From the NCBI GenBank assembly GCA_012927625.1, contig JABBOV010000004.1, forward strand, positions 226,124 through 290,123: 64,000 bases of DNA. Reading direction: 5' to 3'. This document shows, piece after piece, positions 1-64,000 of the stretch. Below the pieces are notes generated by a model that was not told the DNA's origin, searched no databases, and was given only the letters and a program-made list of their open reading frames with translations. The translations under genes were made by a program, and so were the position numbers. The DNA comes from Glaciimonas sp. (GTDB lineage: Bacteria > Pseudomonadota > Gammaproteobacteria > Burkholderiales > Burkholderiaceae_D). Numbering within the stretch: the first letter of the stretch is position 1; the number at the start of each line of letters is the position of its first letter.

Positions 1-1
1 G

Positions 2-985
2 GATAAGGAAGTCATCGGCGCGGCACCGTATGTAGCCGCGCAAGCGATGCTCACGCGCGACGATATTCTGCGTGGAGTCGTTATCCGCGGTGTGTTGCCG
101 CAGCAGGAACGTGCTGTGTCGGACGTGGCCAATCAAGTGCGCCAAGGCAGTTTCGATGACTTGAAAGCGGGTGAATTCAACGTGGTGCTGGGTGGTGAAC
201 TGGCGCGCGCGCTGCATGTGGAAATCGGTGAAAAAGTGACGATGCTGGCGCCGCAAGGGCAAGTAACCCCGGCCGGCGTGCTGCCGCGGCTAAAGCAATT
301 TACCGTGGTCGGTATCTTCGAGGCCGGCCATTACGAATACGATTCGACGCTGGCTTTCATCCATATTGAAGACGCGGAAAAGATGTTCAGGCTGGGGGCG
401 CCGTCCGGTTTGCGCTTGAAGATTATCGACATGCAACGTGCGCCGCAGGTGGCGCAGGATTTGTCGAAGCTTCTTTCCGGCGACTTGATCATCAGCGACT
501 GGTCGAAGCAAAACCGCAACTGGTTTGCCGCGGTGCAAACCGAGAAGCGGATGATGTTCATTATTCTGACCCTGATCATTGCAGTGGCTGCCTTCAATTT
601 GGTCTCGACCCTGGTGATGACGGTGACCGACAAGCAGGCTGATATTGCGATCTTGCGTACGCTGGGCGCGTCGCCGGGTTCGATCATGAAAATTTTCATG
701 ATTCAAGGTGCGCTGGTGGGTTTGCTCGGCACCGGGATCGGCGTCTTCTTGGGTATTTTGGTGGCGCTGAATGTCGATGTGATCGTGCCGGTTATCGAGC
801 ATCTGCTGGGCGTACAGTTTCTGCCCAAGGATATTTACCTGATTTCCGCGCTGCCGTCCGATTTGCGCTGGCCGGATGTCTACACCATAGGCACTGTGGC
901 AGTGGTGATGGCCTTTCTTGCCACTTTGTATCCGAGCTGGCGCGCTGCGCGCGTGCGCCCGGCCGAGGCTTTGCGCTATGAATGA
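2..985 (+). CDS. lolC: Lipoprotein-releasing ABC transporter permease LolC/LolE family (5' end outside window)
   Basis: Frame stays open upstream of the ATG at 47 to the window edge; FtsX-like permease C-terminus ([42 protein letters not shown]); followed by LolD. Confidence 0.88.
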
Positions 986-1757
986 TCTTAACCACCCTCC
1001 CAGGGAGCACTCTTTGCAGTCGCTGATGCAACCCGTCGTATTGTCGTGCCGTAATCTGTCCAAGAAATTCGTCCAGGGCGCATATTCGGTCAATGTGCTG
1101 TCCGGCATTGATCTGGATATTCATAAGGGCGAGCGGGTGGCAATTGTCGGCGCGTCCGGCTCCGGCAAATCGACCTTGCTGCATTTGCTGGGTGGTCTGG
1201 ATACGCCGACCTCGGGCAGCGTATCCCTGCTGGGGCGCGATTTTGCCAGCCTGAGCGAAAAGGCGCGTGGCGATGTGCGCAATACCGCACTGGGTTTCGT
1301 GTACCAGTTCCACCATTTGCTGCCGGAATTCTCGGCGCTCGACAATGTCGCGATGCCGCTGCTGATCCGTCGCCTCAAGCGCAGCGATGCGCAGCAACAG
1401 GCGGCAGCGATCCTGACGCGGGTTGGATTGGGGCACCGCGTCACACATGTGCCGGGTGAATTGTCCGGCGGCGAGCGGCAGCGGGTTGCGCTAGCGCGCG
1501 CGCTGGTGACGCAGCCGGCTTGCGTGTTGGCCGACGAGCCGACCGGCAACCTCGATCGCAAGACCGCACATCAGATTTTCGACCTGATGCTGGAACTGTC
1601 GCGCACGCTTGGCACCGCTTTCATCATCGTGACGCACGACATCGAACTGGCGCGGCATTGCGACCGTGTGCTGCATCTGACGGAGAACGGCTTGCAGCCC
1701 TATATTGAACAAGCTGAACAAGCGGAACAAATTGAGCATAGCGAGCATGTGGATTGA
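978..1757 (+). CDS. lolD: Lipoprotein-releasing ABC transporter ATP-binding protein LolD
   Basis: Walker [10 protein letters not shown], signature [15 protein letters not shown], Walker [15 protein letters not shown] at 978 overlaps end of the permease gene. Confidence 0.92.
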
Positions 1758-2589
1758 CAGCCATTGCCACCTGGACGCGCACGAATTCGGTGCCGATGGT
1801 GGCTTGGCGGGCGCATCAGTGGCGCACAAAGCGGCGCAACTGGGGGTCGACTGGATTGTCATTCCGGCGGTGGAGTCCGGCAATTTTGCGGCGGTTGCCG
1901 CCTTAGCGCACAGCCAACCGAATTGCGCGTATGCGCTGGGCATTCATCCGATCTTCGTGCCGCAGGCGCAGCAAGCCGATTTAGACGCTTTGCGCCAGTC
2001 CGTGGCGGCTGCAATGGCTGACCCGCACCTGGTCGCAATCGGCGAAATCGGACTTGATTTCTTCCTGCCCAACCTGAAAACTGCGGCCATGGCTGAAAAG
2101 CAAACCTATTTCTACCGCGAGCAATTGAAAATCGCCCGCGACTTCGGCTTGCCGGTGTTGTTGCATGTGCGGCGCTCACAGGATTTGATACTCAAGCAGT
2201 TGCGCATAATTGCCGTCCCCGGCGGCATCGCGCATGCATTCAACGGCAGCCTGCAGCAAGCGCAAGCCTTCATCAATCTCGGTTTCAAGCTGGGCTTTGG
2301 CGGCGCAATGACTTTCCCGCGTGCCTTGCAGATTCGCCGTCTGGCCGTGGCGCTGCCGCTGGAAGCTATCGTGCTGGAAACCGATGCGCCGGACATTTCG
2401 CCGGTATGGCTGCACCCGGCGCGCAACAGCCCGGAACAGTTGCCGCAGATTGGTTTGCATCTGGCCGAGTTGCGCGGGCAAGCGGCTAGCCATGTCGCCA
2501 GCGTTACTTCCGCTAACGTTGCGGCGGTGCTGCCGAGATTGGCTGCGCTGACTGCGCTGATTGCCGCCGGCTCTCCTGATACCCGATGA
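1747..2589 (+). CDS. TatD family hydrolase (metal-dependent DNase)
   Basis: [14 protein letters not shown] start, [26 protein letters not shown] motifs; start overlaps lolD end. Confidence 0.88.
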
Positions 2590-2640
2590 TATTAGTAATT
2601 GTTCAGTCGTATATCAATTAAAAGTCAGTAGCGTGGTTTT

Positions 2641-2712
2641 TGTAGGAGCGCATCCGGGCGCGACCGGATTGTGAATAGCTACCGGGGAATCGCGCCCGGG
2701 TGCGCTCCTACA
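2641..2712. repeat. Intergenic inverted repeat, 23-bp arms with one mismatch
   Basis: TGTAGGAGCGCATCCGGGCGCGA (2641-2663) against TCGCGCCCGGGTGCGCTCCTACA (2690-2712). Confidence 0.85.
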
Positions 2713-2778
2713 GAGGCTGCTTCGATTTAGATGTCTCCCATAGCGGACTGAATAGTTGCATGACATTATAAAAAATGG

Positions 2779-2856
2779 CAGAGTATGCGGATAAATGGCT
2801 TATTCTCAGCATGCATTCATTGCAGTATCAAAAAATACGTATTGCAGTATGTTAAA
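2779..2856 (+). repeat. Dispersed AT-rich intergenic repeat, copy 1
   Basis: GAGTATGCGGATAAATGGCTTATTCTC...GTATCAAAAAATACGTATTGCAGTATGTT; aligns with copies at 25.1, 38.1, 43.1, 52.8, 54.8 and 63.6 kb. Confidence 0.65.
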
Positions 2857-2882
2857 TTTTTTAGTTCCTCATATAAATATCC

Positions 2883-5333
2883 ATGCGTAGCGCCATCATC
2901 GGCTTTGTGATCGGTATCGTCTGGCTGCAAAACCAGCCGGTGTTGCCGACTTTGACGCTTACGTTGCTGTTGCTGGCAGCAGCGGTGCTCGGCATGGCGG
3001 CTTGCCGTTCGCTGCAACCGGTTTTGCGACCGGCCTTATTGCTGGCCTGTGGCGCCATGTTGGGCTTCGTCTGGGCGGGATTGCTGGCGCAGCAGCGTTT
3101 GGCGCATGCGTTGCCGGACGATTGGGAAGGGCGCGACGTAACGGTGATTGGCACCATCGACAGCCTGCCTTACCGCTTCGATCAGGGTGTGCGCTTCAAT
3201 CTGGCGCTGGAGCAGATGTTGGTGTTGCAGCCGGACGGCAGCACATTGGCGACGCCTGATTTGCCGCCCAATTTTCCTCCTAAAATCGCTTTGTCCTGGT
3301 ATTCGACGCCGTCGGCGGGCGCGTTGCCGGCGATTGAACCCGGCGCGCGCTGGCAACTCACGGTGCGCCTGAAAAAACCACACGGCAATGCCAATCCCGA
3401 CGGTTTCGATTATGAAGTCTGGCTGCTGGAGCAAAATCTGCGTGCCACCGGTACTGTGCGCCCGGATGCGCAAGCGACGCTGAAGAACCGGCGCTTGTCG
3501 GACTTCGTGTTCAGCGTCGGTAATCTGGTCGAATACTGTCGCGCCGGTTTGCGCGAACGCATTTATGCCGCCTTGCCCGAGCATGAATATGCCTACGCCG
3601 GCGTGATTGTCGCGCTGGTGGTCGGCGACCAGCGCGGGATCGATCAAAGCGACTGGAAAGTATTCAACCGCAGCGGCATCGGCCACCTGATTTCTATTTC
3701 CGGCCTGCATATCACAATGGTAGCCGGCTTGTTTGCTGCGTTGGCGCAATGGCTGTGGCGGCGCTCATTGTTTACCAGTGCCGAGTTGCCCTTGCTGTTG
3801 CCGGCGCAAAAAGTCGCGGCGTTAAGCGGAGTCGTGATTGCGCTGCTGTATGTGCTGCTGGCCGGTTTTGGGGTGCCGGCGCAGCGCACTTTGTACATGT
3901 TGACGGTGGTCGCAGTTGCGCTCTGGTGCGGCCGTTTGACCAGCGTTTCGCATGTACTGTGCACTGCATTGCTAGTGGTAGTTGTGCTCGATCCCTGGGC
4001 CGTGCTGTGGCCCGGATATTGGCTGTCATTCGGCGCGGTGGCGAGCATCCTGTATGCCAGCGTCGGGCGCGCCCAGCCGCAGCGCCATTTAACTGAGATG
4101 CCCGACAGAATGACACGCTGGCGCAGTGCGCTGACATCCGCTGGTCATACCCAATACGTGGTGACTCTGGGTCTGGTGCCGCTGACGATGCTGCTGTTTG
4201 GTCAAGTGTCGCTGGTCAGCCCGGTAGCCAACGCGGTCGCGATTCCATTGGTCGGCTTGCTGGTGACGCCGCTGGCTTTATTGGGCAGCGTGCTGCCGGC
4301 ACCATTATCGGGCTGGATTTTGGTCGCCGCGCATGCGCTGGTGGCGTGGCTGGCGAACGGTTTGCAGTGGCTGGCCGGCTTGCCGTGGGCGGTCTGGTCG
4401 GCGCCGCTGCCGTCCTGGTGGATTTTTCTGTTCGCTTTGCTGGGAACCGTGTGGTTGCTGGCGCCGCGCGGTTGGCCGCTGCGCTGGCTGGGTTTGGCTG
4501 GCTGGTTGCCGCTGCTGCTGAACAGCCCGACCCAGCCGCAGCCGGGCCAGATGTGGGTGACCGCTTTCGATGTCGGCCAGGGTATGGCCTTGCTGATTGA
4601 GACCAAGCAACACCGGTTGCTGTACGACACCGGTGCGTACTATTCGCCGCAGTCGAATGGCGGCAATCGCGTCATCCTGCCCTACCTGAAGGCGCGCGGT
4701 ATTGCGACACTGGATGGACTGATCGTGAGCCACAACGACAGCGATCACTCCGGCGGCGCACTGTCGATTCTGGACGAAATTACGGTCGGGCAGGTCTGGT
4801 CTTCGCTGGCGCTGACAAGCCCAATCGTCGCTGCTGCGCCGCGCCATCGGCATTGCATGGCAGGGCAATCGTGGCAGTGGGATGGCGTCCGGTTCGACAT
4901 GCTGCACCCGCAAGCTTTGAGCCTGAATAATCCGAAGCAGAAGCCGAATGCGCTCAGTTGCACCCTGAAAATCAGTACCGGCAGCCTTTCGATCTTGCTG
5001 CCGGGCGATATCGAGGCGGCGCAAGAATCCGAGTTGCTGGGCAGTAATCGCGACGCATTGCGTGCTAATGTGCTGCTGGCGCCGCATCACGGCAGCGGCA
5101 CTTCGTCAACCGTGGCTTTCCTGGACGCGGTCCGACCGGATCTGGCACTATTTCAGGTCGGCTACCGCAACCGTTATCGGCATCCAAAGTTAGAAATTTT
5201 CGAGCGTTATGGCGCAATGGGAATACAGCGCCTGCGCAACGATGCATCCGGCGCAATCACCTTGCAATTCGATCAGACATTGCACATTTCCGAATATCGC
5301 AGCAGCCATGCCCGCTATTGGTATGGACGCTGA
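2883..5333 (+). CDS. comEC: DNA internalization-related competence protein ComEC/Rec2
   Basis: 816 aa; competence domain with HLISISGLHITMVAG; C-terminal metallo-beta-lactamase part (SHNDSDHSGG, LLAPHHGSGTSS). Confidence 0.92.
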   Translation: MRSAIIGFVIGIVWLQNQPVLPTLTLTLLLLAAAVLGMAACRSLQPVLRPALLLACGAMLGFVWAGLLAQQRLAHALPDDWEGRDVTVIGTIDSLPYRFDQGVRFNLALEQMLVLQPDGSTLATPDLPPNFPPKIALSWYSTPSAGALPAIEPGARWQLTVRLKKPHGNANPDGFDYEVWLLEQNLRATGTVRPDAQATLKNRRLSDFVFSVGNLVEYCRAGLRERIYAALPEHEYAYAGVIVALVVGDQRGIDQSDWKVFNRSGIGHLISISGLHITMVAGLFAALAQWLWRRSLFTSAELPLLLPAQKVAALSGVVIALLYVLLAGFGVPAQRTLYMLTVVAVALWCGRLTSVSHVLCTALLVVVVLDPWAVLWPGYWLSFGAVASILYASVGRAQPQRHLTEMPDRMTRWRSALTSAGHTQYVVTLGLVPLTMLLFGQVSLVSPVANAVAIPLVGLLVTPLALLGSVLPAPLSGWILVAAHALVAWLANGLQWLAGLPWAVWSAPLPSWWIFLFALLGTVWLLAPRGWPLRWLGLAGWLPLLLNSPTQPQPGQMWVTAFDVGQGMALLIETKQHRLLYDTGAYYSPQSNGGNRVILPYLKARGIATLDGLIVSHNDSDHSGGALSILDEITVGQVWSSLALTSPIVAAAPRHRHCMAGQSWQWDGVRFDMLHPQALSLNNPKQKPNALSCTLKISTGSLSILLPGDIEAAQESELLGSNRDALRANVLLAPHHGSGTSSTVAFLDAVRPDLALFQVGYRNRYRHPKLEIFERYGAMGIQRLRNDASGAITLQFDQTLHISEYRSSHARYWYGR

Positions 5334-5343
5334 AACAGACACT

Positions 5344-6150
5344 ATGACAAACAAACCACTACTTCATTTCGCCCACGCCAATAGCTATCCAGCCGGCACT
5401 TATCGCGTATTTTTCCAGTATCTGCAACAGCATTACCGAGTGCAGGCGCTCGACATGCATGCCCATAATCCGAAATACCCGGTCAAAAACGGCTGGCGCG
5501 CGCTGAAACAGGAATTGATCGATGATATGGCAGCGCGCTATACCGAACCGGTGATCCTGGTCGGTCATTCACTGGGCGGCATGCTCAGTCTGATGGCGGC
5601 TAAGGATCGGCCCGATCTGGTGCGTTGCGTGGTGTTGCTGGATTCGCCGGTGGTGGCGGGGTGGCGCGCATTGCTGTTGCGGGTCGCCAAATCGACTGGC
5701 CAGGATTTAAAATTCTCTCCGGCGCGGCGCTCGATCAAGCGCCGCAATGTATGGCCCGATGCCGACGCCGCATTTGCATATTTTGCCGCCAAAAAGATGT
5801 TTGCGATCTGGCCGCCGCAAGTGTTGCACGATTACCTGGACAGTGGACTGATGCCGCACCCGGATGGCGTGACACTACGTTTCACGCGTGAAATCGAGAC
5901 CGCGGTTTATCGCAGCCTGCCGCATCATCTTGGCAAGATCGTGCAAATACCGTTTCCGGTGCCGGTCGGGTTTGTCGGCGGCATCGACTCGGTCGAATGC
6001 CGGCAAGCCGGTATGGCTGCAACCCGGCGTCTGGTCGGGCGGCATAGTCGGAAAATTCCAGGTAGTCACCTGTTTCCGATGGAGTCGCCGGCGCTGGCCG
6101 CTAGCGCCTTGCACGACATGATCCGGTCGCTTGTGCCGTCGCAGGAGTAG
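5344..6150 (+). CDS. Alpha/beta hydrolase
   Basis: GHSLGG nucleophile elbow, FAHANSYPAGTYR N-terminus; start chosen at MTNKPLLHF. Confidence 0.8.
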   Translation: MTNKPLLHFAHANSYPAGTYRVFFQYLQQHYRVQALDMHAHNPKYPVKNGWRALKQELIDDMAARYTEPVILVGHSLGGMLSLMAAKDRPDLVRCVVLLDSPVVAGWRALLLRVAKSTGQDLKFSPARRSIKRRNVWPDADAAFAYFAAKKMFAIWPPQVLHDYLDSGLMPHPDGVTLRFTREIETAVYRSLPHHLGKIVQIPFPVPVGFVGGIDSVECRQAGMAATRRLVGRHSRKIPGSHLFPMESPALAASALHDMIRSLVPSQE

Positions 6151-6153
6151 GCC

Positions 6154-7113
6154 ATGTTGCGATTTACAACAAAATTGTTGATTAGCGGTTTGCTGCTGGC
6201 ACATGCCATCCTGGTGCGCGCCGATGTTGTCTCCAACACACAGCCGGATTTCCAGACCGTGATGGCGCAAGGCAAATCCAGCTTCGCGCTGGATATTGAT
6301 AACGATAGCCTGCTGATGAACCGGAATGACGGTTTTTATACCAGCGGGGTGCGCCTGACGCAGCAATATGCGTTGGATGTAGCGGGTGTAGCCGGCAGTG
6401 CATCGGACTTAGTTACGTATGGATGGCGCATCGGCCACGAAATGTACACAGCGTCCGACATCAAGCTACCGCCGGCGCAAGTCAGAGCGCCGGATCATCC
6501 GTATGCTGCGTGGCTATATGGCGGCCTGTTCCGGGAGAAGCGCCAGGTCGATGGCGCTTACACCATGCTGGGTTTCGATCTGGGTTGCCTGGGGCCATGT
6601 GCAGCCGGCGAATGGGTGCAAACAAATTTGCACCGTTTGATCAACCAACCGTTGCCGCAAGGCTGGAGCAGCCAGATGAAAAATGAGTTCGGGGCGGTGC
6701 TATATGCCGATGTCGCACCGGCGCGCTGGTCATTGCAGTCCTGGTTGGATCTGCAGCCCAGCGTACAGGGGCGTTTTGGTAATATTTTTACCGATGTGAC
6801 GGCCGCAGTGACGCTGCGCGCCGGCATCCTGGGCGACTTGCCGGCGGCGCCTACGCAGCATCTGTATCTAAAGCTCGGGGGGCGCGCAGTCGGCCGCGAT
6901 GCGTCCCTGCAAGGTGGGTACTTTTCCAAAGACAATTTGCATACAGTGCGCCCGCAGCGCCTGGTGGCGCAAGCGGAAGCCGGCCTGCAGTGGGTTCGGC
7001 CGCCCTTTGCCTTGCAGGCCGCAATCGTGCGGCGTAGCAATGAAATTCGCGATTTGCCGGCGTCGGATGGCGCGCAAAATTTTGTCCGATTTCAACTGGT
7101 ATATTCGCCCTGA
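6154..7113 (+). CDS. LpxR-like lipid A deacylase / DUF2219 family outer membrane protein
   Basis: Signal peptide; LDIDNDSLLMNRNDGFYTSGVRLTQQY, GHEMYTASDIKLP, DHPYAAWLYGG typical of the family. Confidence 0.72.
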   Translation: MLRFTTKLLISGLLLAHAILVRADVVSNTQPDFQTVMAQGKSSFALDIDNDSLLMNRNDGFYTSGVRLTQQYALDVAGVAGSASDLVTYGWRIGHEMYTASDIKLPPAQVRAPDHPYAAWLYGGLFREKRQVDGAYTMLGFDLGCLGPCAAGEWVQTNLHRLINQPLPQGWSSQMKNEFGAVLYADVAPARWSLQSWLDLQPSVQGRFGNIFTDVTAAVTLRAGILGDLPAAPTQHLYLKLGGRAVGRDASLQGGYFSKDNLHTVRPQRLVAQAEAGLQWVRPPFALQAAIVRRSNEIRDLPASDGAQNFVRFQLVYSP

Positions 7114-7185
7114 GCTCCCTTGAGCATCAACCCAGTTTGATGCTTGGAGAGTGGCCAAAATGGACTGGAATATCGGCGCTTATAG

Positions 7186-9758
<2,573 letters not shown>

Positions 9759-9778
9759 TTTAAGCCGATTTCTGGTAA

Positions 9779-11119
<1,341 letters not shown>

Positions 11120-11183
11120 AATTGAGTTTTTCGGCCGTAAATATTCTGTTTTGCGACCGGACTCTTGATCTTGATTTTTCCCG

Positions 11184-11546
11184 ATGCGCCTGATCACCAT
11201 TTCCCTATTGCTGTTACTGGCACTGATCCAACATCCGCTCTGGTTAGGCAAGGGCGGCTGGTTGCGTGTGTGGGATCTGGATCAGCAAGTCAATAGTGCG
11301 CTTGACAAGAATATTGCACTCAAGGCACGCAACGGCAAACTCGAATCCGAAGTTCGCGATTTGCAGAATGGCACCGGTGCGATTGAAGAGCGGGCCCGGT
11401 ATGAACTGGGCATGATCAAGGAAGGCGAAATATTCGTTCAGTTGCTGGCGAACACAGGTGCCGCACCGCTCCAGGTTGCACCGCCGCCAGCATCGAAGTT
11501 GATACCGCATTCCAAGGCGCCTGCGGCTAAAGACCCCGCTCGGTAG
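11184..11546 (+). CDS. ftsB: Cell division protein FtsB
   Basis: Short protein with N-terminal TM then coiled coil; [20 protein letters not shown]; downstream of eno as is common in proteobacteria. Confidence 0.88.
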
Positions 11547-11590
11547 TGCTTGTGGCGCACAATTTTCGCCCGTTGCTCTTTTGACTTGAT

Positions 11591-12517
11591 TTATTTCAGC
11601 GACGCCAGCGCCACTCGCGCAGCGGCCAGATCCCAGGCAGCCTGACCTACGGTTTTAAATACCGGCATCGTCGTCACCTGCGATAAGCGAACTGTGCCAT
11701 CCAATACTTCCGATAACGCAGACACTTGGCTCCAATCAACCTTGGCCCGCAGCAGGTCGCCTGCTTCATGCCGGGCACCATCCAGATCGTCCACTACAAT
11801 TTTCCGCTCATGCAGTAATTGCGACGGAAATTCCGCCATGTCCGGCTTGAAAGCGCCCACTCCGATAGCCAATGTGGCGGCGGCAATCTGGGGCGGAATA
11901 ACCGGGGTTTTGGAGGTGGTTAAGGCGATCACTACATCGGTGGCGGGTAGCTCCGATTCCAGTTGCGCGGCCCAGAGGGGCACCGCGGTAATCCCGGAAT
12001 GACACTCGCGCAATGCAGCGCAAAATGCTTTTGCCTTGTGCAGCGCAGTGGCGGCGATCCAGAACCGCGATATGCCAAAAAAATCCACCAGTGCATCGAC
12101 GTGTGCTGCAGCCTGGATTCCGGTGCCGATGATCAGCACCGATTCGGGTAATTTGGGCAACAGCGTCTGAATGCCGAGCAGCGTGACGGCCGCGGTGCGG
12201 CGCGCGGTAACAGTTGGGCCATCCAGCAGCATCAGCCGGCGTCCGCTGGCGGTTTCAAAAACGATCACTTCCCCCTGGATTGCCGGCAGGCTGTATTGCG
12301 CATTATTGGTATGTACGGTCACTAATTTGGTCACGCTAATATCGCTGCCGATGGCCGGCATGCACAGCAAAACGCTGGCCGGATCAATCGGCACCGCCAG
12401 CCGCTCGGGAGCCTGGATTTGCCCGCTGGCTAATTCGCGCATCGCTTGCGCGATTGCCGGCACCAGTCTGGAATAAGGCAACGCCTGCGCAGTTTGAATC
12501 GAATTCAGAATTTTCAT
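11591..12517 (-). CDS. Ornithine cyclodeaminase / mu-crystallin family protein
   Basis: GTGIQAAAHVDAL Rossmann motif, GAFKPDMAEFP; start chosen at MKILNSIQTAQ. Confidence 0.82.
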   Translation of the reverse strand: MKILNSIQTAQALPYSRLVPAIAQAMRELASGQIQAPERLAVPIDPASVLLCMPAIGSDISVTKLVTVHTNNAQYSLPAIQGEVIVFETASGRRLMLLDGPTVTARRTAAVTLLGIQTLLPKLPESVLIIGTGIQAAAHVDALVDFFGISRFWIAATALHKAKAFCAALRECHSGITAVPLWAAQLESELPATDVVIALTTSKTPVIPPQIAAATLAIGVGAFKPDMAEFPSQLLHERKIVVDDLDGARHEAGDLLRAKVDWSQVSALSEVLDGTVRLSQVTTMPVFKTVGQAAWDLAAARVALASLK

Positions 12518-12626
12518 GGTAATAAATTTATATTCTTTATAAGAAGTATATAAAAAAACGGCTATATTCGTCTTACACGTTGCTGAACCCCAGCGATTCA
12601 ACAGGTAAGTGCGACATAGCCTTTTT

Positions 12627-13019
12627 TTATGGCAATGTATCCTTTATCATATCCATTTCCTGTAGCACTTCATGCGCCGAGCGGAATGCGTCGATTGCCA
12701 GCGGCATGCCGCAATACACGCTGGCGTGCAGCAGCACTTCCTGAATTTCCTTCATGTTGGCGCCGTTGTTGACCGCACCCCGTACATGGCCCCGGATTTC
12801 ATGCGCGCGGCCGAGTGCCGTGAGCATCGAAAGCGTCATCAGACTGCGGGTTTTCAGATCCAGCCCGTCGCGACACCAGACCGTGCCCCAGGCGTTGCGC
12901 GTGACGAAATCCTGCAGCGGCGCAGTGAAGCTATCGACGCCGGCAAACGCCTTCTCCACAAAAGTGTCACCCATGACTTGCTTGCGCATGCGCAAACCGT
13001 CTTCAAATTGTTGATCCAT
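12627..13019 (-). CDS. Carboxymuconolactone decarboxylase family protein (PcaC-like)
   Basis: WGTVWCRDGLDLKTRSLMTLSMLTALGRAHEIRGHVRGAVNNGANMKEIQEVLLHASVYCGMPLAIDAFR. Confidence 0.82.
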   Translation of the reverse strand: MDQQFEDGLRMRKQVMGDTFVEKAFAGVDSFTAPLQDFVTRNAWGTVWCRDGLDLKTRSLMTLSMLTALGRAHEIRGHVRGAVNNGANMKEIQEVLLHASVYCGMPLAIDAFRSAHEVLQEMDMIKDTLP

Positions 13020-13092
13020 GTGTATTCCTGTTTAGTTGAGGTTCTGAATATTGCACTTTTTATAAATTTATCAGACGAAATACTACGCTTGC

Positions 13093-14265
13093 CTACGTTC
13101 TAGAATGTGCTGCCGGTACCGGTTTGAACGGGTTGCGCTCGTTCAATTCATCCATATACGCTTCGATGCCGCCGCTTTCACGCGTCAGGAAGCGTTCGAT
13201 TGCATCGGCAAATGCGGGGTGTGCCAGCCAGTGTGCCGACCAGGTTTTCTGTGGCAGAAAGCCGCGCGCCATCTTGTGTTCGCCTTGCGCGCCGCCTTCA
13301 AAGCGGCCGATTCCGTGCGCAATGCAAAATTCCAGCGGTTGGTAATACGCGGTTTCAAAGTGCAGGCACGGCACATGCTCCAGCGCACCCCAGTAACGGC
13401 CGTACAGGGTGTTTTGATCGTGGATCAATAGCGAACAGGCAATCGGACGGCCGTCGCGCAGCGCTTCGATCAGTAGAATATTGTGCGGCATGGCAGTGCC
13501 GATGCGCAGGAAAAATTCCAGATTCAGATAGGGCGAAGAGTGATGTTCGGCATACGTGTTGGCATAGCAGCGGTTGAAAAACACCCAGTCTGATTCGGTC
13601 GCGCAATTGCCCGCGATATGTTGAAACGTGATGCCGGCATCATTGACTTTGCGCCGCTCGGCACGGATGTTCTTGCGCTTTTTATGCTCCAGTGTGGACA
13701 GGAAATCGTCGAAATGCCGATAGCCGGGATTAACCCAGTGAAATTGCACCCCGCTACGCAACAAATAACCGGCTTGCTCCAATTGCATGGCTTGGGCTTG
13801 CGGTGGGTACAGGATGTGGCAGGACGATACCGCGCTGTCGTCCTGCAATGCACGCAATACTTGTATCAGGGCCGCGCGGGCCGCATCATCGCGTGCCAGC
13901 AAGCGGCTCCCGGTGACCGGGGTGAATGGGATCGCCGCCAGCAACTTAGGGTAATAATCCAGACCGTGGCGCTGGTAGGCATCAGCCCAGGCCCAGTCGA
14001 ACACGTATTCGCCGTAGGAATGGAATTTCGCATACAGCGGCAGTGCCGCCGCCAGCTGCGCATTTTCCTGCGCATCGTCTTGCCACAATGTCAGGTATTG
14101 CGGCTGCCAGCCGGTCTCTGCGCTGGCGCAACCTGTCGCATGCAGCGCATCCAGGAAGGCGAAAGACAGGAAAGGGTTGGTGTCGGCTTGCAGCTGTACC
14201 AGCGCATCCCAATCGTGTGGGCCAACCTCCGACAGGGAAGAGATGATTCGCGTGCGATAATTCAT
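13093..14265 (-). CDS. GNAT family N-acetyltransferase (COG3146/DUF482-like)
   Basis: 390 aa; LEHKKRKNIRAERRKV, GRYWGALEHVPCLHFETAYYQPLEFCIAHGIGRFEGGAQGEHKMARGFLP. Confidence 0.78.
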   Translation of the reverse strand: MNYRTRIISSLSEVGPHDWDALVQLQADTNPFLSFAFLDALHATGCASAETGWQPQYLTLWQDDAQENAQLAAALPLYAKFHSYGEYVFDWAWADAYQRHGLDYYPKLLAAIPFTPVTGSRLLARDDAARAALIQVLRALQDDSAVSSCHILYPPQAQAMQLEQAGYLLRSGVQFHWVNPGYRHFDDFLSTLEHKKRKNIRAERRKVNDAGITFQHIAGNCATESDWVFFNRCYANTYAEHHSSPYLNLEFFLRIGTAMPHNILLIEALRDGRPIACSLLIHDQNTLYGRYWGALEHVPCLHFETAYYQPLEFCIAHGIGRFEGGAQGEHKMARGFLPQKTWSAHWLAHPAFADAIERFLTRESGGIEAYMDELNERNPFKPVPAAHSRT

Positions 14266-14301
14266 GGGTTGGTTCGCCTTTTTTAGTGCTTGATTTTATT
14301 A

Positions 14302-14357
14302 AGTAGTGCAGGCCTCCGTGCCTGCATCGGGTTGCAGGCACGGAGGCCTGCACTACT
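14302..14357. repeat. Inverted repeat, perfect 25-bp arms with 6-nt loop
   Basis: AGTAGTGCAGGCCTCCGTGCCTGCA-tcgggt-TGCAGGCACGGAGGCCTGCACTACT. Confidence 0.95.
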
Positions 14358-14454
14358 GGTAAAACAGCAGTATTTTGTGTAAGCCCTGTTTTAATAATTC
14401 ATGCGCTGTGTAATTGCAGCATCATTCGTCGCATTCCATTATTCTTTTTTTATC

Positions 14455-16068
14455 ATGACAGTTAAAGTCGCCATAGCCCAAATCAACAGCATCGTCGGAG
14501 ACCTGGCAGGCAATCGCGCCAAAATCCTCGATTTTTCCCGCCGCGCCGCCGCGCAGGGTGCCGATATCGTGCTCACGCCCGAGCTGTCACTGGTCGGCTA
14601 TCCGCCGGAAGATTTATTGCTGCGTCAGGCATTTTACGCAAAAACCGCTGAAACGTTCGACGCGCTGGCAGCCGATTTGGCTCAGTTCAAAGACTTGCAC
14701 GTGGTAGTCGGTCATCCGGTACTGCGCGATGGCGCCCAGTACAATGCGGCCTCGGTGTTGGTCAATGGTGTGGTGCTGGCGACCTATTGCAAATTCGCAT
14801 TGCCGAACAACACCGTGTTTGACGAGCGGCGCTATTTTTCTTCGCACGACGCGCCGGTGGTGTTCCAGGTAAAGGGTGTTGCATTCGGCATCAATATCTG
14901 TGAAGACGCTTGGTCTGCGCATGCGCCATTGCGCGCTAAAGCTGCCGGTGCGCAAGTGCTGCTGATTCCAAACGGCTCGCCCTATCACATGAATAAGCAG
15001 GACGTGCGCTTTAAAGTCTTGCGCGAGAACGTCAGCGCGCAAGGCTTGGCGCTGGTCTATGCGAATCTGGTCGGCGGCCAGGATGAACTGATTTTCGACG
15101 GCAATTCATTCGTGATGGATGCCACCGGTGGCGTTTGCGCCCAACTGTCGCATTGCGAAGAAGCGTTGCAGGTGATTAAATTTATCGATGGCGTTCCGCA
15201 GAGCAGCCATGTCGCCAATGCGTTGCCGATCGAGGCTCAAGTGTACCAAGCGCTGGTACTGGGGGTGCGCGATTATGTCGGCAAGAATGGCTTTCCCAGT
15301 GTGATCATCGGTCTCTCGGGCGGAGTCGATTCCGCATTGACGCTGGCGATTGCAGTCGATGCGCTGGGTGCTGACCGCGTGCGTACCGTGATGATGCAAT
15401 CAAAGTATACGGCCGACATTTCATGGCTGGATTCACGCGAGATGGCTAGCCGAATCGGCGTACGCTACGATGAAATTCCGATTAACGATTGCTTTGACGC
15501 TTTCAGTACTACTTTGGCAGAGGAATTCAAGGGCCTCAAGGAAGATGCCACCGAAGAAAACATTCAAGCCCGCATCCGTGGCACCATTTTGATGGCGCTG
15601 TCGAACAAGCACGGTACGATTGTGCTGACCACCGGCAACAAAAGCGAAATGGCGGTTGGTTACTGCACCTTGTACGGCGATATGGCGGGCGGTTTCGCGG
15701 TGATCAAGGACATCGCGAAGACGCTGGTGTACCGTTTGTGCGATTATCGCAATACTTTATCGGACGTCATCCCAATCCGTATTCTGACTCGTGCGCCATC
15801 GGCCGAGTTGCGGCTCGATCAGACTGATCAGGATTCATTGCCGCCGTACGAAATACTGGACGCCATCATGCAGATGTATATGGAGCAGAATTTGAGCATT
15901 ACCGAGATTCTAGCTGCAGGCTATCGCCAGGAAGACGTGGAACGCATCACGCGCCTGATCAAGATCAACGAATACAAGCGGCGCCAGGCGCCGGTAGGGA
16001 TTCGCATTACGCACCGGGCGTTCGGGCGCGACTGGCGCTATCCAATTACATCCCGTTTTTTCGAATGA
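14455..16068 (+). CDS. nadE: Glutamine-dependent NAD+ synthase
   Basis: N-terminal nitrilase domain (LTPELSLVGYPPEDLL), C-terminal GLSGGVDSALTLAIAVDALG and TTGNKSEMAVGYCTLYGDMAGGFAVIKD. Confidence 0.93.
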   Translation: MTVKVAIAQINSIVGDLAGNRAKILDFSRRAAAQGADIVLTPELSLVGYPPEDLLLRQAFYAKTAETFDALAADLAQFKDLHVVVGHPVLRDGAQYNAASVLVNGVVLATYCKFALPNNTVFDERRYFSSHDAPVVFQVKGVAFGINICEDAWSAHAPLRAKAAGAQVLLIPNGSPYHMNKQDVRFKVLRENVSAQGLALVYANLVGGQDELIFDGNSFVMDATGGVCAQLSHCEEALQVIKFIDGVPQSSHVANALPIEAQVYQALVLGVRDYVGKNGFPSVIIGLSGGVDSALTLAIAVDALGADRVRTVMMQSKYTADISWLDSREMASRIGVRYDEIPINDCFDAFSTTLAEEFKGLKEDATEENIQARIRGTILMALSNKHGTIVLTTGNKSEMAVGYCTLYGDMAGGFAVIKDIAKTLVYRLCDYRNTLSDVIPIRILTRAPSAELRLDQTDQDSLPPYEILDAIMQMYMEQNLSITEILAAGYRQEDVERITRLIKINEYKRRQAPVGIRITHRAFGRDWRYPITSRFFE

Positions 16069-16098
16069 TCATCCAGCATCGTTTTTTCAATACCCTAA

Positions 16099-16446
<348 letters not shown>

Positions 16447-16460
16447 TTTGATTTGAAAAT

Positions 16461-16489
16461 AAACAATCCGGCTTATGCCGGATTGTTTT
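16461..16489 (+). terminator. Rho-independent terminator after glnB
   Basis: AAACAATCCGGC-TTAT-GCCGGATTGTTTT. Confidence 0.85.
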
Positions 16490-16662
16490 ATTGAGCAATC
16501 AGTTTTAATCTATAAGTGGTAAAAAATAGCGTTGTGGTGGAGGTACGCGGGAATTCTGCTTAGACTCGTGCAAGCCCGTTCATCTGTTCGCGCCGGGTTT
16601 GAGGATGCGCAATATAGTTTTGTTCGTTGCTATTATTCTTTGTACGAAGGAGACCGAGCGCC

Positions 16663-17349
16663 ATGTATACACCGAATCAAGGCTTTGCGGATCGTACAGA
16701 TGCCGCAGAGCAATTGGTTGATTGCCTGCAGGCATATCGGGGATGTAATCCGCTCGTTCTCGCCATTCCGCGCGGCGCAGTACCGATGGGAAAGATCATC
16801 GCTGAACGCCTGGGCGGTGAGCTCGATATCGTGCTGGTGCGCAAATTGCGGGCGCCCGGCAATCTGGAATACGCGATCGGTGCGATCGATGAAACGGGCA
16901 ATACCACTATGAATATGGAAGTGGACGCGAGCGACATCGACGCCAACAGCTTGACAGCGGAACAACAGTACCAAAAGGAAGTGATGCGAAAACGTCGCAG
17001 CACCTACATGCGGCTGCGGCCCGCCATCAATGTGAAGGGCCGCATTGTACTGCTGCTGGATGACGGTATCGCAACCGGTTCGACCATGATTGCAGCGCTC
17101 AAGGCAGTCCGCTTACAAAATCCCGACACACTTATTTGCGTTACTCCCGTCGCTCCTCCCGAGAGCATCAAGGCCGTGGCGCCTTTTGCTGATGCGGTGG
17201 TGTGCCTGCTGACAGCGGCCGATTTTCATGCTGTAAGCCAGTTTTACCGCGACTTTACCGCAGTGGATGACACTGAGGTCGCCGCGATCCTGCAACAATC
17301 AACGCGTAGCGCCTATAACGTACAAAGAGATGATCCTGATCTTGGCTAA
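16663..17349 (+). CDS. Phosphoribosyltransferase family protein
   Basis: LAIPRGAVPMGKIIAERLGGELDIVLVRKLRAPGNLEYAIGAIDE; PRPP loop VLLLDDGIATGSTM; start ATG 16663 after AAGGAG. Confidence 0.85.
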   Translation: MYTPNQGFADRTDAAEQLVDCLQAYRGCNPLVLAIPRGAVPMGKIIAERLGGELDIVLVRKLRAPGNLEYAIGAIDETGNTTMNMEVDASDIDANSLTAEQQYQKEVMRKRRSTYMRLRPAINVKGRIVLLLDDGIATGSTMIAALKAVRLQNPDTLICVTPVAPPESIKAVAPFADAVVCLLTAADFHAVSQFYRDFTAVDDTEVAAILQQSTRSAYNVQRDDPDLG

Positions 17350-17350
17350 A

Positions 17351-17630
17351 ATGGTCATGGCCTATCTGATCAAGCATCTGACCCGGCATAGCTTGCGCAA
17401 AATCATGGTTAACGTCAGATAACTACACCATAAGATCGAAGAGTATTTTGGAGCCGGGCATCAGTTCGGCGTTCATATCGGCTATCCGTTCCAAGGCTAT
17501 GCCAACCACGTCCGCAAAGTGGTGCCGTAACCGCTCGTCCGGCGGCATGAAGAAAACTCAGGAGTTTGGCGGCTTCTTCAACGAAATAAGCCACTGGCCC
17601 GACTTGGGCCGGACACCGTAGATGGCGTTA
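17351..17630 (+). pseudogene. Decayed NDP-sugar pyrophosphorylase (mannose-1-phosphate guanylyltransferase-like) fragment
   Basis: MVMAYLIKHLTRHSLRKIMVNVR*LHHKIEEYFGAGHQFGVHIGYPFQGYANHVRKVVP* then, in another frame, GGMKKTQEFGGFFNE; internal stops, frameshift, no N-terminus. Confidence 0.75.
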
Positions 17631-17760
17631 TGCGAGATATAACAGAATTGGGCTTGTGCAACTGCGTAATGCGCGCAATCAGCATCAGTTGCCGCGTCCG
17701 CAGATGCATCTGAATAGTCGCGTGCGTGGTGCACCCACGTTAAATGTAAAGCGCGGTTGC

Positions 17761-18117
17761 TTACCTGTGGCCGCGGCCACCGCCATTGCCACGAAAGCCA
17801 CGATCACCACCATGATCGCCACCATCATGCCTACGAAAACCACGATCACCACCATCATGCTCACGGAAATCGCGATCGCCATGATCGTCATATCCACGGA
17901 AGCCGTCGCCAGACCGATATCCAAAATTGAAGAATGCAGGTGGTCCAACATAAACTGGAGCCGCATAAACGGGAGCCGCATAATACACTGGCCGCGGCTG
18001 GTCATAAGGACTCGTGTCGTAATAGGCAGACGGATAGCCTGGCCCATATACCGCGCAACCACCAAGGGTGGATAGCATAATGAAAGCAAGTGCCAAACGT
18101 TTTGCTGGTATTTTCAT
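17761..18117 (-). CDS. Putative lipoprotein with Gly/Asp/Arg-rich repetitive C-terminus
   Basis: MKIPAKRLALAFIMLSTLGGC lipobox; tail HGDRDFREHDGGDRGFRRHDGGDHGGDRGFRGNGGG. Confidence 0.62.
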   Translation of the reverse strand: MKIPAKRLALAFIMLSTLGGCAVYGPGYPSAYYDTSPYDQPRPVYYAAPVYAAPVYVGPPAFFNFGYRSGDGFRGYDDHGDRDFREHDGGDRGFRRHDGGDHGGDRGFRGNGGGRGHR

Positions 18118-18326
18118 AACGGAACCTCTTGACAAATACACATGCGAAGATAATGTTTCTATTCGCAATGCCCGACATCATTTATGCAAGTGCCTAATTT
18201 ATATGTAATAAATATAAATCGTTTGTATTCAATAACTTGGAGCTTTAAATTGCAGTTATACACAAAATTATCCACAAAAATGTGGGTAACTTTATGCACC
18301 CTGATGCATTCAATCAAAAGCGCTTG

Positions 18327-18662
18327 TCAGTCATCCTCGTGGTCATGACCACGATGCTCTTTGTCTTTCCAGTGGCGACCACGATATTGCCTGTCTTCCC
18401 ATTGCCGCCCTTGGTAATACACTGGGCCTCTTTCTATATACAGTGGACGCGGTTGCGTATAGATCACACGCGGTTGTACATACACAGGCTGCTGCTCAAC
18501 ATAGACTGGTTGCGGCTCCATATAGACGGGCCCAGGATAAAAACCCGGAATGCCAATATTGATGCCAACACTGACGTCCGATCGGGCCAACGCCGGCGTA
18601 CTAGTCAATATTAGGCTAGAGCAAGTTAGTAATCCGGCTACAAGGATGAGATATTTTTTCAC
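18327..18662 (-). CDS. Secreted Tyr/Pro/Val-rich repeat protein
   Basis: Signal peptide KKYLILVAGLLTCSSLILTSTPALA; repeats PVYMEPQ-PVYVEQQ-PVYVQPR-VIYTQPR-PLYIERG-PVYYQ; GTG start at 18662 or ATG at 18707. Confidence 0.6.
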   Translation of the reverse strand: MKKYLILVAGLLTCSSLILTSTPALARSDVSVGINIGIPGFYPGPVYMEPQPVYVEQQPVYVQPRVIYTQPRPLYIERGPVYYQGRQWEDRQYRGRHWKDKEHRGHDHEDD

Positions 18663-18809
18663 GTTGGTTTCCTTTATTCTCTTTGTACTCTTCCGATATA
18701 ACTCCATTAAAGTCCGAATCGCCGGGCAGTGCCAGCATCAATGCGTAAGCCCTGTAACAAGTTGTAAGCGCACAGGCGAACTCGGCCATACAACTACACA
18801 TTTACGTGC

Positions 18810-19721
18810 TCAAACTGGTTTAACAAAGCTCGCATGTGCGGCCGAGAGAATCGCTTCTACCGCAGGATGCTTGATTTTCCTTTCGGTCAGGATTCCGTAA
18901 AATTGTTCCTGCACGCCCGGCAAGTCTCCAATGGGCACGGCGCCGAATTGTACTTCGATGTCCTTCGCCAGCAAAGATGGGGCGGGAAACAAGCCCAGTC
19001 CGCTGCGCCCAAAAGTCTTGAGTAATGCGCTATCTTCAAATTCGCCGACGATCTCCGGGTGTAGATCGTTCAGTTCAAACCATTGATCGACCTGACCGCG
19101 AACCGCACTATTGCGGGTGGGCATCAGTAAAGGCGCTCCGTCCAGATTGGCGGGAAAACCCTCCTTATATTTCTGTGCGAGAGCGGGAATGCCGAACATC
19201 GTGATTTCGCATTCGCCCAATAAATGGCTGAATACCCGTAAACTGGTGCCGGGGCTAACCGGGCGATCGGTCAGAACCAGATCGAGCTTATGCAACGCGA
19301 GATCGGCCAGCAATGATTCGAACTTGCCTTCATAGCAGGTCAGCCTGACCTTGTCCGGCATCTGCAGCACTGCTTCCAGCAAGCGATAAGCAACCAGTTT
19401 GGGCAGCGCGTCGGAAATGCCTACTGTTAAATGAATGGTGCGGCCGATATTGTTTTCGGCCAGCGCCTCTTGCATTTGTTCGCCGAGCAAAAATATCTGA
19501 TCGGCGTAACCCAGCGCCATTCTGCCGGCCTCGGTCAGCACCAGCCGGCGACCTTGCTGAGTAAGCAAAGACTTTCCGATCGATTGCTCCAGTAGGCTGA
19601 TCTGCATGCTGATGGTCTGCACTGCGACCCCGAGTCGCTCGGCGGCGCGCGTCACGCCGCCTTCCTTGGCGACGACCCAAAAGTAATACAGGTGGTGAAA
19701 ATTTAATCCGGTCGATTTCAT
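18810..19721 (-). CDS. nhaR: LysR-type transcriptional regulator, NhaR-like
   Basis: LNFHHLYYFWVVAKEGGVTRAAERLGVAVQTISMQISLLEQSIGKSLLTQQGRRLVLTEAG. Confidence 0.85.
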   Translation of the reverse strand: MKSTGLNFHHLYYFWVVAKEGGVTRAAERLGVAVQTISMQISLLEQSIGKSLLTQQGRRLVLTEAGRMALGYADQIFLLGEQMQEALAENNIGRTIHLTVGISDALPKLVAYRLLEAVLQMPDKVRLTCYEGKFESLLADLALHKLDLVLTDRPVSPGTSLRVFSHLLGECEITMFGIPALAQKYKEGFPANLDGAPLLMPTRNSAVRGQVDQWFELNDLHPEIVGEFEDSALLKTFGRSGLGLFPAPSLLAKDIEVQFGAVPIGDLPGVQEQFYGILTERKIKHPAVEAILSAAHASFVKPV

Positions 19722-19818
19722 AGTTCTGTTTTTATGAAGTAATATTCATGTTATCTTCGCTTTTACATGATGGAGAAACCAAATAGCATGGACTGGTACA
19801 TAACGACAGGAGTCCATA

Positions 19819-20166
19819 ATGAAGCCGGTTATTATTGCCAAAGGTTTGAAAGCGAGCCGTTTAATGCGTGATTATGCGGCACGTCGGCTGGATTTTGCAC
19901 TGAACAGGGTCTGGCACAACATCCGTGCAGTGACAGTACATATCACTGATGAAAATGGCCCGAAGGGTGGAGTCGACAAGCGTTGCCTGATCAAATTGAG
20001 CATGCCGGGCCTCCCTGATATCGTCGTTACAGAAACAGGGCATACTATAAGCGTGACGATTGACCGCGCGATTCACCGGGCGGCTTACACGGTGCAACGG
20101 CTTTTGTCGCGGGCCAGGTCGTTTTCCCACGCGAAACACACCATGATGTTGTCAGAATTTGCCTGA
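19819..20166 (+). CDS. HPF/RaiA (sigma-54 modulation) family ribosome-associated protein, short form
   Basis: RDYAARRLDFALNRVWHNIRAVTVHITDENGPKGGVDKRCLIKLSMPGLPDIVV...AIHRAAYTVQRLLSR. Confidence 0.7.
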   Translation: MKPVIIAKGLKASRLMRDYAARRLDFALNRVWHNIRAVTVHITDENGPKGGVDKRCLIKLSMPGLPDIVVTETGHTISVTIDRAIHRAAYTVQRLLSRARSFSHAKHTMMLSEFA

Positions 20167-20191
20167 ATTTTTTTGGAAATTATCAAAAGGA

Positions 20192-20890
20192 ATGAACATG
20201 AACAATCGATTTAATGACATGCGTACCAATATTGCGTCGACTTCGTCAGCTACCCAGGGGTTGGACGCCTCGGCACACCGGGTACTGCGCAATACTTATA
20301 TGCTGCTGTCGGCGTGTTTGGCTTTTAGCGCTCTGACAGCGGGGCTCTCGGTCGCCTTGGGGTTGCCGCATCCTGGTCTCATCATCACGATGGTGGGTTA
20401 CTTCGGGCTACTTTATTTGGTCACCAAGAACCGGGATAGCGGCCTCGGTGTCGCCTTGGTATTTGCCCTGACGGGTTTCATGGGCTACACAATGGGACCG
20501 ATCATCAGCATGTATCTGAAGCTGCCTAACGGCGGCCAGACAGTAATGATGGCAATGGGCGGCACCGCAGTTATTTTCATGGGACTGTCAGCTTATGCGC
20601 TGGTTTCAAAGCGTGATTTTTCCTTCATGGGCGGCTTTCTGACAGTCGGTATTCTGGTAGCGTTTCTGGCCGGACTGGTGGGCATCTTCATGCACGTTCC
20701 CGCCTTGTCACTGACGGTATCGGCGGTCTTTGTATTGCTAATGTCGGGTCTGATTCTGTACCAGACCAGTGAAATTATTCGCGGTGGCGAAACCAACTAC
20801 GTGATGGCGACAGTGACTTTGTTTGTGACCATTTTCAACTTGTTCACCAGTCTGCTGCAGTTGCTTGGATTTGCCAATAGCAGCGATTAA
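20192..20890 (+). CDS. Bax inhibitor-1/YccA family membrane protein
   Basis: Seven hydrophobic helices; GFMGYTMGPIISMYL, YQTSEIIRGGETNYVMATVTLFVTIFNLFTSLLQLLG; RBS AAAGGA before ATG 20192. Confidence 0.9.
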   Translation: MNMNNRFNDMRTNIASTSSATQGLDASAHRVLRNTYMLLSACLAFSALTAGLSVALGLPHPGLIITMVGYFGLLYLVTKNRDSGLGVALVFALTGFMGYTMGPIISMYLKLPNGGQTVMMAMGGTAVIFMGLSAYALVSKRDFSFMGGFLTVGILVAFLAGLVGIFMHVPALSLTVSAVFVLLMSGLILYQTSEIIRGGETNYVMATVTLFVTIFNLFTSLLQLLGFANSSD

Positions 20891-20932
20891 AAGCATCGGC
20901 CGCAATTTGGCCTGCTCTCTCTAAGCCTCCAC

Positions 20933-20966
20933 AAACCGCCGCTGGCAACAAGCGGCGGTTTTTTTA
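20933..20966 (+). terminator. Rho-independent terminator after YccA-like gene
   Basis: AAACCGCCGCT-ggcaac-AAGCGGCGGTTTTTTT. Confidence 0.9.
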
Positions 20967-21035
20967 TGCATAAATTTTTTAATTTTCCCTTAATCCAATA
21001 GGTTGCGTTCTGAGGTCGTAGCTTTCTACAGCTAT

Positions 21036-22577
21036 TTAACTATTTACATCGTTATGCTTCACGTCCAATTTGAAGACACTGACGACTTGCTCCAAATGCC
21101 CTGCCTGGTCCTGCAAGGATTGTGCTGCGGCGGTAGCCTTTTCTACCAGTGCGGCATTTTTCTGGGTGACGTTATCCATCTCGATAATTGCGTCGTTGAC
21201 TTGCTCTATACCGGCCGTTTGTTCGTTGCTTGCTGTGCTGATTTCGCCCATGATGTCGGTGACGTGCCGGATGCTGTCGACGATCTCTGTCATGGTGGCG
21301 CCGGCCTGATGCACCAGCGCACTGCCGGTATCGACTTTTTCGACCGAGTCTCCGATCAGGGCCTTGATCTCTTTTGCCGCTGCGGCCGAACGTTGCGCCA
21401 AGCTGCGTACTTCGGCGGCGACGACCGCAAAGCCGCGCCCCTGTTCGCCGGCGCGGGCGGCTTCCACCGCGGCATTCAACGCCAAAATATTAGTCTGAAA
21501 CGCGATGCCATCAATCACGCCGATGATATCGACAATTTTTTTGGACGAAGTATTGATCGATTCCATGGTGTCAACCACGTGCGAGACGACAGCGCCGCCT
21601 TTGACCGCGACTTCTGATGCGGACATGGCGAGTTGGTTGGCCTGGTGCGCATTAGCGGCATTTTGCTTGACGGTGGAAGTCAGCTCTTCCATCGAGGAAG
21701 CGGTTTTTTCCAGTGCACTGGCTTGTAATTCGGTACGGGAGGAAAGATCGGCGTTACCGCTGGCGATTTCGCTCGAAGCGCTGAAAATGGTATCGGTTCC
21801 CTGGCGCACTTGGCCCACGATCCGCACCAGACTTCCATTCATGTCTTTTAACGCTTGCAGCAATTTCCCCATTTCATTGGTCGAGTTAACGTCGATTTCC
21901 TGCGTCAAATCGCCGGCGGCAATACCATTGGCGATCCGTATCCCAGCTTCCAGCGGCTGCGTGACGACTTTGCGAATGAAAGGGTAAATCAAGAGCAGCA
22001 CTGGGATGCATGTGAGAATGGCGGCCAGAATCAATTTGAGGCGCTGTCTGGACAAGGCCGCGTTGGCTTCGTCGAGCGAGATTTTCATGCTGACGACACC
22101 CAGCACAGTATTTTCCGGTACCTGGTGGCACATCATGCAATTCTTGCCGAGGTAATTTTTTTGGGCCAGAGTGGGGCGCACCGCCCTCAGGTATTCGCCG
22201 TTGCTATCGGATTCGACCCGAATGACTTCTTTGCCGGTATCCAGTACCTGTTTTTCGAGGGCGTCTGGATTGGATATATCCTTGGCTGTGCCGGCTCCAA
22301 ACATCTTGGTGACACCATCGCCGCGTACCACCCGCACATCGCGTATGGAGTTGAGTTGCTTGATTTGGTCGAGAAAGATAGCACGGTCTTTTACCGTGCC
22401 GGTGACCATCATACTGGTGAGTCCTGCCATGGTGACTTCATGCATGCTAAGGGAAAAACCGCGCGCCTGATCAATGGCGACTTCACGAGAGACATAATTT
22501 TGCCAAATTATCACGCCTGACCAAACTACAATCAGAGAGATCCCGATGGTAACCAAGAGTTGTACCCAAATTTTCAT
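21036..22577 (-). CDS. Methyl-accepting chemotaxis protein with CxxCH haem motif in the sensor domain
   Basis: HAMP and signalling hairpin ([48 protein letters not shown]); periplasmic [18 protein letters not shown]. Confidence 0.92.
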
Positions 22578-22895
22578 ATAAGTCCGAATTTTGCATAAAA
22601 AGCAAGGATTGTCGTGGGTGCTACTGTCAATTTAGTGCGCTAATCCCAAATTTTATAGAATAAGAAACATTGGCCCCTAATGATGCTCTTGTGGAATACG
22701 GAAGCCAAGCGGGATTGTGCTTGATGCAGAGCTAAAAGGCGAGGTAAATGGCGAGAACGTGGATGCGCAAGTGCCGTTTAATGTAGCGTTGGCAGTGCTT
22801 GCAGGCTGCTCGTTCGGCAGCTAGCGCTGCGATGCGTCAAGACAGCAGCCGGTGGATGGCTTATTATGTGCGCCCTTTGGATTAATGAGAGCGCC

Positions 22896-24146
22896 ATGAC
22901 AGACGCATGCGGAGTTGATTTCGGAACATCCAATTCCACCGTCGGCTGGAGTCGCCCCGGCCAGCCGGCCTTGCTGGCGCTGGAGGATGGCAAGCCGACC
23001 TTGCCGTCGGCGATTTTCTTCAATGCTGACGACGATACTGTGCAATACGGTCGCGCCGCACTGGCCGGTTATTTGAACGGCGCGGAAGGGCGGCTGATGC
23101 GCTCGATGAAGAGCTTGCTCGGCAGCAGCCTGATGGAAGGTCAGACCGAAGTGTTAGGGAACACCATGGCGTTCAAGTCGCTGCTGGCACAGTTCATCGG
23201 CGAGCTAAAACGGCGCGCTGAATCTGCGGCTGGGCGCAAATTCAGCCGTGCGGTAATGGGTCGGCCGGTCTTTTTTGTGGATGGTAACTCTGCCGCCGAC
23301 CGACTGGCGCAGAATACGCTGGCCGAAGTCGCGCAGATGGTCGGTTTCCAGGAAATTGATTTTCAGTTTGAGCCGATTGCCGCCGCCTTCGACTATGAAT
23401 CGCAGATTTCACGTGAAGAACTGGTGCTGATTGCTGATGTCGGCGGCGGTACTTCCGATTTTTCGCTGGTGCGCTTGTCGCCGCAGCGTGCCGGCAAGAT
23501 CGACCGCAGAAGCGATATTCTGGCCACCGGCGGCGTTCATCTGGGCGGTGCCGACTTTGATAAATATTTGAGCCTGGCGTGCGCGATGCCGTTGCTCGGT
23601 TATGGCAGTGCGCTTAATAACGGCGGCACGATACCGTCCAGCATTTATTTTAATCTCGCCACCTGGCACAACATCAATCTTGCCTACACCCAAAAAACCC
23701 GGGCGCAGTTGCAGGATATTTATCGCGATGCGATGGCGCGGGACCGGCTCGACTGCCTGCATGCGCTGATCGACCAGCGCGCCGGTCACTGGCTGGCGGG
23801 GCAGATGGAATTGGGCAAAATCGCGCTATCGGACGTCGAACTGACCCAACTCGACCTCGACCGCATGTCGCCGCCCCAAACGCTGGCGATTCACCGGGCC
23901 GATTTCGAGGCCGCCATTCACGGTCTGGTCGGCAATATTGAAAACACCGTCGCCAGTCTGCTGCGCGACGCCGGCGTCCCGGCAGCTGCGGTCGATACCG
24001 TATTTTTCACAGGCGGCTCTAGCGGCGTGCGTTTGTTGCGGGAAAGAATCGCTGCCGTGGTGCCGGATGCCAGACAGGTCGAAGGCGACCGCTTCGGCAG
24101 CATCGGCGCCGGATTGGCGCTGGATGCGCAGCGTAAGTTTGGATAA
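22896..24146 (+). CDS. Hsp70-family chaperone, YegD-like
   Basis: ACGVDFGTSNSTVGW, ADVGGGTSDFSLVRL, FFTGGSSGVRLLRERI. Confidence 0.87.
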   Translation: MTDACGVDFGTSNSTVGWSRPGQPALLALEDGKPTLPSAIFFNADDDTVQYGRAALAGYLNGAEGRLMRSMKSLLGSSLMEGQTEVLGNTMAFKSLLAQFIGELKRRAESAAGRKFSRAVMGRPVFFVDGNSAADRLAQNTLAEVAQMVGFQEIDFQFEPIAAAFDYESQISREELVLIADVGGGTSDFSLVRLSPQRAGKIDRRSDILATGGVHLGGADFDKYLSLACAMPLLGYGSALNNGGTIPSSIYFNLATWHNINLAYTQKTRAQLQDIYRDAMARDRLDCLHALIDQRAGHWLAGQMELGKIALSDVELTQLDLDRMSPPQTLAIHRADFEAAIHGLVGNIENTVASLLRDAGVPAAAVDTVFFTGGSSGVRLLRERIAAVVPDARQVEGDRFGSIGAGLALDAQRKFG

Positions 24147-24175
24147 ATTGCCCGTCTTGCGTTGTTATTTTTTTT

Positions 24176-24263
24176 GTCCACGAAAGGCACGAAAAACACG
24201 AAAAGACGGTATCTCAGAATGTATTTGATTGGTTTTTTCGTGACTTTCGTGTTTTTCGTGGAC
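24176..24263. repeat. Intergenic inverted repeat
   Basis: GTCCACGAAAggcaCGAAAAACACGAAAA...TTTTTTCGTGACTTTCGTGTTTTTCGTGGAC. Confidence 0.8.
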
Positions 24264-24285
24264 CGCTTTTGTTCTTTGGTTGCCT

Positions 24286-25080
24286 ATGACATTTGATATT
24301 CCTGCAACAATACTGGATGCGCTGACTGGCGCGCATGCGTCCTGGCAGCCGATATTGCGTGACGGTTTGCGGGCGGTGGCGTGCGCCGATGCCGGATACT
24401 TGCCGACGTTAGCAAGCAGCGCGTATCTGCCGACGGAAGGGCGCTTGTTCGCGGCCTTTGCGCAAGCGCTGGATACAGTACGTTATGTGCTGGTGGGCGA
24501 GGGGCCATATCCGCGTGCCGCGAGTGCGACCGGCGTGGCCTTCATGGATGGCGCGGTAGCGGGTTTGTGGTCGGTGCTGCCGGATGGCGGATTGTCAAAG
24601 CCGGTAAACAAGGCGACTTCGCTGCGCAATTTCATCAAGATGTTGCTGGTGGCAGACGGCCAGTTGCAAGTGGAAAATACTGCGGGCGCAGCAATCGCGC
24701 AAGTGGCGTTGAAGGCGCGTGTGATGGGTTCGACGCTGGTGCAAACTTTGCCTGACTTGCAGCGCAATCTGCTGGCGCAGGGATTTTTGCTGCTGAATGC
24801 ATCGCTGGTGTTTCGAGCCAATGTAGCGCCGGCCAAAGATGCGCGTGCCTGGCTGCCTTTTCTGGAGGTGGTTTTGCAGGCATTGGCGGCGCGGGCCGAG
24901 GTGCAAAGTGTACCGGCCCCAACGCTCGTGTTGTGGGGAAAAATCGCCGAGCGCCTGCAACCGTTGCAAGTGATTAACGCTTTTCCGCAGGTGTTGTCCG
25001 AGCATCCGTACAACTTGTCTTTCATCGCCCACGCACAAATGCAAGCTTTGTTTGCGCCGCTGCATTTGTTGCAAAAATAA
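24286..25080 (+). CDS. Divergent uracil-DNA glycosylase-like protein
   Basis: Collinear Ung-like motifs VRYVLVGEGPYPRAASATGVAF, NLLAQGFLLLNASLVFR, PTLVLWGKIAERL, VLSEHPYNLSF; start uncertain (ATG 24280 or 24286). Confidence 0.62.
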   Translation: MTFDIPATILDALTGAHASWQPILRDGLRAVACADAGYLPTLASSAYLPTEGRLFAAFAQALDTVRYVLVGEGPYPRAASATGVAFMDGAVAGLWSVLPDGGLSKPVNKATSLRNFIKMLLVADGQLQVENTAGAAIAQVALKARVMGSTLVQTLPDLQRNLLAQGFLLLNASLVFRANVAPAKDARAWLPFLEVVLQALAARAEVQSVPAPTLVLWGKIAERLQPLQVINAFPQVLSEHPYNLSFIAHAQMQALFAPLHLLQK

Positions 25081-25081
25081 A

Positions 25082-25170
25082 TATACTCCCTAATTTATTT
25101 TAAAAACATGCCATTGTCCGCATATATTTAATGCGGTATCAAAATATACGGCAGTTAGTATAGCTATAAC
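25082..25170 (+). repeat. Dispersed AT-rich intergenic repeat, copy 2 (divergent 5' part)
   Basis: ACATGCCATTGTCCGCATATATTTAATGCGGTATCAAAATATACGGCAGTTAGTAT. Confidence 0.55.
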
Positions 25171-25199
25171 TTATGTGCTGTCCGTGCCTGCACTACTGA

Positions 25200-27287
<2,088 letters not shown>

Positions 27288-27438
27288 GAATAGCGACCTT
27301 TGGTAAAATTAGTGACTGTTAATTGTTATATGGTGCTTGGCGGACATCTTTGCTTTGCTCTGCACCATTCAACCCCGCTGCGAGAAATGCTGAGAACCTC
27401 TTTCGGTGCTTTCGCTGCCAACTTTTGATGTTATCACG

Positions 27439-28653
27439 ATGAACTCACCTCTTTCTGCATCCCTATTCGCCGCTATTGAGCTGGCACCCCGAGATCCAAT
27501 TCTTGGCGTGACCGACGCTTTTAATGCTGATCAAAACCCCAATAAAGTCAATCTTGGGGTCGGCGTGTACTCCGATGACAACGGCAAAGTCCCGCTGCTG
27601 GCATGCGTGCGCAAGGCCGAAGCGATCCTGATGGAAAAATTCGCGCCACGCACTTATTTGCCCATCGACGGCCTGGCAGCTTACGACAAAGTGGTGCAGG
27701 AAATGGTATTTGGTGCCGATAGCGCGGTTATTCAAGAAAAACGCGCAGTGACCGCGCAAGCTATCGGCGGCACCGGTGCCTTGAAGCTGGGTGCCGATTT
27801 TCTGAAACGCTTTGCACCGGACGCACAAGTCTGGATCAGCGACCCGAGCTGGGAAAACCACCGTGCGCTATTTGAATCGGCTGGTTTCACCGTGAATAAC
27901 TACACGTATTACGATGCAGCGACGCGTGGCGTCAATTTCGCCGGTATGCTGGCTTCGCTGAAATCGATGCCTGCCGGCGCGATTGTGGTGTTGCATGCGT
28001 GCTGCCACAACCCAACTGGTGCCGATCTGAGCACTGCGCAATGGGATGAAGTCATTGCAGTGGTCGCCCAGCGCGGTTTGGTGCCTTTTCTGGATATGGC
28101 ATATCAAGGCTTTGGCGACGGCATCGCTGAAGACGGCCAAGTGGTGCGCCGCTTTGCCGCTGCCGGCGGCCCGCTGTTTGTGGCGAATTCGTTTTCAAAG
28201 TCGTTCTCCTTGTATGGCGAACGAGTCGGCGCCCTTTCCATTGTCGCCGCCAGCACCGAGGAGGCTGCACGCGTGCTGTCGCAACTCAAGCGAGTAATTC
28301 GCACCAATTACTCGAATCCACCGATCCACGGCGGCCAGGTGGTTGCCACCGTCTTGGCAGCACCGGACTTGCGTACGTTGTGGGAAGAAGAATTGACCGG
28401 GATGCGGGTGCGTATCCGTGAAATGCGCCAATTGCTGGTGGCAGAACTGAAACGAGCAGCGCCATCCAAGGATTTCGATTTCGTCACCAAGCAGCGCGGC
28501 ATGTTTTCGTATTCCGGTCTGACCAAGCCTCAGGTTGACCGTTTGCGCGAGGAATTTTCGGTGTACGCAGTCGATACCGGCCGCATCTGCGTGGCTGCCC
28601 TGAATACGCGCAATATTAGTTACGTCGCCGCGTCGATTGCCAAGGTACTGTAA
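27439..28653 (+). CDS. tyrB: Aspartate/aromatic amino acid aminotransferase
   Basis: VNLGVGVYSDDNGKVPLL, HACCHNPTGADLS, FVANSFSKSFSLYGERVGAL; assignment between TyrB and AspC not certain. Confidence 0.9.
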   Translation: MNSPLSASLFAAIELAPRDPILGVTDAFNADQNPNKVNLGVGVYSDDNGKVPLLACVRKAEAILMEKFAPRTYLPIDGLAAYDKVVQEMVFGADSAVIQEKRAVTAQAIGGTGALKLGADFLKRFAPDAQVWISDPSWENHRALFESAGFTVNNYTYYDAATRGVNFAGMLASLKSMPAGAIVVLHACCHNPTGADLSTAQWDEVIAVVAQRGLVPFLDMAYQGFGDGIAEDGQVVRRFAAAGGPLFVANSFSKSFSLYGERVGALSIVAASTEEAARVLSQLKRVIRTNYSNPPIHGGQVVATVLAAPDLRTLWEEELTGMRVRIREMRQLLVAELKRAAPSKDFDFVTKQRGMFSYSGLTKPQVDRLREEFSVYAVDTGRICVAALNTRNISYVAASIAKVL

Positions 28654-28670
28654 TTGCAATTCGGTACATC

Positions 28671-28753
28671 GTAGCTTGGGTTAGCGAGTGCGTAACCCGA
28701 CGTTCTCAGCCGAAAATGTCGGATTACGCGATGAAGCCGCTAATCCAACCTAC
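28671..28753. repeat. Intergenic inverted repeat of the GTAGGTTGGATTAGC type
   Basis: GTAGCTTGGGTTAGCgagTGCGTAACCCGACgtt...tgTCGGATTACGCGatgaaGCTAATCCAACCTAC arms. Confidence 0.75.
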
Positions 28754-28827
28754 AAAGCTGCGATAGTGGCAGGCTCCCGACATCTGATGCCGTGGCCCGG
28801 AACTGGTGTTTTGCCGTCAAACGAACG

Positions 28828-28861
28828 AAAAAAAACGCTGCGGAAAATCGGCAGCGTTTTT
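28828..28861. terminator. Bidirectional Rho-independent terminator between tyrB-like gene and efp
   Basis: AAAAAAACGCTGC-ggaaaatcg-GCAGCGTTTTTA. Confidence 0.85.
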
Positions 28862-28877
28862 AGTGGTCGGATGTAAA

Positions 28878-29453
28878 TTAGTTGCGTACTACTTTTTTGA
28901 ATTCGTTGGTGCGCGTATCAATTTCAATCATGTCGTCCTGGCTGACAAACAACGGCACTGGAACGGTGTGGCGATGCGCTTCGATTGCATTTTCAATCTT
29001 TGCTTCTTTCAACACATTGCCCGAAGTGTTGCCTTTGACTGCTGGTTCCGAGTACACGATTTGACGAACGATCGTCGTTGGCAGTTCGACCGAAATTGCT
29101 TTGCCATCGTAAAAAACAGCTTCGCATTCCATGCCGTCTTTCAGGTAGTGCAGTGCATCACCCAGGTTCTCGCCTTCAATTTCAAACTGTTCATAGTCTG
29201 CATCCATGAACACATACAGCGGGTCCGAGAAGTAAGAGTAAGTCACCGCTTTTTTGTCGAGCACCACTACCTCAAACTTGTCATCACCTCTAAAGACATT
29301 TTCCAGAGGGCTATTTGTCAAAAGATTCTTCATCTTCCACTTGTAGGTGAAGCCCGTGCGGCTGGAGCCGTTGACATCGGAGCGCAAAACGATCATAGGC
29401 TTAGTGTCAACCATAATAATGTTGCCAACACGAATTTCTTTTGCAGGTTTCAT
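28878..29453 (-). CDS. efp: Elongation factor P with Arg in the modification loop
   Basis: [44 protein letters not shown]. Confidence 0.93.
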
Positions 29454-29590
29454 AGCGAATATACGTAAAAAGGTGGTTACATAAAAATCATGTGTAGCCT
29501 GCTGGCAAAAAGCGCAGCAAGCCTACGTTTGATTGAATTTTGGAATGCGTAAATTTAGCCGTGGATTTTAACCCATTTTTTGAACATTTC

Positions 29591-30772
29591 TTACCGAACT
29601 GTTTTGACAAACTGCAGTAAATTCGATGTCAAGTCGCCATTTTCCAATAATTGGCGCTGCCAGTCTGTAGACATGATGGCAATTTTTAGCATATCGGCTT
29701 CAAGCAGAGGCCATGTCTCGGCCCAGTCCACTGTGGATTTCGTTGTATCTGTGGCAGCATTCCAGCCTAATGAGAATGCACTCAAGCTCTCTGTTTTTGC
29801 TGTATAGCGCTGCAAAAATGCATGCAATTTAATGTGATGCAAATCTTTGTCTTGTGGGTAGATATGCCAGATAAAAGGTTGGCCCGCCCATTGTGCGCGG
29901 ACGAATGAATCTTCTCCCCGCACAAAATTGAGATCGCATGCCCATAACAATTTGTCGTAATCAGGCTGGGGAATAAAAGGCAGCACGCGCACGGTTAATG
30001 CATCGCGGGTCGCAGTTGCCCCTGCTTTCGCAGCTTGCCCAAGAAATGTTTCAACTGCATCGACTGCAACCCCTTCCGGCACCAGACAGAGTATCGCTGT
30101 CTCGCTCTTTTGCCATGCATCAAATAATGCCGAAACCGGTGCCTGCGGATAGCAAAACAAGGACACCTTCAGGGATGTCATCTCTGCTGGCGTGACGCCA
30201 AATTGCCCGAGAAAAGCTGTCATTGCAGCGTGATCATGGCGAAAAGCCTGGCGTTGCTGTTGCAGTCCAGATTCGAGCAGCAGACCGCCCGTTTTGCTGG
30301 TGAAGCCTGGAAAGAAAAAATATTTCGTCAAAGACAGTGGTTGGGGTGATGGCAATGCATGACAACCTTCCACCCACACTTCCGCGCTCAAGCCCTCCAG
30401 ATTCAGCCACACTGGATGCGGTGTACGCTGTGCCATTGCCGCAATATACACAGGCGGTATGTCGCAGGCAAAAAACTCAATCACGATATCGGCTACATCA
30501 CTGGCTGCAAACACGCCGTTTTGGTCGCTCCAATGACACACCGTCACAGTACCGATCTGTTGTTTCTCGCGGTCGATAGCAACTTCTGGACAAATCCGCT
30601 GAAAACTCTGCAAATCGTCCACCCACAAGGTGACGGCGATGCCATGTTCCTGCTCCAGTTGTCGTGCCAAACGCCAGCAAATCCCAATGTCGCCATAGTT
30701 ATCAACTACTTTGCAAAACAATGCCAGCGAGGCTTTTTGATGCTCTTTCGGATGCATTTTTTGGTGGTTCAA
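29591..30772 (-). CDS. earP: EF-P arginine rhamnosyltransferase EarP (DUF2331)
   Basis: FCKVVDNYGDIGICWRLARQLEQEHGIAVTLWVDDL, FVRGEDSFVRAQWAGQPFIWHIYPQDKDLHHIKLHAFL; upstream of efp. Confidence 0.93.
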   Translation of the reverse strand: MNHQKMHPKEHQKASLALFCKVVDNYGDIGICWRLARQLEQEHGIAVTLWVDDLQSFQRICPEVAIDREKQQIGTVTVCHWSDQNGVFAASDVADIVIEFFACDIPPVYIAAMAQRTPHPVWLNLEGLSAEVWVEGCHALPSPQPLSLTKYFFFPGFTSKTGGLLLESGLQQQRQAFRHDHAAMTAFLGQFGVTPAEMTSLKVSLFCYPQAPVSALFDAWQKSETAILCLVPEGVAVDAVETFLGQAAKAGATATRDALTVRVLPFIPQPDYDKLLWACDLNFVRGEDSFVRAQWAGQPFIWHIYPQDKDLHHIKLHAFLQRYTAKTESLSAFSLGWNAATDTTKSTVDWAETWPLLEADMLKIAIMSTDWQRQLLENGDLTSNLLQFVKTVR

Positions 30773-30792
30773 GATTCAAATTCCAACAGTAA

Positions 30793-30975
30793 TTAACGTT
30801 TTTTTATTGCCCGGTGGCTTTGCATTTCATGCTTGCCGCTTGCGCGCTCGAAGCTGTGCTGGGTTTGATCCTCGTCGCGCTCGCCGAAAGCGTAATTCGC
30901 TTCCAGCCACATCACGTTGATGATGCCGAACGCCAGTGCCAAGCCAATCCCTAAAATCCAGTTGAAATACCACAT
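30793..30975 (-). CDS. cydX: Cytochrome bd oxidase small subunit CydX
   Basis: MWYFNWILGIGLALAFGIINVMWLEA; directly downstream of cydB. Confidence 0.88.
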   Translation of the reverse strand: MWYFNWILGIGLALAFGIINVMWLEANYAFGERDEDQTQHSFERASGKHEMQSHRAIKKR

Positions 30976-30992
30976 GATGATCTCCTAATCTA

Positions 30993-32132
30993 CTAATAAG
31001 CGGTGTGTTCGTTGTCGTTGATATGCTTTTCATCGATTTTGCCTCGCATGATGCGATAGACCCAACCGGTATACAAAACGATGATCGGCAGCAAGATCAC
31101 CACGATCCAGAACATGATGCCCAAACTCTTGTGGCTGGCAACCGCATCCCACGCGGTCAGACTACTATTCGGGTCGAGCGAAGACGGCATCACAAACGGA
31201 AACATTGCGGCGCCAGCAGTCAGGATCACCATCGCGACCGACAGGCCGCTGCTGAGGAAGGCCGGCAGAGCGCGTTTGGATGCAGTGAAAAACAGGCACA
31301 TCATGGCCCCCGCAAGGCCTGACAATGGCAACGCCCACATCACAGGCCAGCGGGCATAATTGTCCATCCAGGCGCCACGCGCCAGTTCGACCGTTTTGGC
31401 TGCCGGCATAAAGGCGGTATTGATGTCCGGCATCGTTACGATGCGATAGCCGTCGATGCCGGTGGCGACCCAGACTCCTGCCAGCGTGAAAACGGCAATC
31501 GTAATGAGCGACGCGATGGCAGCGGCCTTGCGCGCCCGCTGTGCGACCACGCCATCGGTCTTGACCTGCAGGAAAGCCGCGCCATGCATCACCATCATCG
31601 CCACGCTCAGAGCCCCGGCCAACAGCCCGAATGGATTGAGCAAGCCAAAGAAGCCACCCCGGTATTCCAGCCGCATGCTGTCATCGTAATGGAAGGGTAC
31701 GCCCAGCAACAGATTGCCGAATGCGACGCCGAAGATCAGCGGCGGCACCAAACCGGCGGTAAACAATCCCCAGTCCCACGCATTGCGCCAGCGCGGGTCT
31801 GCTACTTTGCCACGGTAATCGAAGCCGACCGGACGCAGGAATAGCGAGAACAGCAGTAGCATCAGCGCAATGTAAAAGCCCGAAAACGCCGCAGCATACA
31901 CCAGCGGCCAAGCCGCAAAAAGTGCGCCGCCAGCGGTGATAAACCAGGTCTGGTTGCCTTCCCAAGTCGGGCCGATCGCATTGATGATGATACGGCGCTC
32001 GGTATTGTTTTTGCCCAAAAATGGCAGCAGCATGCCAACTCCGAAATCAAAGCCATCGGTCAGCGCGAAACCGATTAACAGCACCCCGACGAAGCACCAC
32101 CAGATGACTTTCAAGGTTTCATAATCGAACAT
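30993..32132 (-). CDS. cydB: Cytochrome d ubiquinol oxidase subunit II
   Basis: [67 protein letters not shown]. Confidence 0.96.
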
Positions 32133-32140
32133 GGCGGCTC

Positions 32141-33718
32141 CTAAGCTTTGGATAGTTTGGGTTGTTCGGATTGCTCAAAATGGTACTTGCCGGTGTGCAG
32201 GCTGCTTGGCCCTTGTCGGGCGTATTTAAACATCAGTATCAACTCGATTACCAGTAGCACCGTGTAGAAGCCCATGAAGCCGGCCAAGCTGAAATACAGG
32301 TCGGACGTTTGCAGTGTCGAAGCCGACAGATGGGTCGGCAGCACGCCGGAGATAGTCCAAGGCTGGCGGCCGTATTCTGCTACCACCCAGCCGGTCTCGA
32401 TTGCCACCCACGGCAACGGAATGCTGAACAGCGCCAGTTTCAGCAGCCAGCGCTGCTTTGCCAGCCGCTTGCGGATCAGGTAATAGAACGAGGCGCTGAA
32501 GATGAACAGGAACAGCAACCCCAGTGCGACCATCAGGCGAAAACCGAAGAACAGCGGCGCGATTTTCGGGATCGTATCGTTGACCGCCATCCTGATTTGT
32601 TCTGGTGTGGCATCGATCACGTTCGGCGTGTATTTCTTCAGCAGCAGGCCGAAACCGAGATCGCCTTTCAGTTGCTCGAAGGCGGCGCGCGCTGCCGGCG
32701 ATTTGTCGCCCGACTTCAAACGTGTCAATGCAGCGTAGGCAAGCATGCCGTTACGGATACGTGCCTCATGCTGCAGTTTCAGATCCTTGATCCCGGTAAT
32801 CTGCTGGTCGGTTGAGCGGGTTCCGATCAGACCCAACACATACGGAATCTTGACCGCATAATCGGTGCGCTCGGCCTTGTCGTTGGGTAGGCCAAAGACT
32901 GTAATGGCAGCCGGGGCCGGTGCAGTTTCCCACTCGGCCTCGATTGCGGCCAGCTTCACCTTGTTGACTTCGCCGGCGGTATAGCCTGATTCGTCGCCGA
33001 GCACGATTACCGAGAGCGTCGAAGCCAGCCCGAATGCGGCGGCAATCGCGAACGAGCGCAATGCGAACGCGGTATCGCGCGCTTTTAGCAAGTAATACGA
33101 TGAAATACCCAGTACGAACAGCGAGGCCGCCACATAACCGGCGGCTACCGTATGCACGAACTTCACCTGCGCTACCGGATTGAGGATCACCTGCGTGATG
33201 CTGACCAATTCCATGCGCATGGTTTCGACATTGAATTCGGCGCCGACCGGATTGTTCATCCAGCCGTTGGCGATCAGAATCCATACCGCTGACAGGCTGG
33301 AGCCCAGCGCCACTAGAAAGGTCACGCCCAGATGCTGCACCTTGGACAAGCGCGTCCAGCCGAAGAAAAATAGTCCGACGAAGGTCGATTCCAGGAAGAA
33401 AGCCATCATGCCCTCAACCGCCAGTGGGGTACCGAAAATGTCGCCCACGTAGTGCGAGTAATACGACCAGTTGGTGCCGAACTGGAATTCCAGCGTGATG
33501 CCGGTGGTTATGCCCATCGCAAAGTTGATGCCAAATAGCTTGCCCCAGAATTTGGTCATGTCACGATAAATCTCGCGCCCGGTCATCACATAGACCGATT
33601 CCATGATGACCAATATCCAAGCTAGGCCGAGCGTGAGCGGAACGAACAGAAAGTGATACATCGCAGTGGCAGCAAACTGCAGCCGCGACAGGTTGACGAC
33701 TGCTTCAATGGGAGCCAT
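32141..33718 (-). CDS. cydA: Cytochrome ubiquinol oxidase subunit I
   Basis: [45 protein letters not shown]; start moved to MAPIEAVV at 33718. Confidence 0.96.
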
Positions 33719-34019
33719 GTTGCGCCTTAGATTGGGGTATGGAAGAGGGGTTTGAATGCACCGTACGAACGGATTTCGGGTCGTAAGAGTCGGAATTCGT
33801 TGCGTTCGCCAGCAGGTGTTGTTCCACCTGTGCGGTTGGCAATAACATATGCTTGGCTTGCGGTTGGGAAAAAAAGGCATTCCACAACGCAAACAGAATC
33901 GCGATCTTGAGCAGTAGCGCCAGCGTAATTTCCAGCGCCAGCGGCAGGCGGGTCAGTCGCGGCCAGCGCGATAAAATGGGTCTGGTTGTTTGATTGCTTA
34001 GATTACTCACGGCCGTCAT
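33705..34019 (-). CDS. cydP: Small membrane protein, likely CydP
   Basis: LPLALEITLALLLKIAILFALWNAFFSQPQAKHMLLP; overlaps cydA start; position and pattern match CydP. Confidence 0.65.
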   Translation of the reverse strand: MTAVSNLSNQTTRPILSRWPRLTRLPLALEITLALLLKIAILFALWNAFFSQPQAKHMLLPTAQVEQHLLANATNSDSYDPKSVRTVHSNPSSIPQSKAQHGSH

Positions 34020-34590
34020 CCAGCACGGCAGTATTGTCCTGGCTGCCGCCAATACGGAACTTGTCGCGCACATCGAGCAGCTTTTTTACTTTTGAGCCCA
34101 TCTTCATCAGCGACGCCAAGGTTTCCGGCGACAACCTTTGCACATCATCAAACCAGGAAGTCGATAGTTCGATCAGATCGTACATTTCGCGCATCCGTTG
34201 CTGGGCAATCTTATCGCTCTCAGAACTTGGATTTTCCAGTAGCGCATCGCGCAGCATAGATAGTGTTGGCTCTACCTCGCGCCGGCGGCGTTCTTCCAGC
34301 AATGCCTTGAAAATGTCCCAGATATCCTTCGGCGGTTCGAAGTACTCGCGCCGGTCGCCCGGCTGGTGCAACAGCTTCACCAGCCGCCATGATTGCAGCT
34401 CTTTGAGTCCCATACTCACATTGGAGCGCGAAAACGACAAATATTCCACAATTTCGTCCGCATTCAATGGCTTGTTCTGCACGTACAGCAGCGCATAAAT
34501 CTGTCCGACTGTGCGATTGATGCCCCAACGACTGCCCATTTCGCCGAAATGGAGGATGAAGCGCTGGGTAAGGGGGCTGAGTGAGTCCAT
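34003..34590 (-). CDS. GbsR/MarR-family transcriptional regulator
   Basis: MGSRWGINRTVGQIYALLYVQNKPLNADEIVEYLSFSRSNVSMGLKELQSWRLVK. Confidence 0.87.
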   Translation of the reverse strand: MDSLSPLTQRFILHFGEMGSRWGINRTVGQIYALLYVQNKPLNADEIVEYLSFSRSNVSMGLKELQSWRLVKLLHQPGDRREYFEPPKDIWDIFKALLEERRRREVEPTLSMLRDALLENPSSESDKIAQQRMREMYDLIELSTSWFDDVQRLSPETLASLMKMGSKVKKLLDVRDKFRIGGSQDNTAVLDDGRE

Positions 34591-34625
34591 AATTTATTCG
34601 CGTTTCTTGATTTGGATTATTGAAT

Positions 34626-34643
34626 TTTCAGGAATTACTGAAA
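34626..34643. promoter_or_regulatory. Imperfect palindrome upstream of GbsR-like gene (candidate operator)
   Basis: TTTCAGGAATTACTGAAA. Confidence 0.35.
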
Positions 34644-34854
34644 TTATAGAATATTCAAGAAATATTTGCTGGCGCTGGGAATTCGCCTGGAGATTTGTCG
34701 TTGCGCTGAACGCAGGTTTATATACTGTATTCAGTAAAATTTATTATTCAAGGAATGTATGCGGCAGAGCAGTCGCATTTAACGATACGCCCTGATTATT
34801 TCACCTTGCCGTTTTGCTTTAGACTCGGGGCCAAAGTTGAAGATAAAGTTCAGG

Positions 34855-35157
34855 TTACGAAACATCGGCGTGTCGGACTGCATTGGGTATATCAATGACA
34901 AGGTTTGACTCGGCATAGGCCACGCAGGGCAGAATAAAGCCGTCTGCCTTTTCTTCTGCACTCAGCCCCGGCCACTCGATGCGGTAGCTGACGCGTCCTC
35001 TAAGCAGACGACAGATGCAGGTGCGACAAGTGCCGTTCCGGCAGGAGCTGGGCAAGCGAACACCTGCCAACTGCGCCGATACCAGCAATGGGTGTGTATC
35101 GGGAGTGTCAAATTCCCAGCCTTGCGGCGTAATCACGACAGAAAAATGGGCGCTCAT
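34855..35157 (-). CDS. 2Fe-2S ferredoxin-like protein
   Basis: LPSSCRNGTCRTCICRLLRGRVSY ... ILPCVAYAESNLVI plant-type ferredoxin cysteine pattern. Confidence 0.87.
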   Translation of the reverse strand: MSAHFSVVITPQGWEFDTPDTHPLLVSAQLAGVRLPSSCRNGTCRTCICRLLRGRVSYRIEWPGLSAEEKADGFILPCVAYAESNLVIDIPNAVRHADVS

Positions 35158-35400
35158 GATGCAAGCCTTCGGTCAATTGGTTCGGGCTTGGATAGAGTGT
35201 TTGCGTGCGCCCAATTCCGATCCCGCGCCAATCCGCCTGGTTCGGCAAAAAAGCGCAATGTATCGTTTTATCAGTGTACCAGCGGCGCAGGCACCCTAGA
35301 CAGAATGCCCGCCCATTTCCTGTAGACGCTTTTGACTTTAAAGCATACTGGGTCGATAAGCTTGGTCTTGTTGCGCTTGAAGAGTAAAACTGCCCTCTGT

Positions 35401-35586
35401 TTAGGCAGGCTTTCCTTTGGATTTAATTTTTTCTTCCACATCGCCAACTGTTTTCTGCACTTTTCCAATAATTTGTTTATCCAGTCCTTTGACTTGCTGT
35501 TTATCACTTCCAATTAATTTACCTGCTGCCTCTTGTGCTTTGCCAACGCTTTCTTTTGCAGTACCTTTAATTTGGTTTTTGTTCAT
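35401..35586 (-). CDS. CsbD family stress protein
   Basis: MNKNQIKGTAKESVGKAQEAAGKLIGSDKQQVKG. Confidence 0.85.
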   Translation of the reverse strand: MNKNQIKGTAKESVGKAQEAAGKLIGSDKQQVKGLDKQIIGKVQKTVGDVEEKIKSKGKPA

Positions 35587-35914
35587 GATTTTTCTCCTGT
35601 TTAAAATCCTAATATGATTTGTAATTAGAGCCAAGTCTGTTCGGTTCCGAACATAAGTAAACGAAGTCTGATGTTATTTTGTCCTGCTATTACTGAATAT
35701 TAATAGCGTAAAAAAACGAGCTCCATTGTCGCCAGGAAATGACATGCGTCGATTGCGGCTCGATGCATTTAGCGACCTGAAATTTTCAAGCTTCGCTGGT
35801 ATGCTTTATAACAAATGGAGGAATGCAGATGACGATTTTTCTTTGTAGTATCCAATATGAATGCACAGTATTTGCATACGGAATTGTGTCGCGGCGACCT
35901 ATTGCGAGCCAGCG

Positions 35915-37144
35915 ATGTTAAAGGGCCTGAGTCGCCTCTGGTTGAGCGGTCTGGCACGCGCGGGGAAAGTACAACAGAGCCAAGCCGCAAAATTATTCAA
36001 GAGCATGCTCATCAAGCCGAAACCGAAGGTCAAGCGCAAATCCAAGACAATCCAACGGCCCAGCGCTGCACCGGCTAACACCAGGGCAGCTAGTAAGGCA
36101 CGGGTGCTGGAAGCACCAGCAAATCCCAAAACGGACGCTGGATCGAACCAGTTGCCGGGCAAATTGCTGGCTTCCTATTACTCACCCTTAGCCGACGATG
36201 GGATGCTGCTGCCGTTGCGACGCATGCGTTATTACTTGTACCTTCCCGATCGATTCCCGGCGCAATTGGCGCGTGATCATCAAGAAAAAAAGACTTGGCC
36301 GCTGATCGTGATGCTGCATGGTTGCGAACAAACAGCGCCGGAATTTTCACAAGGCACGGGCATGAATCAGCGCGCCGGGAAAAAAGGTTATGCGGTACTG
36401 TACCCGGAACAATCCTTGCGCTCGCATCGGCATCGGTGTTGGAAGTGGTACGACAAAGCGACCCAGGATGGCGATGGCGACGTAAAAATGATTGTTGGGA
36501 TGATAGAAAAAGTAGCTGAAAAATACCCGATTGACAGAACACGTATTTATATTTGCGGCATATCGGCCGGCGCGGCGATGGCCAACATTGTGGCGCTGAA
36601 TCATCCGCAACTGATTGCCGCGGTCGGACTGCATTCAGGGCCGATGTTTGGCGCCGGGCATAGTCTGATCGGCGCTTATGGGGTCATGCAACACGGCGCG
36701 AACAATCGTGTCGGCACTGCCATCGCTGAAGTTCTTCACAAACATCCTGAGTTTCCCGCGATGCCGACCATTCTGATCCAAGGGCAGGGCGATAAAATAG
36801 TGCGTCCGATCAACCAGACCCAGTTGGTGCAGCAAACTCTGCTATTGAATCGCTTGGCGGCAGAGAGCGCCGTGCCGGTCGTGGCCAAGCCTGCTGGGCG
36901 GGTTGGCAGCCGCAATCCGGGCCGCGCCTATGAAATAGGCGACTTTTATCTGCGCAAAAAATTGCTGTTAAGGGTCGCCCGGATTGCCCACTTGGAGCAT
37001 GCGTGGAGTGGCGGCGACGGCAGCCTGGCGTTCAATTCCCCGTCCGGGCCGGACGCCAGCAAGATGATGCTGGAATTTTTTGCGCGGCATCGTCGCCTCA
37101 TTGCGCCGCACCTCGTATGTGATGCGGGACGGCCTGTTCGGTAA
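35915..37144 (+). CDS. PHB depolymerase family esterase
   Basis: RRMRYYLYLPDRF, LIVMLHGCEQTAPEFSQGTGMNQRAGKKGYAVLYPEQ, IYICGISAGAAMANIVAL. Confidence 0.87.
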   Translation: MLKGLSRLWLSGLARAGKVQQSQAAKLFKSMLIKPKPKVKRKSKTIQRPSAAPANTRAASKARVLEAPANPKTDAGSNQLPGKLLASYYSPLADDGMLLPLRRMRYYLYLPDRFPAQLARDHQEKKTWPLIVMLHGCEQTAPEFSQGTGMNQRAGKKGYAVLYPEQSLRSHRHRCWKWYDKATQDGDGDVKMIVGMIEKVAEKYPIDRTRIYICGISAGAAMANIVALNHPQLIAAVGLHSGPMFGAGHSLIGAYGVMQHGANNRVGTAIAEVLHKHPEFPAMPTILIQGQGDKIVRPINQTQLVQQTLLLNRLAAESAVPVVAKPAGRVGSRNPGRAYEIGDFYLRKKLLLRVARIAHLEHAWSGGDGSLAFNSPSGPDASKMMLEFFARHRRLIAPHLVCDAGRPVR

Positions 37145-37175
37145 CCACCGTAACCACCTTTGTGCACAATTGCCC

Positions 37176-38093
37176 ATGAAGCCTGCCCGCATGCTTGCTT
37201 TTACCCGACAAATACGCCACGTGATTCATTGCGCCATTACCGAATGGATCAATCATCGTGCCGCCAGTAAAGGTGCTGCGCTGGCTTTTTATACCTTGTT
37301 TTCGATGGCGCCGATTCTTCTGTTGGTAATTGCCATTGCAGGCTTTTTTTACGGCACCCAAACGGCCCAGAGAGAGATATTGACGCAGTTGCGAGGATTG
37401 GTTGGGAGCCAGGGCTCTGACGCGATTCAGCTGATACTAGCCGGCGCGAGCGATCAGCAGCAGGGACGTCTGGCCACGTTGATAGCTAGCGCCTTGCTCT
37501 TGTTCGGCGCCACTAGCGTTTTTGCAGAATTGAAAGATAGTCTGGACGAAATATGGCAAGTGCCCAATACACCTGGAACCGGTCTATGGGATGTGGCGCG
37601 CACCCGCCTGTTGTCATTTGGCCTGGTTCTGGTGCTGGCATTTCTAATGATGGTGTCGCTCGTGGTCAGCGCTGCCCTTGCGGTGCTGGAGCACTACTGG
37701 AGCGGCGTCTGGAAAGATGCGGTCTTCTTGATGAAATTGCTGTCGGAACTAATCGGTTTTGGCGTGATTGCAGCGCTGTTTGCCGTCATTTACAAAATGC
37801 TGCCGCGTGCGCGCTTGTCCTGGCATGACGTGGCGATAGGCGCACTGGGTACCGCCGGCTTATTTACGTTGGGGAAGTATGCGATCGGCCTGTACATCGG
37901 TAATAGCGGCGTGGCCAATAGCTTTGGCGCAGCCGGGTCGGTGATTGCACTGTTGTTATGGGTGTACTACTCTGCGCAAATTTTCTTCCTGGGGGCCGAG
38001 TTTACGCACCAATACGCGTTGCAGTTGGGCAGTTTGCGTCACAGTACAGAGTTTATGCGCGTAAATGAAGTTGATAAATTATCAAAAAAATAG
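37176..38093 (+). CDS. YihY/BrkB family inner membrane protein
   Basis: RAASKGAALAFYTLFSMAPILLLVIAIAGFFYG, SVIALLLWVYYSAQIFFLGAEFTHQYA. Confidence 0.88.
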   Translation: MKPARMLAFTRQIRHVIHCAITEWINHRAASKGAALAFYTLFSMAPILLLVIAIAGFFYGTQTAQREILTQLRGLVGSQGSDAIQLILAGASDQQQGRLATLIASALLLFGATSVFAELKDSLDEIWQVPNTPGTGLWDVARTRLLSFGLVLVLAFLMMVSLVVSAALAVLEHYWSGVWKDAVFLMKLLSELIGFGVIAALFAVIYKMLPRARLSWHDVAIGALGTAGLFTLGKYAIGLYIGNSGVANSFGAAGSVIALLLWVYYSAQIFFLGAEFTHQYALQLGSLRHSTEFMRVNEVDKLSKK

Positions 38094-38158
38094 GGAGTAT
38101 GGCAATAAATGATGCCATTACCGCATTTATTGATTGAATATTTAAAATATACTCGTCA
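38093..38158 (+). repeat. Dispersed AT-rich intergenic repeat, copy 3
   Basis: GGGAGTATGGCAATAAATGATGCCATTACCGCATTTATTGATTGAATATTTAAAATATAC. Confidence 0.7.
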
Positions 38159-38175
38159 ATAGCAGCGCTACGGTA

Positions 38176-38251
38176 GGTAGGGTGCGTCGTGCGTGCCAAT
38201 GTCTGTATACGATGGTACGGATGGCGGCGGGTGCGTCAGGCGCACCCTACC
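38176..38251. repeat. Intergenic inverted repeat of the GGTAGGGTGCG type
   Basis: GGTAGGGTGCGtc...gtcaggCGCACCCTACC. Confidence 0.8.
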
Positions 38252-38285
38252 TTTTGCAAGTTCTGATTGGCAGCATTGATGCGGT

Positions 38286-39317
38286 TTATTCTTGCGCCAC
38301 CTGCAGCACCAGTTTTCCGAAGTTCTTTCCTTCGAATAGCATCAGTAGCGTTTCCGGGAATTTTTCCAGGCCGAAGACGATATCTTCGCGTGTCTTGAAG
38401 CTGCCTTCTTTCATCCATTTGGCCATTTCTTTCATCCCGACTTGGTAGCGGTCGGCGTAATCGAAGACGACGATGCCTTCCATGCGGGCGCGATTCACTA
38501 GCAACGCTAGATAGTTGGCTGGTCCCTTGACCGTGCTGGTGTTGTTGTATTGCGAGATTGCGCCGCAAATGATGATGCGGGCTTTCAGGTTGATCTGGGT
38601 CAGGACAGTATCGAGAATTTCACCACCGACGTTGTCGAAATAGACATCGACGCCGTTCGGGCAATGTTGTTTCAAACCATCTTTCAATGCATCGTTTTTG
38701 TAATCGATGCAGGCGTCGAATCCGAGTTCATTCACCACGAAATCGCATTTCTCGCGGCCGCCGGCGATGCCGACCACGCGGCAACCCTTGTGCTTGGCGA
38801 CTTGGCCGACGGTCTGGCCGACTGCGCCGGAGGCACCGGAGACCACCACAGTTTCACCGGCTTTCGGCTGGCCGACTTCGAGCAGGCCGAAGTAGCCGGT
38901 CATGCCGGGCATGCCGAGCGCGTTCAGATATTTTGGCAGCGGCGCCAGTGTCGAATCTACTTTGTAGAAACCTGAAGTTTTGTCATCGGCCGCACCGACC
39001 CAGTAGCTTTGTACTCCAATGCCGCCGCAGACGCTGTCGCCAACCGCAAATTTCGGCGATTTGGAGGCGATCACGCGGCCGATACCGCCCGCTCGCATCA
39101 CTTCACCGATTGCGACTGGGCGTATATAGGATTTACCTTCGTTCATCCAGCCGCGCATAGCAGGGTCGAGCGACAGGTACAGCGTCTGAACTACGATTTC
39201 GCCATCGGTAATATCGCGCAGCGCTTCGACGGTGACTTGCCAGTCGCTTGGTTTGGGCATGCCGAATGGGCGAGCGGCAAGGCGGTATTGTTGGTTTTGT
39301 ATTGCTGTAACGTTCAT
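38286..39317 (-). CDS. NADP-dependent oxidoreductase (MDR superfamily, CurA/leukotriene-B4 dehydrogenase-like)
   Basis: YFGLLEVGQPKAGETVVVSGASGAVGQTVGQVAKHKGCRVVGIAGG, DVYFDNVGGEILDTVL. Confidence 0.9.
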   Translation of the reverse strand: MNVTAIQNQQYRLAARPFGMPKPSDWQVTVEALRDITDGEIVVQTLYLSLDPAMRGWMNEGKSYIRPVAIGEVMRAGGIGRVIASKSPKFAVGDSVCGGIGVQSYWVGAADDKTSGFYKVDSTLAPLPKYLNALGMPGMTGYFGLLEVGQPKAGETVVVSGASGAVGQTVGQVAKHKGCRVVGIAGGREKCDFVVNELGFDACIDYKNDALKDGLKQHCPNGVDVYFDNVGGEILDTVLTQINLKARIIICGAISQYNNTSTVKGPANYLALLVNRARMEGIVVFDYADRYQVGMKEMAKWMKEGSFKTREDIVFGLEKFPETLLMLFEGKNFGKLVLQVAQE

Positions 39318-39365
39318 GTTTAGTCTCTTTCAGTCAAAATTGTAGGTTTACTATAACGTAAATTT

Positions 39366-39377
39366 GAACGGTCGTTC
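39366..39377. promoter_or_regulatory. Candidate TetR-type operator GAACGGTCGTTC
   Basis: Inverted repeat GAACG-gt-CGTTC about 50 bp upstream of the oxidoreductase start. Confidence 0.4.
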
Positions 39378-39660
39378 TATTTTGAAAAATGCGTTAAAAC
39401 ACAGGAACTATTGGCGCAAATGATAGACAAAAGAAGGTGCAATTGCATGCCTGATCTATTTGTATAGGCCGCCACTCTGGTACAGAGTTGCGCTGCTTGC
39501 GTTTTGTGGAATTAATTTTTGCACGCCACGGTATCCGCGCAATGCAGCGTATCGACGCCAGAGTTGATAGCCATAATTCCCTAGCGTCCTGGATTGTGAA
39601 TGCGATGTGCAAACATGACAGGACACTTGCTAACCGCCCAGAGCCCCTGAAGGAAATGAT

Positions 39661-40242
39661 ATGCTTCGCTCCCAATCGCTTTTTGGTAAGCGCAATCCCA
39701 CTAGCCCCGATAACTCTCCCCTTAGCAGCACCAAGCTTAATTCTCCTCTTGGCGCTGCCAGCGGCATCACCTCCGGCAGTAGCCTGAACATCCCCAGAGC
39801 GCCTAATGCAGTCAATCCTGCCTCATCCACAAATTCTAATAATATGAATACTGCAAACGCCAGTACCAACGAAGTTGGCAGCAAGTTGATAGTCGGCCCG
39901 AATATCAAGCTCAAAGGGGTCGAGATCACCGATTGCGACACTTTGGTGGTCGAAGGTCGGGTCGAAGCGACTATGGATTCCCGCGTGATACAAATTGCTG
40001 AAAACGGCGCTTTCAAGGGTTCAGCTGAAATCGACATAGCTGAAATCCGAGGCGAATTCAATGGCGATTTGACGGCCCGCGTGAAACTGGTGATCTATGC
40101 CACCGGCAAGGTCACTGGCAAGATCCGTTACGGTAAGATCGTGATTGAAGAGGGTGGGCAACTGATTGGCGAGGTACAGGTCGGCGGTGCGTCCACTACA
40201 TCTGCCATCTCGACAGTCAAGGAAGCAGGTGCTGCCGTATAG
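39661..40242 (+). CDS. Bactofilin family protein
   Basis: IVGPNIKLKGVEITDCDTLVVEGRVEATMDSRVIQIAENGAFKGSAEIDIAEIRGEFNGDLTARVKLVIYATGKVTGKIRYGKIVIEEGGQLIGEV. Confidence 0.88.
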   Translation: MLRSQSLFGKRNPTSPDNSPLSSTKLNSPLGAASGITSGSSLNIPRAPNAVNPASSTNSNNMNTANASTNEVGSKLIVGPNIKLKGVEITDCDTLVVEGRVEATMDSRVIQIAENGAFKGSAEIDIAEIRGEFNGDLTARVKLVIYATGKVTGKIRYGKIVIEEGGQLIGEVQVGGASTTSAISTVKEAGAAV

Positions 40243-40264
40243 TTTTAATCGACATAATCCGAAT

Positions 40265-40306
40265 TAAAAATCGCATGGCCTGTTCTCAGGCTGTGCGATT
40301 TTTTTT
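40265..40306 (+). terminator. Rho-independent terminator after bactofilin gene
   Basis: AAAAATCGCAtggCCTG-ttct-CAGGctgTGCGATTTTTTTT. Confidence 0.8.
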
Positions 40307-40523
40307 ATGAATGACATTAAGCTTAGGTTGGTGCAGGGCAGTAAACCCGCCGCTTAAAGCGACTGACGGGCTATTTCAACTTGTGGCAGAGAGTGGGGTG
40401 CGATAAAATTTGCCAATAAGAAATTTTATAAAACATTAAATTTTTTTAATAAAAACCCTCTGTCGGGCAAAAAATAAATTGTTTCGATACCGATCAAAGA
40501 CTGATTTTTAATGCCCCGAGATT

Positions 40524-41327
40524 ATGTTGCGACGCAGTTTTTTGACCCTTGCAAGTCTGTTGTTATCGATTGGATGTACCGCAGTGAGCTTGCCGTTGCG
40601 CGCCGCCACGGTGGAATCGGCCTCTGCGTCGCCGAATGCCGGCGCACTAATCAATGAATCCGGCCGCTTGCGCTATTTGGCCGAGCGCATGGGTAAGGCG
40701 TATGCGCAGCAGGTGCTAAAAATATTGCCCGAGAAATCCTCTGAGCAAATCACGCAATCGCAAAAACGTTACGAAGACGCCTTGCAATTTTTGGGCAAAG
40801 GAGCACACACGCCAGAACTGAAGGCAGGACTGGCGACCATAACCGAAATGTATCGCCGCTATAGCGCGGCGCTGGGTAAGCCAGCTACCAGAGATAATGT
40901 GGCTGCGGCGCACCAGATTACCGATGCGCTGGTGGCGGCGGCGGATAAATTGACCATCGCTTTTCAGCTTCAGGCAAACATCCCCACCGCTAGAATTGTC
41001 AACCTGTCTGGCCGTCAGCGAATGCTGTCGCAACGCATGGCCCGGCTGTATTTTGGCGCAATGGTGAGCAATACCAAGCCTGATCTGGACAAATTTATCC
41101 TGGAATTCAAGAGCGCGATGGCGGCGCTCGAAGCGGCGCCTTTGTCCTCCGAAGCAATCAGGCGCGAGCTTGCCCTGGCAAAAACCCAGTGGTTGTTCTT
41201 GGAAAATGCACTCAATGGCGGTGCCGCTTCGGATATCGCAGCCAGGAATGTTGCCACTACCAGCGAGCGTCTTCTGGAAACGATGGACAATCTGACCGGT
41301 ATGTATAGCCAGGCACTCAGAAACTAA
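40524..41327 (+). CDS. Secreted protein with two PilJ_N-like (type IV pili MCP N-terminal) segments
   Basis: ALINESGRLRYLAERMGKAYAQ and ARIVNLSGRQRMLSQRMARLYFG segments; signal peptide. Confidence 0.72.
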   Translation: MLRRSFLTLASLLLSIGCTAVSLPLRAATVESASASPNAGALINESGRLRYLAERMGKAYAQQVLKILPEKSSEQITQSQKRYEDALQFLGKGAHTPELKAGLATITEMYRRYSAALGKPATRDNVAAAHQITDALVAAADKLTIAFQLQANIPTARIVNLSGRQRMLSQRMARLYFGAMVSNTKPDLDKFILEFKSAMAALEAAPLSSEAIRRELALAKTQWLFLENALNGGAASDIAARNVATTSERLLETMDNLTGMYSQALRN

Positions 41328-41576
41328 TAAGGAATGCGTTATGGATTTGGATTTGGAACAAATCTGCGTATTGTTTTTGGTACTTTCGTGATATCAGTGC
41401 CTGGCTTGTTTGCCAGCGAGCGGACTTGGCGCCGAGGTAGTTTTGCCGCCAGGTTCGGCATGCGACAATAGATGGTTATTGCGCGGCGCATAGGCACCGC
41501 GATTTCGCTTGTAACTTTAGCGCGTAAGTAAACTTGCAACCAAGTTTGCTACTACGTTCGTAACCACATCCCCATC

Positions 41577-42443
41577 ATGCATCCCGAATATATTCTGACC
41601 CTGTCTTGTCCCGACCAGCGCGGGATCGTCCAGAGCGTTTCCGGTTTTCTGGCCGATCACGGCTGCAACATCATCGATTCCGCACAATTCGGCGATGCCC
41701 TGTCGCAACTGTTTTTCATGCGAGTGCATTTCGCAGCCGAAGATGTTGGCGTTACCGATGTCACGCTGCGCCACGGCTTTGCGGCGCTGGCGGCAGCCTG
41801 GCACATGGATTTGCAATTGTTTGATGCCGGTGTCAAGCCGCGCATGATGCTGATGGTTTCGAAGGTTGGCCATTGTCTGAACGATCTGCTATTCCGCTAT
41901 AAAAGTGGACTGCTGCCGGTCGAAATCCCGGCTATCGTGTCAAACCACATGGATTTTTACCAGCTCGCGGCTAGCTACAACATTCCATTTCATCATTTGC
42001 CGCTGGAACTGGGCGCGTCCGAACAAGCCAAGCAAGCGCAGGAAGCGCGCGTGCTGGAGCTCATGCAAACGCATCATATCGATTTGGTGGTGCTGGCGCG
42101 CTACATGCAGATTTTGTCTCCGGCTTTGTGCGAAGTGCTCAAGGGGCGGGCGATCAATATCCACCACTCATTCCTGCCCAGTTTCAAGGGCGCCAAACCG
42201 TATTACCAAGCACATGAGCGCGGCGTGAAACTGATCGGCGCCACCGCCCACTTCGTCACTGGCGACCTTGATGAAGGCCCGATCATTGAGCAGGACGTGG
42301 CACGGGTCGACCATGCGATGGATACTGGCGCGCTGACTGCAGTCGGGCGCGATGTTGAATCGGTGGTGCTGGCACGCGCGGTCAAGTGGTTCGTCGAGCA
42401 CCGCATTTTGATCAACGGCCACAAGACGGTGGTTTTCAAATAA
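41577..42443 (+). CDS. purU: Formyltetrahydrofolate deformylase
   Basis: N-terminal ACT domain LSCPDQRGIVQSVSGFL; VLARYMQILSPALCEVLKGRAINIHHSFLPSFKGAKPYYQAHERGVKLIGATAHFV. Confidence 0.95.
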   Translation: MHPEYILTLSCPDQRGIVQSVSGFLADHGCNIIDSAQFGDALSQLFFMRVHFAAEDVGVTDVTLRHGFAALAAAWHMDLQLFDAGVKPRMMLMVSKVGHCLNDLLFRYKSGLLPVEIPAIVSNHMDFYQLAASYNIPFHHLPLELGASEQAKQAQEARVLELMQTHHIDLVVLARYMQILSPALCEVLKGRAINIHHSFLPSFKGAKPYYQAHERGVKLIGATAHFVTGDLDEGPIIEQDVARVDHAMDTGALTAVGRDVESVVLARAVKWFVEHRILINGHKTVVFK

Positions 42444-42511
42444 CTTTGGCAAAGTGCGTTTAGCGTTAGCACCTGAATACAGCATTCCGCCTCTCATTTT
42501 TAAGCGACACA

Positions 42512-43060
42512 ATGGCTATCAAAGCAACCATTTACAAAGCCGATCTGCAAATTGCAGACATGGACCGCAATTTTTACGAAACGCAAATCCTGACTATCGC
42601 CCGTCATCCGTCCGAAACCGACGAACGGATGATGGTAAGGGTGCTGGCCTTTGCCCGCCATGCACACGAGGCACTGACTTTTACCAAGGGCTTGTTCGAT
42701 ACCGAGGAGCCGGATTTATGGCAAAAAGATTTGACCGGCGCTATCGAGCTTTGGGTCGAGGTTGGGCAGCCGGACGACAAGCGGCTGCTCAAAGCCTGCG
42801 GGCGCGCCGAACAAGTGGTGGTCTACAGCTACGCCAGCAATAGCAGCATCTGGTGGAATCAGATCGGCAACCGCCTGGAGCGCGCCAAGAATTTAACCGT
42901 ATTCAACGTGCCGGCAGCAACCAGTCAGGCATTGCAAAAGCTGGCGCAACGCAATATGCAGTTGCAATGCACGATTCAAGATGGGCAGATCTGGATGACA
43001 GGCGGGGATCAGACGATACAGATCGATCTGGAGACTCTGAAAGCTCCGATGCAGCGTTGA
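42512..43060 (+). CDS. YaeQ family protein
   Basis: MAIKATIYKADLQIADMDRNFYETQILTIARHPSETDERMMVRVLAFA; ELWVEVGQPDDKRLLKACGRA. Confidence 0.92.
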   Translation: MAIKATIYKADLQIADMDRNFYETQILTIARHPSETDERMMVRVLAFARHAHEALTFTKGLFDTEEPDLWQKDLTGAIELWVEVGQPDDKRLLKACGRAEQVVVYSYASNSSIWWNQIGNRLERAKNLTVFNVPAATSQALQKLAQRNMQLQCTIQDGQIWMTGGDQTIQIDLETLKAPMQR

Positions 43061-43067
43061 TTTTTAT

Positions 43068-43150
43068 GGGAGTATAGCTTATAACAATGCCATTTCCGCA
43101 TATTATTATTAAGTATTTAACAAATACATTGTGCAGTATGTGCTTTATAA
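43068..43150 (+). repeat. Dispersed AT-rich intergenic repeat, copy 4
   Basis: GGGAGTATAGCTTATAACAATGCCATTTCCGCATATTATTATTAAGTATTTAACAAATACATTGTGCAGTATGTG. Confidence 0.72.
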
Positions 43151-43207
43151 CTTGCCGAATGCCACCCGGCGCACGCAAATCCCTGGTGGCATTTTTTATT
43201 ATTCGAA

Positions 43208-43870
43208 TCAGGCCAGAACGCGTTTGAACCAAGCGCCGATGTCATCGATTTCTTCTGCGGACACCGCGTGCTGCATCATGTACTCATGCCATTCGACGGT
43301 GTAGCCGAGGGAGGCCAGCAGTTCGCGCGATTGTTCTGCACGCGTGATCTGGATCACCTGATCAGCGCGGCCATGCGCCATGAAGATCGGCGTGTGCTGG
43401 TTGGCCGGGTGACGTTCTGCTGCTAAGACGCCACTTAAAGGAACGTAGCCCGACAGACACAGCAAACCAGCTAGTGGTTTAGTGTGGCGCAGACCGGTTT
43501 GCAGGGCCATCGCGCAGCCCTGGGAAAATCCGGCCAGGATGATGCGCTCGGCCGGCGTGCCGCGTGCGATTTCTCTGGCGATCAGATTTTCGACCGATAT
43601 TTGCGAATTGCGCAGGCCCGCTTCATCTTCGCGTTTCGCCAGATCGGCACCGAGAATGTCATACCAGGCGCGCATCACATTGCCGCCATTTATGGTTACC
43701 GGTATCGCGCTGGCATGCGGGAATACGAAGCGGATCGGAGGGCAGCCAGTTAAATCCAGTTCGCGCACGATCGGCACGAAATCATTGCCGTCCGCACCCA
43801 GGCCGTGCAGCCAGATGACGGATACGCTCGGGTTGGGAGCAGTTTCGATTTCAACGGTTTCTAGTGTCAT
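43208..43870 (-). CDS. Carboxylesterase / phospholipase family alpha/beta hydrolase
   Basis: VIWLHGLGADGNDFVPIVREL, LAGFSQGCAMALQTGL, MAHGRADQVI. Confidence 0.9.
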   Translation of the reverse strand: MTLETVEIETAPNPSVSVIWLHGLGADGNDFVPIVRELDLTGCPPIRFVFPHASAIPVTINGGNVMRAWYDILGADLAKREDEAGLRNSQISVENLIAREIARGTPAERIILAGFSQGCAMALQTGLRHTKPLAGLLCLSGYVPLSGVLAAERHPANQHTPIFMAHGRADQVIQITRAEQSRELLASLGYTVEWHEYMMQHAVSAEEIDDIGAWFKRVLA

Positions 43871-43960
43871 GGTTGGAGCCTTCTTCGTGGTCGCAAATGG
43901 AGGAGATGGATTGCGTAAAGACAGTTATCGTTCCCGCGTATGTGTGGGGCTTCAGACGAT

Positions 43961-44575
43961 TCACGTTTTAGCGCGGACAGCGGATTTCGGGCGAAATGCC
44001 TTGCAGACGTTTTCATCGGTTTCGATATATGGCCCGCCCATCAGGTCGATGCAGTAGGGCACCGCAGCGAAGATGCCGGCAACAAGTTGTTTGCCGTCGG
44101 CATCTTTCAAGCCTTCCAGCGTTTCCTTGATGGATTTTGGTTGGCCGGGCAGATTCATGATCAATGCCGCGTGGTCAGCGCTTTCACGGATCACCGTGAC
44201 TTGGCGCGACAGGATTGCGGTCGGCACAAACCGCAGGCTGATCTGGCGCATCTGTTCGCCGAAGCCGGGCATTTCCTTGGTGGCTACAGCCAGCGTTGCC
44301 TCCGGTGTGACGTCGCGTTTGGCCGGGCCGGTGCCGCCGGTGGTCAGTACCAGATCGCAGTGCAATACATCGACCAGTTCAATCAGGGCTTTTTCAATCG
44401 CGGCTCGTTCGTCCGGTATCAGCCGGGTTTCCATTTGCCATGGACTGGTCAATGCGGCGGAAAACCAGTCGCGCAGCGCCGGGATTCCCTGGTCTTCATA
44501 GACGCCGCTGGAGGCGCGGTCGGAAATCGAGACCAGACCGATGCGCAACTGATCAGGGTTATTTATTTTCGTCAT
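43961..44575 (-). CDS. mog: Molybdopterin adenylyltransferase
   Basis: RIGLVSISDRASSGVYEDQGIPALRDWF, LVLTTGGTGPAKRDVTPEATLAV, NLPGQPKSIKETL; start at MTKINNPD. Confidence 0.92.
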   Translation of the reverse strand: MTKINNPDQLRIGLVSISDRASSGVYEDQGIPALRDWFSAALTSPWQMETRLIPDERAAIEKALIELVDVLHCDLVLTTGGTGPAKRDVTPEATLAVATKEMPGFGEQMRQISLRFVPTAILSRQVTVIRESADHAALIMNLPGQPKSIKETLEGLKDADGKQLVAGIFAAVPYCIDLMGGPYIETDENVCKAFRPKSAVRAKT

Positions 44576-45158
44576 CGTCATTCTGCCCGTCCTGATCGTC
44601 TTGCTCAGAGGTCTTGGCCTGGGTCTGCAGTTGTTTGAGTATCTGAAAAATCTCGCGATACGCTTTAGGCGGTTTGTTCTCAGCCTGTTCTTTGCGCGCA
44701 TTGCGGATCAGCGTGCGCAAGTGTTGCGCTTCGAGTTCAGGATGTTGCTGCAGCAACAGCGTTAGCGCGGCATCGTCTTTGAGTAGTCGTTCGCGGTGAC
44801 GTTCCAGTGCATGCATGGCGCTGGTATCGGCTTTGGACAAACCTTTCCAGCCGTCCATCGCGCGCTGGATGATGGCGAGTTCCTCTTCATTTAGCGAGCG
44901 CATTTTTTTGCCGACATATTGCAGTTGGCGGCGGCGGCCTTCGTGGTCCTTGATTAGTTGGCAATCAAGAATTGCGTCTTTGACGTCTTCCGGCATCGGC
45001 ACCCGCTTGACGCGGTCGCGTGGCTGGTCGATCAGTTCCTGGCCCAGCTTTTGCAGGGCGGTCATGTCACGTTTGAGTTGCGACTTGGATGGGCGGTCGT
45101 ATTCTTGTTCGAATTCGCTGGTTTGGAAGCCGCAAGCGCCTCGGTTAGGATTTGGCAT
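44559..45158 (-). CDS. darP: Ribosome biogenesis factor YjgA/DarP
   Basis: RPSKSQLKRDMTALQKLGQELIDQPRDRVKRVPMPEDVKDAI. Confidence 0.88.
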   Translation of the reverse strand: MPNPNRGACGFQTSEFEQEYDRPSKSQLKRDMTALQKLGQELIDQPRDRVKRVPMPEDVKDAILDCQLIKDHEGRRRQLQYVGKKMRSLNEEELAIIQRAMDGWKGLSKADTSAMHALERHRERLLKDDAALTLLLQQHPELEAQHLRTLIRNARKEQAENKPPKAYREIFQILKQLQTQAKTSEQDDQDGQNDDDENK

Positions 45159-45240
45159 AATGAATTGAGGGGGGCAGTGAGCCATTCTGTAAACGACTGC
45201 TATCATAACTGTTTATACGACCATCCGAAGAAAACAGCTC

Positions 45241-46593
45241 ATGAGCGACTCCCTATTCATTCACAGCCAAGACCAATTAAAGCAGTTAGCGCGAGATGTG
45301 TTGCGCATCGCCCTTGATACCGGAGCATCGGATGCCTCGGTCGATTTCAGCGAAGGCAGCGGTCTGTCCGTGTCCGTACGCAAGGGCAAGATCGAGACCA
45401 TCGAACAGAACAAGGATAAAGGCATGGGCGTGACCGTGTATATCGGCAAAAAACGCGGCAATGCCAGCAGTTCCGATTTTTCGGAAGCCGCCTTGCGCGC
45501 CACTGTGGAAGCGGCCTACAACATTGCCCGCTTTACTGCCGAAGATGATTGCGCCGGTTTGCCGGAGGCCGACATGCTGGAAATGGCGCCGCGCGATTTA
45601 CGCCTGTGCTATCCGTGGACGATTTCATCGGAGGAAGCCGTTTTGCTGGCGCAGCGCACCGAGGCCGCGGCGTTTGCGGTCGACAAGCGCATTACCAACA
45701 GCGAAGGCGCTGGGGTGCATGTGCAACAGTCGCATTTTATTTCGGCCAACAGCCGCGGTTTTATCGGTGGCTATCCGTATTCCCGCCACACCATTTCGGT
45801 CTCTCCAATCGCCGGCAAGGGTGGCAACATGCAGCGCGACGACTGGTATTCATCGATGCGCAATCCCAAAAAACTGGCTAATCCGGAGGATATCGGCCGT
45901 TATGCGGCAGAGCGCGCATTGGCGCGGCTGAGCGCGCGCAAGCTCGATACCCGCAAGTGCCCGGTATTGTTTGAAGCGCCGTTGGCAGCGGGTTTGCTGG
46001 GTGCTTTTGTACAAGCGGTGTCGGGCGGCGCGTTGTATCGCAAATCCACTTTTTTACTTGATTCACTGGGTACCCAAGCTTTCCCGGCGCATATTCAGAT
46101 TCTGGAAGATCCGTTTGTTATCGGCGGCGTCGGTTCTTCACCGTTCGACGATGAAGGGGTCACAACCCACCGACGCGATGTGGTCAAGGATGGCGTGGTG
46201 CAGGGTTATTTTCTGTCCACTTATTCGGCCCGCAAGCTCGGCATGCAGACTACTGGCAACGCCGGCGGCTCGCATAATCTGTCGCTGACATCGACGCTTA
46301 CCAAACGCACCGATAATTTCAAGGCGATGCTGAAGAAAATGGGCACCGGGCTTCTTGTGACGGAGTTGATGGGGCAGGGAACCAATTATGTGACCGGTGA
46401 TTATTCGCGTGGCGCTTCGGGGTTCTGGGTGGAAAATGGCGTGATTGCGTATCCAGTGGAAGAAATCACCATTGCCGGCAACATGAAAGATATGTTTCAA
46501 CAAATCGTGGCAGTCGGCGCCGATACTCTGGTGCGCGGTTCGAAACAAACCGGTTCCATCCTGGTCGAGAACATGATGGTAGCCGGCAGCTAA
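45241..46593 (+). CDS. pmbA: Metalloprotease PmbA (TldE)
   Basis: GASDASVDFSEGSGLSVSVRKGKIETIEQNKDKGMGVTVYIGKKRGNASSSDFSEAALRATVEAAYNIARFTAEDD. Confidence 0.94.
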   Translation: MSDSLFIHSQDQLKQLARDVLRIALDTGASDASVDFSEGSGLSVSVRKGKIETIEQNKDKGMGVTVYIGKKRGNASSSDFSEAALRATVEAAYNIARFTAEDDCAGLPEADMLEMAPRDLRLCYPWTISSEEAVLLAQRTEAAAFAVDKRITNSEGAGVHVQQSHFISANSRGFIGGYPYSRHTISVSPIAGKGGNMQRDDWYSSMRNPKKLANPEDIGRYAAERALARLSARKLDTRKCPVLFEAPLAAGLLGAFVQAVSGGALYRKSTFLLDSLGTQAFPAHIQILEDPFVIGGVGSSPFDDEGVTTHRRDVVKDGVVQGYFLSTYSARKLGMQTTGNAGGSHNLSLTSTLTKRTDNFKAMLKKMGTGLLVTELMGQGTNYVTGDYSRGASGFWVENGVIAYPVEEITIAGNMKDMFQQIVAVGADTLVRGSKQTGSILVENMMVAGS

Positions 46594-46653
46594 CTTCAGC
46601 AAGTTCCGGTGGGCCGCCAGCGTCCTGGTTTGGATAACTGGCTGGCCTGAAAT

Positions 46654-47367
46654 TTATGCACCGAGATACGCTTCGATCACTTTCGGGTTATGCAGCAGGT
46701 TTTGGCCGCTGTCGGCCAGCACGATCTTGCCGGTTTCCAGCACATAACCCCGTTGTGCGATGCGCAGCGCCTGACGCACGTTCTGTTCAACCAGCAGAAT
46801 AGTCAAGCCAGTCTGGTTTATCTGTTTCAATACCCGGAAAATCCCCTGTACCATCAACGGCGCCAACCCCATTGATGGCTCGTCCAGCAACAATACGCGT
46901 GGTTTGGCCATCAGCGCGCGGGCGATTGCCAGCATCTGCTGCTCGCCGCCGGAAAGGTTTCCCGCCAGTCCCGCCGCACGGTTTGCCAGCACTGGAAAAA
47001 GTGCGAAAACCCAGTCCAGGTCTTGCGGCACTTGCGCTTTGTCTTTTCGGGTATATGCGCCCAGGTCGAGGTTTTCACGTACTGTCAGCGTGGCAAGGAT
47101 AGCGCGGCCTTCGGCAACCTGTACTACGCCGCTGCGCACGATTTCATGCGGCGCGAGCTTGGTCAGGTCTTTGCCGTCCAGTATCACTTGACCGCGGGTC
47201 GGCTTCAATAAGCCCGAAATTGCCAGCAGCGCAGTGCTTTTGCCGGCGCCATTGGCGCCGACCAGTGCCGTGATTTCACCTTGGTTCAATACCAGATCAA
47301 TGCCTTTGACCGCTTCGATCTGGCCATACGAGACCGCTAAATCTTGAATGCGCAGAATCTCACTCAT
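46654..47367 (-). CDS. livF: Branched-chain amino acid ABC transporter ATP-binding protein LivF
   Basis: LVGANGAGKSTALLAISGLLKPTRG, NLSGGEQQMLAIARALMAKPRVLLLDEPSMGLAP. Confidence 0.93.
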   Translation of the reverse strand: MSEILRIQDLAVSYGQIEAVKGIDLVLNQGEITALVGANGAGKSTALLAISGLLKPTRGQVILDGKDLTKLAPHEIVRSGVVQVAEGRAILATLTVRENLDLGAYTRKDKAQVPQDLDWVFALFPVLANRAAGLAGNLSGGEQQMLAIARALMAKPRVLLLDEPSMGLAPLMVQGIFRVLKQINQTGLTILLVEQNVRQALRIAQRGYVLETGKIVLADSGQNLLHNPKVIEAYLGA

Positions 47368-48125
47368 GCGGCTTCCTCCTTGCCGAGATAGGCCTCGATC
47401 ACTTCCGGGTTCTGGCGTATTTCAGCCGGAGTGCCTTCAGCGATGATCTTGCCAAAATTCAGTACCGCGATGCGTTCGCATAGCTCCATCACAAAGCGCA
47501 TATCGTGTTCGATCATGAAAATGCTGAAACCGCGCTGTTTAATGTTGACGATTTCTGCCATCAGCTCCGTTTTTTCTGCCGGATTCATACCGGCGACCGG
47601 TTCATCCAGTAGTAGTAATTTGGGTTCGGTGGCCAATGCGCGGGCAAATTCCAGCTTGCGCTGCTCACCATAGGACAGGCTGGCGGCTAACATCTGCGCC
47701 TTGTGGTCGAGCTTTACCCACGACAGCAATTCCAGCGCCCTGAGGCGCGCCTTGGCTTCGGCATTGCGAAACGCTGAGAGATTGAGCAGCAGGCTGGCGA
47801 AGCCATAATCCAGGTGATCGTGCATGCCCACCACGACGTTTTCCAGCAGTGTCATTTCCTTGAAAATTCGGATGTTCTGAAAGGTGCGGGCGATCCCGAG
47901 CTTGGTAATGCGGTGTGCCGGCACCGTCTCCAGATTCTGGCCATTGAATTCGATACAACCACTCGATGGGCGCAGCAGGCCGGTGACCAGATTGAAAATT
48001 GTGGTTTTGCCGGCGCCATTCGGCCCGATCAGGCCGAAAATACTACCTTGCGGCACGCTGAAACTGACGTCCTGCAGCACTTGCAAGCCGCCGAAGTTTT
48101 TACTGATGGCGTTAAGTTGCAGCAT
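47364..48125 (-). CDS. livG: Branched-chain amino acid ABC transporter ATP-binding protein LivG
   Basis: ISKNFGGLQVLQDVSFSVPQGSIFGLIGPNGAGKTTIFNLVTGL; start at MLQLNAISKNFGG. Confidence 0.93.
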   Translation of the reverse strand: MLQLNAISKNFGGLQVLQDVSFSVPQGSIFGLIGPNGAGKTTIFNLVTGLLRPSSGCIEFNGQNLETVPAHRITKLGIARTFQNIRIFKEMTLLENVVVGMHDHLDYGFASLLLNLSAFRNAEAKARLRALELLSWVKLDHKAQMLAASLSYGEQRKLEFARALATEPKLLLLDEPVAGMNPAEKTELMAEIVNIKQRGFSIFMIEHDMRFVMELCERIAVLNFGKIIAEGTPAEIRQNPEVIEAYLGKEEAA

Positions 48126-49009
48126 TAGCCGGCCGCCTTTCCGGAATTGCGCCGCTGTGCGCGGGCTTGCCAAAACGCACGGATGCGTTGCGGATCCCAT
48201 ATCCCCTTGGGTAGATATAACACCACGAGTATCAGAATCAGGCCATTGGCGGCCAGTCGGAATTCTTTCAGATAGCGCATCAGCTCTGGCAGCAGCGTCA
48301 AAATAGTGCTGCCGATCACCGGGCCGACCAGGTTGCTGGTGCCGCCGAAGACGGCCATCGTTAAAATCTCCACCGCATTCTCGAACGCATAGTTGCCAGG
48401 TCCGATAGTGAAGGTGTAGTGCGCGTTCAGACCGCCGGCAACGCCGGCAATCACCGCGCCCAGTACAAATGCCAGCAGCTTGTGTCCGGCCACGTTGACG
48501 CCCATCAAACGGGCGGCAATCTCATCGGCTTTGATCGCCTCGAATGCACGCCCGACCTTCGAGCGGCGCAATCTCGACAGCACATACAGTGTCGCGCCCA
48601 GGATCAGCACGATGTGCCACCACTCGGTTTTCAGGGGGATGCCATTGATGCCCATCGGCCCGCCAGTGAAATCGAGATTTAGTATGATGACTCGTACCAC
48701 TTCGCCAAAGCCCAGCGTTGCCATCGCCAGATAGACCCCGGACAGGCGCAAGGTGGGAATGCCGATAACCAACGCCACCAGCGCCGGCAAAACGCCGGCT
48801 GCCGTCAGTGCCAGCGGAAACGGCAGGCTGGTCTGCATGCTGATCAGCGCGGCGGCATAGGCGCCGATTCCCATGAAGGCCGCATTCGCCAGCGATAGCA
48901 AGCCGCAGGAAAGCGTCAGGTAAATGGATAAAGCCAACATCGCGTTGATGCCGATACTGAAAATGACAGTGCTGTATATGGACCAGAACCCGTCCCATGA
49001 TTCGAACAT
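48125..49009 (-). CDS. livM: Branched-chain amino acid ABC transporter permease LivM
   Basis: FMGIGAYAAALI, LRLSGVYLAMATLGFGEVVRVIILNLDFTGGPMGINGIP. Confidence 0.93.
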   Translation of the reverse strand: MFESWDGFWSIYSTVIFSIGINAMLALSIYLTLSCGLLSLANAAFMGIGAYAAALISMQTSLPFPLALTAAGVLPALVALVIGIPTLRLSGVYLAMATLGFGEVVRVIILNLDFTGGPMGINGIPLKTEWWHIVLILGATLYVLSRLRRSKVGRAFEAIKADEIAARLMGVNVAGHKLLAFVLGAVIAGVAGGLNAHYTFTIGPGNYAFENAVEILTMAVFGGTSNLVGPVIGSTILTLLPELMRYLKEFRLAANGLILILVVLYLPKGIWDPQRIRAFWQARAQRRNSGKAAG

Positions 49010-49013
49010 GATC

Positions 49014-49907
49014 TTAAGCCTTTCTTTCCAGTACCTTGCCGAACATGCCGGAAGGCCGGATCAACAAGATCAGGAACAGCAATCCGAATGCGATCGCATC
49101 ACGGAAATCGCTGGACAGATAAGCTACGCTCAACACTTCGGCAAAGCCCAGGAACAAGCCGCCGATCATTGCGCCACGGATGTCCCCCATGCCGCCCAGG
49201 ATAATGACGGCGATGCCCTTGTGTAGCATCGGCTGCCCCATGAAAGGGGAAATTGCATTGAAGGAGAGCCCAACCAGTACGCCGGCTGCACCGCCCAGCG
49301 CAGCCGCCGAAAACGAGGTCAGCAGGAACAGGCCTTCAACGTTGATGCCCAGCAGGTATGCGGCCTTGGGCGACTCGGCAATGGCGCGCAGCGCACGTCC
49401 CAGTTGGGTGCGGCGCATCACTACCAGCAGCACGATCATCAGCATGAAGGAAATCAGCACAATCGCGAGTTGCACCGCAGTCAAGCGCAGATTGCCCAGT
49501 GTGAAACTGTCTTCCGGGATAGTGCCGAACGGGAAGCGCTGGTTTTCAGCGCCGAAGATGCCTTGCGCCAGGTTAGTCAGCATGATGGCTACGCCGATGG
49601 TAGCGATCATTGGGGTTAGATGTGGCGCATTGCGTTTGCGCAATGGTCGCAACACCAGAAAATCGACCACCAGGCCAATCAGGCCGGTGACTAGCATGGC
49701 TGCCAGCATCGCAACCCAGAGCGACATCGCGAATTGGTTGACCAGAAACAACGCGATATAGCTGCCGAGCATGAAAATCGCGCCGTGAGAAAGATTGATG
49801 ACACCCAAAACCCCAAACACGAGGGTAAATCCCAGCGCAAATAAAGCATAGACGCTGCCGAGGGAGAGCGCGTTGATAAGTTGTTGTTCGAGCATGGTGC
49901 CTGACAA
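49014..49907 (-). CDS. livH: Branched-chain amino acid ABC transporter permease LivH
   Basis: LINALSLGSVYALFALGFTLVFGVLGVINLSHGAIFMLGSYIAL. Confidence 0.93.
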   Translation of the reverse strand: MSGTMLEQQLINALSLGSVYALFALGFTLVFGVLGVINLSHGAIFMLGSYIALFLVNQFAMSLWVAMLAAMLVTGLIGLVVDFLVLRPLRKRNAPHLTPMIATIGVAIMLTNLAQGIFGAENQRFPFGTIPEDSFTLGNLRLTAVQLAIVLISFMLMIVLLVVMRRTQLGRALRAIAESPKAAYLLGINVEGLFLLTSFSAAALGGAAGVLVGLSFNAISPFMGQPMLHKGIAVIILGGMGDIRGAMIGGLFLGFAEVLSVAYLSSDFRDAIAFGLLFLILLIRPSGMFGKVLERKA

Positions 49908-49988
49908 GTTGGGGCCAGCACTCTGACTAAAATGTCGGAGTGACTGGCCCCTGGGTAAAGTTGACAGTTCGGAGAAGCTTTCGAAGGA

Positions 49989-51146
49989 TTACTTCAACAA
50001 TACGAATTTAGCGCCTTTGGCGATATTGACGATTGCATCCTGCTGTGCGTCGTAACCGGCTTCTTTGCCGCCTGCTGCTGCGGCACGGCGGAAAACAAAG
50101 TTGCCGGTGGCGCCGTCGAATTTGACGTTCGGCAGCGCATCACGCAATGCCAACCGGTCTTTTTCGAGGTTGCCGCTCAGCGTCACTTTTTTCAGTGCAG
50201 CAGCGACGATATACATGCCGTCGTAAGCTTGTGCCGCAAATTGATCCGGCTCAGCGCTGAACTTGGCCTGGTAGGCAGCCATGAATTTCTGGTTGGCAGC
50301 ACTCTGGTTTTCACCCGACCACGGGCTGCCCATCACGGTGTTTTCAGCCGCATTTTTGGCGATTTCAAACAGCTTTGGCGAATTGAAACCATTGCCGCCG
50401 ATGAACGGCTGCTTCATGCCCAGCGCACGGGTTTGCAAGATAATATTACCGGCTTCTTCTGCCAGACAGGAGCAGACGATGGCATCTGGATTGCCAGCCT
50501 TGATCTTGGTCAGTTGCGCCTTGAAATCGACATCGCCCTTGGCATAGGTTTCGGTATCGGTGACCGAAATTTTTTGCGCTGCCAGCACCGTTTTGAAAAC
50601 GTCGTAACCGTTCTTGGTGAAAGCGTCATCGTTGCCATATATCACGGCCACTTTCTTGATGCCGAAATGTTTGACCGCAGCGCGAGTGGTAACCGGCAAC
50701 ACGTCGGCTTCCATGACTGAATTGCGGAAAGTGAAGGGGCCCATATTGGTGATGCCTTCGGCGGTATTGCTGGTGCCAAACACAACGGTTTTGGCGGCAT
50801 TGGCAATCGGGTCTGCGGCAAATGCCGAATTCGACAGCGTCGGGCCGAAGACCATCAGGGACTTATTCTGAAAAATTAGTTTTTTGAAGACATTGATCGC
50901 TTCTTCTTTTTTGCCTTGTTCGTCTTCCACCACCAGCGCGATCTTGTTACCGTTGACGCCGCCTTTGGCGTTGATTTCTTCGCTTGCCAGGGTGAGGCCG
51001 TTCTTGATTGCAATCCCGTACTTTGCGGCCGGACCCGTCAGCGCTTCGGCGGCACCAATCTTGATGTCGGCTGCCAGCACGCTGCCAGCTAGCCCGGCGC
51101 CGATCAGCGCAACAGAAAGTTTTTTGATCATGTTATTGGATTGCAT
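49989..51146 (-). CDS. livK: Branched-chain amino acid ABC transporter substrate-binding protein
   Basis: Signal peptide; DIKIGAAEALTGPAAKYGIAIKNGLTLASEEINAKGGVNGNKI; start at MQSNNMIKK. Confidence 0.92.
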   Translation of the reverse strand: MQSNNMIKKLSVALIGAGLAGSVLAADIKIGAAEALTGPAAKYGIAIKNGLTLASEEINAKGGVNGNKIALVVEDEQGKKEEAINVFKKLIFQNKSLMVFGPTLSNSAFAADPIANAAKTVVFGTSNTAEGITNMGPFTFRNSVMEADVLPVTTRAAVKHFGIKKVAVIYGNDDAFTKNGYDVFKTVLAAQKISVTDTETYAKGDVDFKAQLTKIKAGNPDAIVCSCLAEEAGNIILQTRALGMKQPFIGGNGFNSPKLFEIAKNAAENTVMGSPWSGENQSAANQKFMAAYQAKFSAEPDQFAAQAYDGMYIVAAALKKVTLSGNLEKDRLALRDALPNVKFDGATGNFVFRRAAAAGGKEAGYDAQQDAIVNIAKGAKFVLLK

Positions 51147-51261
51147 GTGTGCTCCTGAGTGTAATTTAATTATTTTGCGTTTTAAAGAATACCGCGTATT
51201 GCCTGCGCAGAGTGATAAAAACATTTGCAGGGAAGTTGGAGGAGTGTTCTGGTAACCCGGT

Positions 51262-52656
51262 TTAGCGCAACTGCTGCCGGGCATTGGCAATAGCTGCCTT
51301 TACCTGATTCGGTGCGGTACCGCCGATATGGTCGCGGGCGGCGACTGAGCCTTCCAGGGTTAGCACAGCGAAGATGTCTGCCTCGACCAAGCTGGAGAAA
51401 GTGCGCAGCTCGTCCAGCGTCAGGTCGGTCAGATCGCAGCCGCGATCCACGCAAGTGCGCACGGCGCGGGCTACCGCTTCGTGCGCATCGCGAAATGGCA
51501 AACCTTTCTTGACCAGATAATCGGCCAGATCGGTGGCGGTGGCGAATCCTTGCAGTGCGGCCGCGCGCATGGTGTCGGCCTTGACCGTGATGCCGGTTGC
51601 CATGTCGGCGAAGATGCGCAGCGTATCCGTCAAGGTATCGACGGTATCGAACAGCGGCTCCTTGTCTTCCTGATTGTCCTTGTTGTACGCCAACGGCTGG
51701 CCTTTCATCAGGGTCAACAAGGCGATCAGATGACCGTTGACACGGCCGGTTTTGCCGCGTGCCAGTTCCGGCACGTCCGGGTTTTTCTTTTGCGGCATGA
51801 TTGACGAGCCGGTGCAGAAGCGGTCGGCGATGTCGATGAAGCCGACCCGCGGACTCATCCAGATCACCAGTTCTTCCGACATGCGCGAGATGTGCGTCAT
51901 CACCAATGCGGCGGCCGCGCAGAATTCGATGGCGAAGTCGCGGTCGGATACTGCGTCCAGCGAATTGCGGCAGACTGCATCGAAGCCGAGCGTTTTGGCG
52001 ACGCGTTCGCGGTCGATCGGGAACGTGGTGCCGGCCAGCGCAGCCGCGCCCAACGGCAAGCGGTTGACGCGGCGGCGGCAGTCGGCCATGCGCTCGGCGT
52101 CGCGGCTGAACATTTCGACATAGGCCAGCATGTGGTGGCCGAAAGTGATCGGCTGCGCTACCTGCATGTGGGTAAAGCCCGGCATGATGGTGTCGGCATG
52201 TTGTTCGGCCAAGTCCAGCAGCGCCAGCCGGAACGCCTGCAGCAGCGCCGTGATGTCGTCAATCGCGGCGCGCAGATACAAGCGGATGTCGGTGGCGACC
52301 TGGTCGTTGCGCGAGCGGCCGGTGTGCAAGCGCTTGCCGGCGTCGCCGACCAGTTCGGTCAAGCGCTTTTCGATGTTCAGGTGCACGTCTTCCAGGTCGA
52401 GCAGCCATTCGAATTGGCCGGCCTCGATTTCGGCCCGGATTTGCGTCATGCCGCGCTGAATTTCTGCATAATCGGCCGGGTTGATGATGCCGGTGGCGCA
52501 CAGCATTTCGGCATGGGCAAGCGAACCTTCGATGTCGAACTGGGCCAGGCGCTTGTCGAAAAATACCGAAGCGGTATAACGTTTGACCAGATCGGATACC
52601 GGTTCGGAGAAACGTGCTGACCACGCTTCGCTTTTTTTGGAGAGTTGTGCTGTCAT
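51262..52656 (-). CDS. argH: Argininosuccinate lyase
   Basis: [56 protein letters not shown]. Confidence 0.97.
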
Positions 52657-52782
52657 AATTGGGTCCAAGTTTGGGTCTTAATGAATCCCCCGATTATAAA
52701 TAGGACTTGCGCACAACAGGCGGAAATAAGTCCAACCTGCGGGCCGGGCCTGGCTTGCGCACTGGAATTTATTTAAAAAAAT

Positions 52783-52860
52783 GGGAGTATGCCAAAAAAT
52801 AAGCATATCTCCGCATTATTATTATGCGTAATTGAAAAATACATTATGTAGTATGTTTTT
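52783..52860 (+). repeat. Dispersed AT-rich intergenic repeat, copy 5
   Basis: GGGAGTATGCCAAAAAATAAGCATATCTCCGCATTATTATTATGCGTAATTGAAAAATACATTATGTAGTATGTTT. Confidence 0.75.
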
Positions 52861-52906
52861 CATGAAGCCGCCTCTTCCATTTTATGAATCGGATTAACGC
52901 TCGCCC

Positions 52907-53968
52907 ATGTCGCTCTTCATGATTCCTCGCAGTGCAGCAACGGATACGGTCATTCCCGACTGTTGCAATATCGGCGTGATGTTTCGCTCGATGCTGGCGG
53001 TCAATCTGGCAGTTTTGCTAGCTGTGATTTTGCACAATGACAGTGTGCGGGTGGGTTTGATCGATTTTGTCGAATCGTCGATCGTGATAGAACTGGCTGG
53101 CCTGTGGTCGCTTTTTATTCTGTGCGGTCTGCGCCGGTTTCGGGCCGTGCGCCATGCTCGCCGCTGGGCCCAGCGCATCCTGTGCATGCTGGTGCCGGCG
53201 CTGGTGACGGCGGCGATCATCCGTTTCTTATCTTCTTTCGAGGGCTACGCCAGTAGCTTTCCCCATTTGACGGTGCCGGGCGGTGTGCTGGCGGCGGCTT
53301 TGTTTGGGATTGCGCTGCAACATTACTTCGAGTTGCGCACCCGCGCCTTTTCGCCGGCCTTGGTGGAGGCGCGCTTGCAAGCCTTGCAGGCGCGCATCCG
53401 TCCGCATTTCCTGTTCAACAGCCTGAACGCGGTATTGTCCCTGATCCGCACCGCGCCGCGCCAGGCCGAAACCGCGCTGGAGGATTTGGCTGATCTGTTT
53501 CGCGTATGCATGCGCGATGCGCGCAACATGACCAGTCTGGAAGAAGAAATCCGGCTGTGCCGCCAATACCTGTCAATTGAGAAAATTCGCCTGGGTGAGC
53601 GCTTGCAGGTGCACTGGGAGCGCGGCAACGTCAGCGACGCGACCCTGCGCCGCGCCCAAGTGCCGGCGCTGTTGCTGCAACCTCTGCTGGAAAACGCGGT
53701 GCATTACGGCGTCGAACCGGTCAGCGCGCCATCCGTGATTTCCGTGCGCCTGCATCGTTCCATCGACCGCATTCAAATTGTCATCACCAATTCCTATCAT
53801 GGTCAGGGCCAGAGCGCTGGTGGCAAGACCGGCAACAACATGGCGTTAATTAATATTCGCGAGCGGCTGGCGCTGTTATTCGATGTCGAGGCGCAATTGA
53901 CTACCTCCGTGGTGGCGGGGAAATTCAAGGTGCACCTGCGTTTTCCTTATTTGAAGAGCCCAGTATGA
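52907..53968 (+). CDS. algZ: Sensor histidine kinase, AlgZ/LytS type
   Basis: ARLQALQARIRPHFLFNSLNAVLSLIRTAPRQAETALEDLADLFR; VPALLLQPLLENAVHYGVE. Confidence 0.9.
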   Translation: MSLFMIPRSAATDTVIPDCCNIGVMFRSMLAVNLAVLLAVILHNDSVRVGLIDFVESSIVIELAGLWSLFILCGLRRFRAVRHARRWAQRILCMLVPALVTAAIIRFLSSFEGYASSFPHLTVPGGVLAAALFGIALQHYFELRTRAFSPALVEARLQALQARIRPHFLFNSLNAVLSLIRTAPRQAETALEDLADLFRVCMRDARNMTSLEEEIRLCRQYLSIEKIRLGERLQVHWERGNVSDATLRRAQVPALLLQPLLENAVHYGVEPVSAPSVISVRLHRSIDRIQIVITNSYHGQGQSAGGKTGNNMALINIRERLALLFDVEAQLTTSVVAGKFKVHLRFPYLKSPV

Positions 53969-53978
53969 AAAAAACAGC

Positions 53979-54779
53979 ATGAAGTTGCGTTTGTTCATTG
54001 CCGATGACGAAGCTCCGGCGCGCGTGAGGCTGACCACTCTGTTGGGCGATATCGCTGCAGAATGTCCGAATCTGATTGTCGGCGAAGCCGATAACGCCGC
54101 GCAGGCGCTGATCGGGATTGCTCACAGCAAGCCCGATATTCTGTTGCTGGATGTGCACATGCCTGGCATGAGCGGAATAGCGCTGGCAGCGCAATTGGCC
54201 GAAGCGCAGGCACCGACGCCCGCGATCATTTTTATTACCGCGCACGATGCATATGCGTTGGACGCCTTTGAGGTGCAGGCGCTCGATTACTTGCTGAAGC
54301 CGGTGCGGGCATCCCGTCTGGCGGACGCGTTAAGACGTTTCAAGCCGCTGCCTGCGGTACCTGTACTGGGCCGCGGCGAGTCCCTGTTGCCCAGCGCCGC
54401 CGATCAGGAGCCGGACCGGCGTCGGCATTTTTCGGTGCAGGAGCGTACTCGGGTCTTGTTGGTGCCGATCGACGATGTGCTGTACCTGAAAGCCGAATTA
54501 AAGTACGTAACCCTGCATACCCGGGCGCGGGAATACTTGATCGAGGCGTCGCTGGTCTCGCTGGAGCACGAGTTGGCTGCAACCTTCGTGCGCGTTCATC
54601 GGAATGCCTTGGTAGCGCGCAGCGCCATTTGTGGCGTAGAACGTGCAAGCGGCCTGGGGCATGAGGGCGAGGATCAGGGTAAAGGCGGAGATTACTGGCA
54701 AGTGATTCTGCGCGATGTAAGCGAGCGCCTGCCCATTTCGCGCCGCCAATGGCCGGTGCTCAAAGCGCTGGTGCGCTGA
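53979..54779 (+). CDS. algR: LytTR response regulator, AlgR-like
   Basis: LFIADDEAPARVRL, DILLLDVHMPGMSGI; LytTR domain (LYLKAELKYVTLHTRAREYLIEASLVSLE, FVRVHRNALVARSAI). Confidence 0.9.
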   Translation: MKLRLFIADDEAPARVRLTTLLGDIAAECPNLIVGEADNAAQALIGIAHSKPDILLLDVHMPGMSGIALAAQLAEAQAPTPAIIFITAHDAYALDAFEVQALDYLLKPVRASRLADALRRFKPLPAVPVLGRGESLLPSAADQEPDRRRHFSVQERTRVLLVPIDDVLYLKAELKYVTLHTRAREYLIEASLVSLEHELAATFVRVHRNALVARSAICGVERASGLGHEGEDQGKGGDYWQVILRDVSERLPISRRQWPVLKALVR

Positions 54780-54823
54780 TGGTACGTTGATGGCGTACTG
54801 ATCAAGCCGTTATAAAAATACTT

Positions 54824-54900
54824 GGAGTATATTAAAAAATTGTGCATTCACCGCATATATTACGTGCGTAAATAATATTTACAGGTGTATGTATATTTTA
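54824..54900 (+). repeat. Dispersed AT-rich intergenic repeat, copy 6
   Basis: GGAGTATATTAAAAAATTGTGCATTCACCGCATATATTACGTGCGTAAATAATATTTACAGGTGTATG. Confidence 0.62.
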
Positions 54901-57900
54901 TTTCTGAAAGAAAATCAGCGTCATCACAGCGCCGGTAATAATTACCACGGTACGCACCGCCTTGGCCGGCATTTTGCGCGCCAGCCGGCCGCCTAAATAC
55001 CCGCCGAGTGTGGAACAGACCATCATGGCAAATGCCAGCGGCCAGTTGATGGCGTCGCCCAGCGCGTAGACCAGCACCGAGATTGCCGTCAACACGGCAG
55101 ACGCAATATTCTTCAAGCCATTCATGCTGTTCATGTTGGTTTCACCCAGCAGCGCAAATGCAGCCAGCAAAAGAATCCCGAGCCCGCCGTTGAAATAGCC
55201 ACCGTAAATGGCAACCAGAAATACGACAATCGACGGCCAGACCGAGCCCGCTGCAAAACCGGCAGTTCCGGCAGATTCAGCAGTGCTGGCATAGCGGTTG
55301 GCTAGCTTTCCGCCAAATGCAAACAGGCAGGTCGCGGCCAGCAATAGCCACGGAATGATGCGACGAAAACCGGCGTCCGAGGTCGCCAGCAGCAGCGACG
55401 CTCCGATCAGGCCGCCGATTAAACTGAATACGACCAATTTTTTCATGGTCATGGAGCGCAGACTGCCGAGGTCGTCCTTGAAGGCAAGCGCGCCTGTGAC
55501 GTAGCCCGGCAGTAATGCGGCGGTGCCGGTTGCGTTGGCCATAATCGGCGGCACGCCGACCAATACCAGTGCTGGAAAGGTCAAAAAACTGCCACCACCG
55601 GCGATCGCATTCAAGCCGCCGGCAAACAGCGCCGCAGTACAAATTATCAGCCAGTGCATTAAAGTCATGACGGTCGAATCGGGTCGTGCAAAATAGGGTA
55701 TTTTGCGGTGATGGATAAACTGAAAAATTAAGTGGCGTAGACCTGCCGCAATACCGTTGATCGACAAGTGGATGCCGCGATGGACGCGCTGGTCGATCTT
55801 GTCGGGGTCAAGCGCCCCAGCGCGGTGCCGCTTGATGAGTTCAACCTGCAAGTGATTGAGCGGATCGAGATAGGCGAAGCGACTCTGGATCGAGCGCGCA
55901 AGTGAAGGATTGCTCGCTAGCCGTTCGGTGGCGCCAGTGATGGTTTCCAGACATTGCGTGGTGCGTTCGTGTTCTGCCACAATCCGTTTGAAAACGCTGG
56001 TACGCAGTTTTTTGTCGGCCACCAGTCCGGCGTAGCGGGAGGCGACTGCAAGGTCGGTTTTGGCCAGCACCATGTCCATATTCGACAGCAGAGTGGCAAA
56101 AAACGGCCATTCGCGAAACATCGCGCGCAGGGTGGCGACTTTTTTAGCTTGCGCTTTTTCGTCACCCTCGTTCATCCATTCGGATACGGCGCTGCCGAAG
56201 CCATACCAGCCCGGCAGCAGCAAACGACATTGACCCCAGGAAAAGCCCCACGGGATTGCCCGCAAGTCTTCGATGCGGCGGGTCGATTTGCGCGAGGCGG
56301 GACGCGAGCCGATGTTGAGTTCGGCGATCTCGGCAATCGGCGTGGCAGAGAAAAAATAATCGGTAAAACCCGGTGTTTCGTATACCAGATTGCGGTAGGC
56401 GGAATAAGCGCGTTCGGACAATTCGCCCATCGCTTGCTCAAATTCCTGCAGCTTTTTGGTATGGCGCGCGTCGGAGTCCGAGATCGACGGCATCAGGCTG
56501 GCTTCGAGTGTTGCAGCCACTAGCAGCTCCAGGTTGCGACGGCCAATTTCAGCATTCGAGAACTTGGAGGCGATGATTTCGCCTTGCTCGGTCAAGCGAA
56601 TCTGGCCGTTCACGGTGCCATGCGGTTGCGCCAGGATCGCTTCGTAGCTGGAGCCGCCGCCGCGCCCTACTGTGCCGCCGCGGCCGTGGAACAGGCGCAG
56701 TTTAACGCCGGCGTGATCGAATACTTTGACCAGCGCGTTTTCAGCCTTGTACAGTTCCCAGTTGGACGTCAGAAAGCCGCCATCTTTATTGGAGTCCGAG
56801 TAACCCAGCATGACTTCTTGCAACTGGCCTTGTTGCGCCAGTTGCCGGGCAAATTCCGGTAGCGCCATCAATTCCTGCATGATGGCAGCAGCGCGGCGCA
56901 GATCGGGGATGGTCTCGAACAGCGGAATCACCATCAGGTCGTGCCTGGTTTCGCTTGTCGGCAGTGCGCCGGGGTCCGATTGCGAACGCAGCAAACCGGT
57001 TTCTTTTTGCAGCAGCAGCACTTCAAGCAGGTCGGACACGGTTTCGGTGTGCGAGATGATGTAGTTGCGGATCGCACGATCCCCGAAACGGAGCCTGATC
57101 TGGCGCGCCGCGCGCAGCACCGATAGTTCGGAATTGGTCAGGTCCGAGTAGGCAATGTAGGGTGAATACATCAGACGCGGCTGGCTCAACTCTTGGCGCA
57201 GCAAGGCAATTTTTTGTTCTTCGTGTAGTGCGGTGTAATTTTTTTCCACCCCGGAGTGGGCGAACAATTCTGCCAGAACGATTTCATGCACGTCTGAAGT
57301 CTGGCGCATATCCAGGGTAGCCAAATGGAAACCGAATATTTCAGCGGCCCGCATTAAGGACGACAGGCGTGGCTTGATCAAGGCGGCGGCGTGGTGCGAC
57401 TTCAGTGATTCGGCGACGATATTGAGGTCAAAAGTGAGTTCGGTAGCTGCCGCGTAAGGTGCCGCGTGGCCGATTTCATGGCGCAGGATGTTGGTTACGC
57501 CCAGCGCGCGTGCGGTTGCCGCCAGCCTTGCGTACACGCCGACCAGCGCGCGCCGGTAAGGCTCATCGGCGCGGTGGGCCGACGTGTCGGGCGAGGCATC
57601 GGCTAGCGCTTGCAGTTGCGGCGAGACAGCAACCAGCAAGGTGGAACTGGAAAGTTCCGCACCAAGCAGATGAACTTCGCTCAAGTAAAATTCAATAATG
57701 GTGGCTGATTGACGCCCCAGCGCATGCTGCATAGTGTCTGCGTTGACGTTCGGATTACCATCCCGATCGCCGCCAATCCAGCTGCCCATCTGCAGATAGG
57801 CTGGAGTATCGGACGGCCTGGCATCGAACGCGAACTGGGTGGCGATTTCGGCTTCAATATCGTTATACAAACCAGGCAGTTCATGCAGGAAAGTGATGCG

Positions 57901-58584
57901 ATAGTAAGACAGCGCATTTTCGATTTCGTCGGCCACGGTCAGTTTGGAATAGCGCAACATGCGGGTTTGCCACAATGTGACGACGCACGCATGCAGCAGT
58001 TCCGTGTTGCCGGCCAGCTCTTTGGGTGTCATCGGATGATCGCGCTCGGCCAACAGGCGGGCGATTTCGCGCTCTGCATCCAGGATGCTTTTACGCTGCA
58101 CTTCTGTTGGGTGAGCGGTCAATACTGGAGAAATGAGTGCGTGCTTGAAAAAATCATGAATCGCGTCGCCGGTCACGCCGGCATTGTCGAGCCTGGACAA
58201 GGCAAACGCGACGCTGCCCTGTTGCGGCGCGGAACCGGCCAGCAAATGCGCGCGGCGACGGCGGTTATGGTGCTGGTCTTCAGCAATGTTGGCCAGATGC
58301 GAAAAGTAGGAAAAGGCGCGCACCACCGTAATGGTCTCGTCGCGGGTCAATTTCTTGAGCAACTTATTCAGGTCGACGCCGGACTGGGTTTCTGCATCGC
58401 GGCGAAAGCGCACCGCCGCCTGGCGTATGGTTTCCACCACATCATAAACAGCACCGCCCTCCTGATCGCGCAGCACATCTCCTAGCAGGCGGCCTAACAG
58501 ACGTATGTCCTCTTTCAGCGGGGCATCCTTGTCGACACTCGGTTGGTTGGCGGGGTGCCGGGTACTGATGTTTTTTTTAGTCAT
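54898..58584 (-). CDS. ppc: Phosphoenolpyruvate carboxylase fused in frame to a TauE/SafE (sulfite exporter) family permease. PEPC part about 58584-55735; TauE part has an internal ATG at 55668
   Basis: PEPC motifs [47 protein letters not shown]; then [48 protein letters not shown]; one open frame of 1228 codons. Confidence 0.88.
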
Positions 58585-58760
58585 GATGAACGAATGTAAT
58601 CCGTTTTGATCTGGTGAGGAAAATGGCCTTTAGCCATGAATGGCAGAGGTCGCGTGATAACATTTGGCCTCAAGCATGTGCGTAACGGCATGGGTTTGAC
58701 GCGGCATCCATGTCGGTTAAATAGAAATACTCCGCAGAAAATAATTCATCGAAAGAGCCT

Positions 58761-59711
58761 GTGTTGAAAGAATCTTCTCCCTCGAAATTGCGTATCGTAT
58801 CGCGCGAAAGCCGTCTTGCCATGTGGCAGGCTGAACATGTGCGCTCCCGTTTGTCCGAATTATATCCGCAGTGCCACATAGAAATTCTCGGGATCACCAC
58901 GCGCGGCGATCAAATTCTGGATCGTGCGTTGTCTAAAGTGGGTGGCAAGGGCTTGTTCGTCAAGGAACTGGAAGTCGCCATGCAGGAGGGGCGGGCCGAC
59001 TTTGCCGTGCACTCTCTTAAAGATGTGCCGATGAATCTGCCAGATGGCTTTTGTCTGGCAGCGGTGATGCAGCGCGAAGATCCACGCGATGCTTTCGTCT
59101 CCAATGATTATGCGTCGTTGGATGCGCTGCCGCATGGCGCCGTGGTAGGTACCAGCAGCTTGCGCCGGCAGGCACTGATCGCCGCGCGTTACCCGCATCT
59201 GCTGATACGGCCGTTGCGCGGCAATCTCGATACCCGACTGGCTAAACTCGACCGGGGCGAATACGCAGCCATTATCTTGGCGGCGGCAGGCTTGATGCGG
59301 CTCGGCGCGACTACGCGCATTCGTTGCGTGCTGGAGCCGGAACAAAGTTTGCCGGCGGCAGGGCAAGGTGCGATGGCAATCGAGATCCAGTCCGAGCGCG
59401 CTGACCTGAAAGCCTGGCTGGCGCCGCTGGCGCACCAAGCAACTACTCAGGCGGTGCTGGCCGAGCGCGCAGTATCGCGGGTGTTTGGCGGCAGTTGCCA
59501 GATTCCGCTGGCTGCGTTTGCTACGCTGGATGGGGCCACGCTGCGCCTACGTGCGATGGTGGCTACGCCGGACGGTCAGCGAATGGCAACAGCAGAAGCA
59601 TTTGGCCCCGCTGATGCGCCGGAAGCTCTTGGGCGCCAAGTGGCTGAAGCACTGGCTACGCAAGATGCGGCCGGAATACTTGCTGCATGCACTCCTGACG
59701 CCGCCGAATGA
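58761..59711 (+). CDS. hemC: Hydroxymethylbilane synthase
   Basis: [60 protein letters not shown]. Confidence 0.96.
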
Positions 59712-60499
59712 GCAAGGCAAATGAAATGTGCAAGACAGTGGTCATAACCCGCCCGCTTGCGCAAGCCGGGCCACTTGCGCAACAAGTGGCGGCCTTGGGG
59801 CGTGCCGCCGTCATATTCCCTTTGCTGGAAATCCACCCGTTGCCGGATTCCACCGCGTTGCAAGCGGTGCTGGCCGATCTGACGCAGTTCTCGATGGTGG
59901 CGTTCGTGAGCCCGAATGCGATTCATGCTGCGTTTGCCTATCTTTCGCATTGGCCGGCCGAAGTCGCTATTGCGGTGGTAGGAGAGGGGAGCCGGGCCGC
60001 ACTGGCCGAACATGGCGTGAGTGACGCCAACGCCACCATTCATTGTCCACGCGACCCGCTACGAACCGACTCGCAAACTTTGCTGGAAGTACTGGATATC
60101 GAAGCCTTGCGCGGCAGCAGGGTGTTGATTGTGCGCGGCGAGAGCGGGCGTGAATTGTTGGCCGATGCGTTACGCCGGAGCGGCGCCAGCGTCACCCAGG
60201 TTGCGGCATATCGACGCACTGCTCCAGAACCGAGTCCGGCAGTTCTGCAGCAATTGCAGAGCTTGCTGGATGTCGAATCCGATTGGATCATCACCAGTTC
60301 CGAAGCTTTGCACATCCTGATGGACTTGGTGAAACAGATTGCCGGCACTGAATATGTTGTAAAAATGCAACGCAAGCACTTGATCGTTCCGCACAGTCGC
60401 ATTGCGGAAGTTGCCAAAAACTTGTGGTTCAACAATGTCACCCTGACCGGATCAGGCGACGAACGACTGCTAGCCGCGTTACAATCCAGCCATGAATGA
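59708..60499 (+). CDS. hemD: Uroporphyrinogen-III synthase
   Basis: [68 protein letters not shown]; overlaps hemC. Confidence 0.9.
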
Positions 60500-61610
60500 G
60501 ACCTCGAATCCTCTGGAAAATAATCCGTCAGCCAAGCCTGCCGCTGCGGTTGGAAATAATAAATTGATGCGATTGCTGCTGCCGATTGGATTACTGGTAT
60601 TGCTGCTTTTAATCGCAGCGCAGTGGTGGACAGCGAAAACCGAGGCTGGCGGTTTGCGCGAAGAGTTGGCGCGCCGCCTGCAAAGTGCAGATTCTATCAA
60701 TAATGAAACCAGGTTAGTCGCCAAGACAAGCCTGGAAAGTTTGAAAGAAATACAAGCCAAGGTGAATGTGCTGGAAAGCAAGCAGGTGGAGGCGCAGAGC
60801 CAGCAATTGGCACTCGAACAACTGTATCAGGCTTTTTCCAGAACCCGCGACGAATGGGCGCTGGCTGAAACCGAACAGGTGCTATCGACTGCCAGCCAGC
60901 AACTGCAATTGGCTGGTAATGTGGCTGGCGCCTTGATTGCCTTGCAAAATGCCGATACCCGTTTGTCCACTTCGGATAAGCCGCAATTTATTCAGATACG
61001 CCGTGCTATTGCGAGCGACCTGGAAAAGCTGAAATCCCTGCCCAACCTGGATTTGACCGGAATTGCTTTGCGTCTTGATAGCGCTATTGCACAAATCGAC
61101 GCTTTGCCATTGCTGTCGGGTGAAAAGCCGCCAGTTTCGGTGCCCAAGCCGAGACCTGTAGCACATAAAAATGTCAAGGCAGCCAAGGCCGATAGCGTAA
61201 CAGCGGGGAATCAAAATGTCAGTGCGCTATGGATGCTGAAATTGCAAGATTCATGGCAAAAAATTTCAGCAGAGATGTGGGGCGATTTGCAGCAGTTGGT
61301 GCGCATTCGCAGCGTCGAGTCGCCCGAGGCGCTATTGCTATCGCCGACGCAGGAATACTACGCCAGGGAAAACCTTAAACTGCGCTTGCTGAATGCCAGG
61401 TTGGCGCTACTGTCGCGCAACGAATCTGCATTTCGCAGCGACATGATCGCCTCGCAAGACGCCATAAGCAAATACTTCGATACCCGCGCCAGGCGCACGC
61501 AAACAGTGCAAACGTTACTGAAGCAAGTGCAGGGCAGCAACCTGTCAATTGAGATGCCAACCTTGGCTGACAGTCTTAATGCAGTGCGTAACTACAAAGC
61601 GAAGCGGTAA
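60492..61610 (+). CDS. hemX: HemX-like uroporphyrinogen-III C-methyltransferase family protein
   Basis: Single N-terminal TM, coiled coil, ALAETEQVLSTASQQLQLAGNVAGALIALQNAD; between hemD and hemY. Confidence 0.85.
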   Translation: MNETSNPLENNPSAKPAAAVGNNKLMRLLLPIGLLVLLLLIAAQWWTAKTEAGGLREELARRLQSADSINNETRLVAKTSLESLKEIQAKVNVLESKQVEAQSQQLALEQLYQAFSRTRDEWALAETEQVLSTASQQLQLAGNVAGALIALQNADTRLSTSDKPQFIQIRRAIASDLEKLKSLPNLDLTGIALRLDSAIAQIDALPLLSGEKPPVSVPKPRPVAHKNVKAAKADSVTAGNQNVSALWMLKLQDSWQKISAEMWGDLQQLVRIRSVESPEALLLSPTQEYYARENLKLRLLNARLALLSRNESAFRSDMIASQDAISKYFDTRARRTQTVQTLLKQVQGSNLSIEMPTLADSLNAVRNYKAKR

Positions 61611-61613
61611 GAT

Positions 61614-62822
61614 ATGGGACTGTTCCTCAGGCTACTCTTATTGTTTGTCATTGCCGTAGGGTTTGCTGTCGCCGCTCACTTTAATATTGGTAACGTCGTG
61701 CTGTTTTATCCGCCGTACAGGATTGATTTATCGCTGAATTTTTTTCTGCTGTTGATTACATTGCTGTTTCTGCTGCTGTATTTCTTGCTGCGCACCATCC
61801 GCATGACGCAGAAAATGCCGGGACGTGTTGCTGCTTATCGCCAGACGCGGCGCGAGCATGAAGGTAATCAAGCACTGCGCGATGCGCTGAAGTCACTATT
61901 TGAAGGCCGTTTTGGACAAGCTCAGAAAGCAGCTAAACAGGCTGCAAACTTACCGGATAATGCCGGTCTCGCGGCATTGATTGGTGCTCGGGCTGCGCAC
62001 AGGATGCAACAACCTGAACGTCGCGACGACTGGCTATCCAAGACGCAGAATGATCTGCCGCTGAATACCGCCCGCCTCATGACAACCATCGAATTGCTGG
62101 TCGATGACCATCAATCTGAAGCTGCTCTGGCGGCGGTAAAAGAGCTTAATGCCAGCGGTACCAGGCATATTCATGTGCTGCGCTTGGCGCTGAAGGCCAA
62201 TCAGCAGGCCAAGAATTGGCCTGAAGTACTGCGTCTGGTGCAGTTGCTGGATAAGAATAAAGTACTGCATCCCGCGTTGTCCGCTCGTCTACGCGAACTG
62301 GCCTACGATGATGCATTGTCAAATCGCAGCCATGATGCGGATTCGATCCGGCGTGTGTTGTGGAATATTCCTGACGAAGATCAGAAAAAGCCGTTTGTCG
62401 CCGTGCGTGCTGCTAGTGCATTTAATGCTATTGGATTGCATGACGATGCCCGTAAGGTAGTGGAGAAAGCATTGACTGCGGATTGGGATGCGCGTCTGCT
62501 TCGCGCATATCGCGAATCTGCCGCTGCTAACGGTGATCCTGCATTGCTGGCCCAGATTGAATATTGCGAAGCCTGGATAAAAAAACGTCCAACCGATGCC
62601 GAGCTTGTGCTTACCCTCGGGTCATTGTGTTTAAAACAAAAATTATGGGGTAAGGCGCAACGCTATTTGGAGCAGGCCCTGTCGGATGCGACCTCCGCGA
62701 CGTTAGTGTGTGAAGCGCATCTGAAGTTGGCGCAACTGCATGACGCGCTGCATCAGACCGAGCAGGCAGCGACGCATTACCGTCTTTGTGCGATGGCCAC
62801 CATGCTGCAACCTGAATCGTAA
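61614..62822 (+). CDS. hemY: HemY-like protein (TPR, heme biosynthesis operon)
   Basis: GNVVLFYPPYRIDLSLNFFLLLI two-TM N-terminus, TPR region; last gene of hemCDXY. Confidence 0.87.
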   Translation: MGLFLRLLLLFVIAVGFAVAAHFNIGNVVLFYPPYRIDLSLNFFLLLITLLFLLLYFLLRTIRMTQKMPGRVAAYRQTRREHEGNQALRDALKSLFEGRFGQAQKAAKQAANLPDNAGLAALIGARAAHRMQQPERRDDWLSKTQNDLPLNTARLMTTIELLVDDHQSEAALAAVKELNASGTRHIHVLRLALKANQQAKNWPEVLRLVQLLDKNKVLHPALSARLRELAYDDALSNRSHDADSIRRVLWNIPDEDQKKPFVAVRAASAFNAIGLHDDARKVVEKALTADWDARLLRAYRESAAANGDPALLAQIEYCEAWIKKRPTDAELVLTLGSLCLKQKLWGKAQRYLEQALSDATSATLVCEAHLKLAQLHDALHQTEQAATHYRLCAMATMLQPES

Positions 62823-62907
62823 TCTGCTATGTTGCAGTGCAAAATAGATTACTGAAAACCGCTATAATTATTCGTAGATCAAAATTCCAAACTGTTGAGA
62901 AAGCACC

Positions 62908-63447
62908 ATGAGCCTGAATAATGTCCCTGCCGGCCGCGATTTGCCGAACGATTTCAACGTAATTATCGAAATCCCGATGAATGCCGATCCGATCAAGTAC
63001 GAGGTGGATAAGGAGTCGGGCGCGATTTTTGTTGACCGCTTCATGGGTACCGCCATGCACTATCCCTGTAACTATGGGTATGTGCCAAACACTATTGCCG
63101 GTGATGGCGACCCGGTCGATGTGCTGGTGATTACGCCATTTCCACTTTTCCCAGGGGTAGTTGTGCGTTGCCGTGCAATTGGTGTACTTAAAATGACGGA
63201 TGACGGTGGTGACGATGCCAAGGTATTGGCGGTACCAGTGGACAAGATACTGTCGATATATACCCACTGGCAAAAGCCGGGAGACATGAACGAACTACTG
63301 CTGAATCAAATTCAGCATTTTTTCGAGCATTACAAGGATCTCGAAAAGGGTAAATGGGTAAAAATTGAAGGATGGGCCGGACCGGAAGAAGCCAAGCTGG
63401 AGATCATGGCAGGCGTCGAGGCGTTCAATAAAGCTGGATCCAAATAA
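62908..63447 (+). CDS. ppa: Inorganic pyrophosphatase
   Basis: [67 protein letters not shown]. Confidence 0.96.
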
Positions 63448-63577
63448 AAAATTTCTTAAGCTGCAATTGATTTTTCATGGGTTTCGATAAATCCACGAAA
63501 TTAATTGTGTCTTGGGATGTAAGTGCCGTCTTTATTTCTGATGACTGGTCCGCCACTCATGGTCATTTATAAATTGT

Positions 63578-63658
63578 GGAGTATGCCGATAAACAGGCAT
63601 ATTGCCGCATATAAAATAAGGAATATTTAATAATATAGCATGCTGTATTATTATTTTT
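63578..63658 (+). repeat. Dispersed AT-rich intergenic repeat, copy 7
   Basis: GGAGTATGCCGATAAACAGGCATATTGCCGCATATAAAATAAGGAATATTTAATAATATAGCATGCTGTATTATT. Confidence 0.72.
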
Positions 63659-63693
63659 CAGCGAGCAAGACAGTGTTTTGAACGCCGAAACCA

Positions 63694-63720
63694 GAAAGGG
63701 AGCCTTCGGCTCCCTTTGCT
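63694..63720. terminator. Terminator-like hairpin between ppa and the downstream convergent MCP gene
   Basis: GAAAGGGAGCC-ttc-GGCTCCCTTTGCTTTT. Confidence 0.75.
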
Positions 63721-63771
63721 TTTCTCACATGCGGCAGTTGTCGTGCTCTTGCCTAAAACTCGTGTTGTTGC

Positions 63772-64000
63772 CTAAAACTCTTCCCACTCGTCACCGTCAT
63801 TGCCGGCAGGCTTACCTTTAGGCTTTGTAGCTATCGCGATGGCATTGCGCTTTGAGACGGCCTGGGCAAGTGCCGGGGTTTTTACCCCAGGCGCACGCAA
63901 CGCCAGCTCTGCCGAGGTTTCATGGCCAAGCTTGAACACGCTCACCGCCTGCGCCAGCGACTTAGCCTGATCTTGCAGGCTTTCGGCGGCAGCCGCCGCC
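63772..64000 (-). CDS. Methyl-accepting chemotaxis protein C-terminus (5' end outside window)
   Basis: Reverse translation AAAAESLQDQAKSLAQAVSVFKLGHETS...NDGDEWEEF*; no ORF listed because its start is outside. Confidence 0.85.
   Translation of the reverse strand, partial: AAAAAESLQDQAKSLAQAVSVFKLGHETSAELALRAPGVKTPALAQAVSKRNAIAIATKPKGKPAGNDGDEWEEF

Follow-up and report, generated by a model that had tools for sequence, protein, structure and literature searches.

An NsaUNG-like uracil-DNA glycosylase homolog of Oxalobacteraceae with a Glu-Gly doublet in place of the catalytic Gln-Asp of family 1

In family 1 uracil-DNA glycosylases (UDGs), the Asp of motif A matters greatly, and Asn mutants lose orders of magnitude in activity. 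Other families of the same superfamily work without it. Family 4 UDGs carry an EG or EA doublet that lacks the Asp and are nonetheless robust uracil glycosylases relying on the His of motif B (PMC5387724). The evolutionary route by which UDG families passed from catalysis with the Asp to catalysis without it, or the reverse, is an open question, and a 2017 study of correlated mutations describes the way in which each family evolved its strategy as not understood (PMC5387724). The same question is raised by one gene in the window, the whole 64,000-nucleotide stretch of Glaciimonas sp. DNA analysed here, the product of which was described in an earlier note as a UDG-fold protein lacking the catalytic Asp. 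The gene, its relevant sites, and one neighbour lie at the following positions.

24286..25080, + strand: udg, encoding a putative NsaUNG-like uracil-DNA glycosylase with an EG-type motif A (open reading frame and homology)
24496..24516, + strand: motif A, GEGPYPR, residues 71-77 (E in 62/62 homologs; G in 32, S in 30)
24541..24543, + strand: Phe86, at the position of the uracil-stacking Phe77 in E. coli Ung (invariant, 62/62)
24796..24798, + strand: Asn171, aligned with the uracil-binding Asn123 of E. coli Ung and Asn80 of Tth UDGa (invariant, 62/62)
25003..25020, + strand: motif B, HPYNLS, residues 240-245 (H, P, Y, and N in 62/62)
25200..27287, - strand: uvrB, neighbour of udg (adjacent to udg in 22/30 Oxalobacteraceae loci)

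The udg open reading frame begins with ATG and encodes a product of 264 amino acids with a single Cys, at residue 33. The motifs that had been aligned with family 1 Ung are all present (GEGPYPRAASATGVAF at residues 71-86, GFLLLNASLVFR, LVLWGKIAER, and EHPYNLSF), and that alignment is right. The UDG fold that had been proposed is likewise borne out by several searches. Among the ung models, the best match is NCBIfam PRK05254 (ung), with an E-value of 6e-16. Scores against the NCBIfam ung models are far under the model cut-offs, with 44.9 bits against the equivalog cut-off of 185.75 bits for TIGR00628, and the Pfam UDG match (E 6e-4) lies just under the curated gathering cut-off. In the PDB, phmmer matches entry 5x3g over the full length of the protein (E 2e-43), and a profile search recovers 5x3g and 5x3h at E 5e-94. 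When an AF2 model (pTM 0.73, from an alignment of 6 rows) was used for a Foldseek search, the top three matches were 5x3h/5x3g, ‘UNG crystal structure from Nitratifractor salsuginis’, the entry titles identifying 5x3g as wild-type NsaUNG and 5x3h as the Y81G variant. The pLDDT of the model is below 50 at residues 74-109, which form the active-site loop, and the model is weak for placing E72. By detectable homology and fold, the window protein is a member of the UDG superfamily, and the resemblance is far beyond chance. Its PDB matches in the phmmer and profile searches are led by NsaUNG and family 1 enzymes, and none of them was recognised as a family 4 entry. BdiUng of Bradyrhizobium diazoefficiens (PDB 5gn2), which is also a non-classical member of the superfamily, was considered as the nearest relative and ruled out as distant (Foldseek E 0.12, TM 0.27), 5x3g being the N. 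salsuginis enzyme.

NsaUNG, described by Li et al. (2017, FEBS J), reportedly excises uracil and resists Ugi. The window protein shares with it full-length homology (about 37% identity), the Pro-Arg following Tyr (DPYPR type), the VNRATSLRNF block, the EHPYN motif B, and D88. The N. salsuginis UNG publication is cited as concerning an ‘unconventional family 1’ UDG (PMC10776899). The window protein falls in this NsaUNG-like branch of UDG family 1 ([Q/E]xPYPR, VNRATSLRN, EHPYN), and the suggestion of a new UDG-like family was therefore too strong. The differences from NsaUNG lie in the doublet, which is QD in NsaUNG (GQDPYPR) but EG or ES in the window family, and in the residue following HPYN, which is His in NsaUNG but Leu, Ile, or Val in the window family. 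Because 5x3g has both GQDPYPR and EHPYN, the Pro after Tyr and the odd motif B are traits of the subfamily, and the exchange of His for Pro that had been singled out in the earlier note, while present, is not peculiar to this gene. Judged from sequence, only the paired replacement of QD by EG is informative, and the protein appears as an uncharacterised EG/ES variant within a known branch of family 1.

Set beside the E. coli Ung type of family 1 (TIGR00628), the window protein keeps the fold, the Tyr, Phe, Asn, and motif-B His, as well as W189 and a Leu at the intercalation position. The aligned counterparts (E. coli Ung/window protein) are Q63/E72, D64/G73, Y66/Y75, F77/F86, N123/N171, H187/H240, and L191/L244, His240 being aligned also with His155 of Tth UDGa. 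In place of the canonical motif A, GQDPY(H) with its catalytic Asp, the window protein has GEGPYPR, in which Gln becomes Glu72, Asp becomes Gly73, and the His after Tyr becomes Pro; the reported loss of the catalytic Asp is thus real. Motif B reads HPYNLS instead of HPSPLS, with the His and Leu kept, and an extra segment occupies residues 87-101. With the family 4 UDGa of Thermus thermophilus (GE(A/G)PG), the protein has in common the EG doublet, the absence of Asp, the motif-B His, and the uracil-binding Asn. In contrast to that enzyme, it has Tyr rather than Gly after the motif Pro (GEGPY), so that GE(A/G)PG is not matched, and its overall sequence is that of family 1 and NsaUNG. With its single Cys, the protein lacks the four-cysteine Fe-S cluster found in family 4. 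N89 of the Thermus enzyme, the motif-3 Asn that positions the water, is without a conserved counterpart, the corresponding position 179 varying among H, D, N, T, R, and others, and the family 4 mechanism is therefore incompletely copied; the idea that this motif-3 Asn substitutes for the Asp was rejected on the same grounds across the 62 homologs. Lastly, UdgX of Mycobacterium smegmatis (GEQPG, KRRIH loop) likewise has Glu as the second residue of motif A, but the KRRIH loop and the Gln at position 3 are missing from the window protein, and covalent DNA capture is thus not expected.

The residues of the active site are strictly conserved. Glu72, Tyr75, Phe86, Asn171, and His240 are invariant in 62/62 EG/ES homologs, the Tyr, Phe, Asn, and His noticed in the single sequence being among them, and the canonical Asp is absent from all 62, with only Gly or Ser at position 73. 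The two positions of the doublet go together: in every homolog, G or S at position 73 is accompanied by E at position 72, and D or N at position 73 is accompanied by Q among the homologs and family 1 enzymes, the sole exception being one distant MD. Pairing the window gene with each of four relatives gives dN/dS values of 0.16-0.24, and the codons of motif A vary synonymously only, their residues being fixed; the gene is under purifying selection. The Ser73 codons are all TCN, at least two steps from codons for Asp or Gly, and the ES and EG states are for this reason probably old.

The gene is present in 32 of the 36 Oxalobacteraceae genomes searched (two of these as partial matches), and all 32 distinct Oxalobacteraceae homologs have GEGPYPR. 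The 30 homologs found elsewhere, in other Gammaproteobacteria and in a single order of Alphaproteobacteria, all have GESPYPR. They come from profile searches, in which 23 further carriers were seen among 369 genomes of the class and 6 of 7 genomes of the alphaproteobacterial order had a homolog. One GESPYPR homolog lies on a plasmid of Legionella adelaidensis, and distant relatives found with NsaUNG are also plasmid-borne. In a 60-genome set, the sole match outside Oxalobacteraceae (G059) turned out to be a canonical Ung. A phage or viral origin was rejected, homologs being absent from the viral contigs and phages searched. No QD member of the EG/ES subfamily was seen across ~1,150 sampled Pseudomonadota genomes, and more distant relatives have QD, or QN in Actinomycetota. 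A close homolog with a canonical motif had been named in advance as evidence against the reading of the gene as altered; no QD homolog nearer than N. salsuginis UNG was found. The tree unites the EG rows in a single clade, with support of 97 whether or not the motif is masked, and NsaUNG joins the whole EG/ES set (support 96-97). Once the motif is masked, the separation of NsaUNG from the E clade lacks support (51), and NsaUNG may lie just outside or inside; the E doublet may have arisen once, which is consistent with the tree.

Canonical Ung, taken as a TIGR00628 match above cut-off, is almost absent from carriers of the gene, being found in 1/59 carriers vs. 14/48 non-carriers (pooled Fisher p 4e-5, uncorrected for relatedness). 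The carriers divide into 1/30 in Oxalobacteraceae and 0/29 elsewhere, and the non-carriers into 6/24 genomes of other Burkholderiales families and 8/24 of the class. In Oxalobacteraceae and in several lineages of Gammaproteobacteria, the EG/ES protein is found in place of the missing canonical Ung. Because many genomes scored as lacking Ung by TIGR00628 carry an EG/ES enzyme, the annotation of uracil repair would be incomplete in them. Most carriers have another PF03167 match, usually strong and of the family 4 type, and in two near-complete carriers (G975, 96%; G1110, 99%) no other UDG-superfamily match was detected. In the window’s genome, the EG doublet recurs on a family 4 scaffold in a UDG of the family 4 type (L001, G000:C24; GEGPG), and the other matches are a family 6-like protein and one with GQAPG/HPSPRN, all assigned by motif. 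Since most carriers, including this genome, have a family 4-type match, the bulk of uracil repair could fall to another enzyme.

Taking the residues and their conservation together, the protein is probably a working uracil-DNA glycosylase of the NsaUNG type, with Glu72 taking over the positioning of water; its catalytic activity, the role of Glu72, and the substrate are what we infer from sequence comparison. The enzyme would flip uracil out of DNA and stack it on Phe86, where Asn171 would read the base and Tyr75 would exclude thymine. His240 would stabilise the leaving uracilate, as in family 1 enzymes. In place of the Asp, Glu72 and the small residue 73 (Gly or Ser) may position or activate the water, and may orient a backbone NH toward uracil O2 like the E-G/A doublet of family 4. 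A doublet swap from the family 1 to the family 4 state (QD to EG or ES) would then have been made naturally on a family 1 scaffold, and always as a pair. A comparable swap has been made by hand in the opposite direction. The Tth UDGa double mutant E41Q-G42D (EG to QD) is only 5-fold below wild type, the single mutants, set against the double mutant, are 167-fold (E41Q) and 17-fold (G42D) worse, and the two positions are strongly coupled (PMC5387724). In UdgX, E52 activates the nucleophile, including water if present, ‘as in the family 4 UDGs’ (PMC10359453). A literature search on the motif strings returned nothing relevant, and an activity report for any EG/ES member was not found in the literature. 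Retained catalysis is the simplest reading because the EG doublet matches that of active family 4 UDGs, and the protein is probably functioning rather than dead because the residue neighbouring the lost Asp is always Glu, as in another working UDG branch. Altered chemistry, as the earlier note had put it, is thus likeliest in the narrow sense of another residue handling the water, while the missing Asp does not by itself entail lost or strange chemistry, EG being the doublet of active family 4 enzymes.

An alternative possibility is that the protein is a UDG with little or no catalytic activity, retained as a scaffold or for binding uracil-DNA or abasic DNA, and that the family 4 enzyme excises uracil. 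The canonical Asp is missing from every homolog, most carriers have a second superfamily member of the family 4 type, and there is a precedent in vaccinia D4, a UDG with a role independent of catalysis (PMC1936997). Even so, such a role appears unlikely and the suggestion of a binding-only protein is disfavoured, as a pure binder would not need the full set of His240, Asn171, Tyr75, and Phe86 that is kept in all 62 homologs, the invariant Glu goes together with a small residue, a pairing shared with active family 4 enzymes, and in two near-complete genomes it is the only UDG that was detected. It is also conceivable, if rather improbable, that the protein is an active glycosylase whose specificity was widened or shifted by the doublet change, with another lesion (e.g., hypoxanthine, xanthine, or 5-hydroxymethyluracil) or single-stranded DNA as its main substrate. 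Families 5 and 6, which lack the Asp, act on other deaminated bases (PMC5387724), a coexisting family 4 enzyme that removes uracil leaves room for specialisation, and position 84 (V/Y) and the loop at residues 87-110 are unlike family 1. However, Tyr75, which would exclude thymine from a tight pocket, is invariant together with Asn171 and Phe86, and all three favour uracil. A decaying pseudogene, or an artefact of sequencing or annotation in the window’s genome, might be read from the missing Asp and the Pfam score under the gathering cut-off, but the intact reading frame, the low dN/dS, the purely synonymous variation of motif A, and the identical motif in 32 distinct Oxalobacteraceae sequences make this exceedingly improbable, and it is refuted by conservation.

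For the preferred reading of a working enzyme with a Glu in charge of the water, the wider proposition would be that of an uncharacterised subfamily that substitutes for Ung in Oxalobacteraceae and in some other Gammaproteobacteria. On its family 1 scaffold, the catalytic Asp would have been replaced by the invariant Glu one residue upstream, through an independent doublet switch that brought a distinct way of activating water and perhaps a distinct range of substrates; the prospects of this proposition seem evenly balanced. The EG/ES clade (62 sampled sequences) lies next to NsaUNG, a QD enzyme of solved structure, and differs from it at the very doublet that was hand-swapped in family 4. It would thereby offer a natural, ready-made comparison of EG, ES, and QD on one scaffold.

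The surroundings of the gene vary with the lineage. Adjacency to uvrB, like the near absence of canonical Ung from carriers, favours a role in repair. The 22 Oxalobacteraceae loci in which udg adjoins uvrB comprise 18 that are co-directional, with udg downstream of uvrB, and 4 that are convergent, all of the latter in the window’s genus. The downstream neighbour in gammaproteobacterial carriers is often ubiG (annotated) or an OmpR-type regulator (read from sequence), so the link to uvrB is not general. Directly upstream of udg in the window, positions 22866-24146 encode a short Hsp70-like protein of 426 amino acids, which among the Oxalobacteraceae loci read occurs only in the window’s genus. 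Between this gene and udg, an inverted repeat of CACGAAA-like units (GTCCACGAAAGGCACGAAAAACACGAAAA ... TTTTTTCGTGACTTTCGTGTTTTTCGTGGAC) spans positions 24177-24265. Weaker copies of the unit lie at positions 17790-17845, and the window has a total of 6 matches vs. 0.6 expected.

More distant UDG-like groups were also encountered. One of these (L073 in G006, L048, L105, and L106) has GQDPYP[R/E/A] without the VNRATSLRN block and is hosted by an Oxalobacteraceae genome, another proteobacterial genome, and plasmids of Variovorax and Ensifer, the Variovorax protein being annotated as a ‘hypothetical protein’. Two further proteins, encoded on plasmids of Embleya and Streptomyces (L104 and L107), contain a UDG-like domain with GQNPYPR inside large proteins, and that of Streptomyces is annotated as an ADP-ribosyltransferase-domain protein.
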